The translations under genes and the position numbers were made by a program. Below, one piece after another: positions 1 to 64,000 of a DNA stretch of 64,000 bases. Source of the stretch: Gemmatimonadaceae bacterium (GTDB lineage Bacteria > Gemmatimonadota > Gemmatimonadetes > Gemmatimonadales > Gemmatimonadaceae); NCBI GenBank assembly GCA_019186945.1, contig JABAQJ010000004.1:1-64000 (forward strand). Direction: 5' to 3'. The notes beneath the pieces were generated by a model that searched no databases, had not been told where the DNA came from, and was given only the letters and a program-made list of their open reading frames with translations. How positions within the stretch are numbered: the first letter of the stretch is position 1; the number at the start of each line of letters is the position of its first letter.

Positions 1-1254
1 GATCGTGTATCGCGCACGGTCACTCGACACCTGCTCCCATTCGATGCGGTCGACAGATGCGTCCGCGCTGGCATAGCTCACTATGTCGGTGTTCGCCTGA
101 GTCCCGTACATCGTCACCACCAGCGCTCGGTCCTCCTCCTCCACGACATAAGGTGGCCTCGATGTCATTGGGAACGCGACATCGCTCCAGTCGGCGTCGG
201 ACGCCAGTACACGAGCGTTCATCGCGACCCGGCGCGGCGGCGGCCAGCCAGTCGGCAACAGCTGCAACTCGGCGCTCTGGACCCACACGTCGAGTCCGGA
301 ATCGAGGCGGATACGACTGGCGTCCCCAACGCGTGCCGTCTCCTGCACTACCGTGCCGGGCAGAAGGAACCACTTGTAAGTCCCCCCAGGCACCGGGCGC
401 GCAATCACCACGCGATCCGTGTCGGGCAGCGTGCTCGGCGCGACGCCGGCCACGGCCCAGCGAGGTTCGCTGTCATCGGACGCCGTGACCGCCGGCAATG
501 CAAGGCGAACGCTGTCCCGGCCGCGCCGTACCACGAGCATCGCCGCAGCGCCAACGAGTGACGACACAGGAACGCTGGCCGCGAACACGTTGGAATCCGA
601 CACCGACAGATCGAATCGTCCGACCTCAGGCACCTCATCCACCACCGCGACCGCGTTCCGAAGCGGAAGCTCGACGCCAGAAGGCAGCCGGAGCGAAACC
701 GTTGCAGATCGCGGCGCCCGCACGCTGACGCGAATCCGATCGGCTAGCGACCACATCCCGGGCGTGCGTGGCTGCAACGACGTCGAGTCCACCAGCAACG
801 CGCCAGATTCCGGAAGATCGAGGCGCGGCGCAGGCAGCGTGATCCGTTGCACGGCACGCACCGTGTCGCGACCGCGCACGACCTCCAGCTCATACGCCGC
901 TGACGCATGTGGCGGTAGCGGGAGAAAGGCGAGAAACGCGCCATTCGGCAGGACCGGCACGGGCTGATCGTTGATTCGCAGCGTTCCGTCGCCCGACCCG
1001 ATCGAGCCAAAGATGAAGTTCGAATCCCGCGACGCGATCAGCTGCCCGGGAGTCGGATATGCGACCCGGATCGCGATCGGTCCCCTAACGCGCGGTATGG
1101 GCGGGAGGTCCGATTGCGCCACGTCGGACGGAATCGGGACGGGCGTCGGTGGCGTTACGACGCTGGGAGGAAGCACCGGTGCTGGCGATGCGCAACCCGG
1201 CGAACCTAGACACAGGCCCGCGGTAACGACGGTCGTACGGACATTCCATCTCAT
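1..1254 (-). CDS. Exported protein, probable N-acetylmuramoyl-L-alanine amidase N-terminal region (C-terminus outside window)
   Basis: The minus strand is open from an ATG at 1254 to the window edge (418 codons, no stop), so the gene is cut off. An AGGA sequence sits 7 bases before the ATG. The first 21 residues are a short basic plus hydrophobic signal ending SPGC; Cys21 makes it a possible but imperfect lipoprotein. The visible part is beta-rich and resembles the N-terminal region of large Gemmatimonadota amidases: a stretch reading AYPTPGQLIASRDSNF followed by a short IND...PNGAFLAFLP segment. The catalytic amidase domain itself is not in the window, so the enzyme name is inference from that resemblance and from the neighbouring nagZ-anmK-murQ recycling genes. 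Confidence that the gene is real is high; confidence in the function is moderate. Confidence 0.62.
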   Translation of the reverse strand, partial: MRWNVRTTVVTAGLCLGSPGCASPAPVLPPSVVTPPTPVPIPSDVAQSDLPPIPRVRGPIAIRVAYPTPGQLIASRDSNFIFGSIGSGDGTLRINDQPVPVLPNGAFLAFLPLPPHASAAYELEVVRGRDTVRAVQRITLPAPRLDLPESGALLVDSTSLQPRTPGMWSLADRIRVSVRAPRSATVSLRLPSGVELPLRNAVAVVDEVPEVGRFDLSVSDSNVFAASVPVSSLVGAAAMLVVRRGRDSVRLALPAVTASDDSEPRWAVAGVAPSTLPDTDRVVIARPVPGGTYKWFLLPGTVVQETARVGDASRIRLDSGLDVWVQSAELQLLPTGWPPPRRVAMNARVLASDADWSDVAFPMTSRPPYVVEEEDRALVVTMYGTQANTDIVSYASADASVDRIEWEQVSSDRARYTI

Positions 1255-1417
1255 GCCGGTATCCTAATGCAGCGCGGACGTGGCGCGAATCCTCGGGTCC
1301 GGTTGCCTCGTACGTGACTTCATGGCATTTTCGCCGGAGACAGCTGCCTGCCGCCCTCGAGCGCCGCATGTCCCGGTTGCGGCATCCGACCACTGACGCC
1401 TTACGCGAGACAGATTC

Positions 1418-2431
1418 GTGAACACCTGCCCGAGCTGTCGGCATCCGCTGGAACCGGGAGCACAACTGTGTCCGAACTGCGGGTGGCGTCCTGACTCAGA
1501 CATCGACTCCAACACGAGGCGCACTGCCGCCAGATCGACCACGGGAGAGCCGATGCCCACGGAACCACGCCTCCGGCTGGGTAGATCGCATCACGGAAGG
1601 CTCACTCGGACGACGCCATGCCCACATTGCGCCCGGCCGGTCGATCGGTCGGCGCTGTTTTGTCCACACTGCGGGCTACGAGTGGTGGACGGATCGGTAC
1701 CTGAAGTTGGGGGAGGAGACGAGCCTCAGCCAGCCGTGCGCACGGAGCCGCGACCGCGCCTCACGCCGCCCGGTTTGCCTGTCGTTCCCCGACTCACCCT
1801 TCTGGACGAGCATGGGGGAGTCACCCACGAGTTCCCGCTGGAGAGAGCGGAGACGCTGATCGGGCGAGGCGCTGCCGACGTATCTTTCGACGAGGATCAG
1901 AGCGTTGCTCGGGAGCACGCCATCGTTTCCCGGGATCCGGCGGGAATTCGCATTCGCGACCTGACACCGAGCGGAAGGGGTTTCACGTGGATCTTCGCGC
2001 GGGATGTCCATGTCCTCGAAGACGGGGAACTGATCCTCCTTGGCTCCCAGGTAATCCGGTTTCGTCGCCTGACGCCGCATGACATTTTGGCGACAGGCCC
2101 GGCCGAGCAGGCGGGTTCGCGCGTTCCACCTGCGGATGTGGCTGTGCTGGAGCAGATGCTGGCGAACGGCAGGACACGGGACATCTGTTACGTGCCCGAG
2201 GGGCGGGCGATCCTGATCGGGCGCGAGCACGGAAATTGGGTCTTCCCGTATGATCCGACCATGAGCGCGCGTCACGCCGAGGTGCGATCCCGCCCCGAAT
2301 CGGGCGACGTCGTCATCCGGGACGTTGGCAGTCGCAACGGCGTCGGGATCGCCCTTCGCGCCGAGCAGGCGTTGAGCGACGGGGATCGTCTGCTGCTGGG
2401 CAAGCAGGTGCTCCGTGTCGACCTGCAGTAG
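1418..2431 (+). CDS. Double zinc-ribbon, double FHA-domain protein
   Basis: This 337-residue protein starts with GTG. Two small zinc ribbons come first: Cys4/7/18/21 and Cys68/71/82/85, both of the CPxC...CPxCG form. A Pro/Arg-rich linker follows, then two FHA domains. The first (about 125-210) keeps the Gly-Arg of the binding loop but has AREH where SxxH is normal. The second (about 252-337) has the full set: IGRE, SARH and SRNG. FHA domains bind phosphothreonine, so the second domain at least should dock a partner phosphorylated by a Ser/Thr kinase. There is no signal peptide or membrane segment, so it should be cytosolic. It lies 38 bases before a PP2C phosphatase on the same strand, a pairing expected for a kinase/phosphatase circuit; the likely kinase is at 18661-19674. 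Confidence 0.88.
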   Translation: MNTCPSCRHPLEPGAQLCPNCGWRPDSDIDSNTRRTAARSTTGEPMPTEPRLRLGRSHHGRLTRTTPCPHCARPVDRSALFCPHCGLRVVDGSVPEVGGGDEPQPAVRTEPRPRLTPPGLPVVPRLTLLDEHGGVTHEFPLERAETLIGRGAADVSFDEDQSVAREHAIVSRDPAGIRIRDLTPSGRGFTWIFARDVHVLEDGELILLGSQVIRFRRLTPHDILATGPAEQAGSRVPPADVAVLEQMLANGRTRDICYVPEGRAILIGREHGNWVFPYDPTMSARHAEVRSRPESGDVVIRDVGSRNGVGIALRAEQALSDGDRLLLGKQVLRVDLQ

Positions 2432-2469
2432 GTCGGATCGGCCGGCGCGATGATCCTTCCTCCGGTGCA

Positions 2470-3555
2470 ATGAGCCGCGGCATGGATCGTCCCGGTAAGT
2501 GGAACGGCACCCCGTCACCGGTCATCGTCGAGGCCTTCGCCCAGAGCGACGTTGGCCAGGCGCGGGAGCATAACGAGGATTCGTTCCTGGTCGCCCATCT
2601 TGGCGATGCGCGTCCGATCCTCCAGTTCGAAGAGGTGTTACGACGTCAGGCAGACGCCGAGGGGGCCGTTTTCATGGTCGCCGATGGAATGGGCGGTGCG
2701 GCGGCAGGTGAATTGGCGAGTGCGACCGCGGTCGATGCCGTGCTGCGGCACCTGCAGCAGCACTGGAGCGGCCGCAAGACGGTCGAGCCCGTGGCCTTCG
2801 TTCGGGAACTGGCGAAGGCCACTGAGGTCGCGAATGCCGCGATCTTTCAGTACGCGCACGACCATGTGGAACTCCGCGGGATGGGGACGACAGCGACGAT
2901 CGCCGGGCTCCTCGGCGACACACTGTATCTCGCGCAGGTCGGGGACAGCCGGGCATATCTGGTGCGTGGGGGAATGGCGTTTCAGCTGACGAAGGACCAG
3001 TCGCTGATGCAGAAGCTCATCGAAGCCGGAGAGATCACGGAGTCGGATGCAGAAATCAACGAGCGGCGTAACATCATCCTGCAGGCGCTGGGGCCGGAGG
3101 CTCACGTTCGGGTCGATCTGACGCACCAGAAGGTCTGTCGTGGAGATGTGCTGATCCTTTGCAGCGACGGCCTGTCCGGATTGGTAAAGCCGGACATGAT
3201 CGCCCGTGCCGTTCGGGAGGAGCCGGACCTTTCCCGGGCGTGCAATCGGCTGGTGGCGATCGCCAACGACCTCGGTGGGCCCGACAACATTACGGTTGTG
3301 GCCGCGCGGTTCGACGGCGAATCGTTGCGCCTGCCGAGTGCCATCGACGAACCCCGGCACCGGACGTTCGACGTCGATGGGCACGTCAATCCCGAAGCGG
3401 ACGCATCCGCGCGGTCCGATGTAGCGCCGGCGGACATCTTTCCGATCGTCGACGAGGAGCGCCGCCGCCGCGGCGAGCGCTACGTGCGGATTCTGGCGGG
3501 CATCGGTGTGCTTGCCGTCCTGTACATGGTGTGGCGCTATCTGTGGCCACAGTAG
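2470..3555 (+). CDS. PP2C-family Ser/Thr phosphatase with C-terminal membrane anchor
   Basis: This 361-residue PP2C (PPM) phosphatase removes phosphate from Ser/Thr residues with two metal ions. The metal-ligand motifs are in order: HNED (35-37), ADGMGG (71-76), QVGDSRAYL (156-164), CSDG (231-234) and GGPDN (279-283). A proline/acid-rich linker of about 45 residues follows the domain, then one hydrophobic helix at about 340-357 and a short tail. The catalytic domain is therefore probably held on the cytoplasmic face of the membrane. An ATG four codons further in is an alternative start. It follows the FHA gene by 38 bases and likely shares its transcript. The downstream neighbour nagZ is convergent. 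Confidence 0.93.
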   Translation: MSRGMDRPGKWNGTPSPVIVEAFAQSDVGQAREHNEDSFLVAHLGDARPILQFEEVLRRQADAEGAVFMVADGMGGAAAGELASATAVDAVLRHLQQHWSGRKTVEPVAFVRELAKATEVANAAIFQYAHDHVELRGMGTTATIAGLLGDTLYLAQVGDSRAYLVRGGMAFQLTKDQSLMQKLIEAGEITESDAEINERRNIILQALGPEAHVRVDLTHQKVCRGDVLILCSDGLSGLVKPDMIARAVREEPDLSRACNRLVAIANDLGGPDNITVVAARFDGESLRLPSAIDEPRHRTFDVDGHVNPEADASARSDVAPADIFPIVDEERRRRGERYVRILAGIGVLAVLYMVWRYLWPQ

Positions 3556-3585
3556 CCGGAACCCGCTCGCGTCGCGTACCGTGTG

Positions 3586-5124
3586 TCAGCGATGCGCCAT
3601 GGCCCAGCGTGCGAACGCCAGCTGCATCGGCGGCTCTCCGCCCCACGTGCCGATAACGTGTTCTCCCTCGACGTCCCGAGTGACAAGACGCGGGTGCGCG
3701 AAAAGCACCAGCACGATTTCGCGACTCGCGGCACCTGCCTCGCGAACCGCATGCCTCATCAGTTCCAGTGCTCCTGGGGAGAAACCGGGCGTCCCCTTCC
3801 ATGCGCGGATATCGTTGAACGCGAAGACCACGACGGTGGACTCCGGGCGGAACAGACCGCTCAAGTAAGGGAGCGACCCTGCCACTGCGTCGTCGTTCTC
3901 CGATATCGTCGACGCCTGGTAGCGAGGTGTCGCGCGGTACAGCAGCCGCGCATCGAATCCGGCGTTGCCTAACGCCGAGAACAGCGGATCGCGCGATGGC
4001 GAGTCGTACGGACCTCCGACATCGTCGTCGATGACAATCGCGTCGAGCTTTGCGCCGAGGGATGGCGTCCTGCCCCGCACGATATGGACTGCGCGATCGC
4101 AGAGGTCTCGCACGACGATGCGGTCCGCGTCCGCCACGGTCCTGGCGGCGGGCTGCGTGGCGCACCACTTCGCCCACTGCTCCCGCCGGCCGAGCGCCTG
4201 ATCCAGGTCCCGGATCGCCAGCGTCCTCGTCCGCACCCCTTCTTCCAGGGCCCGCAGCACCACGTCCAGTTCCTCCGGATAGAGCAGGAGGTCGCACCCG
4301 GCTTCCAGCGCTCGCACCGCGGCCACGCCCTCGCCGGAATCGCCCAGAACGCCCTGCATGATCATCGCATCGGTCACCACCAGACCTTCGAACCCCAGGC
4401 GGTCCCGCAACAGCCCACGGGTGATTCGGCGGGAAAGCGTGGCGGGCGCCCGTGTGTGATCGAGCGCCGGGTAGGCGACGTGTGCGGTCATGATCGCCGC
4501 CACGTTGGCCTCGATGGCTGCCCGAAACGGGAGCAAGTCCACCGCTTGCAGCTCCGATTCGGTGGCATCGACGACTGGAAGCGCGACATGGGAATCCGTG
4601 GACGTCCGACCGTGTCCCGGAAAGTGCTTGGCACACGCCATCGCTCCATGTCGCTGGCACTCGTCGATCCACAGGCCAACGTGACGCGCCACGCTCGGCG
4701 CACTGGCGCCGAACGATCGCGTGCCAACGATCGGGTTGTCCGGGTTCAAGTCGATGTCGGCGACCGGCGCGAGCACGGTGCCTACGCCGATCTCTGCAGC
4801 TTCCTGTGCCGTTACGCGCGCGGCCACGCGCGTGGACTCGTCATCGTCCGCTGCGCCTAACGCGGCGACTGGCGGGAGCCCCGTTGCCCCTCGAAATTGC
4901 TGCCCTGCCCCGCGCTCCAGGTCCGACATGATCAGCAGTTCGATGCGCGACCGGACGCGCATCGTAGCGGTGAGCGTGCGAACCTCCTCGACACTGCCGC
5001 CGAAGACGATGAACCCGCCCACACCGGCCTGCAGCGCTCGCTCGATCGCGGGGAGCGACTCGTCGAACCCCGTTGAAGGATCCCGGCGCACAGCGGGGAT
5101 CAGGAGTTGCGCGAGGTCGCTCAC
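3586..5124 (-). CDS. nagZ: Beta-N-acetylhexosaminidase NagZ (GH3), with C-terminal extension
   Basis: NagZ removes N-acetylglucosamine from anhydro-muropeptides in the cytosol during cell-wall recycling. The 512-residue protein shows the family marks: KHFPGHG at 166-172, the DSH general acid/base loop at 177-179 and the nucleophile Asp252 in VVTDAM. There is no signal peptide, which fits a cytosolic recycling enzyme. Typical NagZ proteins are near 340 residues; the extra 170 residues here form a second alpha/beta region like the C-terminal domain of longer GH3 enzymes. The ATG overlaps the anmK stop by four bases, so nagZ is the last gene of a murQ-anmK-nagZ unit. Its 3' end faces the PP2C gene across 30 bases. 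Confidence 0.93.
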   Translation of the reverse strand: MSDLAQLLIPAVRRDPSTGFDESLPAIERALQAGVGGFIVFGGSVEEVRTLTATMRVRSRIELLIMSDLERGAGQQFRGATGLPPVAALGAADDDESTRVAARVTAQEAAEIGVGTVLAPVADIDLNPDNPIVGTRSFGASAPSVARHVGLWIDECQRHGAMACAKHFPGHGRTSTDSHVALPVVDATESELQAVDLLPFRAAIEANVAAIMTAHVAYPALDHTRAPATLSRRITRGLLRDRLGFEGLVVTDAMIMQGVLGDSGEGVAAVRALEAGCDLLLYPEELDVVLRALEEGVRTRTLAIRDLDQALGRREQWAKWCATQPAARTVADADRIVVRDLCDRAVHIVRGRTPSLGAKLDAIVIDDDVGGPYDSPSRDPLFSALGNAGFDARLLYRATPRYQASTISENDDAVAGSLPYLSGLFRPESTVVVFAFNDIRAWKGTPGFSPGALELMRHAVREAGAASREIVLVLFAHPRLVTRDVEGEHVIGTWGGEPPMQLAFARWAMAHR

Positions 5125-6269
5125 GCCGGCGTCAGCTTGCCGAGAATACGCGGACCGCGGGCGCCCGTAACCGAGGGCACGTTGGCGGCACGTCGGTCGA
5201 GGAACAGAAAACCCAGGAGCGCGAACGCGACGGCCTCCTTCGCCTCACCATCGAAGAAGACGTCGGAGAAGCGCCGCACCACACGAGGCGCCAGTCGCGC
5301 AGCGATCGCGTCCACCAACGCCGGGTTCTCCGCGCCACCTCCCGAGATCACGACGTCCCGTACCGGCTCCGGAATGAAGCGTGCGAAGGCATCGGCGATC
5401 GACGCGGCCGTGAAGTCAACCGCGGTGGCGACGATGTCGGCGACCGTCGCTCCGGCCCTGGACCGTCGACAGTCGTCCACGAATGCAGCGATGAACTCCG
5501 GAGTAAACAGCTCGCGCCCCGTGGACTTGGGCGGCTCGGCGGCGAAATAAGGATGTCCCAGAGTACGACGAACGACCTCATCGATCGGGGTGCCACGCCG
5601 CGCCAGCGCGCCACCCGTGTCGTAACGCACTCCGGCCGTGAGACCACGCACCACGCCGTCGATGATGACGACCCCCGGGCCGGTGTCGAATGCGCGCGTC
5701 GCCAGCATGCCGCCACCTGGCGGGACGATCGTGACGTTGCCAATCCCGCCCAGGTTCTGGAAGGCGCGCCACTCCGACGCGTGCGCGAACAGGAGCGCGT
5801 CGGCCATGGGCACGAGCGGCGCTCCCTGCCCGCCAGCAGCAACGTCGCGCACACGGAAATCGTGGAGGACGTCTATCCCGGTACGCTCGGCGATCACCGC
5901 CGACTCGCCGGACTGCCAGGTCGAATGCCCGGGTACGTGCCACAACGTCTGCCCATGGGATGCGATCGCCGCGATCTCGTGGCGTGGCACTCCCGCGTCC
6001 GAAATGACGCCGAGGGCCGCATCCGCCAGCCAGGCACCGAGGTCGAAGTTCAGGCGGCAATACTCCTCCGGCGCTGCGCCGCCAATGGCGCTGGCAATGC
6101 GTTCGCGCTGGGCATCGTCGAAAGGCACTACACGGAACGCGAGAAGGTCGGCGCGCGGCGCTCCTGCTCCGACGGCGGTGAATCGGACGACCGTCGCGGA
6201 AATGCCGTCCAGTGATGTACCGGACATCAGCCCGACCAGCACTCGCGACGAGGAGCGGCCGGTGCTCAT
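5121..6269 (-). CDS. anmK: Anhydro-N-acetylmuramic acid kinase
   Basis: AnmK opens the 1,6-anhydro ring of anhydroMurNAc and phosphorylates it, giving MurNAc-6-phosphate, the substrate of MurQ. The 382-residue protein carries the phosphate-binding GLMSGTSLDGI near residue 13 and the later LGGIGN and FDTGPG motifs of the ASKHA-fold kinases. Length and motifs are normal for the family. It overlaps murQ and nagZ by four bases on each side, so translation of the three genes is probably coupled. The gene order (etherase, kinase, glucosaminidase) joins consecutive steps of one pathway. Confidence 0.95.
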   Translation of the reverse strand: MSTGRSSSRVLVGLMSGTSLDGISATVVRFTAVGAGAPRADLLAFRVVPFDDAQRERIASAIGGAAPEEYCRLNFDLGAWLADAALGVISDAGVPRHEIAAIASHGQTLWHVPGHSTWQSGESAVIAERTGIDVLHDFRVRDVAAGGQGAPLVPMADALLFAHASEWRAFQNLGGIGNVTIVPPGGGMLATRAFDTGPGVVIIDGVVRGLTAGVRYDTGGALARRGTPIDEVVRRTLGHPYFAAEPPKSTGRELFTPEFIAAFVDDCRRSRAGATVADIVATAVDFTAASIADAFARFIPEPVRDVVISGGGAENPALVDAIAARLAPRVVRRFSDVFFDGEAKEAVAFALLGFLFLDRRAANVPSVTGARGPRILGKLTPA

Positions 6270-7183
6270 TCCGGTGGCGCCTTCCCGGCTGCCAGGCGAA
6301 CCGAACCTCCTGCATCCGAGAGTGCGCGCTCCGCTGCGGCCCGCCCGACGCCCAACAGGTTCATCACGATCGCGACCTTGAGCACGCCATCGGCCGCTGC
6401 CAGCATGGAGCGAGCTTCCTCTCGCGTCACGCCGCAGACCACCATCGCAATCCGCTCGCTACGATCCGTCAGCTTCACATTGCTGGCGCGCAGATCGACC
6501 ATGAGGTTGCCGTAGGTCTTGCCGATGCGGATCATCGCGCCCGTCGTGAGCATGTTCAGCACCAGCTTCGTCGCGGTGCCCGCCTTGAGCCTGGTGGAAC
6601 CCGTGACCACTTCCGGCCCCACGATCGGGAGGATGAGCACGTCGAGGAGTTCGCGCACCGCGCCTGCAACCGGTGTGCACGCGATCATGACGGTGCTGGC
6701 TCCGCACTCGCGCGCGCGCGAAAGGGCGCCGCGAACGAACGGTGTCGTCCCGGATGCCGCAATGCCAACGACGACATCTGGCGCCCGGACCGCGAACTGG
6801 TCGATTGCCTCCGATCCCCCCTGCGGGGAATCCTCCGCGCCCTCTTGCGAGCGAAAGACCGCAGCCATCCCGCCGGCGATTATCCCCTGCACGAGCGATG
6901 GGTCGCTGCCGAACGTCGGCGGACACTCGCTCGCGTCCAGTATGCCAAGCCTGCCTGAGGTGCCGGCGCCGACGTAGAAGAGACGCCCACCGTTCCGAAA
7001 CGCGTGCTCGATCAGCGCAATCGCTTCCGCGATTCGCTCACGCTGCGAGGCGACCGCATCCGGGACGGTGCGGTCCTCCGCCGTCATCAGATCGACGATC
7101 TCGATCGGCGATGCCATGTCAATGGCAGCCGTGCGCGGATTCCTGTGCTCCGTGATTCGCGGGTCAAGTGCGTTAGAGGCCAC
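6266..7183 (-). CDS. murQ: N-acetylmuramic acid 6-phosphate etherase
   Basis: MurQ cleaves the lactyl ether of MurNAc-6-phosphate to give GlcNAc-6-phosphate and D-lactate. The 305-residue SIS-domain protein has the family signature GAGTSGRLGILDASECPPTFG split across residues near 72-92, and a second glycine-rich stretch GIAASGTTPFV. It is the first gene of the murQ-anmK-nagZ unit; the 114-base gap upstream is shared with a divergent outer-membrane protein gene and should hold promoters for both. No murR-type SIS regulator or sugar PTS is adjacent. Confidence 0.95.
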   Translation of the reverse strand: MASNALDPRITEHRNPRTAAIDMASPIEIVDLMTAEDRTVPDAVASQRERIAEAIALIEHAFRNGGRLFYVGAGTSGRLGILDASECPPTFGSDPSLVQGIIAGGMAAVFRSQEGAEDSPQGGSEAIDQFAVRAPDVVVGIAASGTTPFVRGALSRARECGASTVMIACTPVAGAVRELLDVLILPIVGPEVVTGSTRLKAGTATKLVLNMLTTGAMIRIGKTYGNLMVDLRASNVKLTDRSERIAMVVCGVTREEARSMLAAADGVLKVAIVMNLLGVGRAAAERALSDAGGSVRLAAGKAPPE

Positions 7184-7297
7184 AATCCGTCGGCTGCGAG
7201 GTCGAGCGCATGACGCGTTTGTCGGGGCTGGCGCCGTGCGGCTAAGTTAACGGGGTTCCATCGGTCGCACCGGTGCCCTTCAGGAGCCTCGGCGAAC

Positions 7298-8002
7298 ATG
7301 AACGGTTTCAGGTCGCTATCGAGCGCGGCGCTCTTGGTGCTGGCCTTTGCCGCCGTCCTGCCGGCACAGGAAGGTGCGGGCCGCCGGCGTGGCGGCCGTG
7401 TCGGCGGCGCCGCACAGGCGAGCACGAGCGAGCCGACGTTCTGGCTGTCGGTTGGCACCGGCATTCTCCTTCTGGCACCCGTGTGGGACGGGAACTCGCA
7501 ATCGCTTTGGGACTTCGGAGACGGGTTCCCTCTGACATTCGCCGTCGAACGCGAGTTCGGCTCGGGCTTGAGTGCCGGCTTGGCCGGCTCGTATACCCGC
7601 GCGCCACTCGTTTACTCTGGGACCGGATCGAACAGCGCTTGCGATGGTTCCATCCGTTGTAATGCTCACGCCACGGTGGCAACCTATGGCGCCGTGTTTC
7701 GCGGCGGGGGCACGTCCGGTCAGACCGGTATGTATCAGTTCTTTCGGCTGTTCCTGGGCGCTATCCAGTATGGAGCATTCGAGCAGGACTCGCCACGCCG
7801 AAAACTTCCACCCGGCGGCGCAAACAAGGACCTCCTGTTCTCCGCCGGTTACGGCTTCGGGTATGCCTTCACCGGTGACTGGCGCCTGGAACTGACCGGA
7901 GAGTACATGAACGGCGTGCACGAACGCGACAACCTTCCCGGAAACGTCCAGACGCTGGCACGTCACTATTCGATCGGTCTCGGGCTTCGGGTGGGACTCT
8001 GA
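7298..8002 (+). CDS. Predicted outer-membrane beta-barrel protein
   Basis: I do not recognise a named family. The 234-residue product has a clear Sec signal peptide (MNGFRSL..., cleavage near AQEGA at about 26) and then a glycine/arginine-rich linker. The rest alternates short amphipathic strands rich in Gly, Tyr, Phe and Trp and ends in LGLRVGL, as expected for a small barrel with a terminal beta-signal. A single Cys pair about six residues apart (near 112-118) could form a loop disulfide. It is followed 50 bases later by ggt on the same strand. Function is unknown. Confidence 0.72.
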   Translation: MNGFRSLSSAALLVLAFAAVLPAQEGAGRRRGGRVGGAAQASTSEPTFWLSVGTGILLLAPVWDGNSQSLWDFGDGFPLTFAVEREFGSGLSAGLAGSYTRAPLVYSGTGSNSACDGSIRCNAHATVATYGAVFRGGGTSGQTGMYQFFRLFLGAIQYGAFEQDSPRRKLPPGGANKDLLFSAGYGFGYAFTGDWRLELTGEYMNGVHERDNLPGNVQTLARHYSIGLGLRVGL

Positions 8003-8052
8003 CGGGCAATGGGACGTGCCGGCCGGTGCCCAGCAACCTCCACCGAACACGC

Positions 8053-9783
8053 ATGATGCGAAAACCCGCTGCATTCCTGTTGCTGCTGCCAGTGATGGCG
8101 ATCGCGTGCCGCGCGACGACCGGTACAGCGCGCCGTCCTTCTGCCTTTCCGGCCGGGTGGCGGTTTTCGTCCGGCGGGAAGGCTGCCTTTGGCGAACGGT
8201 TCATGATCGCGAGCAACGAGAAGCTCGCGTCGGATGCCGGGAACGAGATCATTCGTGCTGGCGGTAACGCAGTCGACGCCGCGGTTGCGGTTGGGTTCGC
8301 CCTGGCGGTGACCTACCCCGTGGCCGGCAACCTCGGCGGCGGCGGGTTCATGGTCATCCGCATGGCAGACGGGCGATCGGCGGCGATCGACTATCGGGAG
8401 ATGGCGCCGGGCGCGGCCTACCGTGATATGTATCTGGACAAGAACGGCAACCCGACAAACGAGAGCATCGTTGGCTATCGCGCTTCCGGCGTTCCCGGAT
8501 CGGTCGCGGGAATGACGGAAGCGCTGGCGAAGTTCGGGTCGAAGCCGCTGTCCGAAGTGATGGCGCCGGCCATCCGCCTTGCGCGAGACGGTTTCGTAGT
8601 GGACTCTGCCTTGTTCCGCTCCTTGTCATCCAGCCAAGAGTACCTTGCCCGCTTTGGAGCGGAGCCGGTCTTCTACCCAGGCGGCGAACCGATCAGGCCC
8701 GGTACCGTATTCAGGCAGCCTGCGCTGGCGCGTACGTTGCAACTGATAGCGGAACGCGGCGCCAGCGGGTTCTACTCGGGAGAAGTCGCCGACTCGCTCG
8801 TGGCGGGAATGCAGCGCGGCGGTGGCCTCATCACGAAAGCGGACCTGGCCAACTACAAGGTCGAGTGGCGGCATCCGATTGCGAGCGACTACCGTGGCTA
8901 CACTCTGCTCACGATGCCGCCCGCATCATCGGGTGGTATCACGATCACCGAATCGCTCAACATGCTCGAAGCCGCCGGGCCGCCTGGAGTCTGGGGGAGC
9001 ACGCGCTGGGCGCACTTGCTGGCCTCCGTTTACCAGCGCGCCTTCATCGACCGTAACGCGAAGCTGGGCGACCCCGCGTTCGTAAATGTTCCGATCGCCG
9101 AGCTGACGAGCAAGGAATACGCGCGCAAACTGGCCCGGACGATCGATCCGTTGCGAAGCACGCCGACTCCGCCGAACGGCAGCCAGATCGTCGACGGCGA
9201 GAGTACGACGCACTACTCGGTCGTCGATGACAAGGGAAACGCCGTGGCAACGACGACAACACTGAACAACGGCTACGGATCAGGCGTCTATCTGGCAAGC
9301 GTCGGATTCTTCATGAACGACGAGATGGACGATTTTGCCGCGGCGCCCGGCAAGCCGAACATGTTCGGACTGGTTCAGGGAGAGGTCAATGCGATCGCGC
9401 CGGGCAAACGGATGTTGAGCGCGATGTCTCCCACGATCGTGCTGGATCGTCAGGGCAAGTTGTTCCTTGTCGTTGGGGCTGCCGGAGGTCCGCGCATCAT
9501 CACAACGACATCGCAGGTCATCCTCAACGTAATCGACGGCGGAATGTCGCTGTACGATGCGATGCACGCCCCTCGGCTGCACCATCAGGCGCTGCCGGAT
9601 ACGCTGCTGGTTGAAGCCAATGGCCTCTCGCCCGCGGTGCGGGATTCCCTGATCGCGATGGGACACGCCATCCGATTCACTGGGGGGCTCGCCAATGCGA
9701 ACGCCGTGATGCGCGTACCGGGAGGCTGGGAGGGCGTAAGCGAGCCACGCTCCAGCGGTACCGGCGGCACGAGTTCACGCTGA
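8053..9783 (+). CDS. ggt: Gamma-glutamyltranspeptidase, probable lipoprotein
   Basis: GGT is an autoprocessed N-terminal nucleophile hydrolase that transfers or hydrolyses the gamma-glutamyl group of glutathione-like compounds outside the inner membrane. I place the start at the MMRKP methionine, because it gives a clean lipoprotein signal (LLPVMAIAC, Cys19); an in-frame ATG 27 bases upstream would bury the signal. The small subunit should begin at Thr385 in the STTHYSVVD motif, and the large-subunit motifs (GGNAVDAAVA, NLGGGGFM, PPASSGG) are present. Total length of 576 residues is normal. A long hairpin lies just after the stop. Confidence 0.94.
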   Translation: MMRKPAAFLLLLPVMAIACRATTGTARRPSAFPAGWRFSSGGKAAFGERFMIASNEKLASDAGNEIIRAGGNAVDAAVAVGFALAVTYPVAGNLGGGGFMVIRMADGRSAAIDYREMAPGAAYRDMYLDKNGNPTNESIVGYRASGVPGSVAGMTEALAKFGSKPLSEVMAPAIRLARDGFVVDSALFRSLSSSQEYLARFGAEPVFYPGGEPIRPGTVFRQPALARTLQLIAERGASGFYSGEVADSLVAGMQRGGGLITKADLANYKVEWRHPIASDYRGYTLLTMPPASSGGITITESLNMLEAAGPPGVWGSTRWAHLLASVYQRAFIDRNAKLGDPAFVNVPIAELTSKEYARKLARTIDPLRSTPTPPNGSQIVDGESTTHYSVVDDKGNAVATTTTLNNGYGSGVYLASVGFFMNDEMDDFAAAPGKPNMFGLVQGEVNAIAPGKRMLSAMSPTIVLDRQGKLFLVVGAAGGPRIITTTSQVILNVIDGGMSLYDAMHAPRLHHQALPDTLLVEANGLSPAVRDSLIAMGHAIRFTGGLANANAVMRVPGGWEGVSEPRSSGTGGTSSR

Positions 9784-9803
9784 AGGCGACAGTCCTCCGG
9801 ATG

Positions 9804-9841
9804 AAAACCATGCGGGGCCGTCGGAAGACGGCCCCGCATGG
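9804..9841 (-). terminator. Intrinsic terminator, 15-bp stem
   Basis: Bases 9808-9822 (ccatgcggggccgtc) and 9827-9841 are perfect inverted repeats around a GGAA loop. On the minus strand the stem is followed at once by TTTT (9807-9804), so it fits a Rho-independent terminator for the lipoprotein gene at 9869-10771. It also lies 25 bases after the ggt stop and, lacking a T-run on that side, could at most stabilise the ggt mRNA end. Confidence 0.88.
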
Positions 9842-9868
9842 CATCGGTCATCGGCGAAGACGCCGGGA

Positions 9869-10771
9869 TCAGCTCGCGGCCACGGTGATCGTCGAGTTCA
9901 ACTTGATCGTGATCGCAGCGCCGTTGTTGACGCATCCCTCGTAGTTTGCCGTCGCCGCTGCCGCGGCTCCGCCAGCTGCAGCGCCGGCGGCAGCTCCAAT
10001 GACGGTGCCTTTCGTATCCTTGCCAAGAACCTGGCCCAGGATCGCGCCCGCCACCGCGCCGCCGAGCACCTTCTTGGCATCGTTTCCCTTGGTCGAACTC
10101 CGCACTCGATCGATCTCGGCCGTCACTATGTCCGCATCCGGCGTGTACGTCTTGCCGTCAAACGCGATCGAGACTACCCGCAATCCGATTTCGATCCGGT
10201 CGTTCGTATTCTCGCTCCGCTTCAGCTTGGTCAGTTCCAGGGTGACACGAGCACCCGCAGGGATAACGGCCCCGTTCGTGCCCGTGACGGGACTGGAGAC
10301 CGTGCTGACGAAGCGGTCGCCGACCTTGTGCGTATTGGTACAGACCTTCTCGGTCGACGCCAGCGACAGTGTCGTCCCGGCACCGATGGTGCCTAACGGC
10401 TTCTCCGAACCTACAGCACCGGTCGTCACCGTATTGCCGCTCGGCGTGGAATTGGCGGCTGGCGGATTGGGAGTGGGGTTGGCCGGAGCGGGAGTCGGCA
10501 CTGGCGAAGCGGGCTTGGGTGCCGAGGCTGCCGGTTTCGGCTTTGGTGCCTGCTTGACAGGCGCGGGACTCGGGGTCAGCGGCGCTGGTTCGGCCTGGGC
10601 GGGTATGTCCTGGAGTTCTGGCTGGACCGCGCTGTCCGTGCCAAGGCGCGCAAGGTCGCGATTGAGAGCGGTGTCTTCCGACAGGGCGTTGTTGTCGCCC
10701 TTGGCGCACGCCGCCAGCACAAACGCCGCCAGCGTCAAGGGCAGCATCGCTCGTCGCGTATATTGCATCAT
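9869..10771 (-). CDS. Glycine-zipper lipoprotein
   Basis: The start is set by GGAGG seven bases before ATGATG at 10771; an ATG 33 bases upstream lacks such a site. The first 20 or so residues form a lipoprotein signal ending FVLAAC. A Pro/Ala/Lys-rich linker of about 90 residues follows, then a folded domain with sugar-barrel-like strands around GTTLSLAS and GARVTLEL. Near the end is a glycine-zipper segment (GGAVAGAILGQ and GAAAGAAAGG) as in Rick_17kDa/OmpA-like surface lipoproteins, then a final beta segment with one Cys. It is probably anchored in the outer membrane. The exact role is unknown. It is divergent from the ABC exporter across 78 bases. Confidence 0.8.
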   Translation of the reverse strand: MMQYTRRAMLPLTLAAFVLAACAKGDNNALSEDTALNRDLARLGTDSAVQPELQDIPAQAEPAPLTPSPAPVKQAPKPKPAASAPKPASPVPTPAPANPTPNPPAANSTPSGNTVTTGAVGSEKPLGTIGAGTTLSLASTEKVCTNTHKVGDRFVSTVSSPVTGTNGAVIPAGARVTLELTKLKRSENTNDRIEIGLRVVSIAFDGKTYTPDADIVTAEIDRVRSSTKGNDAKKVLGGAVAGAILGQVLGKDTKGTVIGAAAGAAAGGAAAAATANYEGCVNNGAAITIKLNSTITVAAS

Positions 10772-10849
10772 GATGAGACCTCCGTTCGGGTGCAGTGCGC
10801 CCATGGGCTGCAGCGCGGTGAAAGTACCGTGTGACGCTCGAAAAGTGCC

Positions 10850-12646
10850 GTGCGCCGGAACGCGGAAGCAAGCGGCTGGGAAGGCGTGAAGTCACTCAGG
10901 AACCTCCTGCCATACTTCCGTCCTTATCGCGGATCGCTCGCTCTTGGCGTGGGACTGGTCATCGCCGGTGGTGCGCTGGCGAGCGTGAATCCCTGGCTCG
11001 TTCGCGCCGCGATCGACGAAATCAGGGCCGGCAACGAACTTGGCGATGTCGTCAAGCTAGCGGCGGTCATGGTGGGAATCTCGCTCGTGGCCGGGGTTTG
11101 CCGCTACTGGATGCGCGAGCTTCTCAACGGCCTGAGCCGAAGGATCGAGACCGACCTTCGGAACGACCTGTACGCGGTGCTGCTGAAACAGGATGCCGCG
11201 TATTACGGCCGGATGCGTACGGGCGAGTTGATGGCGCGACTGACCAACGACCTGAGTGCCGTGCGCATGGCCGCCGGACCGGCCATCATGTATCTGAGCA
11301 ACACTGTCGCCGGCGGCGTTTTCGCGCTCGGATTCATGCTGCGGATCGACAGAGGACTGACGTTGCTGGCGCTCCTGCCGATGACCGTCCTGCCGGTCGT
11401 AATGCATCGCCTGGGACGAGCCATCCACGACCGGTTCGAGGCGGTCCAGGAGCACTTCGGCTCGTTGACGACACGCGTCCAGGAGAACCTCAGCGGCACC
11501 CGAATCGTGCGCGCGTATCGCCAGGAAGCAGCGGAGAGCGAGCGGTTCGAAGCGCTGAGTCGCGAATACGTGCGGCGCAACCTCGAACTCGCGCGGCTCT
11601 ACGGGATCATGCACCCGGCATTCGGACTGCTCGCCGGCGCTGGCGCCGTCATCGTGCTTGGCGCGGGCGGAATCCTGGTACTGAATGGTCGGATATCGAT
11701 CGGCAGCTTCGTGGCGTTCGGCCTGTACCTGAGCATGCTGACATGGCCGATGATCTCGTTAGGCTGGGTGTTGAACCTGTTCCAGCGTGGCGCCGCATCG
11801 ATGACACGCCTGCAGGACGTGCTGGCGTCGCGTCCGCATGTCCGCGATCGCGCCGTCGCTCGCTCGCCGGCGCTCCCTCCCGCAAATGGAGGCCGCCGCG
11901 TCGAGTTCCGTGCCGTTTCGTTCAGCTATCCTTCGCGGGACGGCGAACCGCCGCGGGAAGTCCTTCGCGACATCTCATTCCGTGTCGAAGCCGGACAGAC
12001 GCTGGCTATCGTCGGGGCGACGGGCAGCGGCAAGAGCACGCTGGTCGAGCTGCTCCCACGCACTCACGACCCTCAATCCGGCCAGATCCTGATCGACGAC
12101 GTGCCGATCGCGTCGATGTCGCTGGAGGAATTGCGCCGGGAGCTCGGCGTAGTGCCACAGGAAAGCCTGCTGTTCGGCGACACGATCCGTGCGAACCTGC
12201 TGTACGGTGCCGGCGAGTCAGCGGACACCGGGTGGGCGGCCCGCGTGGCTCAGCTCGAAGAGACGATTGCTGGTTTCTCCGGGGGTTACGACACCATCCT
12301 TGGGGAACGTGGCATCAATCTCTCCGGCGGGCAGAAACAGCGCGCCTGCCTGGCAAGAGCTCTTGCCCGGCGCCCGTCGATAGTCCTGCTGGACGACGCG
12401 CTTTCCGCCGTCGACACGCATACGGAGGCGGCGATTCTCCACGGCCTGCGCGCCGCGCTCGCGCATCGCACGGCTCTGATTGCCTCGCACCGCGTCAGCG
12501 CCGTGCGCGATGCGGACCTGATCATCGTACTGGACGACGGCCGCGTAGTCGAAACAGGAACCCACGACGAACTGATCCAGCGCGGCGGCCGGTACTGCGA
12601 ACTGCTGTCGCGGCAGGAACTGGAAGAAGAGATCGAGTCGGGCTAG
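10850..12646 (+). CDS. ABC exporter half-transporter (MsbA/MdlB type)
   Basis: The 598-residue protein fuses a six-helix ABC exporter membrane domain (about 15-315) to an ATPase domain (about 345-598) and should work as a dimer. The nucleotide-binding motifs are Walker A GATGSGKST, signature LSGGQKQR, Walker B IVLLDDALS, D-loop SAVD and the switch His in ASHR. The substrate is not evident; relatives move lipids, peptides or drugs. The listed start is a GTG; a second GTG at 10889 (followed by KSLRNLLPYFRPYRG, a common N-terminus) is equally plausible. Its stop shares a palindromic CTAG with the stop of the convergent ccdA. Confidence 0.92.
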   Translation: MRRNAEASGWEGVKSLRNLLPYFRPYRGSLALGVGLVIAGGALASVNPWLVRAAIDEIRAGNELGDVVKLAAVMVGISLVAGVCRYWMRELLNGLSRRIETDLRNDLYAVLLKQDAAYYGRMRTGELMARLTNDLSAVRMAAGPAIMYLSNTVAGGVFALGFMLRIDRGLTLLALLPMTVLPVVMHRLGRAIHDRFEAVQEHFGSLTTRVQENLSGTRIVRAYRQEAAESERFEALSREYVRRNLELARLYGIMHPAFGLLAGAGAVIVLGAGGILVLNGRISIGSFVAFGLYLSMLTWPMISLGWVLNLFQRGAASMTRLQDVLASRPHVRDRAVARSPALPPANGGRRVEFRAVSFSYPSRDGEPPREVLRDISFRVEAGQTLAIVGATGSGKSTLVELLPRTHDPQSGQILIDDVPIASMSLEELRRELGVVPQESLLFGDTIRANLLYGAGESADTGWAARVAQLEETIAGFSGGYDTILGERGINLSGGQKQRACLARALARRPSIVLLDDALSAVDTHTEAAILHGLRAALAHRTALIASHRVSAVRDADLIIVLDDGRVVETGTHDELIQRGGRYCELLSRQELEEEIESG

Positions 12647-13368
12647 AGCCGGTCGCGGAGTGCTTCCGGCGTAAAGCGCTGGAGGTACGATGCGAGGATG
12701 GTGAAGTAGTTTGTCAGCATCAGCACGCCAATCCCGATCATCAGGACGCCGGATGCACGCGAGATCCAGACCATCTGCCGCTTCAGGCGCTGGAAAGTCT
12801 TGATGAATCGCTCGATGGCGATGGCCGAGAGGAGGAAAGGGATCGCCAGGCCCAGCGAATAGAACGTCAGGAGTGACAGGCCTCGGGAGAGATCGGCGGT
12901 GCTTCCCGTGTACACGAGGATGGATCCGAGGATCGGACCTATGCATGGAGTCCATCCCGCGCCGAATGCCACGCCCACGACGAGAGTGCCGAAGTAGCCC
13001 GCCGGCTTGTCCGCCAGGTGCACGCGGCGCTCCCGACCGAACATGCCGACGTTCAATACACCCATCAGGTATAACCCGAACACGATGATGACCACGCCGC
13101 CGATTCGCGCCAGCCAATCGCGCTGGGTAAAGAGCAGGCGACCAAGCACGCTGGCGGTTGCCCCCAGCGCCAGGAAGATGAGCGAGAACCCGAGCACGAA
13201 CAGCACGCCATGCGACAGCGCCGCTTTCCTCGCCTTCGTCACGTCATCCAGCGAGAGCCCGGTAATGAACGTGATGTAGCTGGGAATGAGCGGAAGGACG
13301 CAGGGCGACAGGAAAGACAGCAACCCCGCGGTGAAAGCGATCGTCGGGCCGATGGCGTTCTCTTGCAT
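12643..13368 (-). CDS. ccdA: CcdA-type thiol-disulfide transporter
   Basis: This 241-residue membrane protein has about six transmembrane helices and the two conserved Cys motifs of the CcdA/DsbD-beta family, SPCVLP (Cys23) and TPCIGP (Cys142). It carries electrons from cytosolic thioredoxin across the membrane to periplasmic thiol proteins, for cytochrome c maturation or related repair. A basic loop (GRERRVHLADK) links the two halves. It follows a Fur-family gene by nine bases on the same strand. No other cytochrome c maturation gene is nearby. Confidence 0.93.
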   Translation of the reverse strand: MQENAIGPTIAFTAGLLSFLSPCVLPLIPSYITFITGLSLDDVTKARKAALSHGVLFVLGFSLIFLALGATASVLGRLLFTQRDWLARIGGVVIIVFGLYLMGVLNVGMFGRERRVHLADKPAGYFGTLVVGVAFGAGWTPCIGPILGSILVYTGSTADLSRGLSLLTFYSLGLAIPFLLSAIAIERFIKTFQRLKRQMVWISRASGVLMIGIGVLMLTNYFTILASYLQRFTPEALRDRL

Positions 13369-13377
13369 CGTTCAATC

Positions 13378-13830
13378 TTAGCGGCGCGTGGTGCCCGACT
13401 GACAGGCGCGGCACACACCAAGGATGACCAGCCGGTGCCTATGCCGAGCAAAGCCGTGCGTCTCCGCGACAAGGGCCGTCATCCGGTCGAGGCGCTCGTC
13501 TCGGAACTCGGTCACGTGCCCGCACACGGTACACAGGAGGTGCTCGTGGTGCGGCTCGTCACGGGCGGATTCATAGCGCTTGTACCCTTCGCCAAAGTCC
13601 CGCTCGACCGCAAGGCCGCTGCCGACGAGCAATTCGAGGGTACGATAGACCGTGGCCTGTCCGACCGATGCGCCGCGAGCGCGAAGCTCGCGCGCGATGT
13701 CGTCAGCCGTTTGGTGGCGATTCGACAACAGCACGACACTCGCCACCGCGATCCGCTGATTGGTGACCGGGAGGTTGTGATCGCGGAGGTAGGACCTGAA
13801 CGCGTCGATTACGTCGCGCTGGTCCACCAC
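13378..13830 (-). CDS. Fur-family metal or peroxide regulator
   Basis: The 150-residue protein has the winged-helix domain (about 10-85, including the recognition helix region GQATVYRTLELL) and the metal-binding dimerisation domain. HHEHLLC and the CxxC pairs Cys100/Cys103 and Cys140/Cys143 are intact and would hold the structural zinc. I cannot tell Fur, PerR or Zur apart from this. The GTG start lies 22 bases inside the end of the upstream gene at 13809-14561, so the two are co-transcribed. It is followed closely by ccdA, which suggests a redox or metal-stress link, but that is inference. Confidence 0.92.
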   Translation of the reverse strand: MVDQRDVIDAFRSYLRDHNLPVTNQRIAVASVVLLSNRHQTADDIARELRARGASVGQATVYRTLELLVGSGLAVERDFGEGYKRYESARDEPHHEHLLCTVCGHVTEFRDERLDRMTALVAETHGFARHRHRLVILGVCRACQSGTTRR

Positions 13831-14561
13831 GGCTGCGCCAGCGCCGATCGCAACTGGTCGGCGGAATACGACTCTGGTTCACCTTCGTCGCCGGCACGCT
13901 TCGCCACGCCCCTGGCAACGCGGTCCACGGTCTCGATCGGAGCGTCGGCTTCGTGCGTCAGCTCGAAGTCCCATCGTCCGCGGTCCGGTCCCTTGAGCAT
14001 CAGTCGGTAGCGCGCTGCGAGGACGGCAATGCGCCTGGGCGCTCGCGCCGCAGTCGGGCCGATCGCGGCATCGGCGGCCGCCAGGTTCAGCATGTCGTCC
14101 AGTGGGACGGCCTCGTCGGCCTCGGCGCCGATGAAGTCGGCGGCGATCGGCAGGGGGACTTCGCGTTCGGCCGATACCGATAGTACGACTTCGCGCTCGC
14201 TGGCGACTCGATCGTTCGCCGGGAGCCCGTCGATTTCGCGAATCCGTCGGTTCTCGCGATCGTCGCCGGAGCCGTGTTGCTCCATGGAGTCGCTCAACAT
14301 CGCGCCGAATCCCATCGAGAGCCGAGGCGTCTCCCAGGCCGGCGACACTCCTGTCACCTGTTCCACGTCTGCCTGCACCGTATCGAGCGCCGTCGGATCG
14401 GGTATCGGTGGCGGAATCTCCAGCGTTTCGACGGCCACGACCGCCACGCCGCTTTCCGTGCCGCCCTGTCGAATCGCAGGAAACAGCCGCAGTTCGACGA
14501 TACGTGCGCCTGGGAGACGATCGGTAATGGCTTTGAGGAAACGCCACTGCGCTTCCGTCAT
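13809..14561 (-). CDS. Conserved hypothetical protein
   Basis: I do not recognise this 250-residue protein. It is soluble, rich in Ala, Glu, Asp and Arg, with no signal peptide, Cys cluster or membrane helix. The first 45 residues look like a compact alpha/beta unit (LPGARIVELRLFPAIRQG...GVAVVAVE), the middle (95-150) is acidic and probably loose, and the end (155-235) again looks folded. It overlaps the upstream TIGR00300 gene by four bases (ATGA) and the downstream Fur gene by 22, so it sits inside an operon. The codon use and tight overlaps support it being real. Confidence 0.7.
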   Translation of the reverse strand: MTEAQWRFLKAITDRLPGARIVELRLFPAIRQGGTESGVAVVAVETLEIPPPIPDPTALDTVQADVEQVTGVSPAWETPRLSMGFGAMLSDSMEQHGSGDDRENRRIREIDGLPANDRVASEREVVLSVSAEREVPLPIAADFIGAEADEAVPLDDMLNLAAADAAIGPTAARAPRRIAVLAARYRLMLKGPDRGRWDFELTHEADAPIETVDRVARGVAKRAGDEGEPESYSADQLRSALAQPWWTSAT

Positions 14562-15706
14562 CGGGATCCACCCAGCGTCACGACCTGCTGCGGTGTTACG
14601 CGGCCATGCCGCGTCGCCAGGCGGCGGGCGTCCATTTCCCGTTCGACGTACAGACGGAGGATGTGCATGAAATCCTGTGCATTCGTAACGACGCCGAACG
14701 CCTGGTGCGTTCCGCGATCCTTGAGCTTGCTCACGACGAACTCCGAGGAGTCCACGCAGATAGTCGGCATTTCACGCAACATGCCGTCCGGTTCCGTCAC
14801 GAAGGCGGGAAGCATATTGCCGGTAGCGATGGAGTGGAGCGCAGTCGCAACCATGATTGCCATCGTCGCCTTGATCGCGTAGACGCGCATCGCGTCCTGC
14901 GCTTCCGCAATGTCGGTATAGACGTCGGGGAGAGGTCCGTCGTCGCGAATCGATCCGCAGAGCACGAATGGCACGCGGTGCCGCACGCAGGCGTGCATGA
15001 TTCCGTCCGTGACGAGACCCTGCTCGACTGCAGCGGCGATCGAGCCCGCGGCTCGCACACGGTTGATCGCGCGCATGTGCAGTGCATGCCCGCCGGTCAT
15101 CGCCTCGCCGCTCCCGCTCATGCCTAACGTCGTCCCGTAAATCGATGCCTCGATGTCGTGCACGGCCACCGCATTGCCGGCCAGCAGTGAGGCGACGAAG
15201 CCGTTCTGGATGAACCAGGTCATGTCTGCCCTGGCCCGCGAGTGCACGAGCGCCGGTCCGATCACCCAGACGGGATACCCACCGCGTTCGCGCTCCTCGA
15301 TCAGGATCCGCGCCATCAGCTGGTAATCGATCGGCTTCTCGCGCGATACCTCGCTGGTCATGAACTTGAACTCGCCTTCGAGGGCTTCGCCGGTAAACGC
15401 ATGAGCGTGCACGAAGATCCCCTGGCTCCCGTCTTCCATGGTGCCGACGGCAACCAGGTCGCCCCTCTTCACCCGGCGTCCCTCCCGCACCCAGACGACG
15501 CCTTCGGCGTCGAGCACGAGCGCCGAGTCCATGCGCGGTTCACGTGGGAGCCGCCAGACTCCGTCATGGCGAATGTAGGTCGGCAGGTTGGTCGTCGAAA
15601 AGAACTCCTCCGGCAGGACGCCATCGGACGGGGCGGGTACGAACCGCGCGTCGGGTGCTGTCGAGAACGATGGCGCGGAGAAATCCGGATGTTTGAAGGC
15701 GCTCAC
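14558..15706 (-). CDS. TIGR00300 / LOR-SDH family enzyme, ornithine cyclodeaminase type
   Basis: The 382-residue protein matches the TIGR00300 family (LOR/SDH domain plus a Rossmann-like C-terminal part), which includes the ornithine cyclodeaminase half of cyanobacterial ArgZ/AgrE and archaeal single enzymes turning ornithine into proline and ammonia. Diagnostic stretches are GNAVAVHDIEASIYGTTLG, INRVRAAGSI, SIRDDGPLPD and ALHSIATGNMLP. The N-terminal arginine dihydrolase domain of ArgZ is absent, so it should start from ornithine. The assignment rests on remembered family motifs. It heads a unit with the unknown gene, Fur and ccdA; no arginine or proline gene is near. Confidence 0.8.
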   Translation of the reverse strand: MSAFKHPDFSAPSFSTAPDARFVPAPSDGVLPEEFFSTTNLPTYIRHDGVWRLPREPRMDSALVLDAEGVVWVREGRRVKRGDLVAVGTMEDGSQGIFVHAHAFTGEALEGEFKFMTSEVSREKPIDYQLMARILIEERERGGYPVWVIGPALVHSRARADMTWFIQNGFVASLLAGNAVAVHDIEASIYGTTLGMSGSGEAMTGGHALHMRAINRVRAAGSIAAAVEQGLVTDGIMHACVRHRVPFVLCGSIRDDGPLPDVYTDIAEAQDAMRVYAIKATMAIMVATALHSIATGNMLPAFVTEPDGMLREMPTICVDSSEFVVSKLKDRGTHQAFGVVTNAQDFMHILRLYVEREMDARRLATRHGRVTPQQVVTLGGSR

Positions 15707-15792
15707 GCGTCAAAGATCGCTGGCGACCGCGCCCGGTACAACGGCACGGGCCTCTCCGCGACTATCGACGGCGGCTCCAGGAACTCCCGACT

Positions 15793-18057
15793 CTAGAGTA
15801 GCGTGACCGGATCGCGATCGACTGAGACGCGGAGTCCCTGTCGAGGTGGCACGGGAAAGCGCGTAACCAGGTAGGTGATCACTCGCGTGAGCGAACGATC
15901 GCTGGCGGACTTGAGAAGGAGGTGCCAGCGCCAGCGGTCCTTGATCCGATCCACGTGACATGGCGCCGGCCCGACCACGGTGGTCCGGACGTCGGGGTAT
16001 CGCGCGAGAAGGCCACCCAGCCAGGTGGCACAGGCCTGGGCGAGATCGGCAACGGCGGTTTCCGCTGTCCCGCTGATCAGCACGTTCGCGAGCCTAACGA
16101 GCGGCGGATACGGTGGAGCGTTGCGTTGTTCGAGCTCCTCGTCCAGGAATCCCGGCACGTCGTGGGTGATGGCGCATCTAACCGCATGGTGCCCGGGATG
16201 CCTTGTCTGGATGTATACGTTTCCCCCCTTCGGGCCGCGGCCCGCACGCCCGGCGACCTGTGCCAGCAGCTGGAATGTCCGCTCGGACGCGCGAAAATCC
16301 GGGAGATTGATGCCGACGTCCGCGTCCACGACGCCTACCAGCGTCACGTTGGGGAAGTCGAGTCCCTTGGCGATCATTTGCGTGCCGAGCAGGACGTCCA
16401 CGTCGCCCGCGGCAACCCGGTCCAGAATATCGGCGTGCGCGGACTTGGCGCTAGTGGTGTCGACATCCATCCGTGCGATCCGGGCCGCCGGGAACCGCTC
16501 GCCAAGGACTCGCTCGACCTGTTGCGTGCCGAACCCCCGTTCGCGGATGGTCGCTGCTCCACACCGGGCGCACTGGCGTCGCGGCGCTTCCTGGTACGAG
16601 CAGTAATGACAGGCGAGTCGCTCGGGTGTGCGATGATACGTCAGCGAGATGTTGCAGTGCGGACAGGAGGCGACGTCGCCGCAGGCCGAACAGAGGAGGA
16701 ACGAAGCGTAACCCCGCCGGTTCAGCAGCAGCAACGACTGTTCGCGGCGCGCGAGGCGATCCTGGATGCCGCGCTCCAGCGGCTCGGCAATGAGGCGACG
16801 GAATGCGTCGGCGGGGGGCTGCTTGCCGTCGTCCGGTTGGCGGCGATCGATCACGTGAACGACGGGGAGTCTGCCGCCACCGACACGCTCCGGTAGCTCC
16901 AACAAGCGATAAGTGCCGTCACGCGCCCGCGTCCAGCTCTCCAGCGACGGCGTAGCACTCCCGAGGACAGCGACGCCGCCAGCGGCTCGGGAGCGCACCA
17001 CCGCGGCGTCGCGTGCGTGATACCTCGGAGTCTCCGCCTGCTTGTAGCTCGCCTCGTGCTCTTCATCGACGACCACGACGCCGACGTCGTCCAGTGGCGC
17101 AAACAACGCCGATCTGGCGCCGACGGCTATCCGTTTCCGACCGTCGCGCAGCGCACGCCATTCGTCCCACCGTTCTCCGTCACCGAGCGCCGAGTGCAGG
17201 ACCGCGACCAGGTCGCCGAACACCGATCGGAAGCGATCGACTGTCTGCGGCGTGAGGGCGATTTCAGGCACGAGGACGATCGCCGACCTGCCGCGCGCAA
17301 GGACGATGTCGCGCAGTACGTCCAGATAGACGAGTGTCTTGCCCGACCCTGTCACACCTCGCAGCAGGAAAACGTCACCGGGCGATCCCGCAACAATCGC
17401 GTCGATCGCTGCCCGCTGTGCAGCGGTTGGCCGGTGTTCGGGGTGTTGCAGACGTCGGCGATCGGCCATCGGCGTGCGGGCAACCACGTCCTGTTCGATC
17501 CGTGCCGCGCCGCGCGCGATCAACGCGTCCACCACGCCGGCAGACACCTGCAGGCGGTCCACCAGGTGGTCGACGGGCACGCGCCCACCTAACGACTCGA
17601 GCAGTTCGAACACCTGCCGCTGGCGCGGCGCTCGCCGGAAGACGCGATCTCTTTCCATCAGCGAAGGCCACTCGGCTTCCAGAACGAGGATGCGACGCAC
17701 CCGCTGGCGTGGCACCGGAGTGGCCGCACCGGTAAGGAGCGCAGGAAGCGCGCTGCGTAACACAATGCCCGAAGGAGCGGCATAGTGTCGCGCGATCCAA
17801 CTGCAGGTATCCAGGAGCGAGCGAGGCAGCGCCGGAACAGGATCTGGGACGGCAACGATGGACTTGTACGTGCGACCCGGGACGGGTGCGACATCGACTT
17901 TCACGCAGATCCCGACAGCCTGGCGACGCCGAACGGGCACCAGTACCCGCGCTCCCGGCACCAGCGGATGCTCGAAGGCGCGATCAACGGCGTACGTGAA
18001 GGTCCGGTAGATCGGAAGCGGAAGCGCGACCTCGACGTACGTATGTGCGTCAGACAT
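15793..18057 (-). CDS. priA: Primosomal replication restart helicase PriA
   Basis: PriA reloads the replisome at stalled forks. I start it at the ATG giving MSDAHTYVEVALPLP, the usual N-terminus; a longer reading frame to 18123 adds 22 unrelated residues. The 754-residue protein has the 3'-BD fold first, then the helicase core with Walker A GVTGSGKT (about 234-241) and DEEH, and later motif VI QVAGRAGRG. Eight zinc-ligand cysteines are present as CSAC, CPHC, CHYC and CARC. The C-terminal domain is complete. The gene is divergent from the DCC-family gene across 106 bases. Confidence 0.96.
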   Translation of the reverse strand: MSDAHTYVEVALPLPIYRTFTYAVDRAFEHPLVPGARVLVPVRRRQAVGICVKVDVAPVPGRTYKSIVAVPDPVPALPRSLLDTCSWIARHYAAPSGIVLRSALPALLTGAATPVPRQRVRRILVLEAEWPSLMERDRVFRRAPRQRQVFELLESLGGRVPVDHLVDRLQVSAGVVDALIARGAARIEQDVVARTPMADRRRLQHPEHRPTAAQRAAIDAIVAGSPGDVFLLRGVTGSGKTLVYLDVLRDIVLARGRSAIVLVPEIALTPQTVDRFRSVFGDLVAVLHSALGDGERWDEWRALRDGRKRIAVGARSALFAPLDDVGVVVVDEEHEASYKQAETPRYHARDAAVVRSRAAGGVAVLGSATPSLESWTRARDGTYRLLELPERVGGGRLPVVHVIDRRQPDDGKQPPADAFRRLIAEPLERGIQDRLARREQSLLLLNRRGYASFLLCSACGDVASCPHCNISLTYHRTPERLACHYCSYQEAPRRQCARCGAATIRERGFGTQQVERVLGERFPAARIARMDVDTTSAKSAHADILDRVAAGDVDVLLGTQMIAKGLDFPNVTLVGVVDADVGINLPDFRASERTFQLLAQVAGRAGRGPKGGNVYIQTRHPGHHAVRCAITHDVPGFLDEELEQRNAPPYPPLVRLANVLISGTAETAVADLAQACATWLGGLLARYPDVRTTVVGPAPCHVDRIKDRWRWHLLLKSASDRSLTRVITYLVTRFPVPPRQGLRVSVDRDPVTLL

Positions 18058-18163
18058 GAGCAGAATATCGCACCCTGCGCAACGCGTGCCGGGCACGGCA
18101 TATTCAAGCATGGCGCCACCCACATTGCGTTCTGCCCCGAAGGCTCGAAGGGCGCTCCCGAAG

Positions 18164-18568
18164 ATGTTGGCCGGGGGGCAGGCGATACTGCTCTACGACG
18201 GCTTATGCGGTCTGTGCGATCGGTTCGTGCAGTTCGTCGTGAAGCACGATCGCCATGGCACGCTGAAGTTCGCGACGCTTCAGGGCGCGTTCGGAAGGGC
18301 CGCGCGCGCCGCAGCGCCAGAACTGGCCCGGATCGATTCGCTGATCCTCCTCACCCCAAGTGGCGCGTATGTTCGTTCGAGCGCCGCCCTCGAGGTGATG
18401 CGTTATCTGGGCGGCGTGTGGGCACTTGCGCTGACCTTGTATGCGGTCCCGCGAGCGATCCGCGATTGGGGCTACGACCGGATCGCAGCACGGCGTTATC
18501 GTGTTTGGGGCAGGTACGACAGCTGCCCGGTTCCCGACGCGTCAGTACGGGGCCGCTTCCTCGATTGA
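18164..18568 (+). CDS. DCC-family (DUF393) thiol-disulfide oxidoreductase-like protein
   Basis: The 134-residue product from the ATG at 18164 begins a few residues before ILLYDGLCGLCDRFVQF, the defining motif of DUF393 (DxxCxxC), and ends with the conserved RYRVWGR region. Earlier in-frame ATGs at 18056 and 18110 add residues with no family likeness. The fold is thioredoxin-like with a CGLC active-site pair, but no substrate is established for the family. It starts divergently from priA. Confidence 0.87.
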   Translation: MLAGGQAILLYDGLCGLCDRFVQFVVKHDRHGTLKFATLQGAFGRAARAAAPELARIDSLILLTPSGAYVRSSAALEVMRYLGGVWALALTLYAVPRAIRDWGYDRIAARRYRVWGRYDSCPVPDASVRGRFLD

Positions 18569-18660
18569 CGCAGTCGGCACACGTTGCGGGGCTCACATCG
18601 CTGGAGCGTCGTACTCCTGGGCCGGCGCCGATCGCTGGCACCCCTCAGGGCACGTACGCA

Positions 18661-19674
18661 CTACTGCGAACCGACGAACGCCGGTGAACGGCGCGCGAGC
18701 CAACCGTTCCGCATGTCGCCGGCGTTCGGGATCCTGGCCGCCACCATGAACCCGATGAGCGCATCGGCCAGGACGACACCGGTCTGGTATCGCTCGCCGG
18801 CGGGCTTGGCGAGACACTTCATGATAATGGCAGACAGCTCCGCCGGCACCCGGGAATCAACCGCATCGGGTGCAACGGCCGTCTCATGCACCTGTTTGTA
18901 GCCGACGGAGTAGGAGTCGGCGCCGTCGAACGGAGGGAAGCCGAGCAGCATCTCGTACAGCATCACTCCGATCGCATACAGGTCGCTCCGTCCGTCGACC
19001 ATTTTGCCCATTGCCTGTTCGGGCGACATGTAGTGAGGCGTACCCATCGCGCGCCCGGTCTTCGTCAGGCGCCCGTGGAACCGAGCTGTCGCGATTCCGA
19101 AGTCGGTGATGCAGGAATGACCGTCCTCGTCGAACAGGATGTTGTCCGGCTTGACGTCGCGGTGGACGATACCGCGACGATGCGCGTAGTCCAGCGCGGA
19201 CGCGATCTGTGCGCCGATGGCCGCCGACCGGCTTGCCGGAACGCACCGGTCGCGCGCCAGCACGTCGGCCAGCGACCCGCCGGCCATGAACGGCATGACG
19301 AGGAAGACCAGCTCGCCGATCGCCCGATAGTCCAGGATCGGACAGATGTGCGGATGCACCAGCTGACTAGCCGCCTCTGCTTCTCGACGGAAGCGCACGC
19401 GCATCTCCTCGTCCCTGGCAAGATGCGCGTGCAGCACCTTGATGACCAGCGGACGCTCGAGCGTTGCATGCTGCGCGTAGTAGACATGCGCCATGCCCCC
19501 GCTCCCCATGCGACGGATCACGTGATACCTCCCACCGGTCGCCTTGCGCAGCGCTGTCAGCTCGGCGTCTGGCTGCTCGATCGGAGGGTCGCTGATTTCC
19601 GGCAGGGGCGAGGTGCAGCGCACGCAGGTAACGGCACGGGCCCGATTCCACGTTCCGCAGTCAGGACAGAACAT
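18661..19674 (-). CDS. Ser/Thr protein kinase with N-terminal zinc ribbon
   Basis: The 337-residue protein, started at the ATG giving MFCPDCG, has a zinc ribbon (Cys3/6/17/20) and a full Hanks-type kinase domain: GSGGMAHV loop (57-64), Lys79, HRDVKPDN (171-178), DFG at 191-193 and a TPHYMSPEQ activation-segment end. A frame open to 19746 would add 24 residues before the ribbon and is less likely. Unlike PknB there is no membrane helix or extracellular sensor, and the protein ends soon after the domain. Only the zinc ribbon is available as a sensory part. It may act with the FHA and PP2C proteins at 1418-3555, the FHA one also bearing zinc ribbons. Confidence 0.92.
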   Translation of the reverse strand: MFCPDCGTWNRARAVTCVRCTSPLPEISDPPIEQPDAELTALRKATGGRYHVIRRMGSGGMAHVYYAQHATLERPLVIKVLHAHLARDEEMRVRFRREAEAASQLVHPHICPILDYRAIGELVFLVMPFMAGGSLADVLARDRCVPASRSAAIGAQIASALDYAHRRGIVHRDVKPDNILFDEDGHSCITDFGIATARFHGRLTKTGRAMGTPHYMSPEQAMGKMVDGRSDLYAIGVMLYEMLLGFPPFDGADSYSVGYKQVHETAVAPDAVDSRVPAELSAIIMKCLAKPAGERYQTGVVLADALIGFMVAARIPNAGDMRNGWLARRSPAFVGSQ

Positions 19675-19746
19675 GATATCGGGGCGAATCAGCTGAACGA
19701 TCGGTGAGCGCAGCGCGGGGGCGGCCCAAGTGCAGCGAGCCAGCAT

Positions 19747-20451
19747 TCATCCGCCGAACTCCAACTTCACGAAATCGTACGGTGGCCATGGGCCACTCTG
19801 TTCGATGCGCAGGTCCGGCAGCCTTCGCTGTTCCTCTCTCACTACGGCAGAGAACGCATTCCACTCCTCGCGTTCCAGGAGGAAAGCCCCTTCGGCTCCA
19901 TCGAGCGTCATCGGATCGCCATCGTTCCGATCGACGGCAGCAAAGGCAACCGCATGCTTCTTGAGCACGCGGAACGAGTCGAACGCTGTCACCTCGAGAT
20001 CGTGCCCGACCTTCGAAATCTCGTGTGTCGTCCAAGCGCTCGTCGACAGCCCTTGGGTAACGCGGACCCGAGCCATCACCCGCGCATCGAGGAACCGGAT
20101 CGCATCGACGAGCGTGACGTAATGAAGCTCGATCCAGCGCAGCAGCGCGTCGCGCGACCGGAACACGAGCCCATAGGGCGCCGGTACTATCGCACGCTGC
20201 GCGAACACGTTCTCGACCACTCGGCGGTACGCGGCGATTTCGTCTTCCTCCGGGTCCATCGGAACGTACGGGACGGAGCGCGCAAGCGCGCCGAGTTCAC
20301 GGAACGTCACGACGTCCGCGTCCGCTATCCTTGCCGGCTTCCCAGCGTCCAGCAGGTGCACGCCGCACAGCTGCAACGCGTTGATACTGCCGGTCACCGC
20401 CCGGAATCGATCGGTCGTGGTTCGTGCCAAACTCTTCCTCTCATCCGGCAT
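19747..20451 (-). CDS. GvpL/GvpF-like protein, no gas vesicle genes nearby
   Basis: The 234-residue protein resembles the GvpF/GvpL family. It shows the central block RRVVENVFAQRAIVPAPYG...FRSRDALLRW, a following run on varied beta strands (ARVMARVRVTQG), and the family's closing motif GPWPPYDFVKLEF. GvpF/L proteins normally help seed gas vesicle assembly, but no GvpA shell gene or other gvp gene is in this window, so the role here is open. It sits between the deacetylase gene (200 bases upstream) and the kinase gene (72 bases downstream), all on the minus strand. The name is from motif recall only. Confidence 0.72.
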   Translation of the reverse strand: MPDERKSLARTTTDRFRAVTGSINALQLCGVHLLDAGKPARIADADVVTFRELGALARSVPYVPMDPEEDEIAAYRRVVENVFAQRAIVPAPYGLVFRSRDALLRWIELHYVTLVDAIRFLDARVMARVRVTQGLSTSAWTTHEISKVGHDLEVTAFDSFRVLKKHAVAFAAVDRNDGDPMTLDGAEGAFLLEREEWNAFSAVVREEQRRLPDLRIEQSGPWPPYDFVKLEFGG

Positions 20452-20651
20452 GGATACACGCGGTAGCTATCATGGCCGCGAAGTTGTCATGTCGCGGCGC
20501 GGTCCGCCATTCCTGCCTGCGACACCGGCACCGCAGGAACAAGTATCGACCGTTCGGCCTCCAAACTCGCGCACGAACGCCCAAGTCACCCCGCCAGTCA
20601 TCTGCCAGCGTGTGAGATCCCCTTCGAGTATCGGACGACGATCGGGGATAG

Positions 20652-21578
20652 CTAAAGCAGCGATCGCATGATGGCGACGCTCCCTTCGCCCACTCTATCA
20701 GGATCGTATCCCCCTTCCAATGCCACGATCATCCGCCCGCCGCACCACCCTTCCGCCCGCGTAACCAATTCACGCGTCAGCATTTCCATATCCGCAAGTT
20801 CAAACGTGAACCCGCCGAGCGGATCGCCCCTGAGAGAATCGAACCCGCAGGACACGAGCACAAGATCCGGGCGGAAGTCCGTGGTGGCTGCGTCGATCGC
20901 CCGAACGAGTGCCTCGGCATATTCGCCCGCTCGAAGGCCGGCAGCCATGGGAATGTTCCACACGTTCGCGAACGGGCCACGCTCATCCGCCCTTCCGGTC
21001 CCAGGATACCATGGCCACTGATGCAACGAAATGAAGCGAATGTCGCGCTCCGCCTGCACCAGCGCCTGCGTTCCGTTGCCGTGGTGCACATCCCAGTCCA
21101 CGATCAGGATGCGGTCGGCGAGGGATCGGACGCGAGCGTAACGAGCTGCCAGAGCTACATTTCCGAACAGACAAAAACCCATGCCACGCGCTCTCAGAGC
21201 ATGATGTCCTGGAGGACGTACAGCGCAGTAGGCGCGCGTCGCCCGACCGTCGAAGGCCATGTCCACGGCATCCAGCAGGCATCCGGCGGCAGCTGTGGCA
21301 GCATCCCAACTTCCCTCGCTAATGACGGTGTCCGGGTCGAGTTGCCCGCCGCCACCTTCCGCCATCTCGCGGACGCGTTCCACGTACTCCGGTTCGTGCG
21401 AAATCGCCAGCTCCTCCTGCGACGCATGCCGTCCCTCATGATGCACGAGGTTGGCAAACAGGTCGGGGTCGTTCCGCAGCGCGCGGGAGATGGCGCGGAG
21501 ACGTCCGACGTGTTCGGGATGCTTCCACCCGGTGTCGTGACGCCCGCAGTCGGCATGAGAGACGTAGGCAACGTTCAT
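20652..21578 (-). CDS. Histone deacetylase-fold amidohydrolase (HDAC/AcuC/acetylpolyamine type)
   Basis: This zinc hydrolase removes acetyl groups from lysine, polyamine or small-molecule amides. From the ATG at 21578 it has 308 residues. Active-site marks are the paired His125-His126 in RPPGHHAL, zinc ligands Asp163 and His165 in DWDVHHGNGT, Asp247 in CGFDSLRGDP, and catalytic Tyr291 in LEGGYDP. The longer open frame to 21863 is rejected because the ATG at 21578 overlaps the previous stop by four bases, as elsewhere in this operon. It is the last gene of the MoxR/Bat-type unit, so its substrate may be tied to that unit rather than to acetoin metabolism. Confidence 0.93.
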   Translation of the reverse strand: MNVAYVSHADCGRHDTGWKHPEHVGRLRAISRALRNDPDLFANLVHHEGRHASQEELAISHEPEYVERVREMAEGGGGQLDPDTVISEGSWDAATAAAGCLLDAVDMAFDGRATRAYCAVRPPGHHALRARGMGFCLFGNVALAARYARVRSLADRILIVDWDVHHGNGTQALVQAERDIRFISLHQWPWYPGTGRADERGPFANVWNIPMAAGLRAGEYAEALVRAIDAATTDFRPDLVLVSCGFDSLRGDPLGGFTFELADMEMLTRELVTRAEGWCGGRMIVALEGGYDPDRVGEGSVAIMRSLL

Positions 21579-22867
21579 CGTGCGCCCCGCAGGCGGCGGC
21601 TCGCCCACTCTCCCATCAGGCCAATCAGGATCACCGCCACCAGTAGCCAGTCGACGACGATCTTCGGGAGGGCGGAGGGCGATGTGACGAATGATGCGGG
21701 TGCGCCGAGTGCAGCATACATCGCTGCCGTTGGAGCGGCATCGAGTCCGCCATCCTCGGTTGCGATCGTGAGGGGTGCATAAGCGACGCTGGCGACCGTG
21801 CGCGACCACCAGCGTCGATGGGCCTCGACCGACCCGCTCGCGCCGGCCATGCGCCAGCGCCACGTGTCTTCAACGCCCAGTGCGAGTACGCGTCCCGCAC
21901 CTGAGCGACGTGCCACGACGATTGGCGCGCTACCGCGCCGGTCGAGTACGCTACTGCGGCTATCCCGGATGGTGAACGTCGTGGCCGCCAAGCCGTTCAC
22001 CGGGTCGGACGATGTCAGCGCACCGAGCTCGCCGCGCAGCCGCTGCGCCGGTGAGACTCCCGCGAGCGACGCGATTGCAGGTGAAAGTACGGCACCCATC
22101 GCCAGGATTGCACCGCCCCCCGAGCGAACGTAACGGGCAACATCGGCAGCGCGCGTCGCTACCGAATCGAGTACGACGACAGCGGAGACGTGCGTCGTGT
22201 CCAGCGGAATCGTTGCACCGGGTCCAACGACAACGCCAGGTGCGACGCGCATGCTCACGACCACCGGCCAACCCGACTCTTCGAGCGCTGCCGCGATAAA
22301 CTTCGTCTCCCACGTCGCCTGGCCGATAATTACCACCGAGCGAATCGGAAGCGAATCGCGGCGCGGCACGTCCGCCGCGACGTCATCCGTGCGCACGTGG
22401 AGCGCTCCGGTCACGGTGGCGGCGATCGAGAGAGCACCGTCGCCGGTACGCAACGAATCGATAATGCCATCATCGTCGCCGACGACGATCGGCATGGCGC
22501 GTGGCGCCAGCATCGTGATGGCCAGCCCACCGCCAGGCTCAACCGAACGCTCCGCCTGCACGGCCAACGTGGCCAACGAGCGCGACGGTCGCCAGCGGAC
22601 CGTTGTTTCGGCGCGGGACAGAGCGCGCAGCCAATCTCGCTCCATCGGTGTCAGGGTCCGTGCCGCGTCGAGCTCGATCGCTGGCACGGTACGATACGTC
22701 GCACGGACCAGCGCAGGATGAAGGTCCGTCGTCGAAGCGCGCATCACCTCCGTCACAGACACGGGCGCCAGCAGGATACGCGCAGCCATGACGACCAGCG
22801 CGGCCAGGGCGGCTCCGCGCAACGCTCGTTCGCGAACCGGAACCCCTGCGTCACGACGTGAGGGCAT
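21575..22867 (-). CDS. Membrane protein of the MoxR/Bat operon, unknown family
   Basis: From the ATG at 22867 the protein has 430 residues: one N-terminal helix (about 17-35), a large alpha/beta extracytoplasmic or cytosolic region, and a C-terminal helix (VVDWLLVAVILIGLMGEW). The middle holds a segment reading SVVIIGQ...WPVVVSMRV and VRSGGGAILAMGAV, like the glutamine-amidotransferase-like folds seen beside DUF4159 in such operons, but no catalytic Cys triad is visible. I do not assign a function. It overlaps the DUF4159 gene by 17 bases and the deacetylase gene by four. A longer frame to 22990 is a read-through of the DUF4159 region. Confidence 0.75.
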   Translation of the reverse strand: MPSRRDAGVPVRERALRGAALAALVVMAARILLAPVSVTEVMRASTTDLHPALVRATYRTVPAIELDAARTLTPMERDWLRALSRAETTVRWRPSRSLATLAVQAERSVEPGGGLAITMLAPRAMPIVVGDDDGIIDSLRTGDGALSIAATVTGALHVRTDDVAADVPRRDSLPIRSVVIIGQATWETKFIAAALEESGWPVVVSMRVAPGVVVGPGATIPLDTTHVSAVVVLDSVATRAADVARYVRSGGGAILAMGAVLSPAIASLAGVSPAQRLRGELGALTSSDPVNGLAATTFTIRDSRSSVLDRRGSAPIVVARRSGAGRVLALGVEDTWRWRMAGASGSVEAHRRWWSRTVASVAYAPLTIATEDGGLDAAPTAAMYAALGAPASFVTSPSALPKIVVDWLLVAVILIGLMGEWASRRLRGAR

Positions 22868-23462
22868 AGACGACAATGTTGACGGCGAACCGCGTGTTGT
22901 CGACCGAGAAGAAACGCTTGTTATCGGGGTGATAGCCCCATTCGGAACTGTAGTCCTTATTGCTGTAGAGCACGGAGATCCGATCGCCATGCATCGCGGC
23001 CAGGAGATCCGGATGGATCAGGTTGTCGCCCCAGCCATTGAGTTCGTGGCTCGTATTCGGCGGCCCATCGGGGAAGACGAAAAAAGCCCGATACAGGCCG
23101 TGGGTCCGTGGCAGCTTCACCAATGGACCGGCCACGCGCGCCAGTTCCTCGGTCGCGGTCTTGTGAAACGCGCCGTCGATGTCGTGGTTGTGATCGTCGA
23201 CGAAAAGCATTCCCCCACGTCCGAGGAACCGTGCCAGTACCTGCCGCTCGGCCTGCGTGAACCGGACCGGGAGGTGTCCCGTCAGGTACAGCAACGGATA
23301 GCGAAGCGCGTCGTCGGAGGATAGCGAAACATTGATGCCGACTGGCGCCACCGGGATCGACGTATAGCGCGCCACCGAATCGATGACGTTGGCGGGCACG
23401 AGCGGGGCGGAGTCCCAGTCCCCCGATTCGTATTGCGCCGTAGCGAAGATGAACTCGCTCAC
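22851..23462 (-). CDS. DUF4159-domain protein
   Basis: The 203-residue product fits DUF4159: it starts with FIFATAQYESGDWDS, then has YPLLYLTGH, an LARFLGRGGMLFVDDHN turn, and a closing FAVNIVVYALTS. Members are often found beside MoxR, DUF58 and BatA-type genes; the biochemical role is not known. Here it lacks its own signal peptide. It overlaps the DUF4175-like gene and the following membrane protein gene, so it is in the middle of a coupled unit. Confidence 0.83.
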   Translation of the reverse strand: MSEFIFATAQYESGDWDSAPLVPANVIDSVARYTSIPVAPVGINVSLSSDDALRYPLLYLTGHLPVRFTQAERQVLARFLGRGGMLFVDDHNHDIDGAFHKTATEELARVAGPLVKLPRTHGLYRAFFVFPDGPPNTSHELNGWGDNLIHPDLLAAMHGDRISVLYSNKDYSSEWGYHPDNKRFFSVDNTRFAVNIVVYALTS

Positions 23463-25477
23463 TGCGATCCGCTTCCGCGGCTCCAGCGAGAAACCGAATC
23501 GGCGACGACGAGAGGCTCGTCGAGCGCGCGCCGAGCCTGTTGCAGCTCTCCCGTGGCGTCGTGGCCCGCGCGCAGAGCATCGGTCGCTGCCGCCAAGGCG
23601 CGCGCCGCGTCGGCATTGCGATCGAGCAGCGACACCCGGAGCACCAGGAACGAATCGATCGCCGACGCTGGCGTCGCCATCAACCGTGCGAGCGCAGCCG
23701 CGAACCGACGGCGATCCGTCAGCTGCGCCGTGTCCGCGGGCTGATGCGGGGTTCTGGCAGACGGGACACCTTTGTCCTTGCCCTGCAATCGCACTCGCGG
23801 GATGTCCACGACGACGCGAGGTGCCCTGCCCCTCAGGTACAATCGTTCCGCCGCCCGCGCACGCTGGATCGCCGCGAGAGCACGGTACATGTGCGGCAGG
23901 GCACGCTCAGGCTGAGCGATGCCCAGTTCTCGCCCGGCATCCCACATGGCGTTGTACGCCTCCAGCAGCGGGCGATTCACCGCGGTCACCGGCGTCTCGT
24001 CGCTGCCGAAATCCAGCAATTCTGACTCCACCTTCGTGGCCTCCTCCGCGGCTTTGAGCAGCTCATCCGCAGTTAGGACGCGATCGGCGTCGGTCTCGTC
24101 GTGCGCGTGCTCGCCGCCAGGGCTATCCCCCAACCGGTCGAACACGATATCGCCAACCTGCCTCCGCAGACGTGCCTGGTCGCGCGCGAGACGCGCGGAC
24201 TCGGCCACGAACCGGTCGCGTGGGAGGGCTCGGCGGCGCCCACGCAGGGCCTCCGTCAGGTTGATCAGCATGCGCTGGCTGAGGACCGACTTGTCCTCTT
24301 CCGGCGGCGCGGCCCCCTCGACAGCCACCGAATCGTACTCTCCCGCTCGCGCAACCCGGAGCGTTCGCGTCTCCGAACGGCCAATCCCGGGGCCCGTCAC
24401 CGTGTTGCCGTCGCGGGCGACGGCCCGCAGATGAACGATATCCCCTGGTTTGAGCTGGATGGCCGACAGGTCCAGCGACGCCGACAGTTCGCCGGTGCGG
24501 TTTCCCCCAAGGCGACGCTCGCCGACAGAGCCGGTACCGAAGGTGAAGCTCTCCCCGTCGCCCGAGGATACTATGTACTCGAATGCCGCCCGTACGATTC
24601 CGAAGTCGTCGTGCACCACGGCACCTAACGGGATCGAGCCTGTTGGCGCGCGCAACACGCTGTCACGGGCGGGGCGGAGCAACGTGACGGACGGGACGGA
24701 ATCAGGAATGACCTCAACGACGACGACGCGGCTGCCATGGGGCGATGCCACGGTGAGGGCCTGTGTCCGCGCTGGCGTCACCAGTCTTGCCAGACGTCCG
24801 CCCGACGACGTGGTTTGCGCCGGCAAAGAATGGTCTCCGATTCTGAGGGTCGCCACGGAATCGGAGACTTCTATCTCGATCGAGCTGCCAGCCAGAGCGC
24901 GAACTGACGCTGGATCGTCCAAGGCCTGACGAGCAAGGCGAGCATAGGCAGGTGGTGTAACGCGAATTCGCACCCGAAGCGTGCCGCCGATGCCGCCCGG
25001 GCCGCCGCGGGAGACCATCCCGCCGCCAGCCTCGCCAGCGACACGGGAGCCCGCCACCCAGAGCAGCGCGGCCGCCAGCAGCAGCACGCCAGTTCGCCGA
25101 AGCGCGCGGCGCAGAGCATCGCGCTCAACGACCTGCCATCGCGTCGCGTCAACCGTCAGTCCCAAGCCAGGCGAAGTGCTCGGCATGGCCAGCGCGCTCA
25201 CCAGGGCGTACTGCATAGTGGGCACGCGCTCTTCCACCCACAGCGCGCATCGTTCGAGCGTGAGCTTGGACGCTCCGCGACGCCGGAACTCCGCCCACCA
25301 GGCGATCGCAGCGGCGAGTACGATCGGGATCGTTGCTGCAACTGGTGGCGACCCGACGAACGCGCGTATCATGATGTGGATCACCGCGGCCGAGATTGCG
25401 GCCGCACCGGTCGCATAGAGGCCCGCGGCCAGTCGCAACGCACGGCGCGTCCGGTCGAGGAGATGCGCCGGAGTCAT
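23459..25477 (-). CDS. Large membrane-anchored DUF4175-like protein
   Basis: Starting from the ATG at 25477, which overlaps the previous stop by four bases, the protein has 672 residues. Three hydrophobic helices lie within the first 160 residues. A long extracytoplasmic-type region follows, containing RVRIRVTPPAYARLA, the kind of segment that opens the soluble part of DUF4175 proteins. The C-terminal half is helical and charged with likely coiled-coil. No enzyme motif is seen. The frame open to 25831 would add 118 residues that overlap the BatA-like gene and is rejected. DUF4175-like is a moderate-confidence label. Confidence 0.72.
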   Translation of the reverse strand: MTPAHLLDRTRRALRLAAGLYATGAAAISAAVIHIMIRAFVGSPPVAATIPIVLAAAIAWWAEFRRRGASKLTLERCALWVEERVPTMQYALVSALAMPSTSPGLGLTVDATRWQVVERDALRRALRRTGVLLLAAALLWVAGSRVAGEAGGGMVSRGGPGGIGGTLRVRIRVTPPAYARLARQALDDPASVRALAGSSIEIEVSDSVATLRIGDHSLPAQTTSSGGRLARLVTPARTQALTVASPHGSRVVVVEVIPDSVPSVTLLRPARDSVLRAPTGSIPLGAVVHDDFGIVRAAFEYIVSSGDGESFTFGTGSVGERRLGGNRTGELSASLDLSAIQLKPGDIVHLRAVARDGNTVTGPGIGRSETRTLRVARAGEYDSVAVEGAAPPEEDKSVLSQRMLINLTEALRGRRRALPRDRFVAESARLARDQARLRRQVGDIVFDRLGDSPGGEHAHDETDADRVLTADELLKAAEEATKVESELLDFGSDETPVTAVNRPLLEAYNAMWDAGRELGIAQPERALPHMYRALAAIQRARAAERLYLRGRAPRVVVDIPRVRLQGKDKGVPSARTPHQPADTAQLTDRRRFAAALARLMATPASAIDSFLVLRVSLLDRNADAARALAAATDALRAGHDATGELQQARRALDEPLVVADSVSRWSRGSGSQ

Positions 25478-26754
25478 CGTGCGCCGGTCACCGCCGGATC
25501 CGGTCGGGAGCGCACGTATGCCTCGATGGCAAGCAAACACCCTGCCGCCAGCAGCAACCAGAGCGGAAGGAGCGAGCCAACGCTGCCGCGCGGAGGCTGT
25601 GCAAATGCGACAGCCGGCATCCGTGGCGAGGCGACGAGTGCTGCCGCGTCGGCGTTCGAGAGCAACTCGTCGGACGTGGGCGATCCGCATGGAGCGGCGA
25701 GACGACGCATCAACCTTTGCATGGCAAATGAGAGCGCGCCATCGCCGTTCGCCGAAGGTGCGAATCCGACGGAGCGAATGCAGCCATCCGCATTCGGCGC
25801 TTCGCTGGCAGCGATCGCACCGTCTCCCCACCAGGCGATCGCGGTTCCCCTCGGGACCGCCGCGACGGCATCGAAGTATCCGACCACGACGCCGGCGGTG
25901 GTGACCGCAGCCATAAGTGTGTCCTGACCGGCGTTGGTTGAGGCTGGCGGCCAGCGAACGAGCACCCGACGGGCGGCGCGCCCCCAGATCGAGTCTGCCT
26001 GAGACAATTCGCCCCGCCGCATGCGCACAGTGGCTGGCTCGCTGGTCACGCCCCCAAGGGCCAGACGCGCACCGGCAGCGACAGGATCCTCGTCACCGGC
26101 GTCGAAGTCGACTATTGAAGCTGGCCGAGTGCCGCCGCCGGCGGGGAGGCTGTGCAGATGGATCGAGTCCGGCCAGAGCGCGCGAATAGAACGCGTAGCC
26201 GCGTCGAGCGCGGCTCTGTGCAACGGCGACAGCAGATGCAGTTCCACACGCGAGTATCGAGCCCGAAGCGGTTCGGCTGCGCGGATGCCAGCGATGAGCG
26301 CTGCCGAGAGGCTCGACGCCCGCGTTCGCCTGGCTGTGTCGGGACCGGTCAGCGCTTCTGGTGCAGCCAAGCGCGCCGAGGTGTCGAAGGCCACGATCAC
26401 AGCCGGGCCGGCGCCGGAGATCGCGCGCACGGAATCAGTGAGTCCGAAGCCTTCGTCCGGCCAACCGCGATCCACGAGCAGTACACGCGCCGTTCGATCC
26501 TGCCGCCACGTCCAATCCGGTCGTGCGGCAGCCAGCCCCACAAGGAGAACGACCGCCAGCCTCAACATCAGCAGCACGACGTCGCGCAACCGATCGATCC
26601 GTATCGCTGATGCGGCCACGTCGTTCGGCACGAAACGAGCGGTGGGAAGCAGCTCGGCGCGGCGCTCGTGACGCGCCAGCAAGTGCAGGACGACGACGAT
26701 CGCGCCGGCGACTGCCGCGACGCCAAGGAACCCAGGATGCGCGAACCGCAGCAT
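25474..26754 (-). CDS. BatA-like membrane protein (aerotolerance N-terminal domain)
   Basis: The 426-residue protein begins with the BatA N-terminal pattern: FAHPGFLGVAAVAGAIVVVLHLLARHERR, a short cytosolic loop with an RFVPND stretch, and a second helix at about 60-80. The central part is alpha/beta and VWA-like in outline but has no clear DxSxS metal site. A final helix (about 395-412) near the C-terminus completes it. It lies three bases after the DUF58 gene and overlaps the next gene by four. Such proteins are thought to assemble with MoxR partners at the membrane. Confidence 0.8.
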   Translation of the reverse strand: MLRFAHPGFLGVAAVAGAIVVVLHLLARHERRAELLPTARFVPNDVAASAIRIDRLRDVVLLMLRLAVVLLVGLAAARPDWTWRQDRTARVLLVDRGWPDEGFGLTDSVRAISGAGPAVIVAFDTSARLAAPEALTGPDTARRTRASSLSAALIAGIRAAEPLRARYSRVELHLLSPLHRAALDAATRSIRALWPDSIHLHSLPAGGGTRPASIVDFDAGDEDPVAAGARLALGGVTSEPATVRMRRGELSQADSIWGRAARRVLVRWPPASTNAGQDTLMAAVTTAGVVVGYFDAVAAVPRGTAIAWWGDGAIAASEAPNADGCIRSVGFAPSANGDGALSFAMQRLMRRLAAPCGSPTSDELLSNADAAALVASPRMPAVAFAQPPRGSVGSLLPLWLLLAAGCLLAIEAYVRSRPDPAVTGAR

Positions 26755-26757
26755 ACG

Positions 26758-27612
26758 TCAGGCAGCGACCACGCGAACGACGGCACGCGCCGTGGGTTCG
26801 CCTACGATCACCTCGGTGAACGTCGCACCAGTGAGTCGCCAGCTTCGACCCAGATCCTCCCGCCATTGCGCGAAACGATCGCGGTAGCCGCTCCTGGTCG
26901 CCGCCGTCATTGGACGGCGGAGTGAGGGCTGCTCTGGATCGACTACCATGGCAGCGCCTTGTACCGGCTCCAACTCCTCCTCGGCAATCACGTGAACCGC
27001 GTGGACGTCGCGCCCCTGTGCCACGAGGGCTTGGGCAGCGACGCGGGTGGCCTGCTGATCGCCCAGGAAATCGGAGACGATCGCTATCCGGCCGGCGCGC
27101 AGCCCACGCCGCAGGACAGGAGCGATCTCCGGACTTCCCCGGGGCGTAACCGATCCCAACGCGCGTGCCATCTCACGAACGATGCCTCGGCGCGCGTGCG
27201 GTGCGATCACGGCCTCTCCGGAAATCGTAGGAACGATAAGCCCCACGGGATCGCCAACACCGCGCGCAACCGCTGCCAGCGCGATCGCGACACCAACGGC
27301 GTAGTCCCACTTGCTGGTGCCGTGACTGGGAAAGGCCATCGACGCCGAGGCGTCGAGCACGAACATGGTCGACAGGATCGACCGCTCTTCGGCGAGGCGG
27401 ACGAATGCCCGATCGGTTCGCGCCAGCAGTTTCCAGTCCAGTTGCCGCGGATCGTCGCCCTGCCGATAGACACGATACTCGGAGAGCTCGGGAGACATCC
27501 CGCGCCGCCGCGAGTCATGTGTGCCCGGGAGCGCACCGGAAACGCGGCGACGCGACGGCCATGTCAGGCCACGTACGGCATCCAGCAGTGCTCCATAGGG
27601 GGCCAGCGTCAT
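26758..27612 (-). CDS. DUF58 protein
   Basis: DUF58 proteins accompany MoxR ATPases and have a degenerate von Willebrand A fold. This 284-residue copy has the hallmark EYRVYRQGDDPRQLDWK near residue 45 and a metal-site-like FVLDASASM (about 84-92). It has no membrane helices. It starts 12 bases after the moxR stop. The role is probably as an adaptor or client of the ATPase; that is family-level inference. Confidence 0.92.
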   Translation of the reverse strand: MTLAPYGALLDAVRGLTWPSRRRVSGALPGTHDSRRRGMSPELSEYRVYRQGDDPRQLDWKLLARTDRAFVRLAEERSILSTMFVLDASASMAFPSHGTSKWDYAVGVAIALAAVARGVGDPVGLIVPTISGEAVIAPHARRGIVREMARALGSVTPRGSPEIAPVLRRGLRAGRIAIVSDFLGDQQATRVAAQALVAQGRDVHAVHVIAEEELEPVQGAAMVVDPEQPSLRRPMTAATRSGYRDRFAQWREDLGRSWRLTGATFTEVIVGEPTARAVVRVVAA

Positions 27613-27624
27613 CGCAGCGACCCG

Positions 27625-28653
27625 CTACACCCGCACGTCGCTGCGTGGCTCGGGTATGGCCGCCAGGAGCTCCTCGATTACCCGCTCCGCGCCGATCCCC
27701 TCGGCGTCGGCGGCAAAGTTCGGCAGGACACGATGTCGCAACACCGGCAGCGCTACGCGTCGCACGTCCGCCGGCGCCACGGCGTACCGGCCAACGAGTA
27801 GTGCATGCGCCTTGGCGCCAAGGATCAGGGCCTGACCGGCGCGCGGTCCGGCTCCCCAGCGCACGTAGCGCTTCACCGTGTCCGTGGCGTTCGCCGAATC
27901 GGGTCTCGTTGCACGCACTATCGATGCCGCATACCGCAACGCGGGCTCCGAGGCGATGACCTCTCGCGTTATCCGCTGCAACGCCACCGCCTGCGCCGCG
28001 TCGATCACCGCCTCGAGTGCGACTGCTTTCGTGCCAGTCGTCGCTCGCAGAATCTCGACTTCCTCCCGCTCGTCCGGATAACCGACTCGGATGTCGAACA
28101 GGAACCGGTCGAGCTGCGCTTCCGGCAGCGGATACGTTCCCTCCTGCTCGATCGGATTCTGCGTCGCGAGGACGAAGAACGGCTCCGGCAGCGCCATCGT
28201 CTCACCGGCCGCCGTGACGGAGTGTTCCTGCATCGCCTCCAGCAGCGCTGCCTGCGTTCGCGGCGGCGCGCGATTGATTTCGTCAGCCAAAACAATGTTG
28301 CTGAAAATCGGCCCGCGCGCAAAGCGGAAGGATCGGGCACCGGTGCGCGTATCCTCCTCCAGAAGCTCCGTACCGGTGATGTCGCTCGGGACCAGGTCCG
28401 GCGTGAACTGGATGCGATGGAAGTCGAGACGCATGGCGTCGGCGACCGAGCGAATCATCAGCGTCTTCGCCAGCCCCGGGACTCCGACGAGCAGGGCGTG
28501 GCCACCAGCCAGCACGGCCATGAGGATCTCCTCGATGACGTGTGCCTGCCCGACGATACGGCGCGCGACTTCCTCACGAAGCCGCGACGCCGCGGCGAGG
28601 AGAGCCTCGCGCTCGACCGATGAACCAGCGGAGCGGGACTGGAGCGTACTCAG
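27625..28653 (-). CDS. MoxR-family AAA+ ATPase, probable CTG start
   Basis: MoxR ATPases act as chaperone-like machines for VWA proteins. The core is plain: VGVPGLAKT Walker A, then IQFTPDLVPSDITG, FARGPIF, LADEINRAPPRTQAALLEAMQEH with the Walker B Asp-Glu, and a GTYPLPEAQLDRF sensor region. The first ATG (28521) falls after the conserved IVGQ helix, so it cannot be the true start. The open frame continues upstream with no ATG, GTG or TTG; the only start-like codon is CTG at 28653-28651, which overlaps the previous stop as CTGA and has GAAGG 11 bases before it. That gives 342 residues, a normal MoxR length. Confidence 0.9.
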   Translation of the reverse strand: MSTLQSRSAGSSVEREALLAAASRLREEVARRIVGQAHVIEEILMAVLAGGHALLVGVPGLAKTLMIRSVADAMRLDFHRIQFTPDLVPSDITGTELLEEDTRTGARSFRFARGPIFSNIVLADEINRAPPRTQAALLEAMQEHSVTAAGETMALPEPFFVLATQNPIEQEGTYPLPEAQLDRFLFDIRVGYPDEREEVEILRATTGTKAVALEAVIDAAQAVALQRITREVIASEPALRYAASIVRATRPDSANATDTVKRYVRWGAGPRAGQALILGAKAHALLVGRYAVAPADVRRVALPVLRHRVLPNFAADAEGIGAERVIEELLAAIPEPRSDVRV

Positions 28654-28976
28654 CGGACCGGGCGCCTTCGGCGGTAGAGGAGGAGAAACGTGGAACCATT
28701 TCCCGCACCCGACCCGCCCACGGAGACGCTCTCATCCAGAACTTCCCATCCGTTGAGCTTCGTGACGAACTCGTTCGCATTGGGCGCGTCGGGCAAGAGC
28801 GTGTCGAGAGCGCGCTGTTTGACGGTGCTTACTGGTGTGGCGGCCGGTGCTACCACGCGAAGCACATCCCACGTCGGCGCAACCTGCACCCTCAGCGTTA
28901 CCGTCGGCTCGCCATCAGAACCCAGTTTCAGCGCTCCGGGACGCGCCCGCAGCTGTACAGCAAAGGGTGCGCTCAC
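28650..28976 (-). CDS. Small conserved-looking protein, possible ubiquitin-like fold
   Basis: This 108-residue protein has no signal peptide or membrane helix. The second half runs strand-helix-strand: TVKQRALDTLLP helix, FVTKLNGWEVLDESVSV, then a glycine turn and FLLLYRRRRPVR at the C-terminus. That pattern, with a final basic tail, is like small beta-grasp (ubiquitin-like) proteins, but this is a visual guess. It overlaps its upstream neighbour by four bases (ATGA) and the moxR CTG start by the CTGA, so it is locked into the operon immediately before moxR. Confidence 0.72.
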   Translation of the reverse strand: MSAPFAVQLRARPGALKLGSDGEPTVTLRVQVAPTWDVLRVVAPAATPVSTVKQRALDTLLPDAPNANEFVTKLNGWEVLDESVSVGGSGAGNGSTFLLLYRRRRPVR

Positions 28977-29263
28977 TCAGCAACCTCGTCGTTTGGTGGG
29001 AGGGTCGTGAAGAAACGCGATATCTGTGCGTCGAACATGTAGGACGAGGCGGTCACTGCCGTGCCGCTCGGTGTCGCGATTGCGCCGATCGCGATCTCTT
29101 CGCCACCCAGCCCTCGAAGCGTGAGATGGTTTGCGCTCTCCTGTTCGATGAACGCTGAGTAGATCGTCGTTCGCTGCGCGAAGAAGGTCTTGGCCGCTGC
29201 CAGTACGTCCGGTACGGACAAGCTGGTTTCCTTTTCCTGGAGCGTGCGTCGCTGAAGTGACAT
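28973..29263 (-). CDS. Small hypothetical protein of the MoxR operon
   Basis: The 96-residue protein is not recognised. I use the ATG at 29263 (MSLQRRT); a frame open to 29317 overlaps the kinase gene end. It has an N-terminal helix (VPDVLAAAKTFFAQR) followed by alternating strands (YSAFIEQES, HLTLRGLG, IAIGAIATP, TAVTASSYMF), and an acidic end. It overlaps the next small gene by four bases. No Cys, no metal motif and no membrane helix are present. Confidence 0.68.
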   Translation of the reverse strand: MSLQRRTLQEKETSLSVPDVLAAAKTFFAQRTTIYSAFIEQESANHLTLRGLGGEEIAIGAIATPSGTAVTASSYMFDAQISRFFTTLPPNDEVAE

Positions 29264-29303
29264 GAAGGGATGGGGTGTGGAATGCAGAGTCGTCGCCGCA
29301 AGG

Positions 29304-30662
29304 CTACTCCCGGGCATCTCCGCGATTCAATTCCAGTGGCAGTTCCACCGTAAACGTGGAGCCTTCCCCCGGAGCCGAATCGATAAAGATGTCGCCGCCG
29401 AGCAGCCGCGCCAACCTGCGGGAGAGAACGAGGCCCAGGCCACGACCGCCGGTCTCGCGCAAGGAAAAGTCCGGTCGGGACTCTTCGAAGACTGCCTGCT
29501 GCGCATCCCGGGAAATGCCAATCCCCGTGTCCTGCACCACGAAAGCCGCGCGGTCTCCCCGGCACTCGACGCCGATGGTCACCGCACCGTGGGCCGTAAA
29601 CTTGTAGGCATTTGCCAGCAAGCGGGACAGAATCCTCCCCACTTTCTCTCGATCGCTACGCATCAACGGGACCAGGGTGTCTTCTCCCGACAGCTGGACC
29701 CGAAGCTCGACGGATTCGGGGCGACCCTGAACGGATGTTACGGCGTCCGTAACCGCCAGTCGCGGATCGAACTCTTCGGCGACCACGTCGAGCGTACCGC
29801 GCCGCAACGACGTCAGATCCAGCATATCGTCGACCACGCCAAGCACCTGCGCACTTGCCTCGTGCGCCAGGGACAAGTCGGCTCGCTGGCCCTCTGTCAA
29901 AGGACCGGAGAGTTCCTGCCGAACGATGTTCAGATAGCCGAGGACGGAGGTAAGCGGCGATCGGATGTCTCTTGCTACACTGGCGAGGAGATCTTCCTGG
30001 GTATGTCGCGCCGCCAGCGCGGCTCGGAACTCGTTCTCGAGCGCTTCGTTCGACTCGCGGAGCGAGACGTTGGCGCGCCGGAGTTCGTCGATCAGGGCTG
30101 CCTTCTCCGCCGTCGCGGCCATCTGATCGGCGACGATGCGGAGCAGGCCACGGGTTTCCGGAGTGGGTGCCCCGGTTCCGGCGTAGTAGAACGTGGCGGT
30201 TCCGATCACTCCCTTTGCCGTCTGCAGCGGAAGCGCTACGAGCGAGCGGAACCCCATTTCCTGGGCCACTTCCTGCCAGTCTTCGAGATCCTTGTCGGCG
30301 AAGACATCGTGCACTTCGATCACGCGGCGTTCGGCTGCGGCCTCGCCGCTGGGGCCGAAACCGAGCCTGACGCGATACTCGCTCAGCCACGGGCGGTGCG
30401 GTTCCGGCCAGTTGAAAGTAGCCGCCAGACGCATCGTTTCGGCGACGCCGTCGATCAGGTAGATGCAGGCGAAGGACGCCCCTACCATCGGGCTTACGCG
30501 CTCGATTGCGAACTGGAACACGTCGTTCGGTCGGTCAGCATGGAGGAACGCATGCACGATCTCGCGAACCAGCAGCAGTTCACGCAGCGTCGAAGGCGCT
30601 GCCGGCGACGCAGACGGCGGACCGCGAAACCGATCGTGGGTCAGAATCCGGGACTTTCTCAC
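29304..30662 (-). CDS. GAF-domain sensor histidine kinase homologue lacking the phospho-accepting His
   Basis: The 452-residue protein has a GAF domain (about 30-190), a coiled stretch (195-225), a HisKA-like dimerisation helix and a HATPase_c domain (about 335-445). The ATPase parts look good: Asn351 in LLANAYKFT, DTGIGI at 378-383 and GGRGLGL at 405-411. In the H-box, however, where SHELRTPL is normal, the sequence reads ARDIRSPL, so Arg231 (codon AGA, 29972-29970) takes the place of the phospho-accepting His. It may bind ATP yet not autophosphorylate in the usual way. There are no membrane helices. It heads the minus-strand unit that leads to MoxR, and no response regulator is adjacent. 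Confidence 0.88.
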   Translation of the reverse strand: MRKSRILTHDRFRGPPSASPAAPSTLRELLLVREIVHAFLHADRPNDVFQFAIERVSPMVGASFACIYLIDGVAETMRLAATFNWPEPHRPWLSEYRVRLGFGPSGEAAAERRVIEVHDVFADKDLEDWQEVAQEMGFRSLVALPLQTAKGVIGTATFYYAGTGAPTPETRGLLRIVADQMAATAEKAALIDELRRANVSLRESNEALENEFRAALAARHTQEDLLASVARDIRSPLTSVLGYLNIVRQELSGPLTEGQRADLSLAHEASAQVLGVVDDMLDLTSLRRGTLDVVAEEFDPRLAVTDAVTSVQGRPESVELRVQLSGEDTLVPLMRSDREKVGRILSRLLANAYKFTAHGAVTIGVECRGDRAAFVVQDTGIGISRDAQQAVFEESRPDFSLRETGGRGLGLVLSRRLARLLGGDIFIDSAPGEGSTFTVELPLELNRGDARE

Positions 30663-30706
30663 GCGATCAAGCTAGTGCGCTTGCCGCCCGAGCGAAAAGG
30701 CGCGGT

Positions 30707-32296
30707 CTAGTTCACGCGGGCGTTCCGGGTAATGCTGTCGTTCGCGGTGTTCGTGTCCGCCTCGTTGCCGGTGAGTGCGAGCGACACCGGAAACTGGCCC
30801 TGCTGCACCGGCCTGACGGTCAGCGAGAACGCAACCGAACCGCCAGGAGGCGATCCGCCTAACGTGCAGGATAGTCCGCCGGTGACCGGTCCGCAGGTCG
30901 CGTTGGTCGCGCTCATAAGGCGGAAACCAGGCGTGCCCGGCACGAACAGCGTAGCACCTGACGACGCCCCAGGTCCGGCATTGCCGGCCACGAGGTTGAC
31001 CGTCGCCGGGACGTTGAGGGTGAACGGACCCGGCGGATTGGCGAAGCTGAGCGCGAGGTCGGCGCCGGGCTGCGGATCGCATGCGTCCCCAATGCCGTCC
31101 TGGTCGAAGTCGGCCTGCGAAGGGTTCGGTACCGACGGGCAGTTGTCGCTGGCATCCGGCACCCCGTCGTTGTCTCCGTCGAGCGGACCGGCAGGAGGGT
31201 ACGTCCAGAGCGACGCTATTCTAGCCCCAGTCCGGCCGCCGATCTGGTTGGAATTGTTGATCACGAGGCGATGGGCCTCGTTCCCGGGACCCCCGAAATC
31301 GTCGGTCAGGTCGATGTCACCGAGCGAGAGGAACTGGGCGCCATTCCACACGAATCCTTCGATGGCAAACGTCGTCTGATCCAGGCACCAGAGCACCACG
31401 TGAAGCTGATCGTTGATTCCCGTCGGTTCGCACTGCACGTATCCCGGTGCGTCGCCAAGGTCGACCGTCGAGCCGTCGGTCTTCCAGATGATCACGCGCG
31501 TTCCCTGACCGCCGATGGGGAAACCGTGGCCCACGGCGTCCCCATGGTCGTTCAGCGCCGCGACGTAAACGGCAGGCATGAAACCAGCCGGCACGGGGAG
31601 AGGTGTCGCCACGCCGCTCGCGAACGTGAACGAGCTATTGGTGAACGCGTAGGCACGAAACGCAATTACACCGCTCGCGTTCATGTCGGCGAACTCGATC
31701 TGGATACCGGGGAACGGATCGAATAGCGTGGAAACGCCACCCTGCCAAGTGACGTATCGCTGCGTTGGATGTCCGTAGCTCCAGCCGAAAGCACGGCCGC
31801 TGCCGTCGATCGCCACTGCGCTCGATTCGGTGTCGCCGCCAAGCGGAGCGATGAACGCTTTCGTCGATCCTGTCAGCACAAAGCCGCGATTCGGGTTGAG
31901 AGCGTCGTACCAGTGGCCGGCCACTTGACCGCCGGCATTGATGTCGGTGGCCCAGCTGTTCGCGTCCGTCGCCGACGTGCGCCCGTCCAGATCCACGATC
32001 GACGACGGCGAAGTCCATTTCACCGCGTGGTTGGTCAGAATGCCATTGGCAAGGTAGGACGACGCACCCACAAGCACCCCCGCGTCGTTGATGCCGTGTA
32101 CGCGCATTGCTTGACCGCTCTGGAGCGTGGACAGTGACGTGCGCGTGACGCCAGGTCCCAAGGCAAGACGCGCCGCCCGCGGACCGATATCGTCCGCTCG
32201 CAGCCTCGGCCCGGTAGCTGTGGCTGGATCCGTGCACGCGGCAGCCGACGTAAGCGCCGCCAAGGCGACAAGACGCTGGTATGAGCTGGAGAGCAT
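30707..32296 (-). CDS. Surface lipoprotein with HAF-type repeats, thrombospondin-3 repeat and DUF11 domain
   Basis: The 529-residue product has a lipoprotein signal ending SAAAC (Cys21). Residues about 55-370 carry several HAF-type extracellular repeats, each with a GIND.G.VVG-like core (for example HGINDAGVLVGAS and DINAGGQVAGHW). A calcium-binding thrombospondin type 3 repeat follows (DGDNDGVPDASDNCP...DQDGIGDACD). The last 115 residues form a DUF11-like immunoglobulin-type domain (ADLALSFANPPGPF...NTANDSITR). It should sit on the outside of the cell envelope. The function may be adhesive; that is inference from the domains. Confidence 0.87.
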   Translation of the reverse strand: MLSSSYQRLVALAALTSAAACTDPATATGPRLRADDIGPRAARLALGPGVTRTSLSTLQSGQAMRVHGINDAGVLVGASSYLANGILTNHAVKWTSPSSIVDLDGRTSATDANSWATDINAGGQVAGHWYDALNPNRGFVLTGSTKAFIAPLGGDTESSAVAIDGSGRAFGWSYGHPTQRYVTWQGGVSTLFDPFPGIQIEFADMNASGVIAFRAYAFTNSSFTFASGVATPLPVPAGFMPAVYVAALNDHGDAVGHGFPIGGQGTRVIIWKTDGSTVDLGDAPGYVQCEPTGINDQLHVVLWCLDQTTFAIEGFVWNGAQFLSLGDIDLTDDFGGPGNEAHRLVINNSNQIGGRTGARIASLWTYPPAGPLDGDNDGVPDASDNCPSVPNPSQADFDQDGIGDACDPQPGADLALSFANPPGPFTLNVPATVNLVAGNAGPGASSGATLFVPGTPGFRLMSATNATCGPVTGGLSCTLGGSPPGGSVAFSLTVRPVQQGQFPVSLALTGNEADTNTANDSITRNARVN

Positions 32297-32369
32297 TGGT
32301 CGACTACCTGTCGTATCGTGGAGACGCTCCTACGCAGTCTGGCACGCATGCACACGGCGCGCTCACGCT

Positions 32370-33050
32370 TCAGCGCCCGAGGCGATTCAGAACGCGTGCA
32401 TACGTGGAGTCGGCGGTCTGGGCCGCCCCTCCGACGCCGGCCAGCTGCTCCAGCGCCGATCGTACTTCATCGCTGCTCGCGGCGCTGGCGGCGCGATTGA
32501 CGACGTTCTGGCCGATTTTCGGATACGACGCTCCGCCCAGCGCCGCCAGCCGTCCGCCCTCCGCCCATGCACCCACCGCGATGAGGTCCTTGTCGAGCAG
32601 GCGGCGCGCCGCATTCCGCACACGCGTCAGCCTGAAGGTCATGTCATCGCTGGCCATCGTGGGACGCATTGCCGCCTCGTTCAGGAACGCGATTATCGGC
32701 GCTGTCGCTGGAAGCTCGGAGAGGTTGCCCACTATCTCCCGAGCGATCGGAGCGATCTGATCGCCTTTGGAACGCACCGCGACCTCAAGATCGACCAGCA
32801 GTGCGCCAACTCGGACTGCACGTCCCTGCTCGCTCACCGCCGTGTCGGCGGACGCCCACGGCCTCGCGTCCCACCCCGCCGGGAGCCCATCCGCGGCGGA
32901 AGGCAATCGCTCGACCGCGATAAGAATGGCGTCCCGCGCTGCCGGTCGAGTGCGGTACTTGTACCATGCTCCGCCAGCTACCACGATCGCGACCGCCAGG
33001 CCGGCAATCCAGCGCCAGCGTTTCTTCCGCACTTCGACCGGATCCGACAT
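32370..33050 (-). CDS. Single-pass membrane protein, unknown
   Basis: I do not recognise this 226-residue protein. It has a short basic N-terminus, one helix (about 13-30, WIAGLAVAIVVAGGAWY), and a mostly helical Ala-rich domain of about 190 residues presumably outside the inner membrane. No Cys is present. It lies 30 bases after the SDR gene on the same strand and 73 bases before the HAF lipoprotein gene. The tight spacing to the SDR suggests co-transcription. Confidence 0.68.
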   Translation of the reverse strand: MSDPVEVRKKRWRWIAGLAVAIVVAGGAWYKYRTRPAARDAILIAVERLPSAADGLPAGWDARPWASADTAVSEQGRAVRVGALLVDLEVAVRSKGDQIAPIAREIVGNLSELPATAPIIAFLNEAAMRPTMASDDMTFRLTRVRNAARRLLDKDLIAVGAWAEGGRLAALGGASYPKIGQNVVNRAASAASSDEVRSALEQLAGVGGAAQTADSTYARVLNRLGR

Positions 33051-33080
33051 GACGGCTCGCTCCTGAAGGAATGGCGTCGA

Positions 33081-33758
33081 CTACTTGCGTGGCTGCGATG
33101 CGCGAACTTCCAGCTGAAACACTAGCGCATGCGGCGGCGTGGCAAGGATTCCGGCGACCGCCTGCGCCACATCGTCCGGCGTTAGCATCCAGCTCGTGTC
33201 GGCATCGCGCTCGACCATTCCCGTCGCCACCGATCCCGGGCAGACGACGGAGACGCGAACGCCGTGGTCGCGCACTTCGAGCATCAGCGATTCGCTGAAC
33301 CCGATCACGGCGTGCTTCGTCGACGCGTAACCGGCTCCCCCAAAGAATGCCGAGCGTCCGGCGATGGAGGCGATGTTGACGATGTGCCCGCTGCCGCGCA
33401 GCATCATCCCCGGGAGAACGGCCCGGGTAACGTGAAAGAGCGCGTTGTAGTTGACATCCACCATCTCGTGCCACTCGGACGCTTCCAGCTGCAGAAGCGG
33501 CTTCTTGTGCATCACGCCGGCGTTGTTGACGAGTACGTCGACCGACGAGCCGCCGAGGGCGGAGGCAATGGCGTCCGGACGACGGAGATCGAGGCGAACG
33601 GGCTGGCAGGTGCCGCCAATCGCGGAAATGTCGTCGAGGAGTCGATGGAGCTCGACATCCCCTCTGCCCACGGCGATGATGTCGTGCGTGGGAGCGAGGC
33701 GGAGCGCAATGGCGCGTCCGATCCCACGCGTTGCGCCTGTGATCAGTGCGGTCGGCAT
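33081..33758 (-). CDS. Short-chain dehydrogenase/reductase
   Basis: The 225-residue protein is a classical SDR with an NAD(P)-binding GATRGIG (8-14), NNAG, and the catalytic YxxxK as YASTK with an upstream Ser in NIASIAG. Arg11 and a later basic residue could favour NADPH. The substrate cannot be read from sequence. Its stop is 30 bases before the unknown membrane protein gene; the M20 peptidase gene ends nine bases upstream. Confidence 0.9.
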   Translation of the reverse strand: MPTALITGATRGIGRAIALRLAPTHDIIAVGRGDVELHRLLDDISAIGGTCQPVRLDLRRPDAIASALGGSSVDVLVNNAGVMHKKPLLQLEASEWHEMVDVNYNALFHVTRAVLPGMMLRGSGHIVNIASIAGRSAFFGGAGYASTKHAVIGFSESLMLEVRDHGVRVSVVCPGSVATGMVERDADTSWMLTPDDVAQAVAGILATPPHALVFQLEVRASQPRK

Positions 33759-33766
33759 GGGCCGTA

Positions 33767-35134
33767 TCAGACAGCAGACGTCATGCGTCGTATCGTCCCG
33801 TAGACAGCTCGCAAACCGAAGTGCAGCGATGTCAGCGGCAGCCGCTCGTCGTGTCCGTGCATTCGCCCTTCGTCGTCCTGTGTCAGCGGGAACGGGAGCA
33901 GTCCGTATGCCTTGATCCCCAGTAGCCGCAGGGCTGCGCTGTCAGTGGCGCCGGTGCTCAGGAACGGTACGACGGCGAGCCCCGGAGAAAGTACTTGCAG
34001 TGTGTCGCGTACCGCGTCGAACATTTCGGAGTCGATCGGGGATGCCGGCGCGTCCTCGCCGCTCCCACGGAGGCGGAACTCGATCCCCGGCTGCCCGACG
34101 GCGATCCGCAGCCGCTCGATCAGTTCGGTGATCGACTCGCCGGGCAAGGTGCGGACGTTCAGGGTGGCGGTCGCATCGGCCGGAATGACATTCGTGCGGA
34201 TGCCGCCGGCCAGCATCGTGGGCGAGATGCCGTTGCGGATGACGGCGTCCCATGATGGCTCGCGCGACAGCGTGCGCTCCCCGGCGGCGATTCTCGCCGG
34301 ATCGTCCGAACTGATGTCGGCCATGGCCGCCGCCTCGACCGGGTCCGGCCACACCGGTGCCAGCGCACTGAAGAAGCCACGCGAGATGTCGGTAAGCAGC
34401 AACGGTTCCCGGTGCGAGGCGATCGCGACCAGGGCCTGTGCCAGTCGCGCGATGGGATTGTCCGGCAGCGGAACGGACGCGTGGCCCGAAGTCCCGGTGG
34501 CGCGTACGATAACCGCGTGCGGGACCTTCTCCGCACACTGCACAGCGGCATACAGCGGACGGCCGCCCACCATGCGAACGCGTCCGCCTTCGTTGAGCGC
34601 CCACTCCGCGTCCAGGAGCCCGCGATGGTGCGTGGCCAGCCAGTCGATGCCGAGCGCACCACCGGTCTCCTCGTCGCCGGTCGCCACGAACACCACGTCG
34701 CGGGTCAGTGTTACGCCAGCATCAACAACGTGACGCTTGAGGAGGAGCATCGCCATCAGGTTGCAGGCGAGCATCCCCTTGTCGTCGATCGCCCCACGGC
34801 CATACACGCAACCGTCCTCGATCGCTCCCGAGAACGGAGGTTTCGTCCAGCCATCGGGCTCTACTCCCACGACATCCATGTGCGCCAGGAGCAACACCGG
34901 GCGAGCGCTCCCGCTCCCCGCAATGCGGGCCACCAGCGCGCCGCGCCCGGGCACCGGCTCCAGCAGCGTCGTCGGGATGCCATTTCTCCGGAGAACACGA
35001 TCCAGGTAGCGTGCGACGCCGAGTTCGTTGCCGGGTGGGTTGACGGTGTCGATCCGGATCAGCCGCTGGAGGTGCGAGGTCGCGGCCTTGAGCGCGGCGC
35101 CCCAGCGGATGGATTCCTGCACGCGAGACGGCAT
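33767..35134 (-). CDS. M20-family metallopeptidase/deacylase
   Basis: The 455-residue protein belongs to the M20/M25/M40 family, two-zinc amidohydrolases that include carboxypeptidase G2, ArgE and DapE. Family marks are LLLAHMDVVGV, YGRGAIDDKGM, GDEETGG and ALNEGG, and the final His in HGHDER. A dimerisation domain fills about 205-320. There is no clear signal peptide, so it is probably cytosolic. Substrate is undetermined. It is nine bases upstream of the SDR and 18 bases after glyQS, on the same strand. Confidence 0.9.
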   Translation of the reverse strand: MPSRVQESIRWGAALKAATSHLQRLIRIDTVNPPGNELGVARYLDRVLRRNGIPTTLLEPVPGRGALVARIAGSGSARPVLLLAHMDVVGVEPDGWTKPPFSGAIEDGCVYGRGAIDDKGMLACNLMAMLLLKRHVVDAGVTLTRDVVFVATGDEETGGALGIDWLATHHRGLLDAEWALNEGGRVRMVGGRPLYAAVQCAEKVPHAVIVRATGTSGHASVPLPDNPIARLAQALVAIASHREPLLLTDISRGFFSALAPVWPDPVEAAAMADISSDDPARIAAGERTLSREPSWDAVIRNGISPTMLAGGIRTNVIPADATATLNVRTLPGESITELIERLRIAVGQPGIEFRLRGSGEDAPASPIDSEMFDAVRDTLQVLSPGLAVVPFLSTGATDSAALRLLGIKAYGLLPFPLTQDDEGRMHGHDERLPLTSLHFGLRAVYGTIRRMTSAV

Positions 35135-35152
35135 TGGTTCGACGCCTCCAGG

Positions 35153-36502
35153 CTACCCGTTCCCGACCCGTGCCGAGACATAGTCGCGCACGGCGTCCGC
35201 GGCAATGCGCTCCTGGCGAAGGCTGTCGCGATCCCTGACCGTGACTGTGCCGTTCAGCATCGTTTCGCCATCGATCGTGAGACAGAACGGCGTGCCGACT
35301 TCGTCCTGCCGCCGATAGCGGCGACCGATGGCTCCAGACTCGTCGTAGAACACCGGGAAATGCGGACGCAGCTCACCCGCGAGCTTCGCCGCGAACTCCG
35401 GCATGCCGTCCTTCTTCACCAGCGGGAAGATGCCGGCCTTGATCGGCGCCAGCGACGGATGCAACCCAAGGACGACGCGACCTTCGTCCTCACCCGGGAC
35501 AGCTTCCTCGCGGTACCCGTTCGCCAGCAGCGCCAGCGTGGTTCGATCAGCTCCGACAGACGTCTCGATCACGAACGGAACGAACCGCCGGTTGTTCGGC
35601 TGGTCGAAGTACTCCAGCTTCTTCCCCGAGTATTCCTGGTGGCGGCCAAGGTCGAAGTCTCCCCGGTGGTGAACGCCTTCGATCTCCTGGAAGCCGAGCC
35701 CGCCGCCGAAGTCGAACTGGATGTCGAAAGCCGCCCGCGCGTAGTGCGCGAGCTCCTCAGGGGAGTGCTGGTGGAACAGCAGTCGGTCGTGCTGGAGACC
35801 TAACGACGCATGCCACGCCATCCGCTGCGCCTTCCAGAACTCGAACCATTGCATGTGGTCGCCGTTCGGATCGACGAAGAACTGCATCTCCATCTGCTCG
35901 AACTCGCGCGTCCGGAAGATGAAGTTGCCGGGAGTGATTTCGTTGCGGAACGCCTTCCCGATCTGCGCGATCCCGAACGGCACTTTCTGGCGCGTCGCCT
36001 GCTGGACATTGAGGAAGTTGACGTAGATCCCCTGCGCCGTTTCCGGCCGAAGGTACACCACCGCTGCCGACTCCTCGACCGGCCCCATGAACGTCTTGAA
36101 CATCAGGTTGAACTGCCGTGGCTCGGTCAGCTGGCAGTCGGTGTGCTCGCCAGGCCTCCGGCTCGGCTTCCGCGGACATCGCGCGTCCTCGAGCTTGTCG
36201 GCACGGAATCGCGCCTTGCACGCCTTGCAGTCCACGAGCGGATCGGTGAAACCGGAAACGTGGCCGCTGGCCTCCCAGACGCGCGGATTCATGAGAATGG
36301 CGGCATCGAGACCCTCGATGTCGTCCCGCGATCGAACCATCGCGTGCCACCAGCGATCCTTCACGTTCTTCTTCAGTTCCACGCCTAACGGCCCGTAGTC
36401 CCACACGGAGCCGGTGCCGCCGTAGATCTCGGACGATTGAAAGATGAAGCCGCGCCGCTTGCATAACGACACGAGCTTGTCCATGACGTCGGGATGGGGC
36501 AT
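35153..36502 (-). CDS. glyQS: Glycyl-tRNA synthetase, single-chain (alpha2) type
   Basis: The 449-residue class II synthetase charges tRNA-Gly. It has the common N-terminus KRRGFIFQSSEIYGG, motif 2 with FRNEITP...RTREFEQMEMQFF, a metal or structural Cys-rich insertion (CKAC and a later Cys pair, about 92-125) and the C-terminal anticodon-binding domain (ending VRDYVSARV). This is the homodimeric form found in many non-proteobacterial phyla. The ATG at the seventh codon (MDKLVSL) is an alternative start. Confidence 0.96.
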   Translation of the reverse strand: MPHPDVMDKLVSLCKRRGFIFQSSEIYGGTGSVWDYGPLGVELKKNVKDRWWHAMVRSRDDIEGLDAAILMNPRVWEASGHVSGFTDPLVDCKACKARFRADKLEDARCPRKPSRRPGEHTDCQLTEPRQFNLMFKTFMGPVEESAAVVYLRPETAQGIYVNFLNVQQATRQKVPFGIAQIGKAFRNEITPGNFIFRTREFEQMEMQFFVDPNGDHMQWFEFWKAQRMAWHASLGLQHDRLLFHQHSPEELAHYARAAFDIQFDFGGGLGFQEIEGVHHRGDFDLGRHQEYSGKKLEYFDQPNNRRFVPFVIETSVGADRTTLALLANGYREEAVPGEDEGRVVLGLHPSLAPIKAGIFPLVKKDGMPEFAAKLAGELRPHFPVFYDESGAIGRRYRRQDEVGTPFCLTIDGETMLNGTVTVRDRDSLRQERIAADAVRDYVSARVGNG

Positions 36503-36615
36503 AGCCTTGACAATCGGTCAGTGAGAGGGGCGCAGACGACTCTGGCCAGCGTCGCACCGTGGGTCGCCGGCCGCTGCACGGAATGTGCAACCGCGAACCG
36601 GCAGCCGGGAAGCGC

Positions 36616-37629
36616 TCAGGCGTCGCGCCCCGGCGACTGAGAGCGCCGAAAGTCACGATACCACGCCTCGAAAGCGCGCGGAAGGAACTGCGGACTGAAT
36701 GTGGCCCATTCGCCAAGTACAGCCGGGAGCTTGAACTCCGCGCCCGCTTCCGCAAACGGCCTCCCCGAGGCATACGCGCTCCGTGCCGCACGCTCTACCT
36801 CGTCCAGCATTGCGATGTATCGGTCGAGATCCGCGCCGCCAGCCATCGGTCCGTGCCCGGGCACATACAGCATGCCCGTCGCCCGGGGAATTGCGCGCAC
36901 CGACGCCGACAACGCAGCAGGAGACGCGTTGACGAAGTTCGGGAACATCGCGTTCCAAACGAGGTCACCGCAAAACACGATCGGTCGATCCAGCAATTCC
37001 AGCGTCACATCGCTGTCCGTGTGCCCATGCCTCGGAACGATGCGGATGCGTCGATCGCCGAGGTCGACAACGGTTTCCCGATCGGCACCGAGCAACTCGG
37101 TGTCACGGAGAGCTGCTGCGCGTTCCGGATCCGGAGGCTGTGTCTCCAGCGCGCGCTCGGCGGTAGTGTGCGTCGCACGCAGCGTCACCTCCTCGGTTGC
37201 CAGGTACCCGCCCACACCCGCGACATGATCGGCATGGAAGTGCGTGAGCACGACTTGCGTCGGCCAGCGACCCGTTAGCGCGCGGGCCTGCGTCGCCAGC
37301 CATTCCGCGCCAGCGCGCTGGAAGAAACCTTCCACAGCCACAACGCCCGTGCGACCGGCGATGATCCCGCCGTTGCACAACGTCGTCCGGTCTCCGCCAA
37401 GCGGCGTCGAGATCAGCGCCCACACGCCATCGCCGATCTCCTCCAGCCGCGCGAACGGTTCGGCAGACACAACCCGATGCTCCGTTCGACGCCAGAGTCT
37501 GGCGCTGGTGGCCGGCGGCAACACGGCGGCGATGGCCGCGAGGTGGGCGGCGCACGATCCGGCCGCCGTCAGGAAACCGCGACGCGTCAGCGGCTCGGGT
37601 GATGTCGTCGTCGAAGTCAGGTCGGGCAT
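36616..37629 (-). CDS. Tat-exported metallo-beta-lactamase-fold hydrolase
   Basis: The ATG at 37629 has GGAGGAG five bases upstream. A twin-arginine signal (LTRRGFLTAAG, Arg16-Arg17) leads a 337-residue protein of the metallo-beta-lactamase fold with HFHADH at 130-135, a PRHGHTDSD downstream His and Asp, and a final YVPGHGP His. It should fold in the cytosol with its metals and then cross the membrane. Relatives include quinoprotein-associated hydrolases and sulfur-linked enzymes; I cannot pick one. It is separated from the YpdA gene by 174 bases with no feature I can support. Confidence 0.9.
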   Translation of the reverse strand: MPDLTSTTTSPEPLTRRGFLTAAGSCAAHLAAIAAVLPPATSARLWRRTEHRVVSAEPFARLEEIGDGVWALISTPLGGDRTTLCNGGIIAGRTGVVAVEGFFQRAGAEWLATQARALTGRWPTQVVLTHFHADHVAGVGGYLATEEVTLRATHTTAERALETQPPDPERAAALRDTELLGADRETVVDLGDRRIRIVPRHGHTDSDVTLELLDRPIVFCGDLVWNAMFPNFVNASPAALSASVRAIPRATGMLYVPGHGPMAGGADLDRYIAMLDEVERAARSAYASGRPFAEAGAEFKLPAVLGEWATFSPQFLPRAFEAWYRDFRRSQSPGRDA

Positions 37630-37803
37630 CGTCTCCTCCCGGTTGCCGTCATCGGGCGAGGTTTTCCACTCCAGGACCAGCGCACGCTGAATCCTGGCCG
37701 TCGGCGCTGGCGTGCTCTCGCCGCGCCGCGATCCGAAACGCTCCCGTATTCATCGGCTGGGCCATCGACGATATCACTTCTCGAACAGCTGGCGTTCGCG
37801 CGC

Positions 37804-38841
37804 CTAACTATCGAGTTCCCGGCTCAATACCGGCGGCGCAGGAGGCTGTCGGCCCGTCAGCTGTGCCACGATCGCATCACCGTGAAACCGCCCGTTTTCG
37901 ATGAACACCTTGTTGGCGTCATATCCCGCCACCACCACACCGGCGACGAAAATGCCCGGAACGTCGGTCTCCAGCGTCGCCGGGTTGTGCGACGGAATAC
38001 CCGTGGACGCATCGATCGTCACACCTGCCCTCTGCAGAAGCTCGACATTCGGCGCGAAGCCGGTCATGAGAAATACGTGATCGGCGCGAAGCTTCTCGGT
38101 TGTGTTGTCCTGGCGCCGCAGCGTCACGTACTCAGGGTCGATCGCCGCAACCCGGCTGTTCCAGCGAACGCCGATCATCCCCTCGGCCACACGATTGGTG
38201 AAATCCGGCAGCACCCACGGCTTGATCTTCTTGTCGAATGAGGGCCCGAAGTGAACCAAAGTGACCTGGGCCCCGGCACGCCAGAGGTCGAGAGCTGCCT
38301 CGGCCGCCGAGTTCCCGCCTCCGACCACCACCGCCCGCTGCTGGAAGGCGTCATGCCCCTCGCGGTAACGGTGCGTGACATGCGGAAGCTCCTCGCCGAG
38401 AATGTTTAGCAGGTTGGGAGATCCCCAGTACCCGGTCGCGACGATGACAGCCCGCGCCCTCGTCTGTATGCGTGTCCCACTGCGCCTCACCGAGCGCACG
38501 ACGAATGCCTCGCCCTCGCGATCGATCGAATCCACTCGCTCGTATTGCCGCACCAGCAGCCCGAAGTGCCTGACGACGGCCCGGTAATAAGTCAGCGCAT
38601 CGCGTCGCGTCGGTTTCGATTCCGCGATGATGAATGGCAGACCACCGAGAGCCAGCTTCTCGGCAGTCGAGAAGAAGGTGGCGTACGTGGGATACTGCGT
38701 GATACTGGAGACGACCGATGCCGCATCGAGCACCAGCGTCCCCAACCCTGCGTTCTGCGCCGATATTGCGGCCGCCAGTCCGCACGGCCCGGCGCCAACG
38801 ACAACAACATCGAGCGTCTCGTCGGCTCGCTGGCCGCTCAT
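37804..38841 (-). CDS. ypdA: YpdA-type FAD/NAD(P) reductase, candidate bacillithiol disulfide reductase
   Basis: The 345-residue flavoprotein has the FAD-binding GAGPCG (16-21) and the NAD(P)-binding VVGGGNSAAEAAL. The sequence SSITQYPTYATFF after the first fold is typical of YpdA (Bdr), which reduces bacillithiol disulfide in Firmicutes and Bacteroidota. The usual CxxC redox pair of thioredoxin reductase is missing; Cys20 in the glycine loop is the only cysteine near the flavin, as in YpdA. That family assignment implies a bacillithiol-like thiol, but no bsh gene is in the window. Confidence 0.87.
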   Translation of the reverse strand: MSGQRADETLDVVVVGAGPCGLAAAISAQNAGLGTLVLDAASVVSSITQYPTYATFFSTAEKLALGGLPFIIAESKPTRRDALTYYRAVVRHFGLLVRQYERVDSIDREGEAFVVRSVRRSGTRIQTRARAVIVATGYWGSPNLLNILGEELPHVTHRYREGHDAFQQRAVVVGGGNSAAEAALDLWRAGAQVTLVHFGPSFDKKIKPWVLPDFTNRVAEGMIGVRWNSRVAAIDPEYVTLRRQDNTTEKLRADHVFLMTGFAPNVELLQRAGVTIDASTGIPSHNPATLETDVPGIFVAGVVVAGYDANKVFIENGRFHGDAIVAQLTGRQPPAPPVLSRELDS

Positions 38842-38875
38842 GGCGTGTGCTGGGGAGAGAGGTTCACGCTGGAAC

Positions 38876-40159
38876 TCAGCTGGCCTCGATGATCTGATCG
38901 CGTCGCGTGCCCACGCTCACGAAGCGGATGGGGGTCTCGGCGAGTTCCTGTATCCGATCCAGGTATCGACGGGCCTTTTCGGGGAGATCTTCCAGTCGTC
39001 GGACGTCTGCGATCGATTCCCGCCAGCCGTCGAACCACTCGTACAGGGGTTCGAGCCGATCTAGGGCGATGATGTCGGCCGGGAACTCGGTAAGAGTCTC
39101 ATCCCCGACTCGGTAGCCGGTGCAGATTGCGAGGCGGTCGAGCGTATCGAGGACGTCGAGTTTCGTGACGGCGAGACCGGTGAGCCCGTTCACGCGCGCC
39201 GCGTATCGTACCACGACGGAGTCGAACCAGCCGCAGCGCCGCGGCCGACCCGTTGTGGCGCCGAATTCGTTGCCCAGCTGGCGGACCTGGCTGCCTAACG
39301 GTTCGTCGAACTCCGTGGGGAGCGGTCCGTTCCCAACGCGCGTGGTGTACGCTTTGACCACGCCGATCGCCTGATCGATCGCCGACGGCGGCAACCCCGC
39401 GCCAGTTGCCGCCCCACCGACCGTCGTGCTGCTCGACGTGACGAACGGGTAGGTGCCGTGATCGACATCGAGAAGCGAGCCCTGCGCGCCTTCCAGCAGG
39501 ATGGCGCCACCGCCGCGAAGCGAGCGATGCATGACGAGACCGACGTCGTCCGCCAGCATCAACAGCCGTGGGGCAATCGCCATGAGCCGGCCCATCGTTT
39601 CCTCGACGTCGGCCCGACTGGTGGAACCGAACCGTTGCAAGAGGGCGTTGGCGTGGTCCACGCCACGCTCGACCAGTGGGCGCAAGCGGTCGGGGTGCTT
39701 CAGGTCGACAACCCGAACACCGCGTCGGCCAACCTTGTCCTCATACGACGGTCCGATCCCGCGCCCCGTCGTTCCGATCGCCTTGTTCGCCGCGCTCTCG
39801 GCATCCACGAGCTTGTGATACGGCATCACGAGGTGGGCGCGATCCGATACGTAGAGACGTCCTTGCACATCGATGCCGTCGGCAACCAGCTGGTCGATCT
39901 CGCCGAACAGCTTCTCGGCGTCCAGCACAACGCCATTGCCTATCGCGCAGCGTACACCGGAGTGGAGGATCCCGCTCGGGATCTGGTGCAGCACGAAAGT
40001 CGTGTCTCCGATGTGGACCGTGTGTCCGGCATTCGCGCCACCCTGGTACCTGACAACCCAGTCGGCTCGTTCGGCGATGACATCGACGAGCTTGCCCTTT
40101 CCCTCATCGCCCCACTGGGCACCGACGATGACGATGGTGCGGATCTTTGAGTCGAACAT
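38876..40159 (-). CDS. purA: Adenylosuccinate synthetase
   Basis: PurA joins IMP and aspartate using GTP, the first step from IMP to AMP. The 427-residue protein is full length with the GAQWGDEGKGK loop (13-23), GTTGRGIGPSYEDK and QGSLLDVDHGTYPFVTSS. It lies 35 bases before the ypdA start on the same strand. Its upstream region (40160-40552) holds a predicted promoter and an intrinsic terminator and may regulate it. Confidence 0.96.
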   Translation of the reverse strand: MFDSKIRTIVIVGAQWGDEGKGKLVDVIAERADWVVRYQGGANAGHTVHIGDTTFVLHQIPSGILHSGVRCAIGNGVVLDAEKLFGEIDQLVADGIDVQGRLYVSDRAHLVMPYHKLVDAESAANKAIGTTGRGIGPSYEDKVGRRGVRVVDLKHPDRLRPLVERGVDHANALLQRFGSTSRADVEETMGRLMAIAPRLLMLADDVGLVMHRSLRGGGAILLEGAQGSLLDVDHGTYPFVTSSSTTVGGAATGAGLPPSAIDQAIGVVKAYTTRVGNGPLPTEFDEPLGSQVRQLGNEFGATTGRPRRCGWFDSVVVRYAARVNGLTGLAVTKLDVLDTLDRLAICTGYRVGDETLTEFPADIIALDRLEPLYEWFDGWRESIADVRRLEDLPEKARRYLDRIQELAETPIRFVSVGTRRDQIIEAS

Positions 40160-40333
40160 CGGTGCGTAGTGAGGATCCTGGGGAATGATGTCCGGTAACG
40201 GTCGAACAGGACGCGACGGCTGCAGACGGCTGCAATGGAAGGGCTAGACGTGCGGTGCGCTGACGGTAGTGAACTTCCGGTCCGACGGTATGCTGCACGC
40301 GGGGGGGCCGCGCTCCGCGGCATCGAACGGGCA

Positions 40334-40364
40334 CAAAAAAACGCCCCCACCACACTGGAGCGTT
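40334..40364 (-). terminator. Intrinsic terminator upstream of purA
   Basis: On the minus strand AACGCTCC and GGGGCGTT form an eight-pair stem (one G-U) around a nine-base loop, followed by seven T (40341-40335). It points towards purA, whose ATG is 175 bases further on. Because no gene ends just before it, it may terminate a short leader or small RNA rather than a coding transcript. Confidence 0.75.
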
Positions 40365-40438
40365 GGCGAAAGCTAGCGCTGGATGGCGTGCTCGCAAGCG
40401 AACCGATGGCAGAACCCTTCGCTCGCATACCGAACGGG

Positions 40439-40454
40439 GCCGCATCGATGCGGC
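40439..40454. repeat. Perfect 16-base palindrome (gccgcatcgatgcggc)
   Basis: The palindrome is centred on ATCGAT and lies just after the predicted -10 of the purA-side promoter. It could be a dimeric repressor site or a leader hairpin. I have not seen the same half-site elsewhere in the window. Confidence 0.5.
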
Positions 40455-40467
40455 TCGGGCATGGCAG

Positions 40468-40496
40468 CTAATGGACCGGATCCCCTGCCCTGTCAA
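40468..40496 (-). promoter_or_regulatory. Predicted sigma-70-type promoter upstream of purA
   Basis: The minus strand has a perfect -35 TTGACA (40496-40491), a 17-base spacer and CATTAG (40473-40468) as a weak -10. A transcript from it would start near 40462. An ATG at 40462 opens a 29-codon frame ending at 40373, nine bases before the terminator stem, so a leader peptide is possible but unproven. Confidence 0.5.
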
Positions 40497-40594
40497 ACCG
40501 AGCGCCGTGGACATGCATCGGTGCCCATGTCGCACTGGCGCTAGCGTTTCCAGTGTGGCATCGTGCGCCCACAACTTCAGGAGCGTACGCGGCA

Positions 40595-40996
40595 ATGCGC
40601 CTGGTGATCGTTCTGTTCGTGCTGACCGTGGCCCAGCAGGGTCGATGGAAAGAAGTCGGTACGACCTCGTCGTCAAATCCAGTCTACGTGGACGTGCGCT
40701 CGATCAAGCGCGCGGACGGCATCGTTCACGCCACCGTGCGGGTCGTCTATCAGAAACCGGTGAAGGTCGGCAAGTCCCTGATGGCGGCCTCGCGGTCGAC
40801 CGCGATGTTCGACTGCGCCAAACAGACCTTCGCGGTCAAGGAGAACGTCTACTACGTGGACGAGAAGAAGAACATCGTGCATTCCCGGAGCGTAAACGCC
40901 AAGCCCGGGTTCGGCCCGGCCATCAAGGGATCGTTCGCAGATGTCGCCCTCGTCCAGGTCTGCGCGATGGACAAGGCACCTAACGCCAAGCCGTAA
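40595..40996 (+). CDS. Small secreted protein, possible surface-adhesin-E-like
   Basis: From the ATG at 40595, with AGGAG 11 bases upstream, the product has 133 residues. A short signal peptide (MRLVIVLFVLTVAQQ) is followed by W-x2-VG, a VYVDVRSIKR strand and several further strands, ending with one Cys pair (FDC and VQVC) that could bridge. The layout is like the surface-adhesin E family (small periplasmic beta proteins of unknown role), at modest confidence. Its last 17 bases overlap the convergent DUF456 gene. Confidence 0.72.
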   Translation: MRLVIVLFVLTVAQQGRWKEVGTTSSSNPVYVDVRSIKRADGIVHATVRVVYQKPVKVGKSLMAASRSTAMFDCAKQTFAVKENVYYVDEKKNIVHSRSVNAKPGFGPAIKGSFADVALVQVCAMDKAPNAKP

Positions 40997-41474
40997 ACAC
41001 CAGCAGGACCGCGACGACCGTCGCGATCCCGGTCTTGATCGCCGCCGCCAGAAGGCGGCCGATCAGCGCACCAGTGGCAACGCGCGTTGCCGTCCCGGCC
41101 GTCGCGGTGCGATTCGTGTACTCCGCCACCAGCGCACCGCAAAAAGCGCCGGCGAACGCGCCGATGATCGGTCCCAGCACCGGGACCGGGACACCGACTA
41201 TCGCTCCAACCAGACCACCGACCAAGGCCCCCCAGCCAGCGCGACGAGATCCCCCGTAACGCCGCGCATAGCGACTTCCCAGGGAGAACTCGAGATACTC
41301 GGCGATCACACCCAATCCTGTCGCGATCGCGATCGCAGTCCATCCGATCTGCGCCTGTGGCACGAGCATGTCGTACCCGATACCTGCGGCCACCATGATC
41401 CACAGTCCCGGCAATCCGAGTGGGACGAGGACGAGCGCGACAGCGCAGATCGCTGCCAGCACCACGATGGCCAC
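40980..41474 (-). CDS. DUF456 membrane protein
   Basis: The 164-residue protein has four or five hydrophobic segments rich in glycine, with the DUF456 arrangement: an N-terminal pair around LPLGLPGLWIMV, LEFSLGSRYARRYGGSRRAGWGAL in the middle, and GxxxG-rich helices (GGLVGAIVGV, GAFAGAFCGAL). No function is known for the family. The stop falls inside the end of the plus-strand secreted protein gene. Confidence 0.88.
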   Translation of the reverse strand: MAIVVLAAICAVALVLVPLGLPGLWIMVAAGIGYDMLVPQAQIGWTAIAIATGLGVIAEYLEFSLGSRYARRYGGSRRAGWGALVGGLVGAIVGVPVPVLGPIIGAFAGAFCGALVAEYTNRTATAGTATRVATGALIGRLLAAAIKTGIATVVAVLLVFTAWR

Positions 41475-41480
41475 GATGCG

Positions 41481-42383
41481 TCAGGCAGGCACGAGAGCCG
41501 CGTCCCGAAGCAAGGCATCTACCTGTGCGATCTCGTCCGGCGACGCCTCCAGCAATGGCAGACGCACCGGGCCACCGGAGAGGCCAACGCGCTCCATCGC
41601 CACCTTCACCGCGCCGATTCCCAGGCGGCCGACGATCTCCGCCCCCATAGGCGCCAGGCGGCGCTGCGCCTCGCCGGCGTCGGCAGGGCGTCCGTCCCGG
41701 TGCGCACGGTAGATCTCGAGCGCCAGATCGGCGGCGAACAATGCGACTGCCAGGATACCTCCGCGAGCACCCAGCTGCAACGCCTGGTGAAACGTGCCGG
41801 CGTGGCCGGTGATGACGGTGAAGTCATTCCCCTGTGCCTCCAGATAGCGCGCCATCGTCGCCATGTCGCCCGAGCTGTCCTTCATCCCGATGATGTTCGG
41901 ATGTCGTGCCAGCGTCGCCACCAGTTCCGGCTCGAGCCTGAAGTGCATGTACTTCGGGATGTTGTACAACAGCACCGGGATCGGACTCTCGACAGCCACC
42001 GTTTCGTAGTGCGCGACCAGCGCCTTCGTCGTCATCGCGTTCGAGTAGTAATGCGGCGCAACGACCAGGACCGCATCCGCACCGCGGCTGGCTGCCTCTT
42101 TGCAGCGTCGCACGCACGCACGAGTCGACTCGGCGCCCGTGCCGGCGATCAGCCAGCGATCCGACGGAATCACAGTGCGTGACATCTCGATCAACCTCAG
42201 GCGTTCCGACTCCTCGAGCAGCGCGGCCTCGCCAGTCGACCCGCACACCACCAGACCGTGCAATCCAGCATCGAGGTGCGCGCGTGCGTTCATCCCGAAC
42301 GCATCGAGATCCACGTCACCGCGACTGTCGAAGGTCGTGACTACCGGACCGAACACTCCCGTCAACTGTCTTGTCATGGCCAA
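41481..42383 (-). CDS. DapA/HOGA-type class I aldolase
   Basis: The 300-residue TIM-barrel protein belongs to the dihydrodipicolinate synthase superfamily. The Schiff-base Lys168 lies in IIGMKDSSG and the proton-relay Tyr140 in LLYNIP; the CGSTGEAALL substrate loop (48-56) replaces the usual GTTGE of true DapA and is closer to the HOGA or sugar-acid aldolase branch. No lysine-pathway neighbour supports dapA, so I leave the gene unnamed. The end of pilT overlaps its start by 10 bases. Confidence 0.87.
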   Translation of the reverse strand: MAMTRQLTGVFGPVVTTFDSRGDVDLDAFGMNARAHLDAGLHGLVVCGSTGEAALLEESERLRLIEMSRTVIPSDRWLIAGTGAESTRACVRRCKEAASRGADAVLVVAPHYYSNAMTTKALVAHYETVAVESPIPVLLYNIPKYMHFRLEPELVATLARHPNIIGMKDSSGDMATMARYLEAQGNDFTVITGHAGTFHQALQLGARGGILAVALFAADLALEIYRAHRDGRPADAGEAQRRLAPMGAEIVGRLGIGAVKVAMERVGLSGGPVRLPLLEASPDEIAQVDALLRDAALVPA

Positions 42384-43492
42384 TTCGCTCCCCCCGCTGC
42401 CCCGCCGAAGCCGGACCCGGGCATTGTTGTCTTCTTGAATACGCTCATCTGCAACTCGAAATCCGCCGGACGCGTCGACGCTGCCAGCGCCGTCTCGAAC
42501 GAGACCGCACCGCTCGTCACCAGATCCGCAAGGTGCTGGTCGAACGTCTGCATCCCGTACTGCTCGCGTCCGTCAGCGATGAACTCTCGAATCTCCGACA
42601 CCTTCTGGCCCAGCATCAACTCCTTGATCGTCGGCGTCACGATCATGATCTCGCACGCGACGATCCGGCCATTGCCGTCGGCACGCGGGAGCAGACGCTG
42701 CGAAATGACCGCGTGCAACGATTCCGCCAGCCGCAGTCGCACGTTGTCCTGCTCGTCCGGCGGAAACATCGAGATGATCCGCGCAAGCGTCGTCTGTGCA
42801 TCCGGCGTGTGCACCGTCGCCATCAGCAGGTGACCCGTTTCCGCCGCCTTCATCGCCGTGTCCACGGTCTCCGGGTCGCGCAATTCCCCCAGGATGATCA
42901 CGTCCGGATCCTGACGCAACGCCGCCTTCAGGCCTTGGCGAAACGTTTCCGTGTCGACGCCAATTTCGCGCTGAGTGATCGAGGAGCGCATGTCACGGTG
43001 CAGGAACTCGATCGGTTCCTCGAGCGTGACAATGTGTTTCTCCGCCGTGGCGTTGATGTGGCCGACCATCGCCGCAAGGGAACTCGACTTCCCGGAACCA
43101 GTCACTCCGGTCACCAGCACCATCCCTCGCTCGGTCAGTGCAATGGGTTCGATCGAGGCGGGCAGGTTCAATTCGGCGAACGTCGGAACCCGGAACGGGA
43201 TCACGCGCATCACGATCATGAAGCTCGATCGCTGACGCAGGATGTTCACCCGGAACCGGCCGATTCCGGGCGCCCCCCACGAGCAATCGTAGTCAAGCAG
43301 CGAATCGATGTTGGCCTTGACCTTCTCGCTCGAAATCAGACGCAGCGCGATCGACCGCGTCTGATCCGGTGACAGGGCCTGCTTCGTCATCGCCACCAGC
43401 TTGCCATCGATTCGGGCACGAAAGACGTCGCCAGCCTTGATGTGCAGGTCCGATGCACCGCGATCGACCGCAGCCTTGATGATCTTCTCCAT
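42374..43492 (-). CDS. pilT: Twitching motility ATPase PilT
   Basis: PilT powers retraction of type IV pili. From the ATG at 43492, which shares a base with the trpS stop (TGATG), it has 372 residues. Walker A is GVTGSGKS (129-136), the Asp box is TLEEPIE (156-162), Walker B spans 191-206 (LRQDPDVIILGELRD) and the His box is HLLMATVHT (221-229). The frame open to 43702 is a read-through of trpS. No pilB or pilC is in the window, and the gene sits with unrelated housekeeping genes. Its C-terminus ends in a Gly-rich tail (SGFGGAAGG). Confidence 0.94.
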   Translation of the reverse strand: MEKIIKAAVDRGASDLHIKAGDVFRARIDGKLVAMTKQALSPDQTRSIALRLISSEKVKANIDSLLDYDCSWGAPGIGRFRVNILRQRSSFMIVMRVIPFRVPTFAELNLPASIEPIALTERGMVLVTGVTGSGKSSSLAAMVGHINATAEKHIVTLEEPIEFLHRDMRSSITQREIGVDTETFRQGLKAALRQDPDVIILGELRDPETVDTAMKAAETGHLLMATVHTPDAQTTLARIISMFPPDEQDNVRLRLAESLHAVISQRLLPRADGNGRIVACEIMIVTPTIKELMLGQKVSEIREFIADGREQYGMQTFDQHLADLVTSGAVSFETALAASTRPADFELQMSVFKKTTMPGSGFGGAAGGANWP

Positions 43493-44463
43493 CACGTCAA
43501 TCCCATCCGCTCGCGAACCGTTGTCATGGTGGAACTGGCAATGCGTTGCGCCGTCTGCGCACCGTCGCCTAACGCCTGATCGACTCTCTCCGGATGCCCT
43601 GCCAGCTCGACGCCGCGGGTGCGAATCGGAGCGAGTTCCCGGTCCATCGAGTCGAGCAATACCTGCTTGCACTCGATGCACCCCCACCCCGCAGTCCGGC
43701 ACTGTAAGTCCACGTGCCGGACGGTCTCTGGGGACGAAAAGGCCTTGTGCAGATGGAATATGTTGCAGATTTCCGGATTCCCCGGATCCGTTCGGCGCAC
43801 TCGGGCCGGATCGGTCATGGCAGGACGAAGCTTCGCCCAGATAGCGTCACGCTCCTCCATGAGCCCTATCGTGTTCCCCAGCGACTTCGACATCTTCGTC
43901 TGCCCATCCAGTCCCATGATACGCCGCGTCGGCGTCAGCCGCGCTCTCGGCTCCGGGAAGAATTCGCCAAACCGGTTGTTCCAGCGCCGCACGATCTCCC
44001 GGGACAACTCGAGATGTTGCAGCTGGTCTTCACCGACTGGGACGGTGTCCGCCCGATACAACGAGATGTCCGCTGCCTGCAGGACGGGATAATTCAAGAT
44101 CCCGGCGTTCACGCTCTCCTGCCGCGCCGACTTCTCCTTGAATTGGGTTTGGCGCTCCAATTCGCCCAGTGGCGTCACCGTGTTGAAGATCCAGGCAAGC
44201 TCCGTATGTTCCGGCACGCGAGACTGCACGAACAACGTAGCCCGGGTCGGGTCGATTCCCGCGGCAAGAAGCGATACCGCCATCTCCCGAGTGCGCCGGC
44301 GCAGGGCGTCCGGTTCGTACTCGAGCGTGATCGCGTGAAGGTCGACGATGCAGATGAACGACTCGATCTCGTGCTGCAGTACGACCCAGTTCTTGACAGC
44401 GCCCAGGTAGTTGCCGATGTGCAGCTCTCCTGAGGGCTGTATCCCGCTGAAGATCCTCGGCAT
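43492..44463 (-). CDS. trpS: Tryptophanyl-tRNA synthetase
   Basis: The 323-residue class I synthetase charges tRNA-Trp. HIGN at 15-18 is the first signature, KMSKS at 190-194 the second, and GEDQLQH lies between them. The gene is complete. Its start is only 18 bases from the divergent suhB start, so each promoter probably lies within the other gene. It is followed by pilT with a one-base overlap. Confidence 0.96.
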   Translation of the reverse strand: MPRIFSGIQPSGELHIGNYLGAVKNWVVLQHEIESFICIVDLHAITLEYEPDALRRRTREMAVSLLAAGIDPTRATLFVQSRVPEHTELAWIFNTVTPLGELERQTQFKEKSARQESVNAGILNYPVLQAADISLYRADTVPVGEDQLQHLELSREIVRRWNNRFGEFFPEPRARLTPTRRIMGLDGQTKMSKSLGNTIGLMEERDAIWAKLRPAMTDPARVRRTDPGNPEICNIFHLHKAFSSPETVRHVDLQCRTAGWGCIECKQVLLDSMDRELAPIRTRGVELAGHPERVDQALGDGAQTAQRIASSTMTTVRERMGLT

Positions 44464-44481
44464 TCCGACAACTTAAGTCCT

Positions 44482-45300
44482 ATGAACTTTCCATCGCAAC
44501 GCGTTGCGAAATCCGAGTTTGCGGAGCTCCTGCGAACGGCATCCCGGGCCGCGCAGTCGGCGGCCGAAGTCGTACGAGAACGCGCAGGAAACCTCCAACT
44601 GATCGACTGGCACGAAAAGAGTCCGACGGACTTCGTGAGCGAAGTGGACACGCTCGCCGAAGCGCGCATCGCCAGCGTGATCTCGAAGGACTTTCCGCAA
44701 GCCACCATCGTAGGCGAAGAACTCACCCCCACGAGCGCTGCCAGCTCGGGTGTCACCTTCATCGTCGATCCGCTGGACGGGACCACGAACTTCCTCCACG
44801 GCTATCCGCAGTATGCCGTGTCCATTGGCGTCGAAGTCGATGGCAATCTGGTGGCCGGGGTGATCCGCGACGTTGTCCGCAATGAGGAGTACGTGGCGGC
44901 CATGGGAGCCGGGGCGTACCGGGACGGCGCCGTGCTACGCGTTTCCGACATCACAGCGCCCCGTCGTGCCCTCGTTGGCACCGGCTTTCCGTTCAGACAC
45001 CCGCACCTGATCGACGGGTACCTCCGCCAGTTCGCGCGCGTCCTCGCCGTGACCGCCGGTGTACGCCGCGCGGGTGCCGCAGCGCTGGACCTGTGCGACG
45101 TCGCGGCCGGCCGCTTCGAGGCCTTCTGGGAGCTGCACCTCTCGCCGTGGGACGTCGCAGCCGGAGTCGTTCTGATTCGTGAAGCGGGCGGTGTCGTGAC
45201 CGACCTCCAAGGCAGCCCGGCATCAGCAACGACCGGCGGGCTGGTAGCGGGAAGTCCAGTCATGCACGAGTGGCTGCTGGCGCTCATTGGGTCGGAGTAG
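44482..45300 (+). CDS. suhB: Inositol monophosphatase-family protein SuhB
   Basis: The 272-residue protein removes phosphate from myo-inositol or related phosphates; SuhB homologues also act with NusA in rRNA antitermination. Metal ligands are in GEE (about 74-76) and DPLDGTTNF (95-103), with a late WDVAAG. The family fits well, but the specific role cannot be chosen. No obvious Shine-Dalgarno precedes the ATG at 44482. Confidence 0.92.
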   Translation: MNFPSQRVAKSEFAELLRTASRAAQSAAEVVRERAGNLQLIDWHEKSPTDFVSEVDTLAEARIASVISKDFPQATIVGEELTPTSAASSGVTFIVDPLDGTTNFLHGYPQYAVSIGVEVDGNLVAGVIRDVVRNEEYVAAMGAGAYRDGAVLRVSDITAPRRALVGTGFPFRHPHLIDGYLRQFARVLAVTAGVRRAGAAALDLCDVAAGRFEAFWELHLSPWDVAAGVVLIREAGGVVTDLQGSPASATTGGLVAGSPVMHEWLLALIGSE

Positions 45301-45373
45301 ACGGCAGCGCGCCAACCCGTGACCTTTCACCCGCGCCGAGCGCGGATCTCCCTTCACCCGATCTCCTGGACTC

Positions 45374-46897
45374 ATGAAGCTCGTCGAGTGCGTTCCCAAC
45401 TTTTCCGAAGGACGTGATGCGGCCGTCGTGCAGGCCATTCGCGACGCCATTGCCGCCGTCGACGGTGCTATCGTACTCGACGTGTCTTCCGATCCCTCTC
45501 ATCATCGGTCGGTCGTCACGTTCGTCGCACCGCTCGATCGCGCCGTCGACGCGGCGTTCGCCGGCATGCGTGCCGCGGCGGACCGGATTGATCTGACGAA
45601 GCACCGTGGCGAGCACCCGCGCATCGGCGCAACGGACGTGGTACCGTTCATCCCGCTCGATGGAACGACGATGGAGGACTGCGTGGCGCTGGCGCGTGCG
45701 TTAGGCGAGCGCGTCTCTCGCGAACTGGGTGTCCCCGTATTCCTCTACGAGCGCGCCGCCACTCGACCCGACCGGGAGAACCTCGCCGACGTCCGGCGCG
45801 GCGAGTTCGAGGGCCTTCGCGACGAAATCGGGACGAACCCCAACCGCCGGCCCGACTTCGGCGAACCCCGCGTGCATCCCACGGCGGGGGCGACGGCCAT
45901 CGGCGCTCGTCCGTTCCTCGTGGCCTACAACGTGTACCTGGGAGGACGCGAGAACCTCGCCGTGGCCAAGGACGTCGCCAAGGCCGTGCGCCACTCGTCA
46001 GGCGGTCTTCGATTCGTGAAAGGTCTCGGGCTCGAAGTCGACGGCCAGGCACAGGTGTCGATGAACCTCGTCGACATCGAAAAGACACCGGTGCATCGCG
46101 CCTTCGACATGGTCAAGCTGGAAGCGGAAGCGCACGGCGTGTCTCCCACCTGGAGCGAGATCGTCGGTCTGGTCCCCGAACGCGCCCTGTTCGACACTGC
46201 CGTGCGCCACCTCCGGCTGAAGGGTTTCGGCCCCGAAATGATCCTCGAGCACCGAATCCGCCAAGCCGCGGGCGCCGGCGAAACCTTGAGCGGTTTCGTG
46301 GCCTCGGTGGCCGCCGCGACACCGGCGCCAGGAGGCGGGAGCGTCTCCGCCCTGGTTGGCTCACTCGGCGCTGCGCTGGCGCAGATGGTGGCCGGGCTCA
46401 CCGTCGGCCGGAAGAAATACGCAGCGGTCGATGCCGAAATGAGGGAGCTGGCGGCCAGGGCCGCCGCGCTTGGCAACGAGCTGTCCGGCCTCATCGCAAA
46501 GGACGGCGCCGCGTACGGCCTTGTCATGGATGCCTACAAGCTACCCAAGGACACCGATGCGCAACTGGCCGCACGCACGCGAGCGATCGACGATGCGCTC
46601 GTCGAGGCAGCGCAGGTGCCGCTCGAGACAGTGCGTGCCTGCGCCGCAGTCGCTCGCCTCGCGCGTACCGCGGCAGAAAAGGGCAACGTCAACGCAGCAT
46701 CCGACGCCGCCGTCGCAGCACTCCTCGCCCATGCCGCCTGCAACGGAGCCGCCTACAACGTGCGGATCAACGTGGCCTCGCTGACCGACAGGGCACGAGG
46801 CACAGCGCTCGTAAACGAAGCGCGCGAGATCGTCTCGGCAGCTGCCGCCGACGCCGATGCCGCCATCGCCGTCGTCGAGGGCCACATCGCCAGCTGA
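45374..46897 (+). CDS. ftcD: Bifunctional glutamate formimidoyltransferase/formimidoyltetrahydrofolate cyclodeaminase
   Basis: The 507-residue protein fuses two enzymes of histidine breakdown. Residues 1-about 300 are the formimidoyltransferase (N-terminal half starting with MKLVECVPNFSEGRD), which moves the formimino group from formiminoglutamate to tetrahydrofolate. Residues about 310-507 form the helical cyclodeaminase, with TPAPGGGSVSALVGSLGAAL. Fusion allows substrate channelling in the mammalian enzyme. No other hut gene is nearby. It converges with map four bases away. Confidence 0.94.
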   Translation: MKLVECVPNFSEGRDAAVVQAIRDAIAAVDGAIVLDVSSDPSHHRSVVTFVAPLDRAVDAAFAGMRAAADRIDLTKHRGEHPRIGATDVVPFIPLDGTTMEDCVALARALGERVSRELGVPVFLYERAATRPDRENLADVRRGEFEGLRDEIGTNPNRRPDFGEPRVHPTAGATAIGARPFLVAYNVYLGGRENLAVAKDVAKAVRHSSGGLRFVKGLGLEVDGQAQVSMNLVDIEKTPVHRAFDMVKLEAEAHGVSPTWSEIVGLVPERALFDTAVRHLRLKGFGPEMILEHRIRQAAGAGETLSGFVASVAAATPAPGGGSVSALVGSLGAALAQMVAGLTVGRKKYAAVDAEMRELAARAAALGNELSGLIAKDGAAYGLVMDAYKLPKDTDAQLAARTRAIDDALVEAAQVPLETVRACAAVARLARTAAEKGNVNAASDAAVAALLAHAACNGAAYNVRINVASLTDRARGTALVNEAREIVSAAAADADAAIAVVEGHIAS

Positions 46898-46901
46898 ACG
46901 C

Positions 46902-47657
46902 TCAGGCGGCTCTGGTCAGGACCAACGGACCGCTGTCCGTAATCGCCACCGTGTGCTCGAAGTGCGCGGATCGCGAACCGTCCGCGGTCACGATGGTCCA
47001 ACGGTCGCGCAGTGTTCTCGTGCGCGATCCGCCCAGGTTGACCATCGGTTCGATTGCGATCGTCAGGCCCGGCATGAGCTTCGTCCCGCGCTTCGGCTTG
47101 CCGAAATTCGGAACCTGTGGATCACCGTGCGGTTTCGTCCCCACGTAATGCCCAACGAGGTCGTCTGCCGTCGTGTAACCTGCATCGGACACGACCGATT
47201 CGATCGCCGCGCCAATATCGCCGATGTGATTCCCGACGGTCGCCGCCGCGATCCCCGCCTCGAGCGCCATCTGCGTTACCTCTATCAAGTGCGCGCTGTT
47301 GGCGTCCACGGTGCCAACGGGAACCGTAATCGCCGCGTCCGTGAAGTACCCCTCGAACTTCACGCCGACATCCAGCTTCACCAGATCGCCAGGCTGCAAG
47401 ACGCGCTTGGGCGACGGAATCCCGTGAACGATTTCTTCGTTGATCGAGATGCAGGCGCTCGCCGGAAATCCATACAGTCCCTTGAACGCTGGCAGCGCAC
47501 CGGGATGAGATCGAATGAACTCGTCCGCGATCGCATCCAGATCCTTGGTACTCACGCCGGGCATGACGTGGCCACGCAGCAATTCCAGAGTTCGGGCGAG
47601 GATGCGTCCGCCCAACGCCATCAGTTCCAGTTCTCGAGTCGACTTGAGGGAGATCAT
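46902..47657 (-). CDS. map: Methionine aminopeptidase, type I
   Basis: Map removes the initiator methionine. The start is the ATG at 47657, which overlaps the adk stop by four bases; a frame open to 47846 lies inside adk. The 251-residue product has the metal ligands in DVGVKFEGYFTDAA, GHYVGTKPHGDP (His), IEPMVN and FEHTVA. It is the last gene of the ribosomal block; the usual infA-rpmJ-rpsM group does not follow. Confidence 0.95.
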   Translation of the reverse strand: MISLKSTRELELMALGGRILARTLELLRGHVMPGVSTKDLDAIADEFIRSHPGALPAFKGLYGFPASACISINEEIVHGIPSPKRVLQPGDLVKLDVGVKFEGYFTDAAITVPVGTVDANSAHLIEVTQMALEAGIAAATVGNHIGDIGAAIESVVSDAGYTTADDLVGHYVGTKPHGDPQVPNFGKPKRGTKLMPGLTIAIEPMVNLGGSRTRTLRDRWTIVTADGSRSAHFEHTVAITDSGPLVLTRAA

Positions 47658-48289
47658 GCGCCGAGCGCCATGGTGATTCGCTGGAGTACGCGTTCCGGTG
47701 TCCCCAAGGCGTCGATTTCGAGTATACGCGTCCCTCGCTTCCGGTACCAGTCCAGAACGGGTTGAGTCTGAATGCGATAGACGGCCAGACGGTTCCGCAC
47801 CGCATCCGGCTCGTCGTCCTTCCGCCGCACCAGCGTCCCGGCGCACTTCTCGCAGGTCGTGCCCGGTTCCCGACCGGTAAATGGCGTTTGACAGGAATCG
47901 CAGACAGTCCGCCCGCTCAGGCGCCGGACCAGTTCTTCATCGGGGATCTCGAACGTCAGCACGGCATCCAGCGTGCGCCCCAGGTCGCTCAGTACCCGCG
48001 AGAGTCCTTCCGCCTGCGGCACGGTGCGCACGACGCCGTCGAGGACGGCGCCGTGCCTTGCCCGATCGGAACCTAACGCTTCCTTCATTATGCCGAGGAT
48101 CACGTCGTCCGGGACCAGATCCCCCCGATCCATCGCGGACTTGGCGGCAAGACCCAGCGGCGTCCCGTCGCGCACGGCCGCCCGCAACACGTCTCCCGTA
48201 GCGATCTTCGGCACGCCTAACGCCTGACTCAGCGGGTCACCCTGCGTTCCCTTCCCGGATCCGGGTGGCCCCAGCAAGACAATGATCAT
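47654..48289 (-). CDS. adk: Adenylate kinase with zinc LID
   Basis: Adk interconverts ATP, ADP and AMP. The 211-residue protein starts MIIVLLGPPGSGKGT (P-loop 7-15) and has a zinc-type LID with Cys130, Cys133, Cys146 and Cys149. The AMP-binding stretch that is normally DGFPRT reads DGVVRT here (84-89), while the catalytic Arg88 is kept. Length and other motifs are normal. It is linked to map by overlap and separated from secY by 112 bases. Confidence 0.94.
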   Translation of the reverse strand: MIIVLLGPPGSGKGTQGDPLSQALGVPKIATGDVLRAAVRDGTPLGLAAKSAMDRGDLVPDDVILGIMKEALGSDRARHGAVLDGVVRTVPQAEGLSRVLSDLGRTLDAVLTFEIPDEELVRRLSGRTVCDSCQTPFTGREPGTTCEKCAGTLVRRKDDEPDAVRNRLAVYRIQTQPVLDWYRKRGTRILEIDALGTPERVLQRITMALGA

Positions 48290-48328
48290 GGCGATGAACT
48301 GTAGAGGTAATCGACGCGATCAACGCGC

Positions 48329-48358
48329 GAGCGCCGACCGCACACGCGATCGGCGCTC
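48329..48358. other. Hairpin between secY and adk
   Basis: Nine bases gagcgccga (48329-48337) pair with tcggcgctc (48350-48358) across a 12-base loop. No T-run follows on the minus strand, so a full terminator is unlikely; it could be an RNA-processing site or attenuator between secY and adk. Confidence 0.5.
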
Positions 48359-48401
48359 GAACCGATGGAGACGGAACGACTCCCGGACATCCCCTGACTG
48401 C

Positions 48402-49733
48402 CTAGAATCCCCCTGCCTGTTGGCGACCCCGGAACCGCACCCGGCCTTTCTTCATGAAACCGTCGTACTTCCGCAGCAGCAGGTGCTGCTGCATCTGAGC
48501 CAGTGTGTCGAGCGCCACGCCAACCACGATCAGGAGTGATGTGCCACCGAACTGGAAGGGGACGTTGACCCAGTCCGCCAACACCTGCGGCAGCAGCGCG
48601 ATCGCCGTCAGGAACAACGCTCCCGGGAAGGTGATCCGGTCCAGGACGTGCTCGATGTACTCCGCCGTCTTTGCGCCCGGCTTCACGCCTGGGATGAATC
48701 CCCCCTGCTTCTTCAGGTTCTCCGCCAAGTCGATCGGGTTGAAGATGATCGACGTATAGAAGTACGTGAAGAAAATGATGAACACTGCGGACAGCAGGTA
48801 ATACAGCCACGTCCCGGGCTGAAACAGCTCGGCGAACCGAAGAAGGCTGGGATTGCCGGAAAACTGCGCCAGCGCGCCCGGAACCACGATCACGGACTGC
48901 GCAAAAATGATCGGCATCACGCCCGCCGAGTTGATACGGAGCGGGATGAAGTTGCGCGCCGCCTCTCGCATCCGCCCGCGCGCCATCGTCCGCTGCGGGA
49001 TCTGGATAAGAACGCGCCGCGCTGCCAAGGTCACCGCTACCACACCGCCAACAACAGCCACCATGACCATTCCGAGCACAGCCAGCGAGAACAGCCCCAG
49101 AGCGCCAGTGCTCACGAACCCAAACGTCTGAAAAATACTCGGCCAGAAGCGCTCGACGATCGAGAAGAAGATGATCAGACTCGATCCATTGCCAAGGCCG
49201 CGCTCCGAGATCTGTTCGCCCAACCACATGACGAACACCGCGCCGGCCGTCAGGATGAGCGCCATCTGAACCTTGAACCACAGGCCCGGCGTGGCAACCG
49301 CCCCCTGCAGCGACTCCGTAAACAGCGCGAATCCCCAGCCCTGCACAACCGCGAGGACGACAGTGCCATAGCGCGTCCACTGCGTCAGTTTCTTCCGGCC
49401 CTCTTCGTCGCGCTGCATCTTTTCCATCGTCGGGACGACCGCGCCCGCGATCTGCACGAAGATGCTCGCCGAGATGTACGGCATGATGCCGAGCGCGAAC
49501 ACAGTTGCACGTGACAACCCGCCGCCAACGAACAGGTCGTAGAGTCCGAGCAGTCCCCCCGCTCCCTGGTTCGCGAAGAAGTCCGTAATCGCGACCGCAT
49601 CCACTCCCGGCGCCACGATGTGCGTACCGACCCGGTACAGAACCAGGCACCAGAAAGTGAAAGTGATCTTTTCCCACAGCTCCGGCGTCTTATAGATGTT
49701 CGCGAGAGCCGCGGCGGGATTCGGTTGCGCCAT
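48402..49733 (-). CDS. secY: Preprotein translocase subunit SecY
   Basis: SecY is the channel of the Sec translocon. The 443-residue protein has ten predicted helices, the plug region after the first helix, the GIMPYISASIFVQ stretch and cytosolic loops rich in basic residues (MEKMQRDEEGRKKLTQWTRY). It starts one base after the rplO stop. Its position in the spc part of the block is the common one. Confidence 0.97.
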   Translation of the reverse strand: MAQPNPAAALANIYKTPELWEKITFTFWCLVLYRVGTHIVAPGVDAVAITDFFANQGAGGLLGLYDLFVGGGLSRATVFALGIMPYISASIFVQIAGAVVPTMEKMQRDEEGRKKLTQWTRYGTVVLAVVQGWGFALFTESLQGAVATPGLWFKVQMALILTAGAVFVMWLGEQISERGLGNGSSLIIFFSIVERFWPSIFQTFGFVSTGALGLFSLAVLGMVMVAVVGGVVAVTLAARRVLIQIPQRTMARGRMREAARNFIPLRINSAGVMPIIFAQSVIVVPGALAQFSGNPSLLRFAELFQPGTWLYYLLSAVFIIFFTYFYTSIIFNPIDLAENLKKQGGFIPGVKPGAKTAEYIEHVLDRITFPGALFLTAIALLPQVLADWVNVPFQFGGTSLLIVVGVALDTLAQMQQHLLLRKYDGFMKKGRVRFRGRQQAGGF

Positions 49734-50198
49734 TTACTCCTCGATGCGGCCTCCGGCCGCGACCACCTTCTCACGCGCAGCTCCGCTGACCTTGAGCCCG
49801 CGGACGGTTACCGCCCGCGAGACCTTGCCGTTGGCGAGCAGTTTGACGGGCCCCTTGCGAAGCTTGGTCAATCCCGCCGCCGCCAGCGTCTCGCGGGTAA
49901 TTTCGTCGCCGGTCACGCGGTCGAGATCGTCCAAGCCCACGACCTGGTATGCGACCCGGAACGGATTCGTGAAACCGCGCTTCGGGATGCGTCGCGTGAG
50001 CGGCATCTGACCGCCTTCGAAGCCCGGCTTTCCACCACCCGGACCACCGTGCCCCGCCCGCGCCATGCTTCCCTTGTGCCCCTTGCCGGCCGTCTTCCCG
50101 GTTCCGGATCCCGGACCGCGCCCCACGCGCTTGCGCGCCCGATGCGAGCCAGGCGCCGGCACGAGGTTGTGAAGGCCGATCTTTTCGTTCTTGGCCAC
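49734..50198 (-). CDS. rplO: 50S ribosomal protein L15 (uL15)
   Basis: I start it at GTG 50198, giving (V/M)AKNEKIGLHNLVP, because GAGGAG lies seven bases before that codon; an in-frame GTG at 50216 would overlap rpmD and has no such site. The 154-residue product shows the L15 core HRARKRVGRGPGSGTGKTAGKGHKG and the acidic/basic C-terminal domain ending GGRIEE. Confidence 0.95.
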   Translation of the reverse strand: MAKNEKIGLHNLVPAPGSHRARKRVGRGPGSGTGKTAGKGHKGSMARAGHGGPGGGKPGFEGGQMPLTRRIPKRGFTNPFRVAYQVVGLDDLDRVTGDEITRETLAAAGLTKLRKGPVKLLANGKVSRAVTVRGLKVSGAAREKVVAAGGRIEE

Positions 50199-50202
50199 GT
50201 GT

Positions 50203-50457
50203 TTACTCCTCGACACTGGTCACCTCGACGAGGTGACGCACCTTATCGATTGCCCCGCGAAGAGCGGGAGAATCCTTCTGCACCACGGAGGCCTGGTGAT
50301 GTCGCAGACCGAGGGCCTGCAACGTCTGGCGCATCCGCCATGAGTGTCCGATGGCGCTCTTCACCTGTGTGATGCGTAGCATCCCATCGCCGGCCGGCGG
50401 AAGCGAACGCACCTTTTTCGGTCCCTTCCCGGGATGCCAGACGAATGTCCTAGGCAT
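50203..50457 (-). CDS. rpmD: 50S ribosomal protein L30 (uL30) with N-terminal extension
   Basis: The uL30 core ([18 protein letters not shown]..., about residues 26-84) is preceded by 25 basic residues ([18 protein letters not shown]...). The first ATG at 50457 has AAGGAG seven bases upstream and overlaps the rpsE stop by eight bases, so the extension looks real. uL30 is normally about 60 residues. Confidence 0.92.
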
Positions 50458-51214
50458 GGGCTGTCTCCTTGCCCTTGGCTCGGGAGCGGTACGGAATCGC
50501 CGTCACCTCTATGCCTCGTTCGCGCGCGATCTGCTCGACCGTCGTAAGCTGCTTCAGCCCGTTGAACGCCGCGCGCACCATGTTGTGCGGGTTCGTGGAA
50601 CCTAGCGATTTCGTCAGGATGTCAGTAATGCCGGCGCACTCCATGACGGCGCGTACGGCCCCACCGGCAATCACGCCCGCTCCGGGCGCTGCGGGCTTCA
50701 TGAGCACCTGGCCGGCACCGTGCGCACCCACGATCTCGTGAGGGATCGTACTGCCCGTCCGCGGCACCGTGACCATCGCGCGGCGTGCCGCCTCGACTGC
50801 CTTGCGCACCGCCTCCGAGACTTCGTTGGCCTTCCCGGTCGCAAAGCCCACCTTGCCCTGACCGTCACCGACGGCGACCAGCGCGTTGAAGCTGAAGCGC
50901 CTACCGCCCTTGACGACCTTGGCGACACGGTTGATCGCGATCACGTTCTCCACCAGATCCGATCCATCGCGCTGCTGCTGGTCGCCGCCGCGATTGCCGC
51001 GCCCGCCACCGTCGCGTCCGCCGCCTTCCCCGCGTCCGCCCCCACGCCCGCCCCCGCCACCGGGGCCACCACGACCAGGACCGCGGCCGCCTCCGCGCCC
51101 GCCTCCACGGCTGCCGCCTCGGCCGCCACCGCGTCCGCCTCGGTTACCTGGACCACGACCCTGAGGCGCTCCACCAGTGGGAGCGCCGCCAGTTGTCTTC
51201 TCGTTGTCAGCCAT
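50450..51214 (-). CDS. rpsE: 30S ribosomal protein S5 (uS5) with long RGG-rich N-terminus
   Basis: The C-terminal 170 residues (from [11 protein letters not shown]) are a normal uS5 with the dsRNA-binding fold ([22 protein letters not shown]) and the [15 protein letters not shown] region. About 80 residues precede it, with a run of RGG/GRGGG repeats at about 19-77. Such a disordered, positively charged tail is absent from model bacteria. The reading frame is continuous and the start at 51214 lies two bases after rplR. Confidence 0.94.
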
Positions 51215-51216
51215 TA

Positions 51217-51573
51217 TCAGAACTCCAGTCCGCCCTCGCGGGCGCCATCGGCCAGCGCTCTCACGCGGCCGTGATACCGGTATCCAGCGCGATCGAACAC
51301 TACCTTGGCGATGCCAGCCTCTTTCGCGCGCGCGGCAAGCCGCCGCCCGACCTCTGCCGATTTCTCTGTCTTCTTCCCGGTCAACGCGACATCGACCACG
51401 GTCATCAAGGTCCTCTGCGCGACGTCATCCACCAGTTGCGCCGAAATGTGCTTCAACGAACGGCTGATAACGAGCCGCGGTCGTTCGGACGTACCCATCA
51501 ATGTCTTCCGAACGCGAAGATGCCGGCGACGGCGTTTCTCCTCTCGGCTCTTGGGAATGCTGATCTTTGCCAT
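51217..51573 (-). CDS. rplR: 50S ribosomal protein L18 (uL18)
   Basis: The 118-residue protein binds 5S rRNA together with L5 and L25. It has the basic N-terminus ([16 protein letters not shown]), [19 protein letters not shown] and the closing [28 protein letters not shown] in parts. It starts in a one-base overlap with the rplF stop (TAATG). Confidence 0.96.
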
Positions 51574-52112
51574 TACTTGCCTCCGGCCTTACCCGCCTTC
51601 CGGCGGACGACTTCTCCCACGTACCTCACGCCCTTCCCCTTGTATGGCTCGGGCTTGCGTAGCGAACGGATTTCCGCTGCGACCTGCCCAACGATCTCCT
51701 TGTCGGAGCCTTCGATCACCACTTGCGTTGGCTGCGGCGCGCTCAGCTTGATGCCCTCTGGCGCCTTCACCTCGATCTGATGCGAATAGCCCAGCGACAT
51801 GAGCAGCCCGTACGGCTTGACCTCCGCCTTGTAGCCGACGCCGGTGATCTCCAGCTGCTTCGAGTAACCCTTCGTGACGCCCTCGATCATGTTGGCGACC
51901 AGCGTCCGCGACAGCCCATGCAGGGCCTTGTGACGTGGCTCGTCCGACGGACGCGCCACCGTCACCGTACCGTTTTCCAGCGCAACGGCCAGGTCACCGT
52001 GAATTGCACGCCTGAGTTCACCCCTGGGTCCTTTCACAGCAACCGTGTTGCCGTCGATCGTCACCGTCACACCGCTCGGGACTGGCACTGGCTTCTTTCC
52101 GATTCGAGACAT
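51573..52112 (-). CDS. rplF: 50S ribosomal protein L6 (uL6)
   Basis: The 179-residue protein has the doubled L6 domain, starting [15 protein letters not shown] and ending [22 protein letters not shown], part of the factor-binding region of the 50S subunit. Length is standard. It follows rpsH by 11 bases. Confidence 0.97.
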
Positions 52113-52123
52113 GGTGCGCTCCT

Positions 52124-52522
52124 TTACCAGACGAGGGCGAGCAACTCGCCGCCCGTGTTGGCCTTGCGGGCCTGCTGGCCGGACATCAGCCCCTGTGACG
52201 TGCTCAGGATCGCCATCCCAAGGCCATTCCGCACCCGCGGGATCTCGGCCGCCGCGACGTACTTCCGGAGCCCCGGCGTGGAAACGCGGCGCAACTCTCG
52301 GATGGCCGCCTGCCCGCCCGCGTATTTCAGCACCACACGCAGCACTTTGAAGCCGTTCTCGAGCTCCAGTACTCTGTAGTCCTGGATGAAAGCGTTGTCC
52401 CTGAGGATCCTGGCGATTTCGATCTTCACTTTCGACGCCGGCATGTCCACGCGACGATGCTTGGAACCGCAGGCATTGCGGATCCGCGTCAGCATATCGG
52501 CGATCGGGTCTGTCATACTCAT
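52124..52522 (-). CDS. rpsH: 30S ribosomal protein S8 (uS8)
   Basis: The 132-residue protein has the S8 marks [13 protein letters not shown] at the N-terminus and STSQGLMSG...GGELLALVW at the end. A second ATG two codons in is an alternative start. The gap to rpsN is 106 bases and holds no other gene. Confidence 0.96.
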
Positions 52523-52628
52523 TTCAGTGTATCCTCTTCCTCTCGTATCCCTGGGGACGTGGAGGAATCTCGGTGTGCTGATGAATCTGGCCGCGCCGCC
52601 CCACTGGGCCCTGCGCCGCCAAGCGCTG

Positions 52629-52934
52629 TTACCACGACGATTTCCGGACGCCCGGCAGAAGCCCCATCAGTGCCATATCCCGCAACGCGATCCGCGAGAG
52701 GCCGAAGAATCCTTCGTACCCGCGGGCACGGCCCGACACCTGACAGCGGTTGCGCACCCGCGTCGCCGACGCGTCACGCGGCATCTTACGCATCGCTGCA
52801 TACGCCTTGGCCCGGTCGTCGGCTGACGTCTTCGGGTTCTTCACGATCGCACGCAGTTCCCGCCGGCGAACGAGATACTTCGCCGAGAGTTCCTTGCGCA
52901 TCTCGTTCTTCGCTTTCTTGGAGGTCTTCGCCAT
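52629..52934 (-). CDS. rpsN: 30S ribosomal protein S14 (uS14), long zinc-free type
   Basis: The start is the ATG at 52934 (MAKTSKKAKNEMRK), with AGG seven bases before it inside the CGTTAGGC word. The 101-residue product is the long form with CQVSGRARG rather than the short four-Cys zinc form. A frame open to 53072 is read-through of rplE and is rejected. Confidence 0.95.
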   Translation of the reverse strand: MAKTSKKAKNEMRKELSAKYLVRRRELRAIVKNPKTSADDRAKAYAAMRKMPRDASATRVRNRCQVSGRARGYEGFFGLSRIALRDMALMGLLPGVRKSSW

Positions 52935-52971
52935 AATTCTGCCTAACGTGGCGAACGGAGTGCCGCCGAGC

Positions 52972-53682
52972 TCAGGCCTGCACGACAATCGGTTTGTCGT
53001 CGCCCCGGAACGGCATTCCCAACTCGCGCAAAAGCGCAAACGCGTGATCGTCTCGCGTCGCGGTCGTGACAAACGTGATGTCCATCCCGTGGATCTGGTC
53101 GATCATGTCGTAGTTGATCTCGGGAAAGATCATCTGCTCCTTGATCCCGAGCGAATAGTTGCCGCGACCGTCGAACGACCGCGTCGACAGCCCGCGGAAA
53201 TCGCGAATGCGTGGAATCGCGGTGTTCACGAACCGGTCGAGGAACTCCCACATCCGCGCCCCGCGCAGCGTCACCGCCGCCCCGATCTCCTGCCCTTCCC
53301 GCAAACCGAAGTTCGAGATCGACTTTCGCGCCTTTTTCCGCACCGGACGTTGCCCCGAGATGATCATCAGTTCCTCGACCACGTGGTCGAGCAACTTCGG
53401 CTGCTTGATCGCCTCGCCCAGACCGACGTTCAGCACGATCTTCTCCAGGGTGGGCACCTGGTGCGGATTCTCCAGTCCGAACTGCTTCGCCAGCCGGCCA
53501 CGCACTGTCGCGCGATAGTACTCGCGCAAGCGCGGCGCCGGCACAGGGAGTTCGCGACCGGCGTGCGGTCCCTTGGGCAGCATCGACTTGGCGTCGCCCT
53601 TCTTGCCGCCACCGGCCGCCTTGGTTCCGCCGTCGGGCGCCTTCTTCCTGTCCTTCGCGTCTTTCGTTTCCTTGGTCGCCAT
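52972..53682 (-). CDS. rplE: 50S ribosomal protein L5 (uL5) with basic N-terminal extension
   Basis: The uL5 core begins near residue 50 ([10 protein letters not shown]...[15 protein letters not shown]) and ends [24 protein letters not shown]. About 45 residues of Lys/Gly/Asp-rich sequence ([18 protein letters not shown]...) come before it; normal uL5 is about 180 residues, this one is 236. The ATG at 53682 is 14 bases after rplX. Confidence 0.94.
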
Positions 53683-53696
53683 GCCTGTATCCTCGC

Positions 53697-54098
53697 TCAG
53701 CGCGTACGCGGGATGGCTTCCCCGCTCCGCGTGCTGATACGCTCTTTCGTACCGTCAGCATCAACTCGGCGCCGTACGCGCGCCGGTTTGCCGTCCTTCG
53801 GATCGAGCAGCATCACGTTGGAATGATGGATCGGCGCCGGCATGTCGATGATCGCGCTCTGTTCTTCCGCGCGACGTGCTTTCCGGTGCTTCTTCACCAT
53901 GTTGATCCCCTCGACCGTGATTCGCCCGGTCTTCGGGAAGACGCGCAGGACTTTCCCGTCGCGCCCCTTGTCCTCACCGCGCATGACGCGCACGCTGTCG
54001 CCCTTCGTGATCCACAGCTTCGTTCGCTCCGATTTCCGCGCATGACGCACCTGTCCCAGGCGCTTCCCCGCGGTCTCGCGATACTTGAGTCGGCGCAT
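53697..54098 (-). CDS. rplX: 50S ribosomal protein L24 (uL24)
   Basis: The KOW-domain core ([23 protein letters not shown]) is preceded by about 30 basic residues. The ATG at 54098 has GGAGG nine bases upstream within the rplN end, so this start and the extension are supported. The protein is 133 residues against a usual 105. Confidence 0.94.
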
Positions 54099-54099
54099 G

Positions 54100-54468
54100 T
54101 TAGATAACCTCCGGTGCCAGCGACACGATCTTCATGTACTTCTTCTCACGGAGCTCGCGCGCCACGGGCCCGAAAATGCGGGTCGCCTTCGGCTCGCCAG
54201 TATCACTGATGATCACCACGGCGTTTTCGTCGAACCGGATGTAGCTGCCATCCTTCCGGCGCGTCTCCTTCACGGTTCGCACGACGACGGCCCGGGCAAC
54301 TTCGGACTTCTTCACCGTTCCGTTCGGCAACGCATCCTTGACGGCGACGATCACCTGATCGCCGAGTCCCGCGTATCGCCGGCGCGTTCCACCTAACACA
54401 CGGATCACCAGTGCCCGCTTGGCGCCAGAGTTATCCGCGACCTTGACGACTGTTTCCTGTTGAATCAT
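54100..54468 (-). CDS. rplN: 50S ribosomal protein L14 (uL14)
   Basis: The 122-residue protein is standard: it starts [19 protein letters not shown] and has [20 protein letters not shown]. It ends one base before the rplX start. Confidence 0.97.
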
Positions 54469-54479
54469 GGCGTCGTCTC

Positions 54480-54764
54480 CTACCGTGCGCGTTCGACGAT
54501 TTCGACCACGCGCCAGCGCTTGTCCTTCGACAAGGGTCGCGTCTCCATGATCCGCACGGTGTCGCCGATCTTCGCCGAGTTCGCCTCGTCGTGCGCTTTC
54601 AGCTTCTTCGAGCGGCTCACCATCTTGCCGTACACCGGATGCGGAACGCGCCGGTCGATCTTCACGACGACGGTCTTCTGCATCTTGTCGCTGACCACGA
54701 CGCCGACGCGCTCCTTTCGCGCGGAGCGTGCGGTGGTCGGCCCGTTGCCCATTGCTTCAGCCAT
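54480..54764 (-). CDS. rpsQ: 30S ribosomal protein S17 (uS17)
   Basis: The 94-residue protein has the OB-fold S17 core ([42 protein letters not shown] in parts). A short N-terminal extension of about ten residues precedes it. Confidence 0.96.
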
Positions 54765-54783
54765 GTGTCGTCAGACTCCTCTG

Positions 54784-54993
54784 CTAGCGCCCGCGGCCAG
54801 TACTGGTGAGCTGCCGTTCGCGCAGCACGGTGTGCAGGCGCGCGATCGTCCTGCGGATGGCGCGAAGGCGCAGGGGATCCTCCAGCGCCTGCGTCCCGCT
54901 CCGAATGCGCAGCCGGAAGCGCTCCTCATCGAGTTCCACAATGCGCGCGCGGATGTCCTCGTCCGTCATCTCGCGGATTTCCTCACTCTGCAT
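54784..54993 (-). CDS. rpmC: 50S ribosomal protein L29 (uL29)
   Basis: The start is the ATG at 54993 ([18 protein letters not shown]), 11 bases inside the end of rplP; the longer frame to 55059 lies in rplP and is rejected. The 69-residue two-helix protein sits at the polypeptide exit. Confidence 0.94.
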
Positions 54994-55411
54994 CGGTGTG
55001 CGCCTCCTCACGCTCCACGAACTTGGTGCGCACCGACAGCTTGGCGGCCGCCAGCGCAAACGCCTTGGTGGCCGTTTCGCGCGTTACCCCCTCCAGCTCA
55101 AACATGACGCGTCCGGGCTTCACGACCGCGACCCACCCTTCGGGCGAGCCCTTCCCCTTCCCCATTCGCGTCTCCGCCGGCTTCTTCGTGATCGGCTTGT
55201 CCGGGAACAGTCGGATCCAGACCTTGCCGCCACGCTTGATGTGGCGCGTCAACGCCACGCGGGCCGCCTCGATCTGGCGGCTGGAGATCCAGCCCGGCTC
55301 CATGGACATCAGCCCGTAGTGGCCGAACGAAATCTCCGAGCCTCTGGTCGCCACCCCGCGGGTGCGCCCCTTGAACATCTTCCGGAACTTGACTCGTTTT
55401 GGACTCAGCAT
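54983..55411 (-). CDS. rplP: 50S ribosomal protein L16 (uL16)
   Basis: The 142-residue protein starts [19 protein letters not shown] and has [33 protein letters not shown] in parts, as usual. It lies 41 bases after rpsC and overlaps rpmC by 11. Confidence 0.97.
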
Positions 55412-55452
55412 ATTGAGCTATCTCGTTAGGTCGAACGCACTCGGCTCTCGCC

Positions 55453-56112
55453 TTACACGCCCGTCGAGTACGTCTTGCCGCGGCGGTCTTCCACCACTTC
55501 GCCCTTGAAGATCCAGACCTTCACGCCGATCGTCCCGAACGTCGTCTTGGCCGTCGATACCGCGTAGTCGATGTCCGCCCGCAGCGTGTGCAGCGGAACC
55601 CGACCCTCGTGATAGCCCTCGACACGCGCGATCTCCGCGCCGCCCAGGCGCCCGCCAGCCTTCACCTTGATCCCCTGCGCCCCCATGCGCATCGCGCTCT
55701 GCACCGCGCGCTTCATCGCCCGCCGGAACGAGATGCGTTGCGACAGCTGGTTGGCGATGTTGTCCGCCACCAGCTGAGAATCCAGTTCGGGACGCTTGAT
55801 CTCCTCGACGTTGATACCGACCTCCTTCCCCGTCAGCTGCGAAAGCTCGTCCCGCAGCTTGTCGACCTCCGCGCCCTTCTTTCCGATGACCACGCCCGGC
55901 CGGCCAGTGTGGATCGTCACCACCACCTTTCCCGGTTTGCGCTCGATATGAATGTCGGCGATAGCTGCGTGCCCGAGGCGCGTCTTCAGATACTTCCGCA
56001 GCAGCTCGTCCTCTTTCACCAACGCCGGGTACTCGCGTCCGGCATACCAGCGCGATCGCCACTGCTTCGTGACCCCAAGGCGAAAACCGATCGGATTCGT
56101 TTTCTGTCCCAT
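55453..56112 (-). CDS. rpsC: 30S ribosomal protein S3 (uS3)
   Basis: The start is the ATG at 56112 ([13 protein letters not shown]), sharing a base with the rplV stop (TAATG). The 219-residue protein has the KH domain ([17 protein letters not shown]) and the C-terminal domain ending [11 protein letters not shown] frame open to 56202 is rplV read-through. Confidence 0.97.
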
Positions 56113-56474
56113 TAGCGTCCTTCCTTCTCTGCCACGACGATTTCCACGTGACTGGTGCGCTTGATCATCGGTGTCGCACGTCCCATCGCGGCCGGCGTCC
56201 ACCGTTTGAGCTTCGGACCTTCGTTGATCACTGCCTTCTTCACGAACAGGGCGTCCACGTCGAGCGGCTCGTTCGACGTCCGCGCATGCTGCTCGGCGTT
56301 GGCCACGGCAGACCGCAGCACCTTGGCGATCTGCACGGCCGCATGCTTTTTCGAGAACGACAGCAGGGCCAGGGCGTCGTTGACGTTCAAGCCGCGAATC
56401 TGGTCGATGACCAGCCGCATCTTGTACGGCGACTGCCGCGCGGTGCGCTGGATGGCGCGGGATTCAGCAGCCAT
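56112..56474 (-). CDS. rplV: 50S ribosomal protein L22 (uL22)
   Basis: The 120-residue protein has the L22 marks [14 protein letters not shown] and AANAEQH-like VANAEQHAR, and ends with [16 protein letters not shown]. It follows rpsS by three bases. Confidence 0.96.
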
Positions 56475-56477
56475 GGC

Positions 56478-56798
56478 CTACTTCCCTCCCCTGGCGGCTG
56501 GCGCAGCCGCCGGCGCGGCGGCCTTCTTGTCCACGGCCTTGTTCCCGGTATGACCACGGAACAGGCGCGTTGGCGCAAACTCCCCCAGCTTGTGCCCAAC
56601 CATGTTCTCGGTCACGTACACGGGAATGAACTTGTTCCCGTTATGCACCGCGAACGTGTGGCCCACGAAATCGGGGAGAATCGTGCTCGCACGCGACCAC
56701 GTCTTCACCACGCGCTTCTCGTTCCTGGCGTTCATGCCGCTCACGCGCTTGTAGAGCGCTTCCTGCACGAACGGACCTTTCTTGACACTTCTCGCCAT
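56478..56798 (-). CDS. rpsS: 30S ribosomal protein S19 (uS19) with Ala/Pro-rich C-terminal tail
   Basis: The uS19 core starts [15 protein letters not shown] and ends near [10 protein letters not shown] tail of about 15 residues rich in Ala and Pro ([15 protein letters not shown]) follows. The protein has 106 residues against a usual 92. Confidence 0.95.
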
Positions 56799-56861
56799 AG
56801 TCTCGATCTCGAACGTTGGACGACCGTCTCGCGCGGCCTGTCGCCGCGCGACCGGCCGCTC

Positions 56862-57701
56862 CTAGAATCCGGATACCGTCGCCTTGCCACGCCGCCGGCC
56901 GCGAACGATCAACCGCGTCGACGGCTTCTTCATGTTGCGCGTCTTCACTCCTTCCGGCTTGCCCCACGGACTCACGACATTGCGCCCGCCACGCGTGCGG
57001 CCGCCGTGCGGGTGATCCACGGGATTCATCACTTCACCGCGCACCTTCGGCCGGCGTCCCTTCCATCGCGTCTTCCCGGCCTTGCCCCAGGATTCAAGCT
57101 CGTGCGTCGCATTCCCGACCTCGCCGATCGTCGCCAGGCAGCGTCCGTGAACCCGGCGCATCTCCGTACTCGCCATGCGCAACGTCACGTAGTCCCCCTC
57201 CTTGGCCACGACCTCGGCCGACATCCCCGCCGACCGCGCCATCTGCCCGCCCTTCCCCGGCACCAGCTCGATATTGTGCACGGACGTGCCTAACGGAACC
57301 TCCTTCAACGGCAGCGCGTTCCCCGTCCGCACGTCCGAGCCCGGACCGGAAACGATCGTGTCACCGACCGCGAGTCCCTTCGGATGGAGGATGTACCGCT
57401 TCTCGCCGTCGGCGAATTCCACCAGCGCGATCCGCGCCGACCGGTTGGGATCGTACTCGATCTCCCGTACGGTTGCAGCTACGCCGAACTTGCTCCTCTT
57501 GAAGTCGATCACGCGGTACTTCCGCTTGTGCCCACCCCCGCGCCGCCGCATCGCCACGTGTCCGTGGTTGTCGCGGCCGCCGGACTTCCTGAGCGGCTCC
57601 GTCAGCGACTTCTCCGGTTCGCGACGGGTGATCTCGTCAAAGTCGGACACGGAACGAAACCGCGTCCCCTTGGTCACTGGTTTGAACTGGCGGGTTCCCA
57701 T
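56862..57701 (-). CDS. rplB: 50S ribosomal protein L2 (uL2)
   Basis: The 279-residue protein is the normal L2: [14 protein letters not shown] start, [22 protein letters not shown], and the peptidyl-transferase region [16 protein letters not shown] with the conserved His. It is 63 bases upstream of rpsS. Confidence 0.97.
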
Positions 57702-57704
57702 CTG

Positions 57705-57992
57705 TTAGCCCTCGAAGATCTCGATCTTGTCGCCCTCTCGGAGCGTCACGATCGCCTTTTTCCAGTTGGGGCGCGCGCCGGACGTCTTGCCCATCCGCCG
57801 AACCTTGCCGCGCACGTTCATCGTGCGGACCCCGGTTACCTTCACACCGAACAGCTTCTCGATCGCCATGCGGATCGCCGGCTTCGCTGCGTCCGGCGCA
57901 ACCTCGAAGACATACTCGCCGCGCGTCTGGTAGGCCGCGGAAGTCTTCTCCGTCACGACGGGACGAATCACGGTCTGATACAAGGTTGCCAT
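57705..57992 (-). CDS. rplW: 50S ribosomal protein L23 (uL23)
   Basis: The 95-residue protein has IIRP-like [15 protein letters not shown] and [26 protein letters not shown], and ends in EIFEG. It is at the exit tunnel, where SRP and trigger factor bind. It lies three bases before rplB. Confidence 0.96.
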
Positions 57993-57995
57993 CGG

Positions 57996-58796
57996 TTACG
58001 TCCCCTTCTTCCTGGGAGTCGCGGGCTTTTTCGTAACAGTCGCGGAGGCGCCCTTCGCCGTTCGCGCCTTCGCCCCTGCCTTCGCCACGGGTTCCTTCGA
58101 CGCAGACTCGGCGGCCTTCCGCGCGCGGTCTCGCGATGGAGCCACGGCCGCCTTCTCCACCACCGGCGGCAGAGTCTGGCCAATGGCGCCGCCTTCGATC
58201 AGGACCGCATCCGACCAGAGCACGTGATACGTCGATGCGTCCCGGAACGGGAGCACATGGACGTTCGGCAGGTTGCGGCTGCTGAGGTAGACGTTCGACT
58301 TGGGTCCGTCCGTGAGCACGAGGATCTTCTGCCCGCCAACGCCAAGTCGCTCCAGAAGCGCGACGAGATTCTTCGTCCGCGGTTCCGTCCAGCCGAACGC
58401 GTCGATCACGTAGACAGCGCCTTCGCGCGCGCGCGCGTTCAACGCGCTCTTGCGCGCGAGCACACGCATCTTCGCCGGCACGACCTCGTCGTAACTTCGG
58501 GGACGGGGTCCGAACACCGTGCCGCCGCCTGGCCAGTTCGGCGCCCGCGTCGATCCCTGGCGGGCGCGCCCCGTACCCTTCTGCTTCCACGGCTTCTGGT
58601 TCCCGCCGATAACGAGTCCTCGCGTCTTCGTGGATGCGTTCCCCTCGCGCTGGTTCGCCAGGTACGCCTTCACCGCACGATGCATCACCGGCATGTTGAT
58701 CCTGCCGTCGAACACAGCTGACGGCAGGATCACCCGCTCGCGCGGAGTGCCTGACGCCGTATAGGCCGCAGCTTCAAACGTCGTGGTCTCTGACAT
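57996..58796 (-). CDS. rplD: 50S ribosomal protein L4 (uL4) with Lys/Ala-rich C-terminal extension
   Basis: The uL4 core runs to about residue 213 with the extended loop KQKGTGRARQGSTRAP lining the exit tunnel. Another 53 residues rich in Ala, Lys and Arg follow (SRDRARKAAE...VTKKPATPRKKGT). Normal bacterial L4 is about 205 residues, this one 266. It follows rplC by six bases. Confidence 0.95.
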   Translation of the reverse strand: MSETTTFEAAAYTASGTPRERVILPSAVFDGRINMPVMHRAVKAYLANQREGNASTKTRGLVIGGNQKPWKQKGTGRARQGSTRAPNWPGGGTVFGPRPRSYDEVVPAKMRVLARKSALNARAREGAVYVIDAFGWTEPRTKNLVALLERLGVGGQKILVLTDGPKSNVYLSSRNLPNVHVLPFRDASTYHVLWSDAVLIEGGAIGQTLPPVVEKAAVAPSRDRARKAAESASKEPVAKAGAKARTAKGASATVTKKPATPRKKGT

Positions 58797-58802
58797 GGCC
58801 GA

Positions 58803-59474
58803 TTATCCCTGCTTGCGCACCATCACCAGCCCGTTCGTCGGGCCGGCGATTGCGCCACGGAGGTACAAGAGGTGCTTCTCCGCATCCACTTTCTCGACGC
58901 GAAGATTGATCTGCGTGTGGCGCGCGGCACCGGCATGGCCCGGCATCCGCTTTCCCTTGATAACCCGCGACGGATCCGTACCGGCGCCGACCGATCCCGG
59001 TTTGCGATGCTTCGTATTGCCGTGCGTGTTCGGACCGCCACCGATCCCGTAACGCTTCACCACACCCTGGAAACCACGGCCCTTGGACGTGCCCGTGACC
59101 TTGACTCGCTCGCCGACCGCGAAAATCGAGACATCGACCGTGTCGCCTAACGCCAAAGCCGGCGGGGCCTTCATCTCATCGAGCCTGAACGAGCGGAGCG
59201 TCCGCGGCGGTTCGCTCAGACCCGCCCGGGCGGCATGCCCGACAAGGGCCTTGGTCGCACGATGGCCGCGCGGGTTCGCCCGCTCGCCCTTTTTCGACTT
59301 CCGGCGAACGCGTGACACGCCGAATCCCAGTTCGACCATCGACGCACCCGACGGCTGCGTCAGCACGGCCACGACAGGATTGGGCTTCGCCTCAACCACG
59401 GTCACTGGAACCTGCTGTCCCTGTTCGTTGAATATCTGGGTCATACCCAGCTTCCGTCCGATCAAACCGATCAT
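58803..59474 (-). CDS. rplC: 50S ribosomal protein L3 (uL3)
   Basis: The 223-residue protein starts MIGLIGRKLGMTQIFNEQG, contains GTSKGRGFQGVVKRYGIGG and ends with VMVRKQG. It is the second gene of the S10 group, 113 bases after rpsJ; no extra gene lies in that gap. Confidence 0.97.
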   Translation of the reverse strand: MIGLIGRKLGMTQIFNEQGQQVPVTVVEAKPNPVVAVLTQPSGASMVELGFGVSRVRRKSKKGERANPRGHRATKALVGHAARAGLSEPPRTLRSFRLDEMKAPPALALGDTVDVSIFAVGERVKVTGTSKGRGFQGVVKRYGIGGGPNTHGNTKHRKPGSVGAGTDPSRVIKGKRMPGHAGAARHTQINLRVEKVDAEKHLLYLRGAIAGPTNGLVMVRKQG

Positions 59475-59587
59475 CGTGTGCCCACTCGTTGAAGTAGTCG
59501 CGGCCCGGAGCGCGTTGCGCCGCCGTCGTGCGGCCGGAGGACTGTCAGCGCGCGCCGCATGGCGCCGGTGCCAAGCGAATCGCCCGT

Positions 59588-59896
59588 CTACTGCACCTTG
59601 ATTTCCACGTCGACGCCCGCAGGCAGATCCAGTTTCGTGAGTGCATCCACCGTCTGCGCCCGCGAATCAAGGATATCGATCACTCGCTTGTGCGTCTTCA
59701 GCTCGAATTGCTCGCGCGACTTCTTGTCCACGTGCGGCGATCGCAACACCGTCCATCGCCGGGTCTTCGTCGGCAACGGGATTGGGCCCGATACCTGCGC
59801 CCCCGTCTTCTGCGCCGTCCGCACGATGTCCGCCGCGGCCTGGTCGATCACCGCGTGGTCGAACGCCTTCAGCCGAATGCGAATCCGTCCTGCCAT
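59588..59896 (-). CDS. rpsJ: 30S ribosomal protein S10 (uS10)
   Basis: The 102-residue protein starts [18 protein letters not shown] and has [30 protein letters not shown]10 also acts as NusE in antitermination. It lies 82 bases after tuf. Confidence 0.97.
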
Positions 59897-59978
59897 GAAA
59901 ATGCCTCAGAGTACGTGACCCCGATCCGCGCCTGCGCCATCCTGCCGGCGCGCACGCGCGAATCGGAATCGCCGATGT

Positions 59979-61181
59979 TTAGGCCAGAACCTTCGTCACC
60001 ACACCCGAGCCGACCGTCCGCCCACCCTCACGGATCGCGAACCGCAGCTGCTCCTCGAGCGCGACCGGCGTGATCAGCTCGATCGTCATCTGCGTGTTGT
60101 CGCCGGGCATCACCATTTCCGTCCCGCCCGGCAGCTCGATCGATCCGGTCACGTCCGTCGTCCGCAGGTAGAACTGCGGGCGGTATCCCTTGAAGAACGG
60201 AGTGTGACGGCCGCCTTCTTCCTTGGTCAGCACGTACACCTCCGCCTCGAACTTCGTGTGTGGCGTGATCGAACCAGGCTTGGCAAGCACCATCCCGCGC
60301 TCGATCTCCTTCTTGTCCACCCCACGCAACAGCAAACCGACGTTGTCGCCCGCCTGCCCGTCGTCGAGCAGCTTGCGGAACATCTCGACGCCAGTCACGA
60401 TCGTCTTCTTGTCTGATCCGAAGCCGACCAGCGCCACTTCCTCGCCGACCTTGATCTTCCCCTTCTCGATACGACCCGTCGCAACGGTACCGCGACCGGT
60501 GATCGAGAACACGTCCTCGACCGGCATCTGGAACGGCTTGTCGACGTCGCGCACTGGCTCCGCGATGAAGCTGTCGAGTGCATCGTAGAGCTCCTGGATC
60601 TTCGCGATCCAGGCCGGATCGCCTTCGATCGCCTTGATCGCGGCCCCGCGAATGACCGGCGCATCGTCGCCGGCATATCCGTACTTCGTCAGAAGTTCGC
60701 GAACCTCCAGCTCGACCAGATCGAGCAGCTCGGAGTCCTCGACCAGGTCGCACTTGTTCAGGAAGACAACGATGTTAGGCACGTTCACCTGGCGGGCCAG
60801 CAGAATGTGCTCGCGCGTTTGCGGCATCGGGCCGTCGACCGCGGAAACAACGAGGATCGCGCCATCCATCTGTGCGGCGCCCGTGATCATGTTCTTCACG
60901 TAGTCGGCGTGGCCAGGGCAGTCCACGTGCGCGTAGTGGCGCTTCTCAGTCTCGTATTCGACGTGCGACGTCGCGATCGTCAGGATCTTCGTCGGATCGC
61001 GACGCCCCTGCGATTCCGATGCCTTCGCGACTTCGTCGTACGCGACATACTTGGTGCCGTAGCCCTTGTCCGACGAAATCTTCGTCAGGGCAGCGGTCAG
61101 CGTCGTCTTCCCGTGATCGACATGGCCGATCGTGCCGACGTTTACGTGCGGCTTGGTCCGCTCGAACTTTGCCTTTGCCAT
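59979..61181 (-). CDS. tuf: Elongation factor Tu, with altered switch I
   Basis: EF-Tu delivers aminoacyl-tRNA to the ribosome. The 400-residue protein is complete: GHVDHGKT (19-26), DCPGHADY (87-94), NKCD and the two barrel domains ending [10 protein letters not shown]. The switch I segment that in most bacteria reads RGITINT reads KILTIAT here (65-71), after an unusual SQGRRDPT; the Mg-binding Thr is kept as Thr68. I recall similar sequences from Gemmatimonas. It follows fusA by 105 bases. Confidence 0.97.
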
Positions 61182-61286
61182 TGGAACTGATCCCGAGGGT
61201 GAGGTTTCTGCTGCAGTGGAACTGGAGGAGACTGATCGCGGGTCAGTCGTCGCGCCACCGCGCGCCCGACGGATCCGCCATCAGCC

Positions 61287-63407
<2,121 letters not shown>

Positions 63408-63863
63408 ATCTCCAGAAACCTTTATCTCGTGCCGGCCCGTCCCGCGCCGGCGTCCAGTGCGCTGCAACAAAAACGCGGGTGGACCAGTCGCTCCTTCTTG
63501 CAGAAGCCGGTATCCATCCGCCGCCGCCGGGTGCATTCGCGTCGGTGCGAAGGGGACCCATGGCGCGCCAAGCACTAAGCTCGACGTTCGATTGTCCTGC
63601 GTCGCTTATCGGGAGTGCCACACTCGAAACGGGTGCAGCACCGACCAACATCCATCCTCGCGACCGTCGCGAGCCCATAGTGAGGCAGACGCGCAGTTCG
63701 TCCGCCGAATACGCCCCGCGCCTGAACGTCGCACGCAGGAGCCACATAAAGTCGCTTGCCGCGTAGCGAAAGTCAACCGCGGCCTTGACGTTAGACGCGG
63801 GCTCGTTCGGCGTCGCACCGCACCGAACGGCAAGGCCCGCCGGGTCGCCACACGACGGTCAAC
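63408..63863. other. Upstream region of fusA, no gene seen
   Basis: I find no convincing gene in this 456-base gap; open frames on both strands lack family likeness and normal codon choice. It probably holds the promoter and leader of the fusA-tuf-S10 block. A short inverted repeat ctcgcgac/gtcgcgag lies at 63657-63673, and a minus-strand TTGACT near 63775 could be a -35, though its -10 is poor. Confidence 0.5.
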
Positions 63864-64000
63864 TCACTTGGGTGCCGCGACCAATCGCAGATAATGAATC
63901 CACTGCGTCAGGCTCTCCACCTGATGCCCGACTCGTCTGGAGAACGTCATGGGCTGACCAGCACGTGGCGCCGTGACCGCATCGATGTCCCACGGCCTCC
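63864..64000 (-). CDS. 3' end of an unidentified gene
   Basis: On the minus strand an open frame enters from the window edge and stops with TGA at 63864-63866, giving 44 visible codons. The readable end includes PWDIDAVTAPRAGQPMTF and closes WIHYLRLVAAPK. The codons are mostly G/C-ending, as in neighbouring genes. I do not recognise the family, and so little is visible that the gene itself is only moderately certain. Confidence 0.5.
   Translation of the reverse strand, partial: RPWDIDAVTAPRAGQPMTFSRRVGHQVESLTQWIHYLRLVAAPK

Follow-up and report, generated by a model that had tools for sequence, protein, structure and literature searches.

A candidate promoter-proximal attenuator of purA in the Gemmatimonadaceae

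The locus upstream of purA

The stretch of DNA that was analysed (the window) comprises 64,000 nucleotides of a Gemmatimonadaceae bacterium (contig JABAQJ010000004.1, positions 1 to 64,000) and carries purA on the minus strand at 38876–40159, with its ATG at 40159. The gene encodes adenylosuccinate synthetase (PF00709, E 2.2e-170), which commits IMP to adenine nucleotides with GTP spent, and the PurA proteins of loci L093–L095 (Gemmatimonadota/Gemmatimonadetes) are 58–63% identical to that of the window. The gene next upstream (40553–40996, plus strand) is divergent and thus does not need a terminator at this place. It encodes a small protein with a match to Surface-adhesin protein E (PF16747), and its 3′ end overlaps a convergent DUF456 gene on the minus strand (40980–41474).

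Before purA, the minus strand holds a compact unit whose parts were recognised by comparison with relatives. A −35 element TTGCGA (40397–40392), in the register of the TTGACA, TTGACT or TTGCNN of relatives, is followed by 16 nt, a −10 element TAGCTT (40375–40370; TAGATT in most relatives), the six bases TCGCCA and a predicted terminator hairpin at 40363–40341. The 5′ arm of this hairpin, ACGCTCC (40363–40357), is joined through the loop AGTGTGGTG (40356–40348) to the 3′ arm GGGGCGT (40347–40341), after which TTTTTT completes a run of seven T (40341–40335), the first T being also paired with the A at 40363. By the usual rule, which puts the start near the seventh base past the −10 hexamer, the RNA would begin at A40363, with which the stem also begins. 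The remaining 5′ UTR of 175 nt (40334–40160) is unusually long, as most relatives have 18–90 nt. The window copy is a diverged form of the relatives' unit, with a −35 element that agrees with TTGACA at only four of six positions and a hairpin that, at −9.4 kcal/mol, is the weakest among 53 compared.

A sequence-only reading of the same locus had assembled one purA leader starting at about 40462 from a promoter-like TTGACA-17-CATTAG (TTGACA at 40496–40491, CATTAG at 40473–40468), the perfect 16-base palindrome GCCGCATCGATGCGGC (40454–40439), a 29-codon ATG frame (40462–40373) and the hairpin ACGCTCC-9-GGGGCGT, whose run of seven T ends at 40335 and leaves 175 bases to the purA ATG. The letters are all present as described, with promoter, frame and hairpin on the minus strand. 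What did not hold is that they belong together, since the conserved unit is smaller and has a promoter which that reading missed, about 100 bases nearer to purA, moving the predicted start to 40363.

Taken one by one, these features have little weight. A promoter scan of 38000–43000 passed over CATTAG, in which the T of position 6 is missing; a pattern fitted afterwards to this promoter is expected 0.13 times in the window, which contains six perfect 16-base palindromes; and terminator-like sites in the scan numbered four in 5 kb versus 2.2 in shuffles. RNA from 40462 (a leader of 125 nt) folded no better than its own shuffles (z −0.49), by which a structured leader of this kind was rejected. 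DNA comparison of 40520–40335 with 58 relatives gave scattered matches. Among the matches listed, the only two before purA came from the closest relatives (G025 and G028) and covered just the part from the −10 element to the T-run (40379–40335), and none showed a counterpart of the palindrome or the 29-codon frame before purA. In addition, the frame ends inside the conserved promoter. A leader-peptide attenuator was discarded because the frame precedes the predicted start and this comparison found no counterpart of it before purA. The far promoter (40496–40468), the palindrome and the frame were judged to lie outside the conserved unit on account of the uncalled −10, the missing counterparts, the ordinary folding and the six such palindromes in the window, the palindrome at 40454–40439 being regarded as incidental. 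The comparison across relatives proposed in the sequence-only reading thus upheld the terminator, which is raised above chance by its conservation and by the second putative promoter, TTGCGA-16-TAGCTT (40397–40370), and left the more distant elements without a conserved counterpart.

Conservation of the unit and its specificity for purA

Reading the purA upstream regions of 34 genomes of the family showed that the conserved unit is a putative promoter firing straight into a terminator hairpin. In most of them, TTGAC(A) or a similar −35 element precedes TAGATT, six bases and ACGCCCCG-loop-CGGGGCGTTTTT. With no condition on the stem sequence and a spacing left free from 3 to 19, the unit was found in 25 of the 34 genomes (window included; a 35th family genome, G008, was excluded as its purA match was without a start), and in all 25 ACGC occupied positions 7–10 downstream of the −10 hexamer, where +1 to +4 are predicted. 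The spacing between the −10 box and the base of the hairpin is fixed in relatives, and the T-run is often just 18–50 nt from the ATG. Terminator-like hairpins before purA were detected on the same strand in 20 of the 34 genomes and on the opposite strand in none, compared with 0.6 in shuffles. The unit was absent from nine of the 34 genomes and is therefore dispensable. In four family genomes without the hairpin (L039, L044, L047 and L058), the purA ATG follows some 7 nt after a −10-like box (TAGATT, TAGCTT or TATCTT), as would suit a leaderless mRNA.

Pattern searches over 179 family genomes led to the same position. A strict pattern (−10, ACGC, GCGTTTT) matched in 87 of 179 genomes versus 1 of 179 for the reversed pattern, and 34 of the 38 loci fetched lay before purA on the same strand. 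A pattern of promoter and ACGC that was blind to hairpin and T-run matched in 62 of 179 genomes versus one for the control, with 28 of 30 fetched loci before purA; all 28 carried a T-run that begins 22 to 40 bases past the start, in 26 cases within 22 to 27 bases. On one contig, the purA promoter and start module occur twice in nearly identical form at a distance of 2.4 kb (G126:C136:5269-5307 and 7721-7759), through a duplication or an assembly artefact.

The remaining two of the 30 loci (L348 and L351) are rimP-nusA sites of genus g30, which the strict pattern had also reached. The rimP-nusA operon leader in this genus (L083 1500–1620, L187, L189, L348 and L351) opens with TAGATT-6-ACGCC...GGCGTTTT and continues into a second, canonical terminator, AATGTGGGGTGGTCCCCCGCATTTTTTT. 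It has the −10 box, the 6-nt spacing, the ACGC at +1, the hairpin and the terminator before the gene (RimP_N) in common with the purA unit, and differs in its two consecutive hairpins and in being found, within these searches, in genus g30 only. This leader, which uses the shared start module, may act as an attenuator of the nusA operon.

The stem itself shows covariation. Changes on both sides occurred in six of 12 pairs across 42 aligned sequences, above all 500 shuffles and all slid controls. The alignment (A1) contains only sequences picked with ACGC(C/T) at +1, so its nearly invariant basal pairs carry no weight, and the free-spacing test on 34 genomes is the fair one. Among the 53 hairpins compared, the median energy was −18.7 kcal/mol and 48 had at least five T within eight bases after the stem, U-tracts being short or interrupted in several relatives (L050, L054, L056 and L060). 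Loops and upper stems vary freely, with no conserved seed. The upstream regions thus present a promoter followed by a conserved GC-rich stem and a U-tract (shortened in a few genomes) ahead of purA on the same strand, as an attenuator would.

Elsewhere in the class, other families retain both promoter and terminator, with AGGA rather than ACGC at +1. In a wider set of 64 loci, drawn from other families and from one further class, a promoter-like site, called by a rule devised for this analysis, was present at 37 loci and absent by that rule from 27. AGGA fell within the first 22 bases at 24 of the 37, and in 23 of these 24 at position 7 or 8, which is the predicted start. A run of five T was present at 26 of the 37, both features at 20, the T-run without AGGA at six and AGGA without the T-run at four; four loci of the other class (f9) had the promoter with neither. 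Downstream of AGGA come predicted hairpins of differing stem sequence and a T-run. Inspection by eye revealed no consistent base pairing between AGGAT and the rest of the leader, and wider loci without the unit often seem, also by eye, to have purA directly behind another frame. When sites were called by stricter mechanical rules, 35 of 98 loci had both promoter and terminator, with the terminator downstream at 34 of the 35.

Based on pattern searches, the unit appears almost specific for purA. TAGCTT-N6-9-AGGAT-N20-50-TTTTT matched in 8 of 25 other-family genomes, each time at purA, and TAGCTT-N6-8-AGGATAC gave seven sites in 23 such genomes, six of them at purA. A purine regulon was rejected, the promoter/AGGAT and promoter/AGGAT/T-run patterns (21–25 other-family genomes) matching purA except for one site. 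The loosest pattern, AGGATNC then T6, gave scattered other matches; none of six inspected non-purA loci had the purA arrangement, and one of them, L308, has AGGAT 14 nt downstream of a TAGCTT, a spacing different from that at purA. A generic terminator was likewise dismissed, as ACGCC-N6-20-GGCGTTTTT is rare in the 16 genomes searched (0 to 2 per genome, 7 in G021) and lies at purA in 12 of them.

Among 77 diverse purA loci, a terminator-like hairpin within 150 bases upstream was found on the same strand at nine and on the opposite strand at two, with 0.6 expected. Three of these distant loci, L108, L119 and L142 (Heliobacterium, Nitrospirae and bacterium ADurb.Bin236), have TTGAC(A/T)-17/18-TANCAT directly before a terminator-like hairpin upstream of purA, and in L119 and L142 part of the hairpin could base-pair with the 5′ end. 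A strong hairpin with a T-run lies 15–26 nt before the purA start in all three of L138, L144 and L109 (Balneola, Gracilimonas and Fodinibius). The likeness in other phyla could reflect common descent or repeated origin.

Proposed mechanism and alternative explanations

By sequence comparison, the putative promoter, the hairpin and the U-tract are conserved in their order and in their spacing to the −10 box, and they are nearly exclusive to purA; the start site, the occurrence of termination and a regulated read-through are what we infer. The favoured reading, with a probability of roughly 0.7, is that the unit is a promoter-proximal intrinsic-terminator attenuator of purA with a predicted start at about A40363. 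Attenuation of purA had been proposed in the sequence-only reading, and the terminator kept between promoter and purA speaks for that idea, with a different promoter and start. From TTGCGA-16-TAGCTT, RNA polymerase would begin close to A40363 and transcribe the terminator hairpin as the first 23 nt of the RNA, followed by the U residues (seven, the first paired with the start A). Part of the polymerases would release an RNA of about 25–30 nt, and the remaining polymerases would read on into purA, the read-through setting purA expression. With a stop signal placed almost exactly at the predicted mRNA start, purA may be under a short and so far uncatalogued on/off control.

The unit shows no recognisable sensor element. 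In the window's family, where the first nucleotide of the predicted RNA is already part of the hairpin, the upstream RNA needed for a competing antiterminator would be absent if the start is right, making an upstream antiterminator fold unlikely in this family; the competing structure of a terminator/antiterminator RNA switch is accordingly missing, given the predicted start. Initiation that depends on start site or NTP supply is a more plausible means of control, and so is a protein factor. ACGC and AGGA keep a strict register with the predicted start, which implicates the start event or a factor acting on the early complex, and control would then be exerted through the start position, the supply of initiating or early NTPs, or a factor binding the early elongation complex. 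A speculative and rather doubtful extension is a class-wide purA attenuator read at the polymerase's start site, in which the first nucleotides (ACGC in one family, AGGA in others) would decide between an intact terminator stem and an escaping polymerase, and purine NTP supply would control purA without aptamer, leader peptide or antiterminator fold. As the window copy is the weakest of those compared, regulation may have decayed there.

The main rival to attenuation is a 5′-terminal stem-loop that shields the purA mRNA from decay dependent on the 5′ end, with a secondary U-tract and little termination. The location of the hairpin at the very 5′ end of the predicted RNA in the window's family and the median energy of −18.7 kcal/mol would suit such a role. 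Protection needs no U-tract, however, yet 48 of 53 stems are followed by one and the loci picked without a T condition have a T-run too; outside the family, moreover, AGGA lies ahead of the stem, which is then not 5′-terminal. Protection is thus considered unlikely. That the hairpin merely ends transcription of the upstream gene, with purA transcribed otherwise, is improbable: the adjoining upstream sequence resembles, by eye, the end of a co-directional gene in many relatives, but the terminator lies downstream of the promoter at nearly all loci where both were called, its spacing to the −10 box is fixed, a T-run often 18–50 nt from the ATG leaves little space for another promoter, and the upstream gene of the window is divergent.

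The unit would also be a complete transcription unit of about 25–30 nt, from which a free, tiny trans-acting RNA could be the main product and purA read-through a by-product. The freely varying loops and upper stems without a conserved seed, and the near-constant position before purA, make this quite improbable. A longer leader starting at about 40462, with the terminator controlled by the 29-codon peptide or the palindrome, is highly improbable; its letters are present, but its −10 hexamer is poor, its folding is not unusual, a counterpart before purA was not found among 58 relatives and the nearer promoter is the conserved one.

Relation to known systems

Purine, PRPP and other nucleotide riboswitches of Rfam would likewise precede purine genes and end in a terminator. 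The purA unit differs from them in having no aptamer-sized structure and no Rfam match: covariance-model searches found nothing in the window at the gathering score, nothing relevant at E values up to 10, and only tRNAs over 17 loci. A known riboswitch was excluded on this basis, which bears out the earlier impression of no known purine riboswitch and completes the Rfam search that had been suggested with it. No description of a purA attenuator or of this leader was found in titles and abstract openings, most subscription journals being outside that scope. The element is thus compact, nearly purA-specific and matched by no Rfam family, in a little-studied bacterial lineage. An mRNA that opens with its own terminator leaves little room for a sensor besides initiation itself or a bound factor, and would therefore offer a clean case for how nucleotide pools reach early transcription.

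In the start-site switching of the E. coli pyrC type, formation of a 5′ hairpin that blocks translation depends on the start nucleotide. The purA unit may tie a 5′ hairpin to the start nucleotide in a similar way, whereas its hairpin is followed by a U-tract and is set apart from the ribosome site.

The pyrG attenuator of Bacillus subtilis depends on CTP-sensitive reiterative initiation, in which extra G residues at the start site prevent attenuation (Meng et al. 2004, as cited in PMC4448216). Unlike pyrG as described there, the purA unit begins with ACGC (25 of 25 family genomes) or approximately AGGA (elsewhere) and so offers no homopolymer run for slippage, and nothing lies ahead of its stem in the window's family. 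In both, a rho-independent terminator, predicted in the case of purA, stands between the start site and a gene of nucleotide synthesis. The first nucleotides of the pyrG RNA act as the sensor, a likeness that may extend to the purA unit, and among the systems considered here pyrG is its closest experimental precedent.
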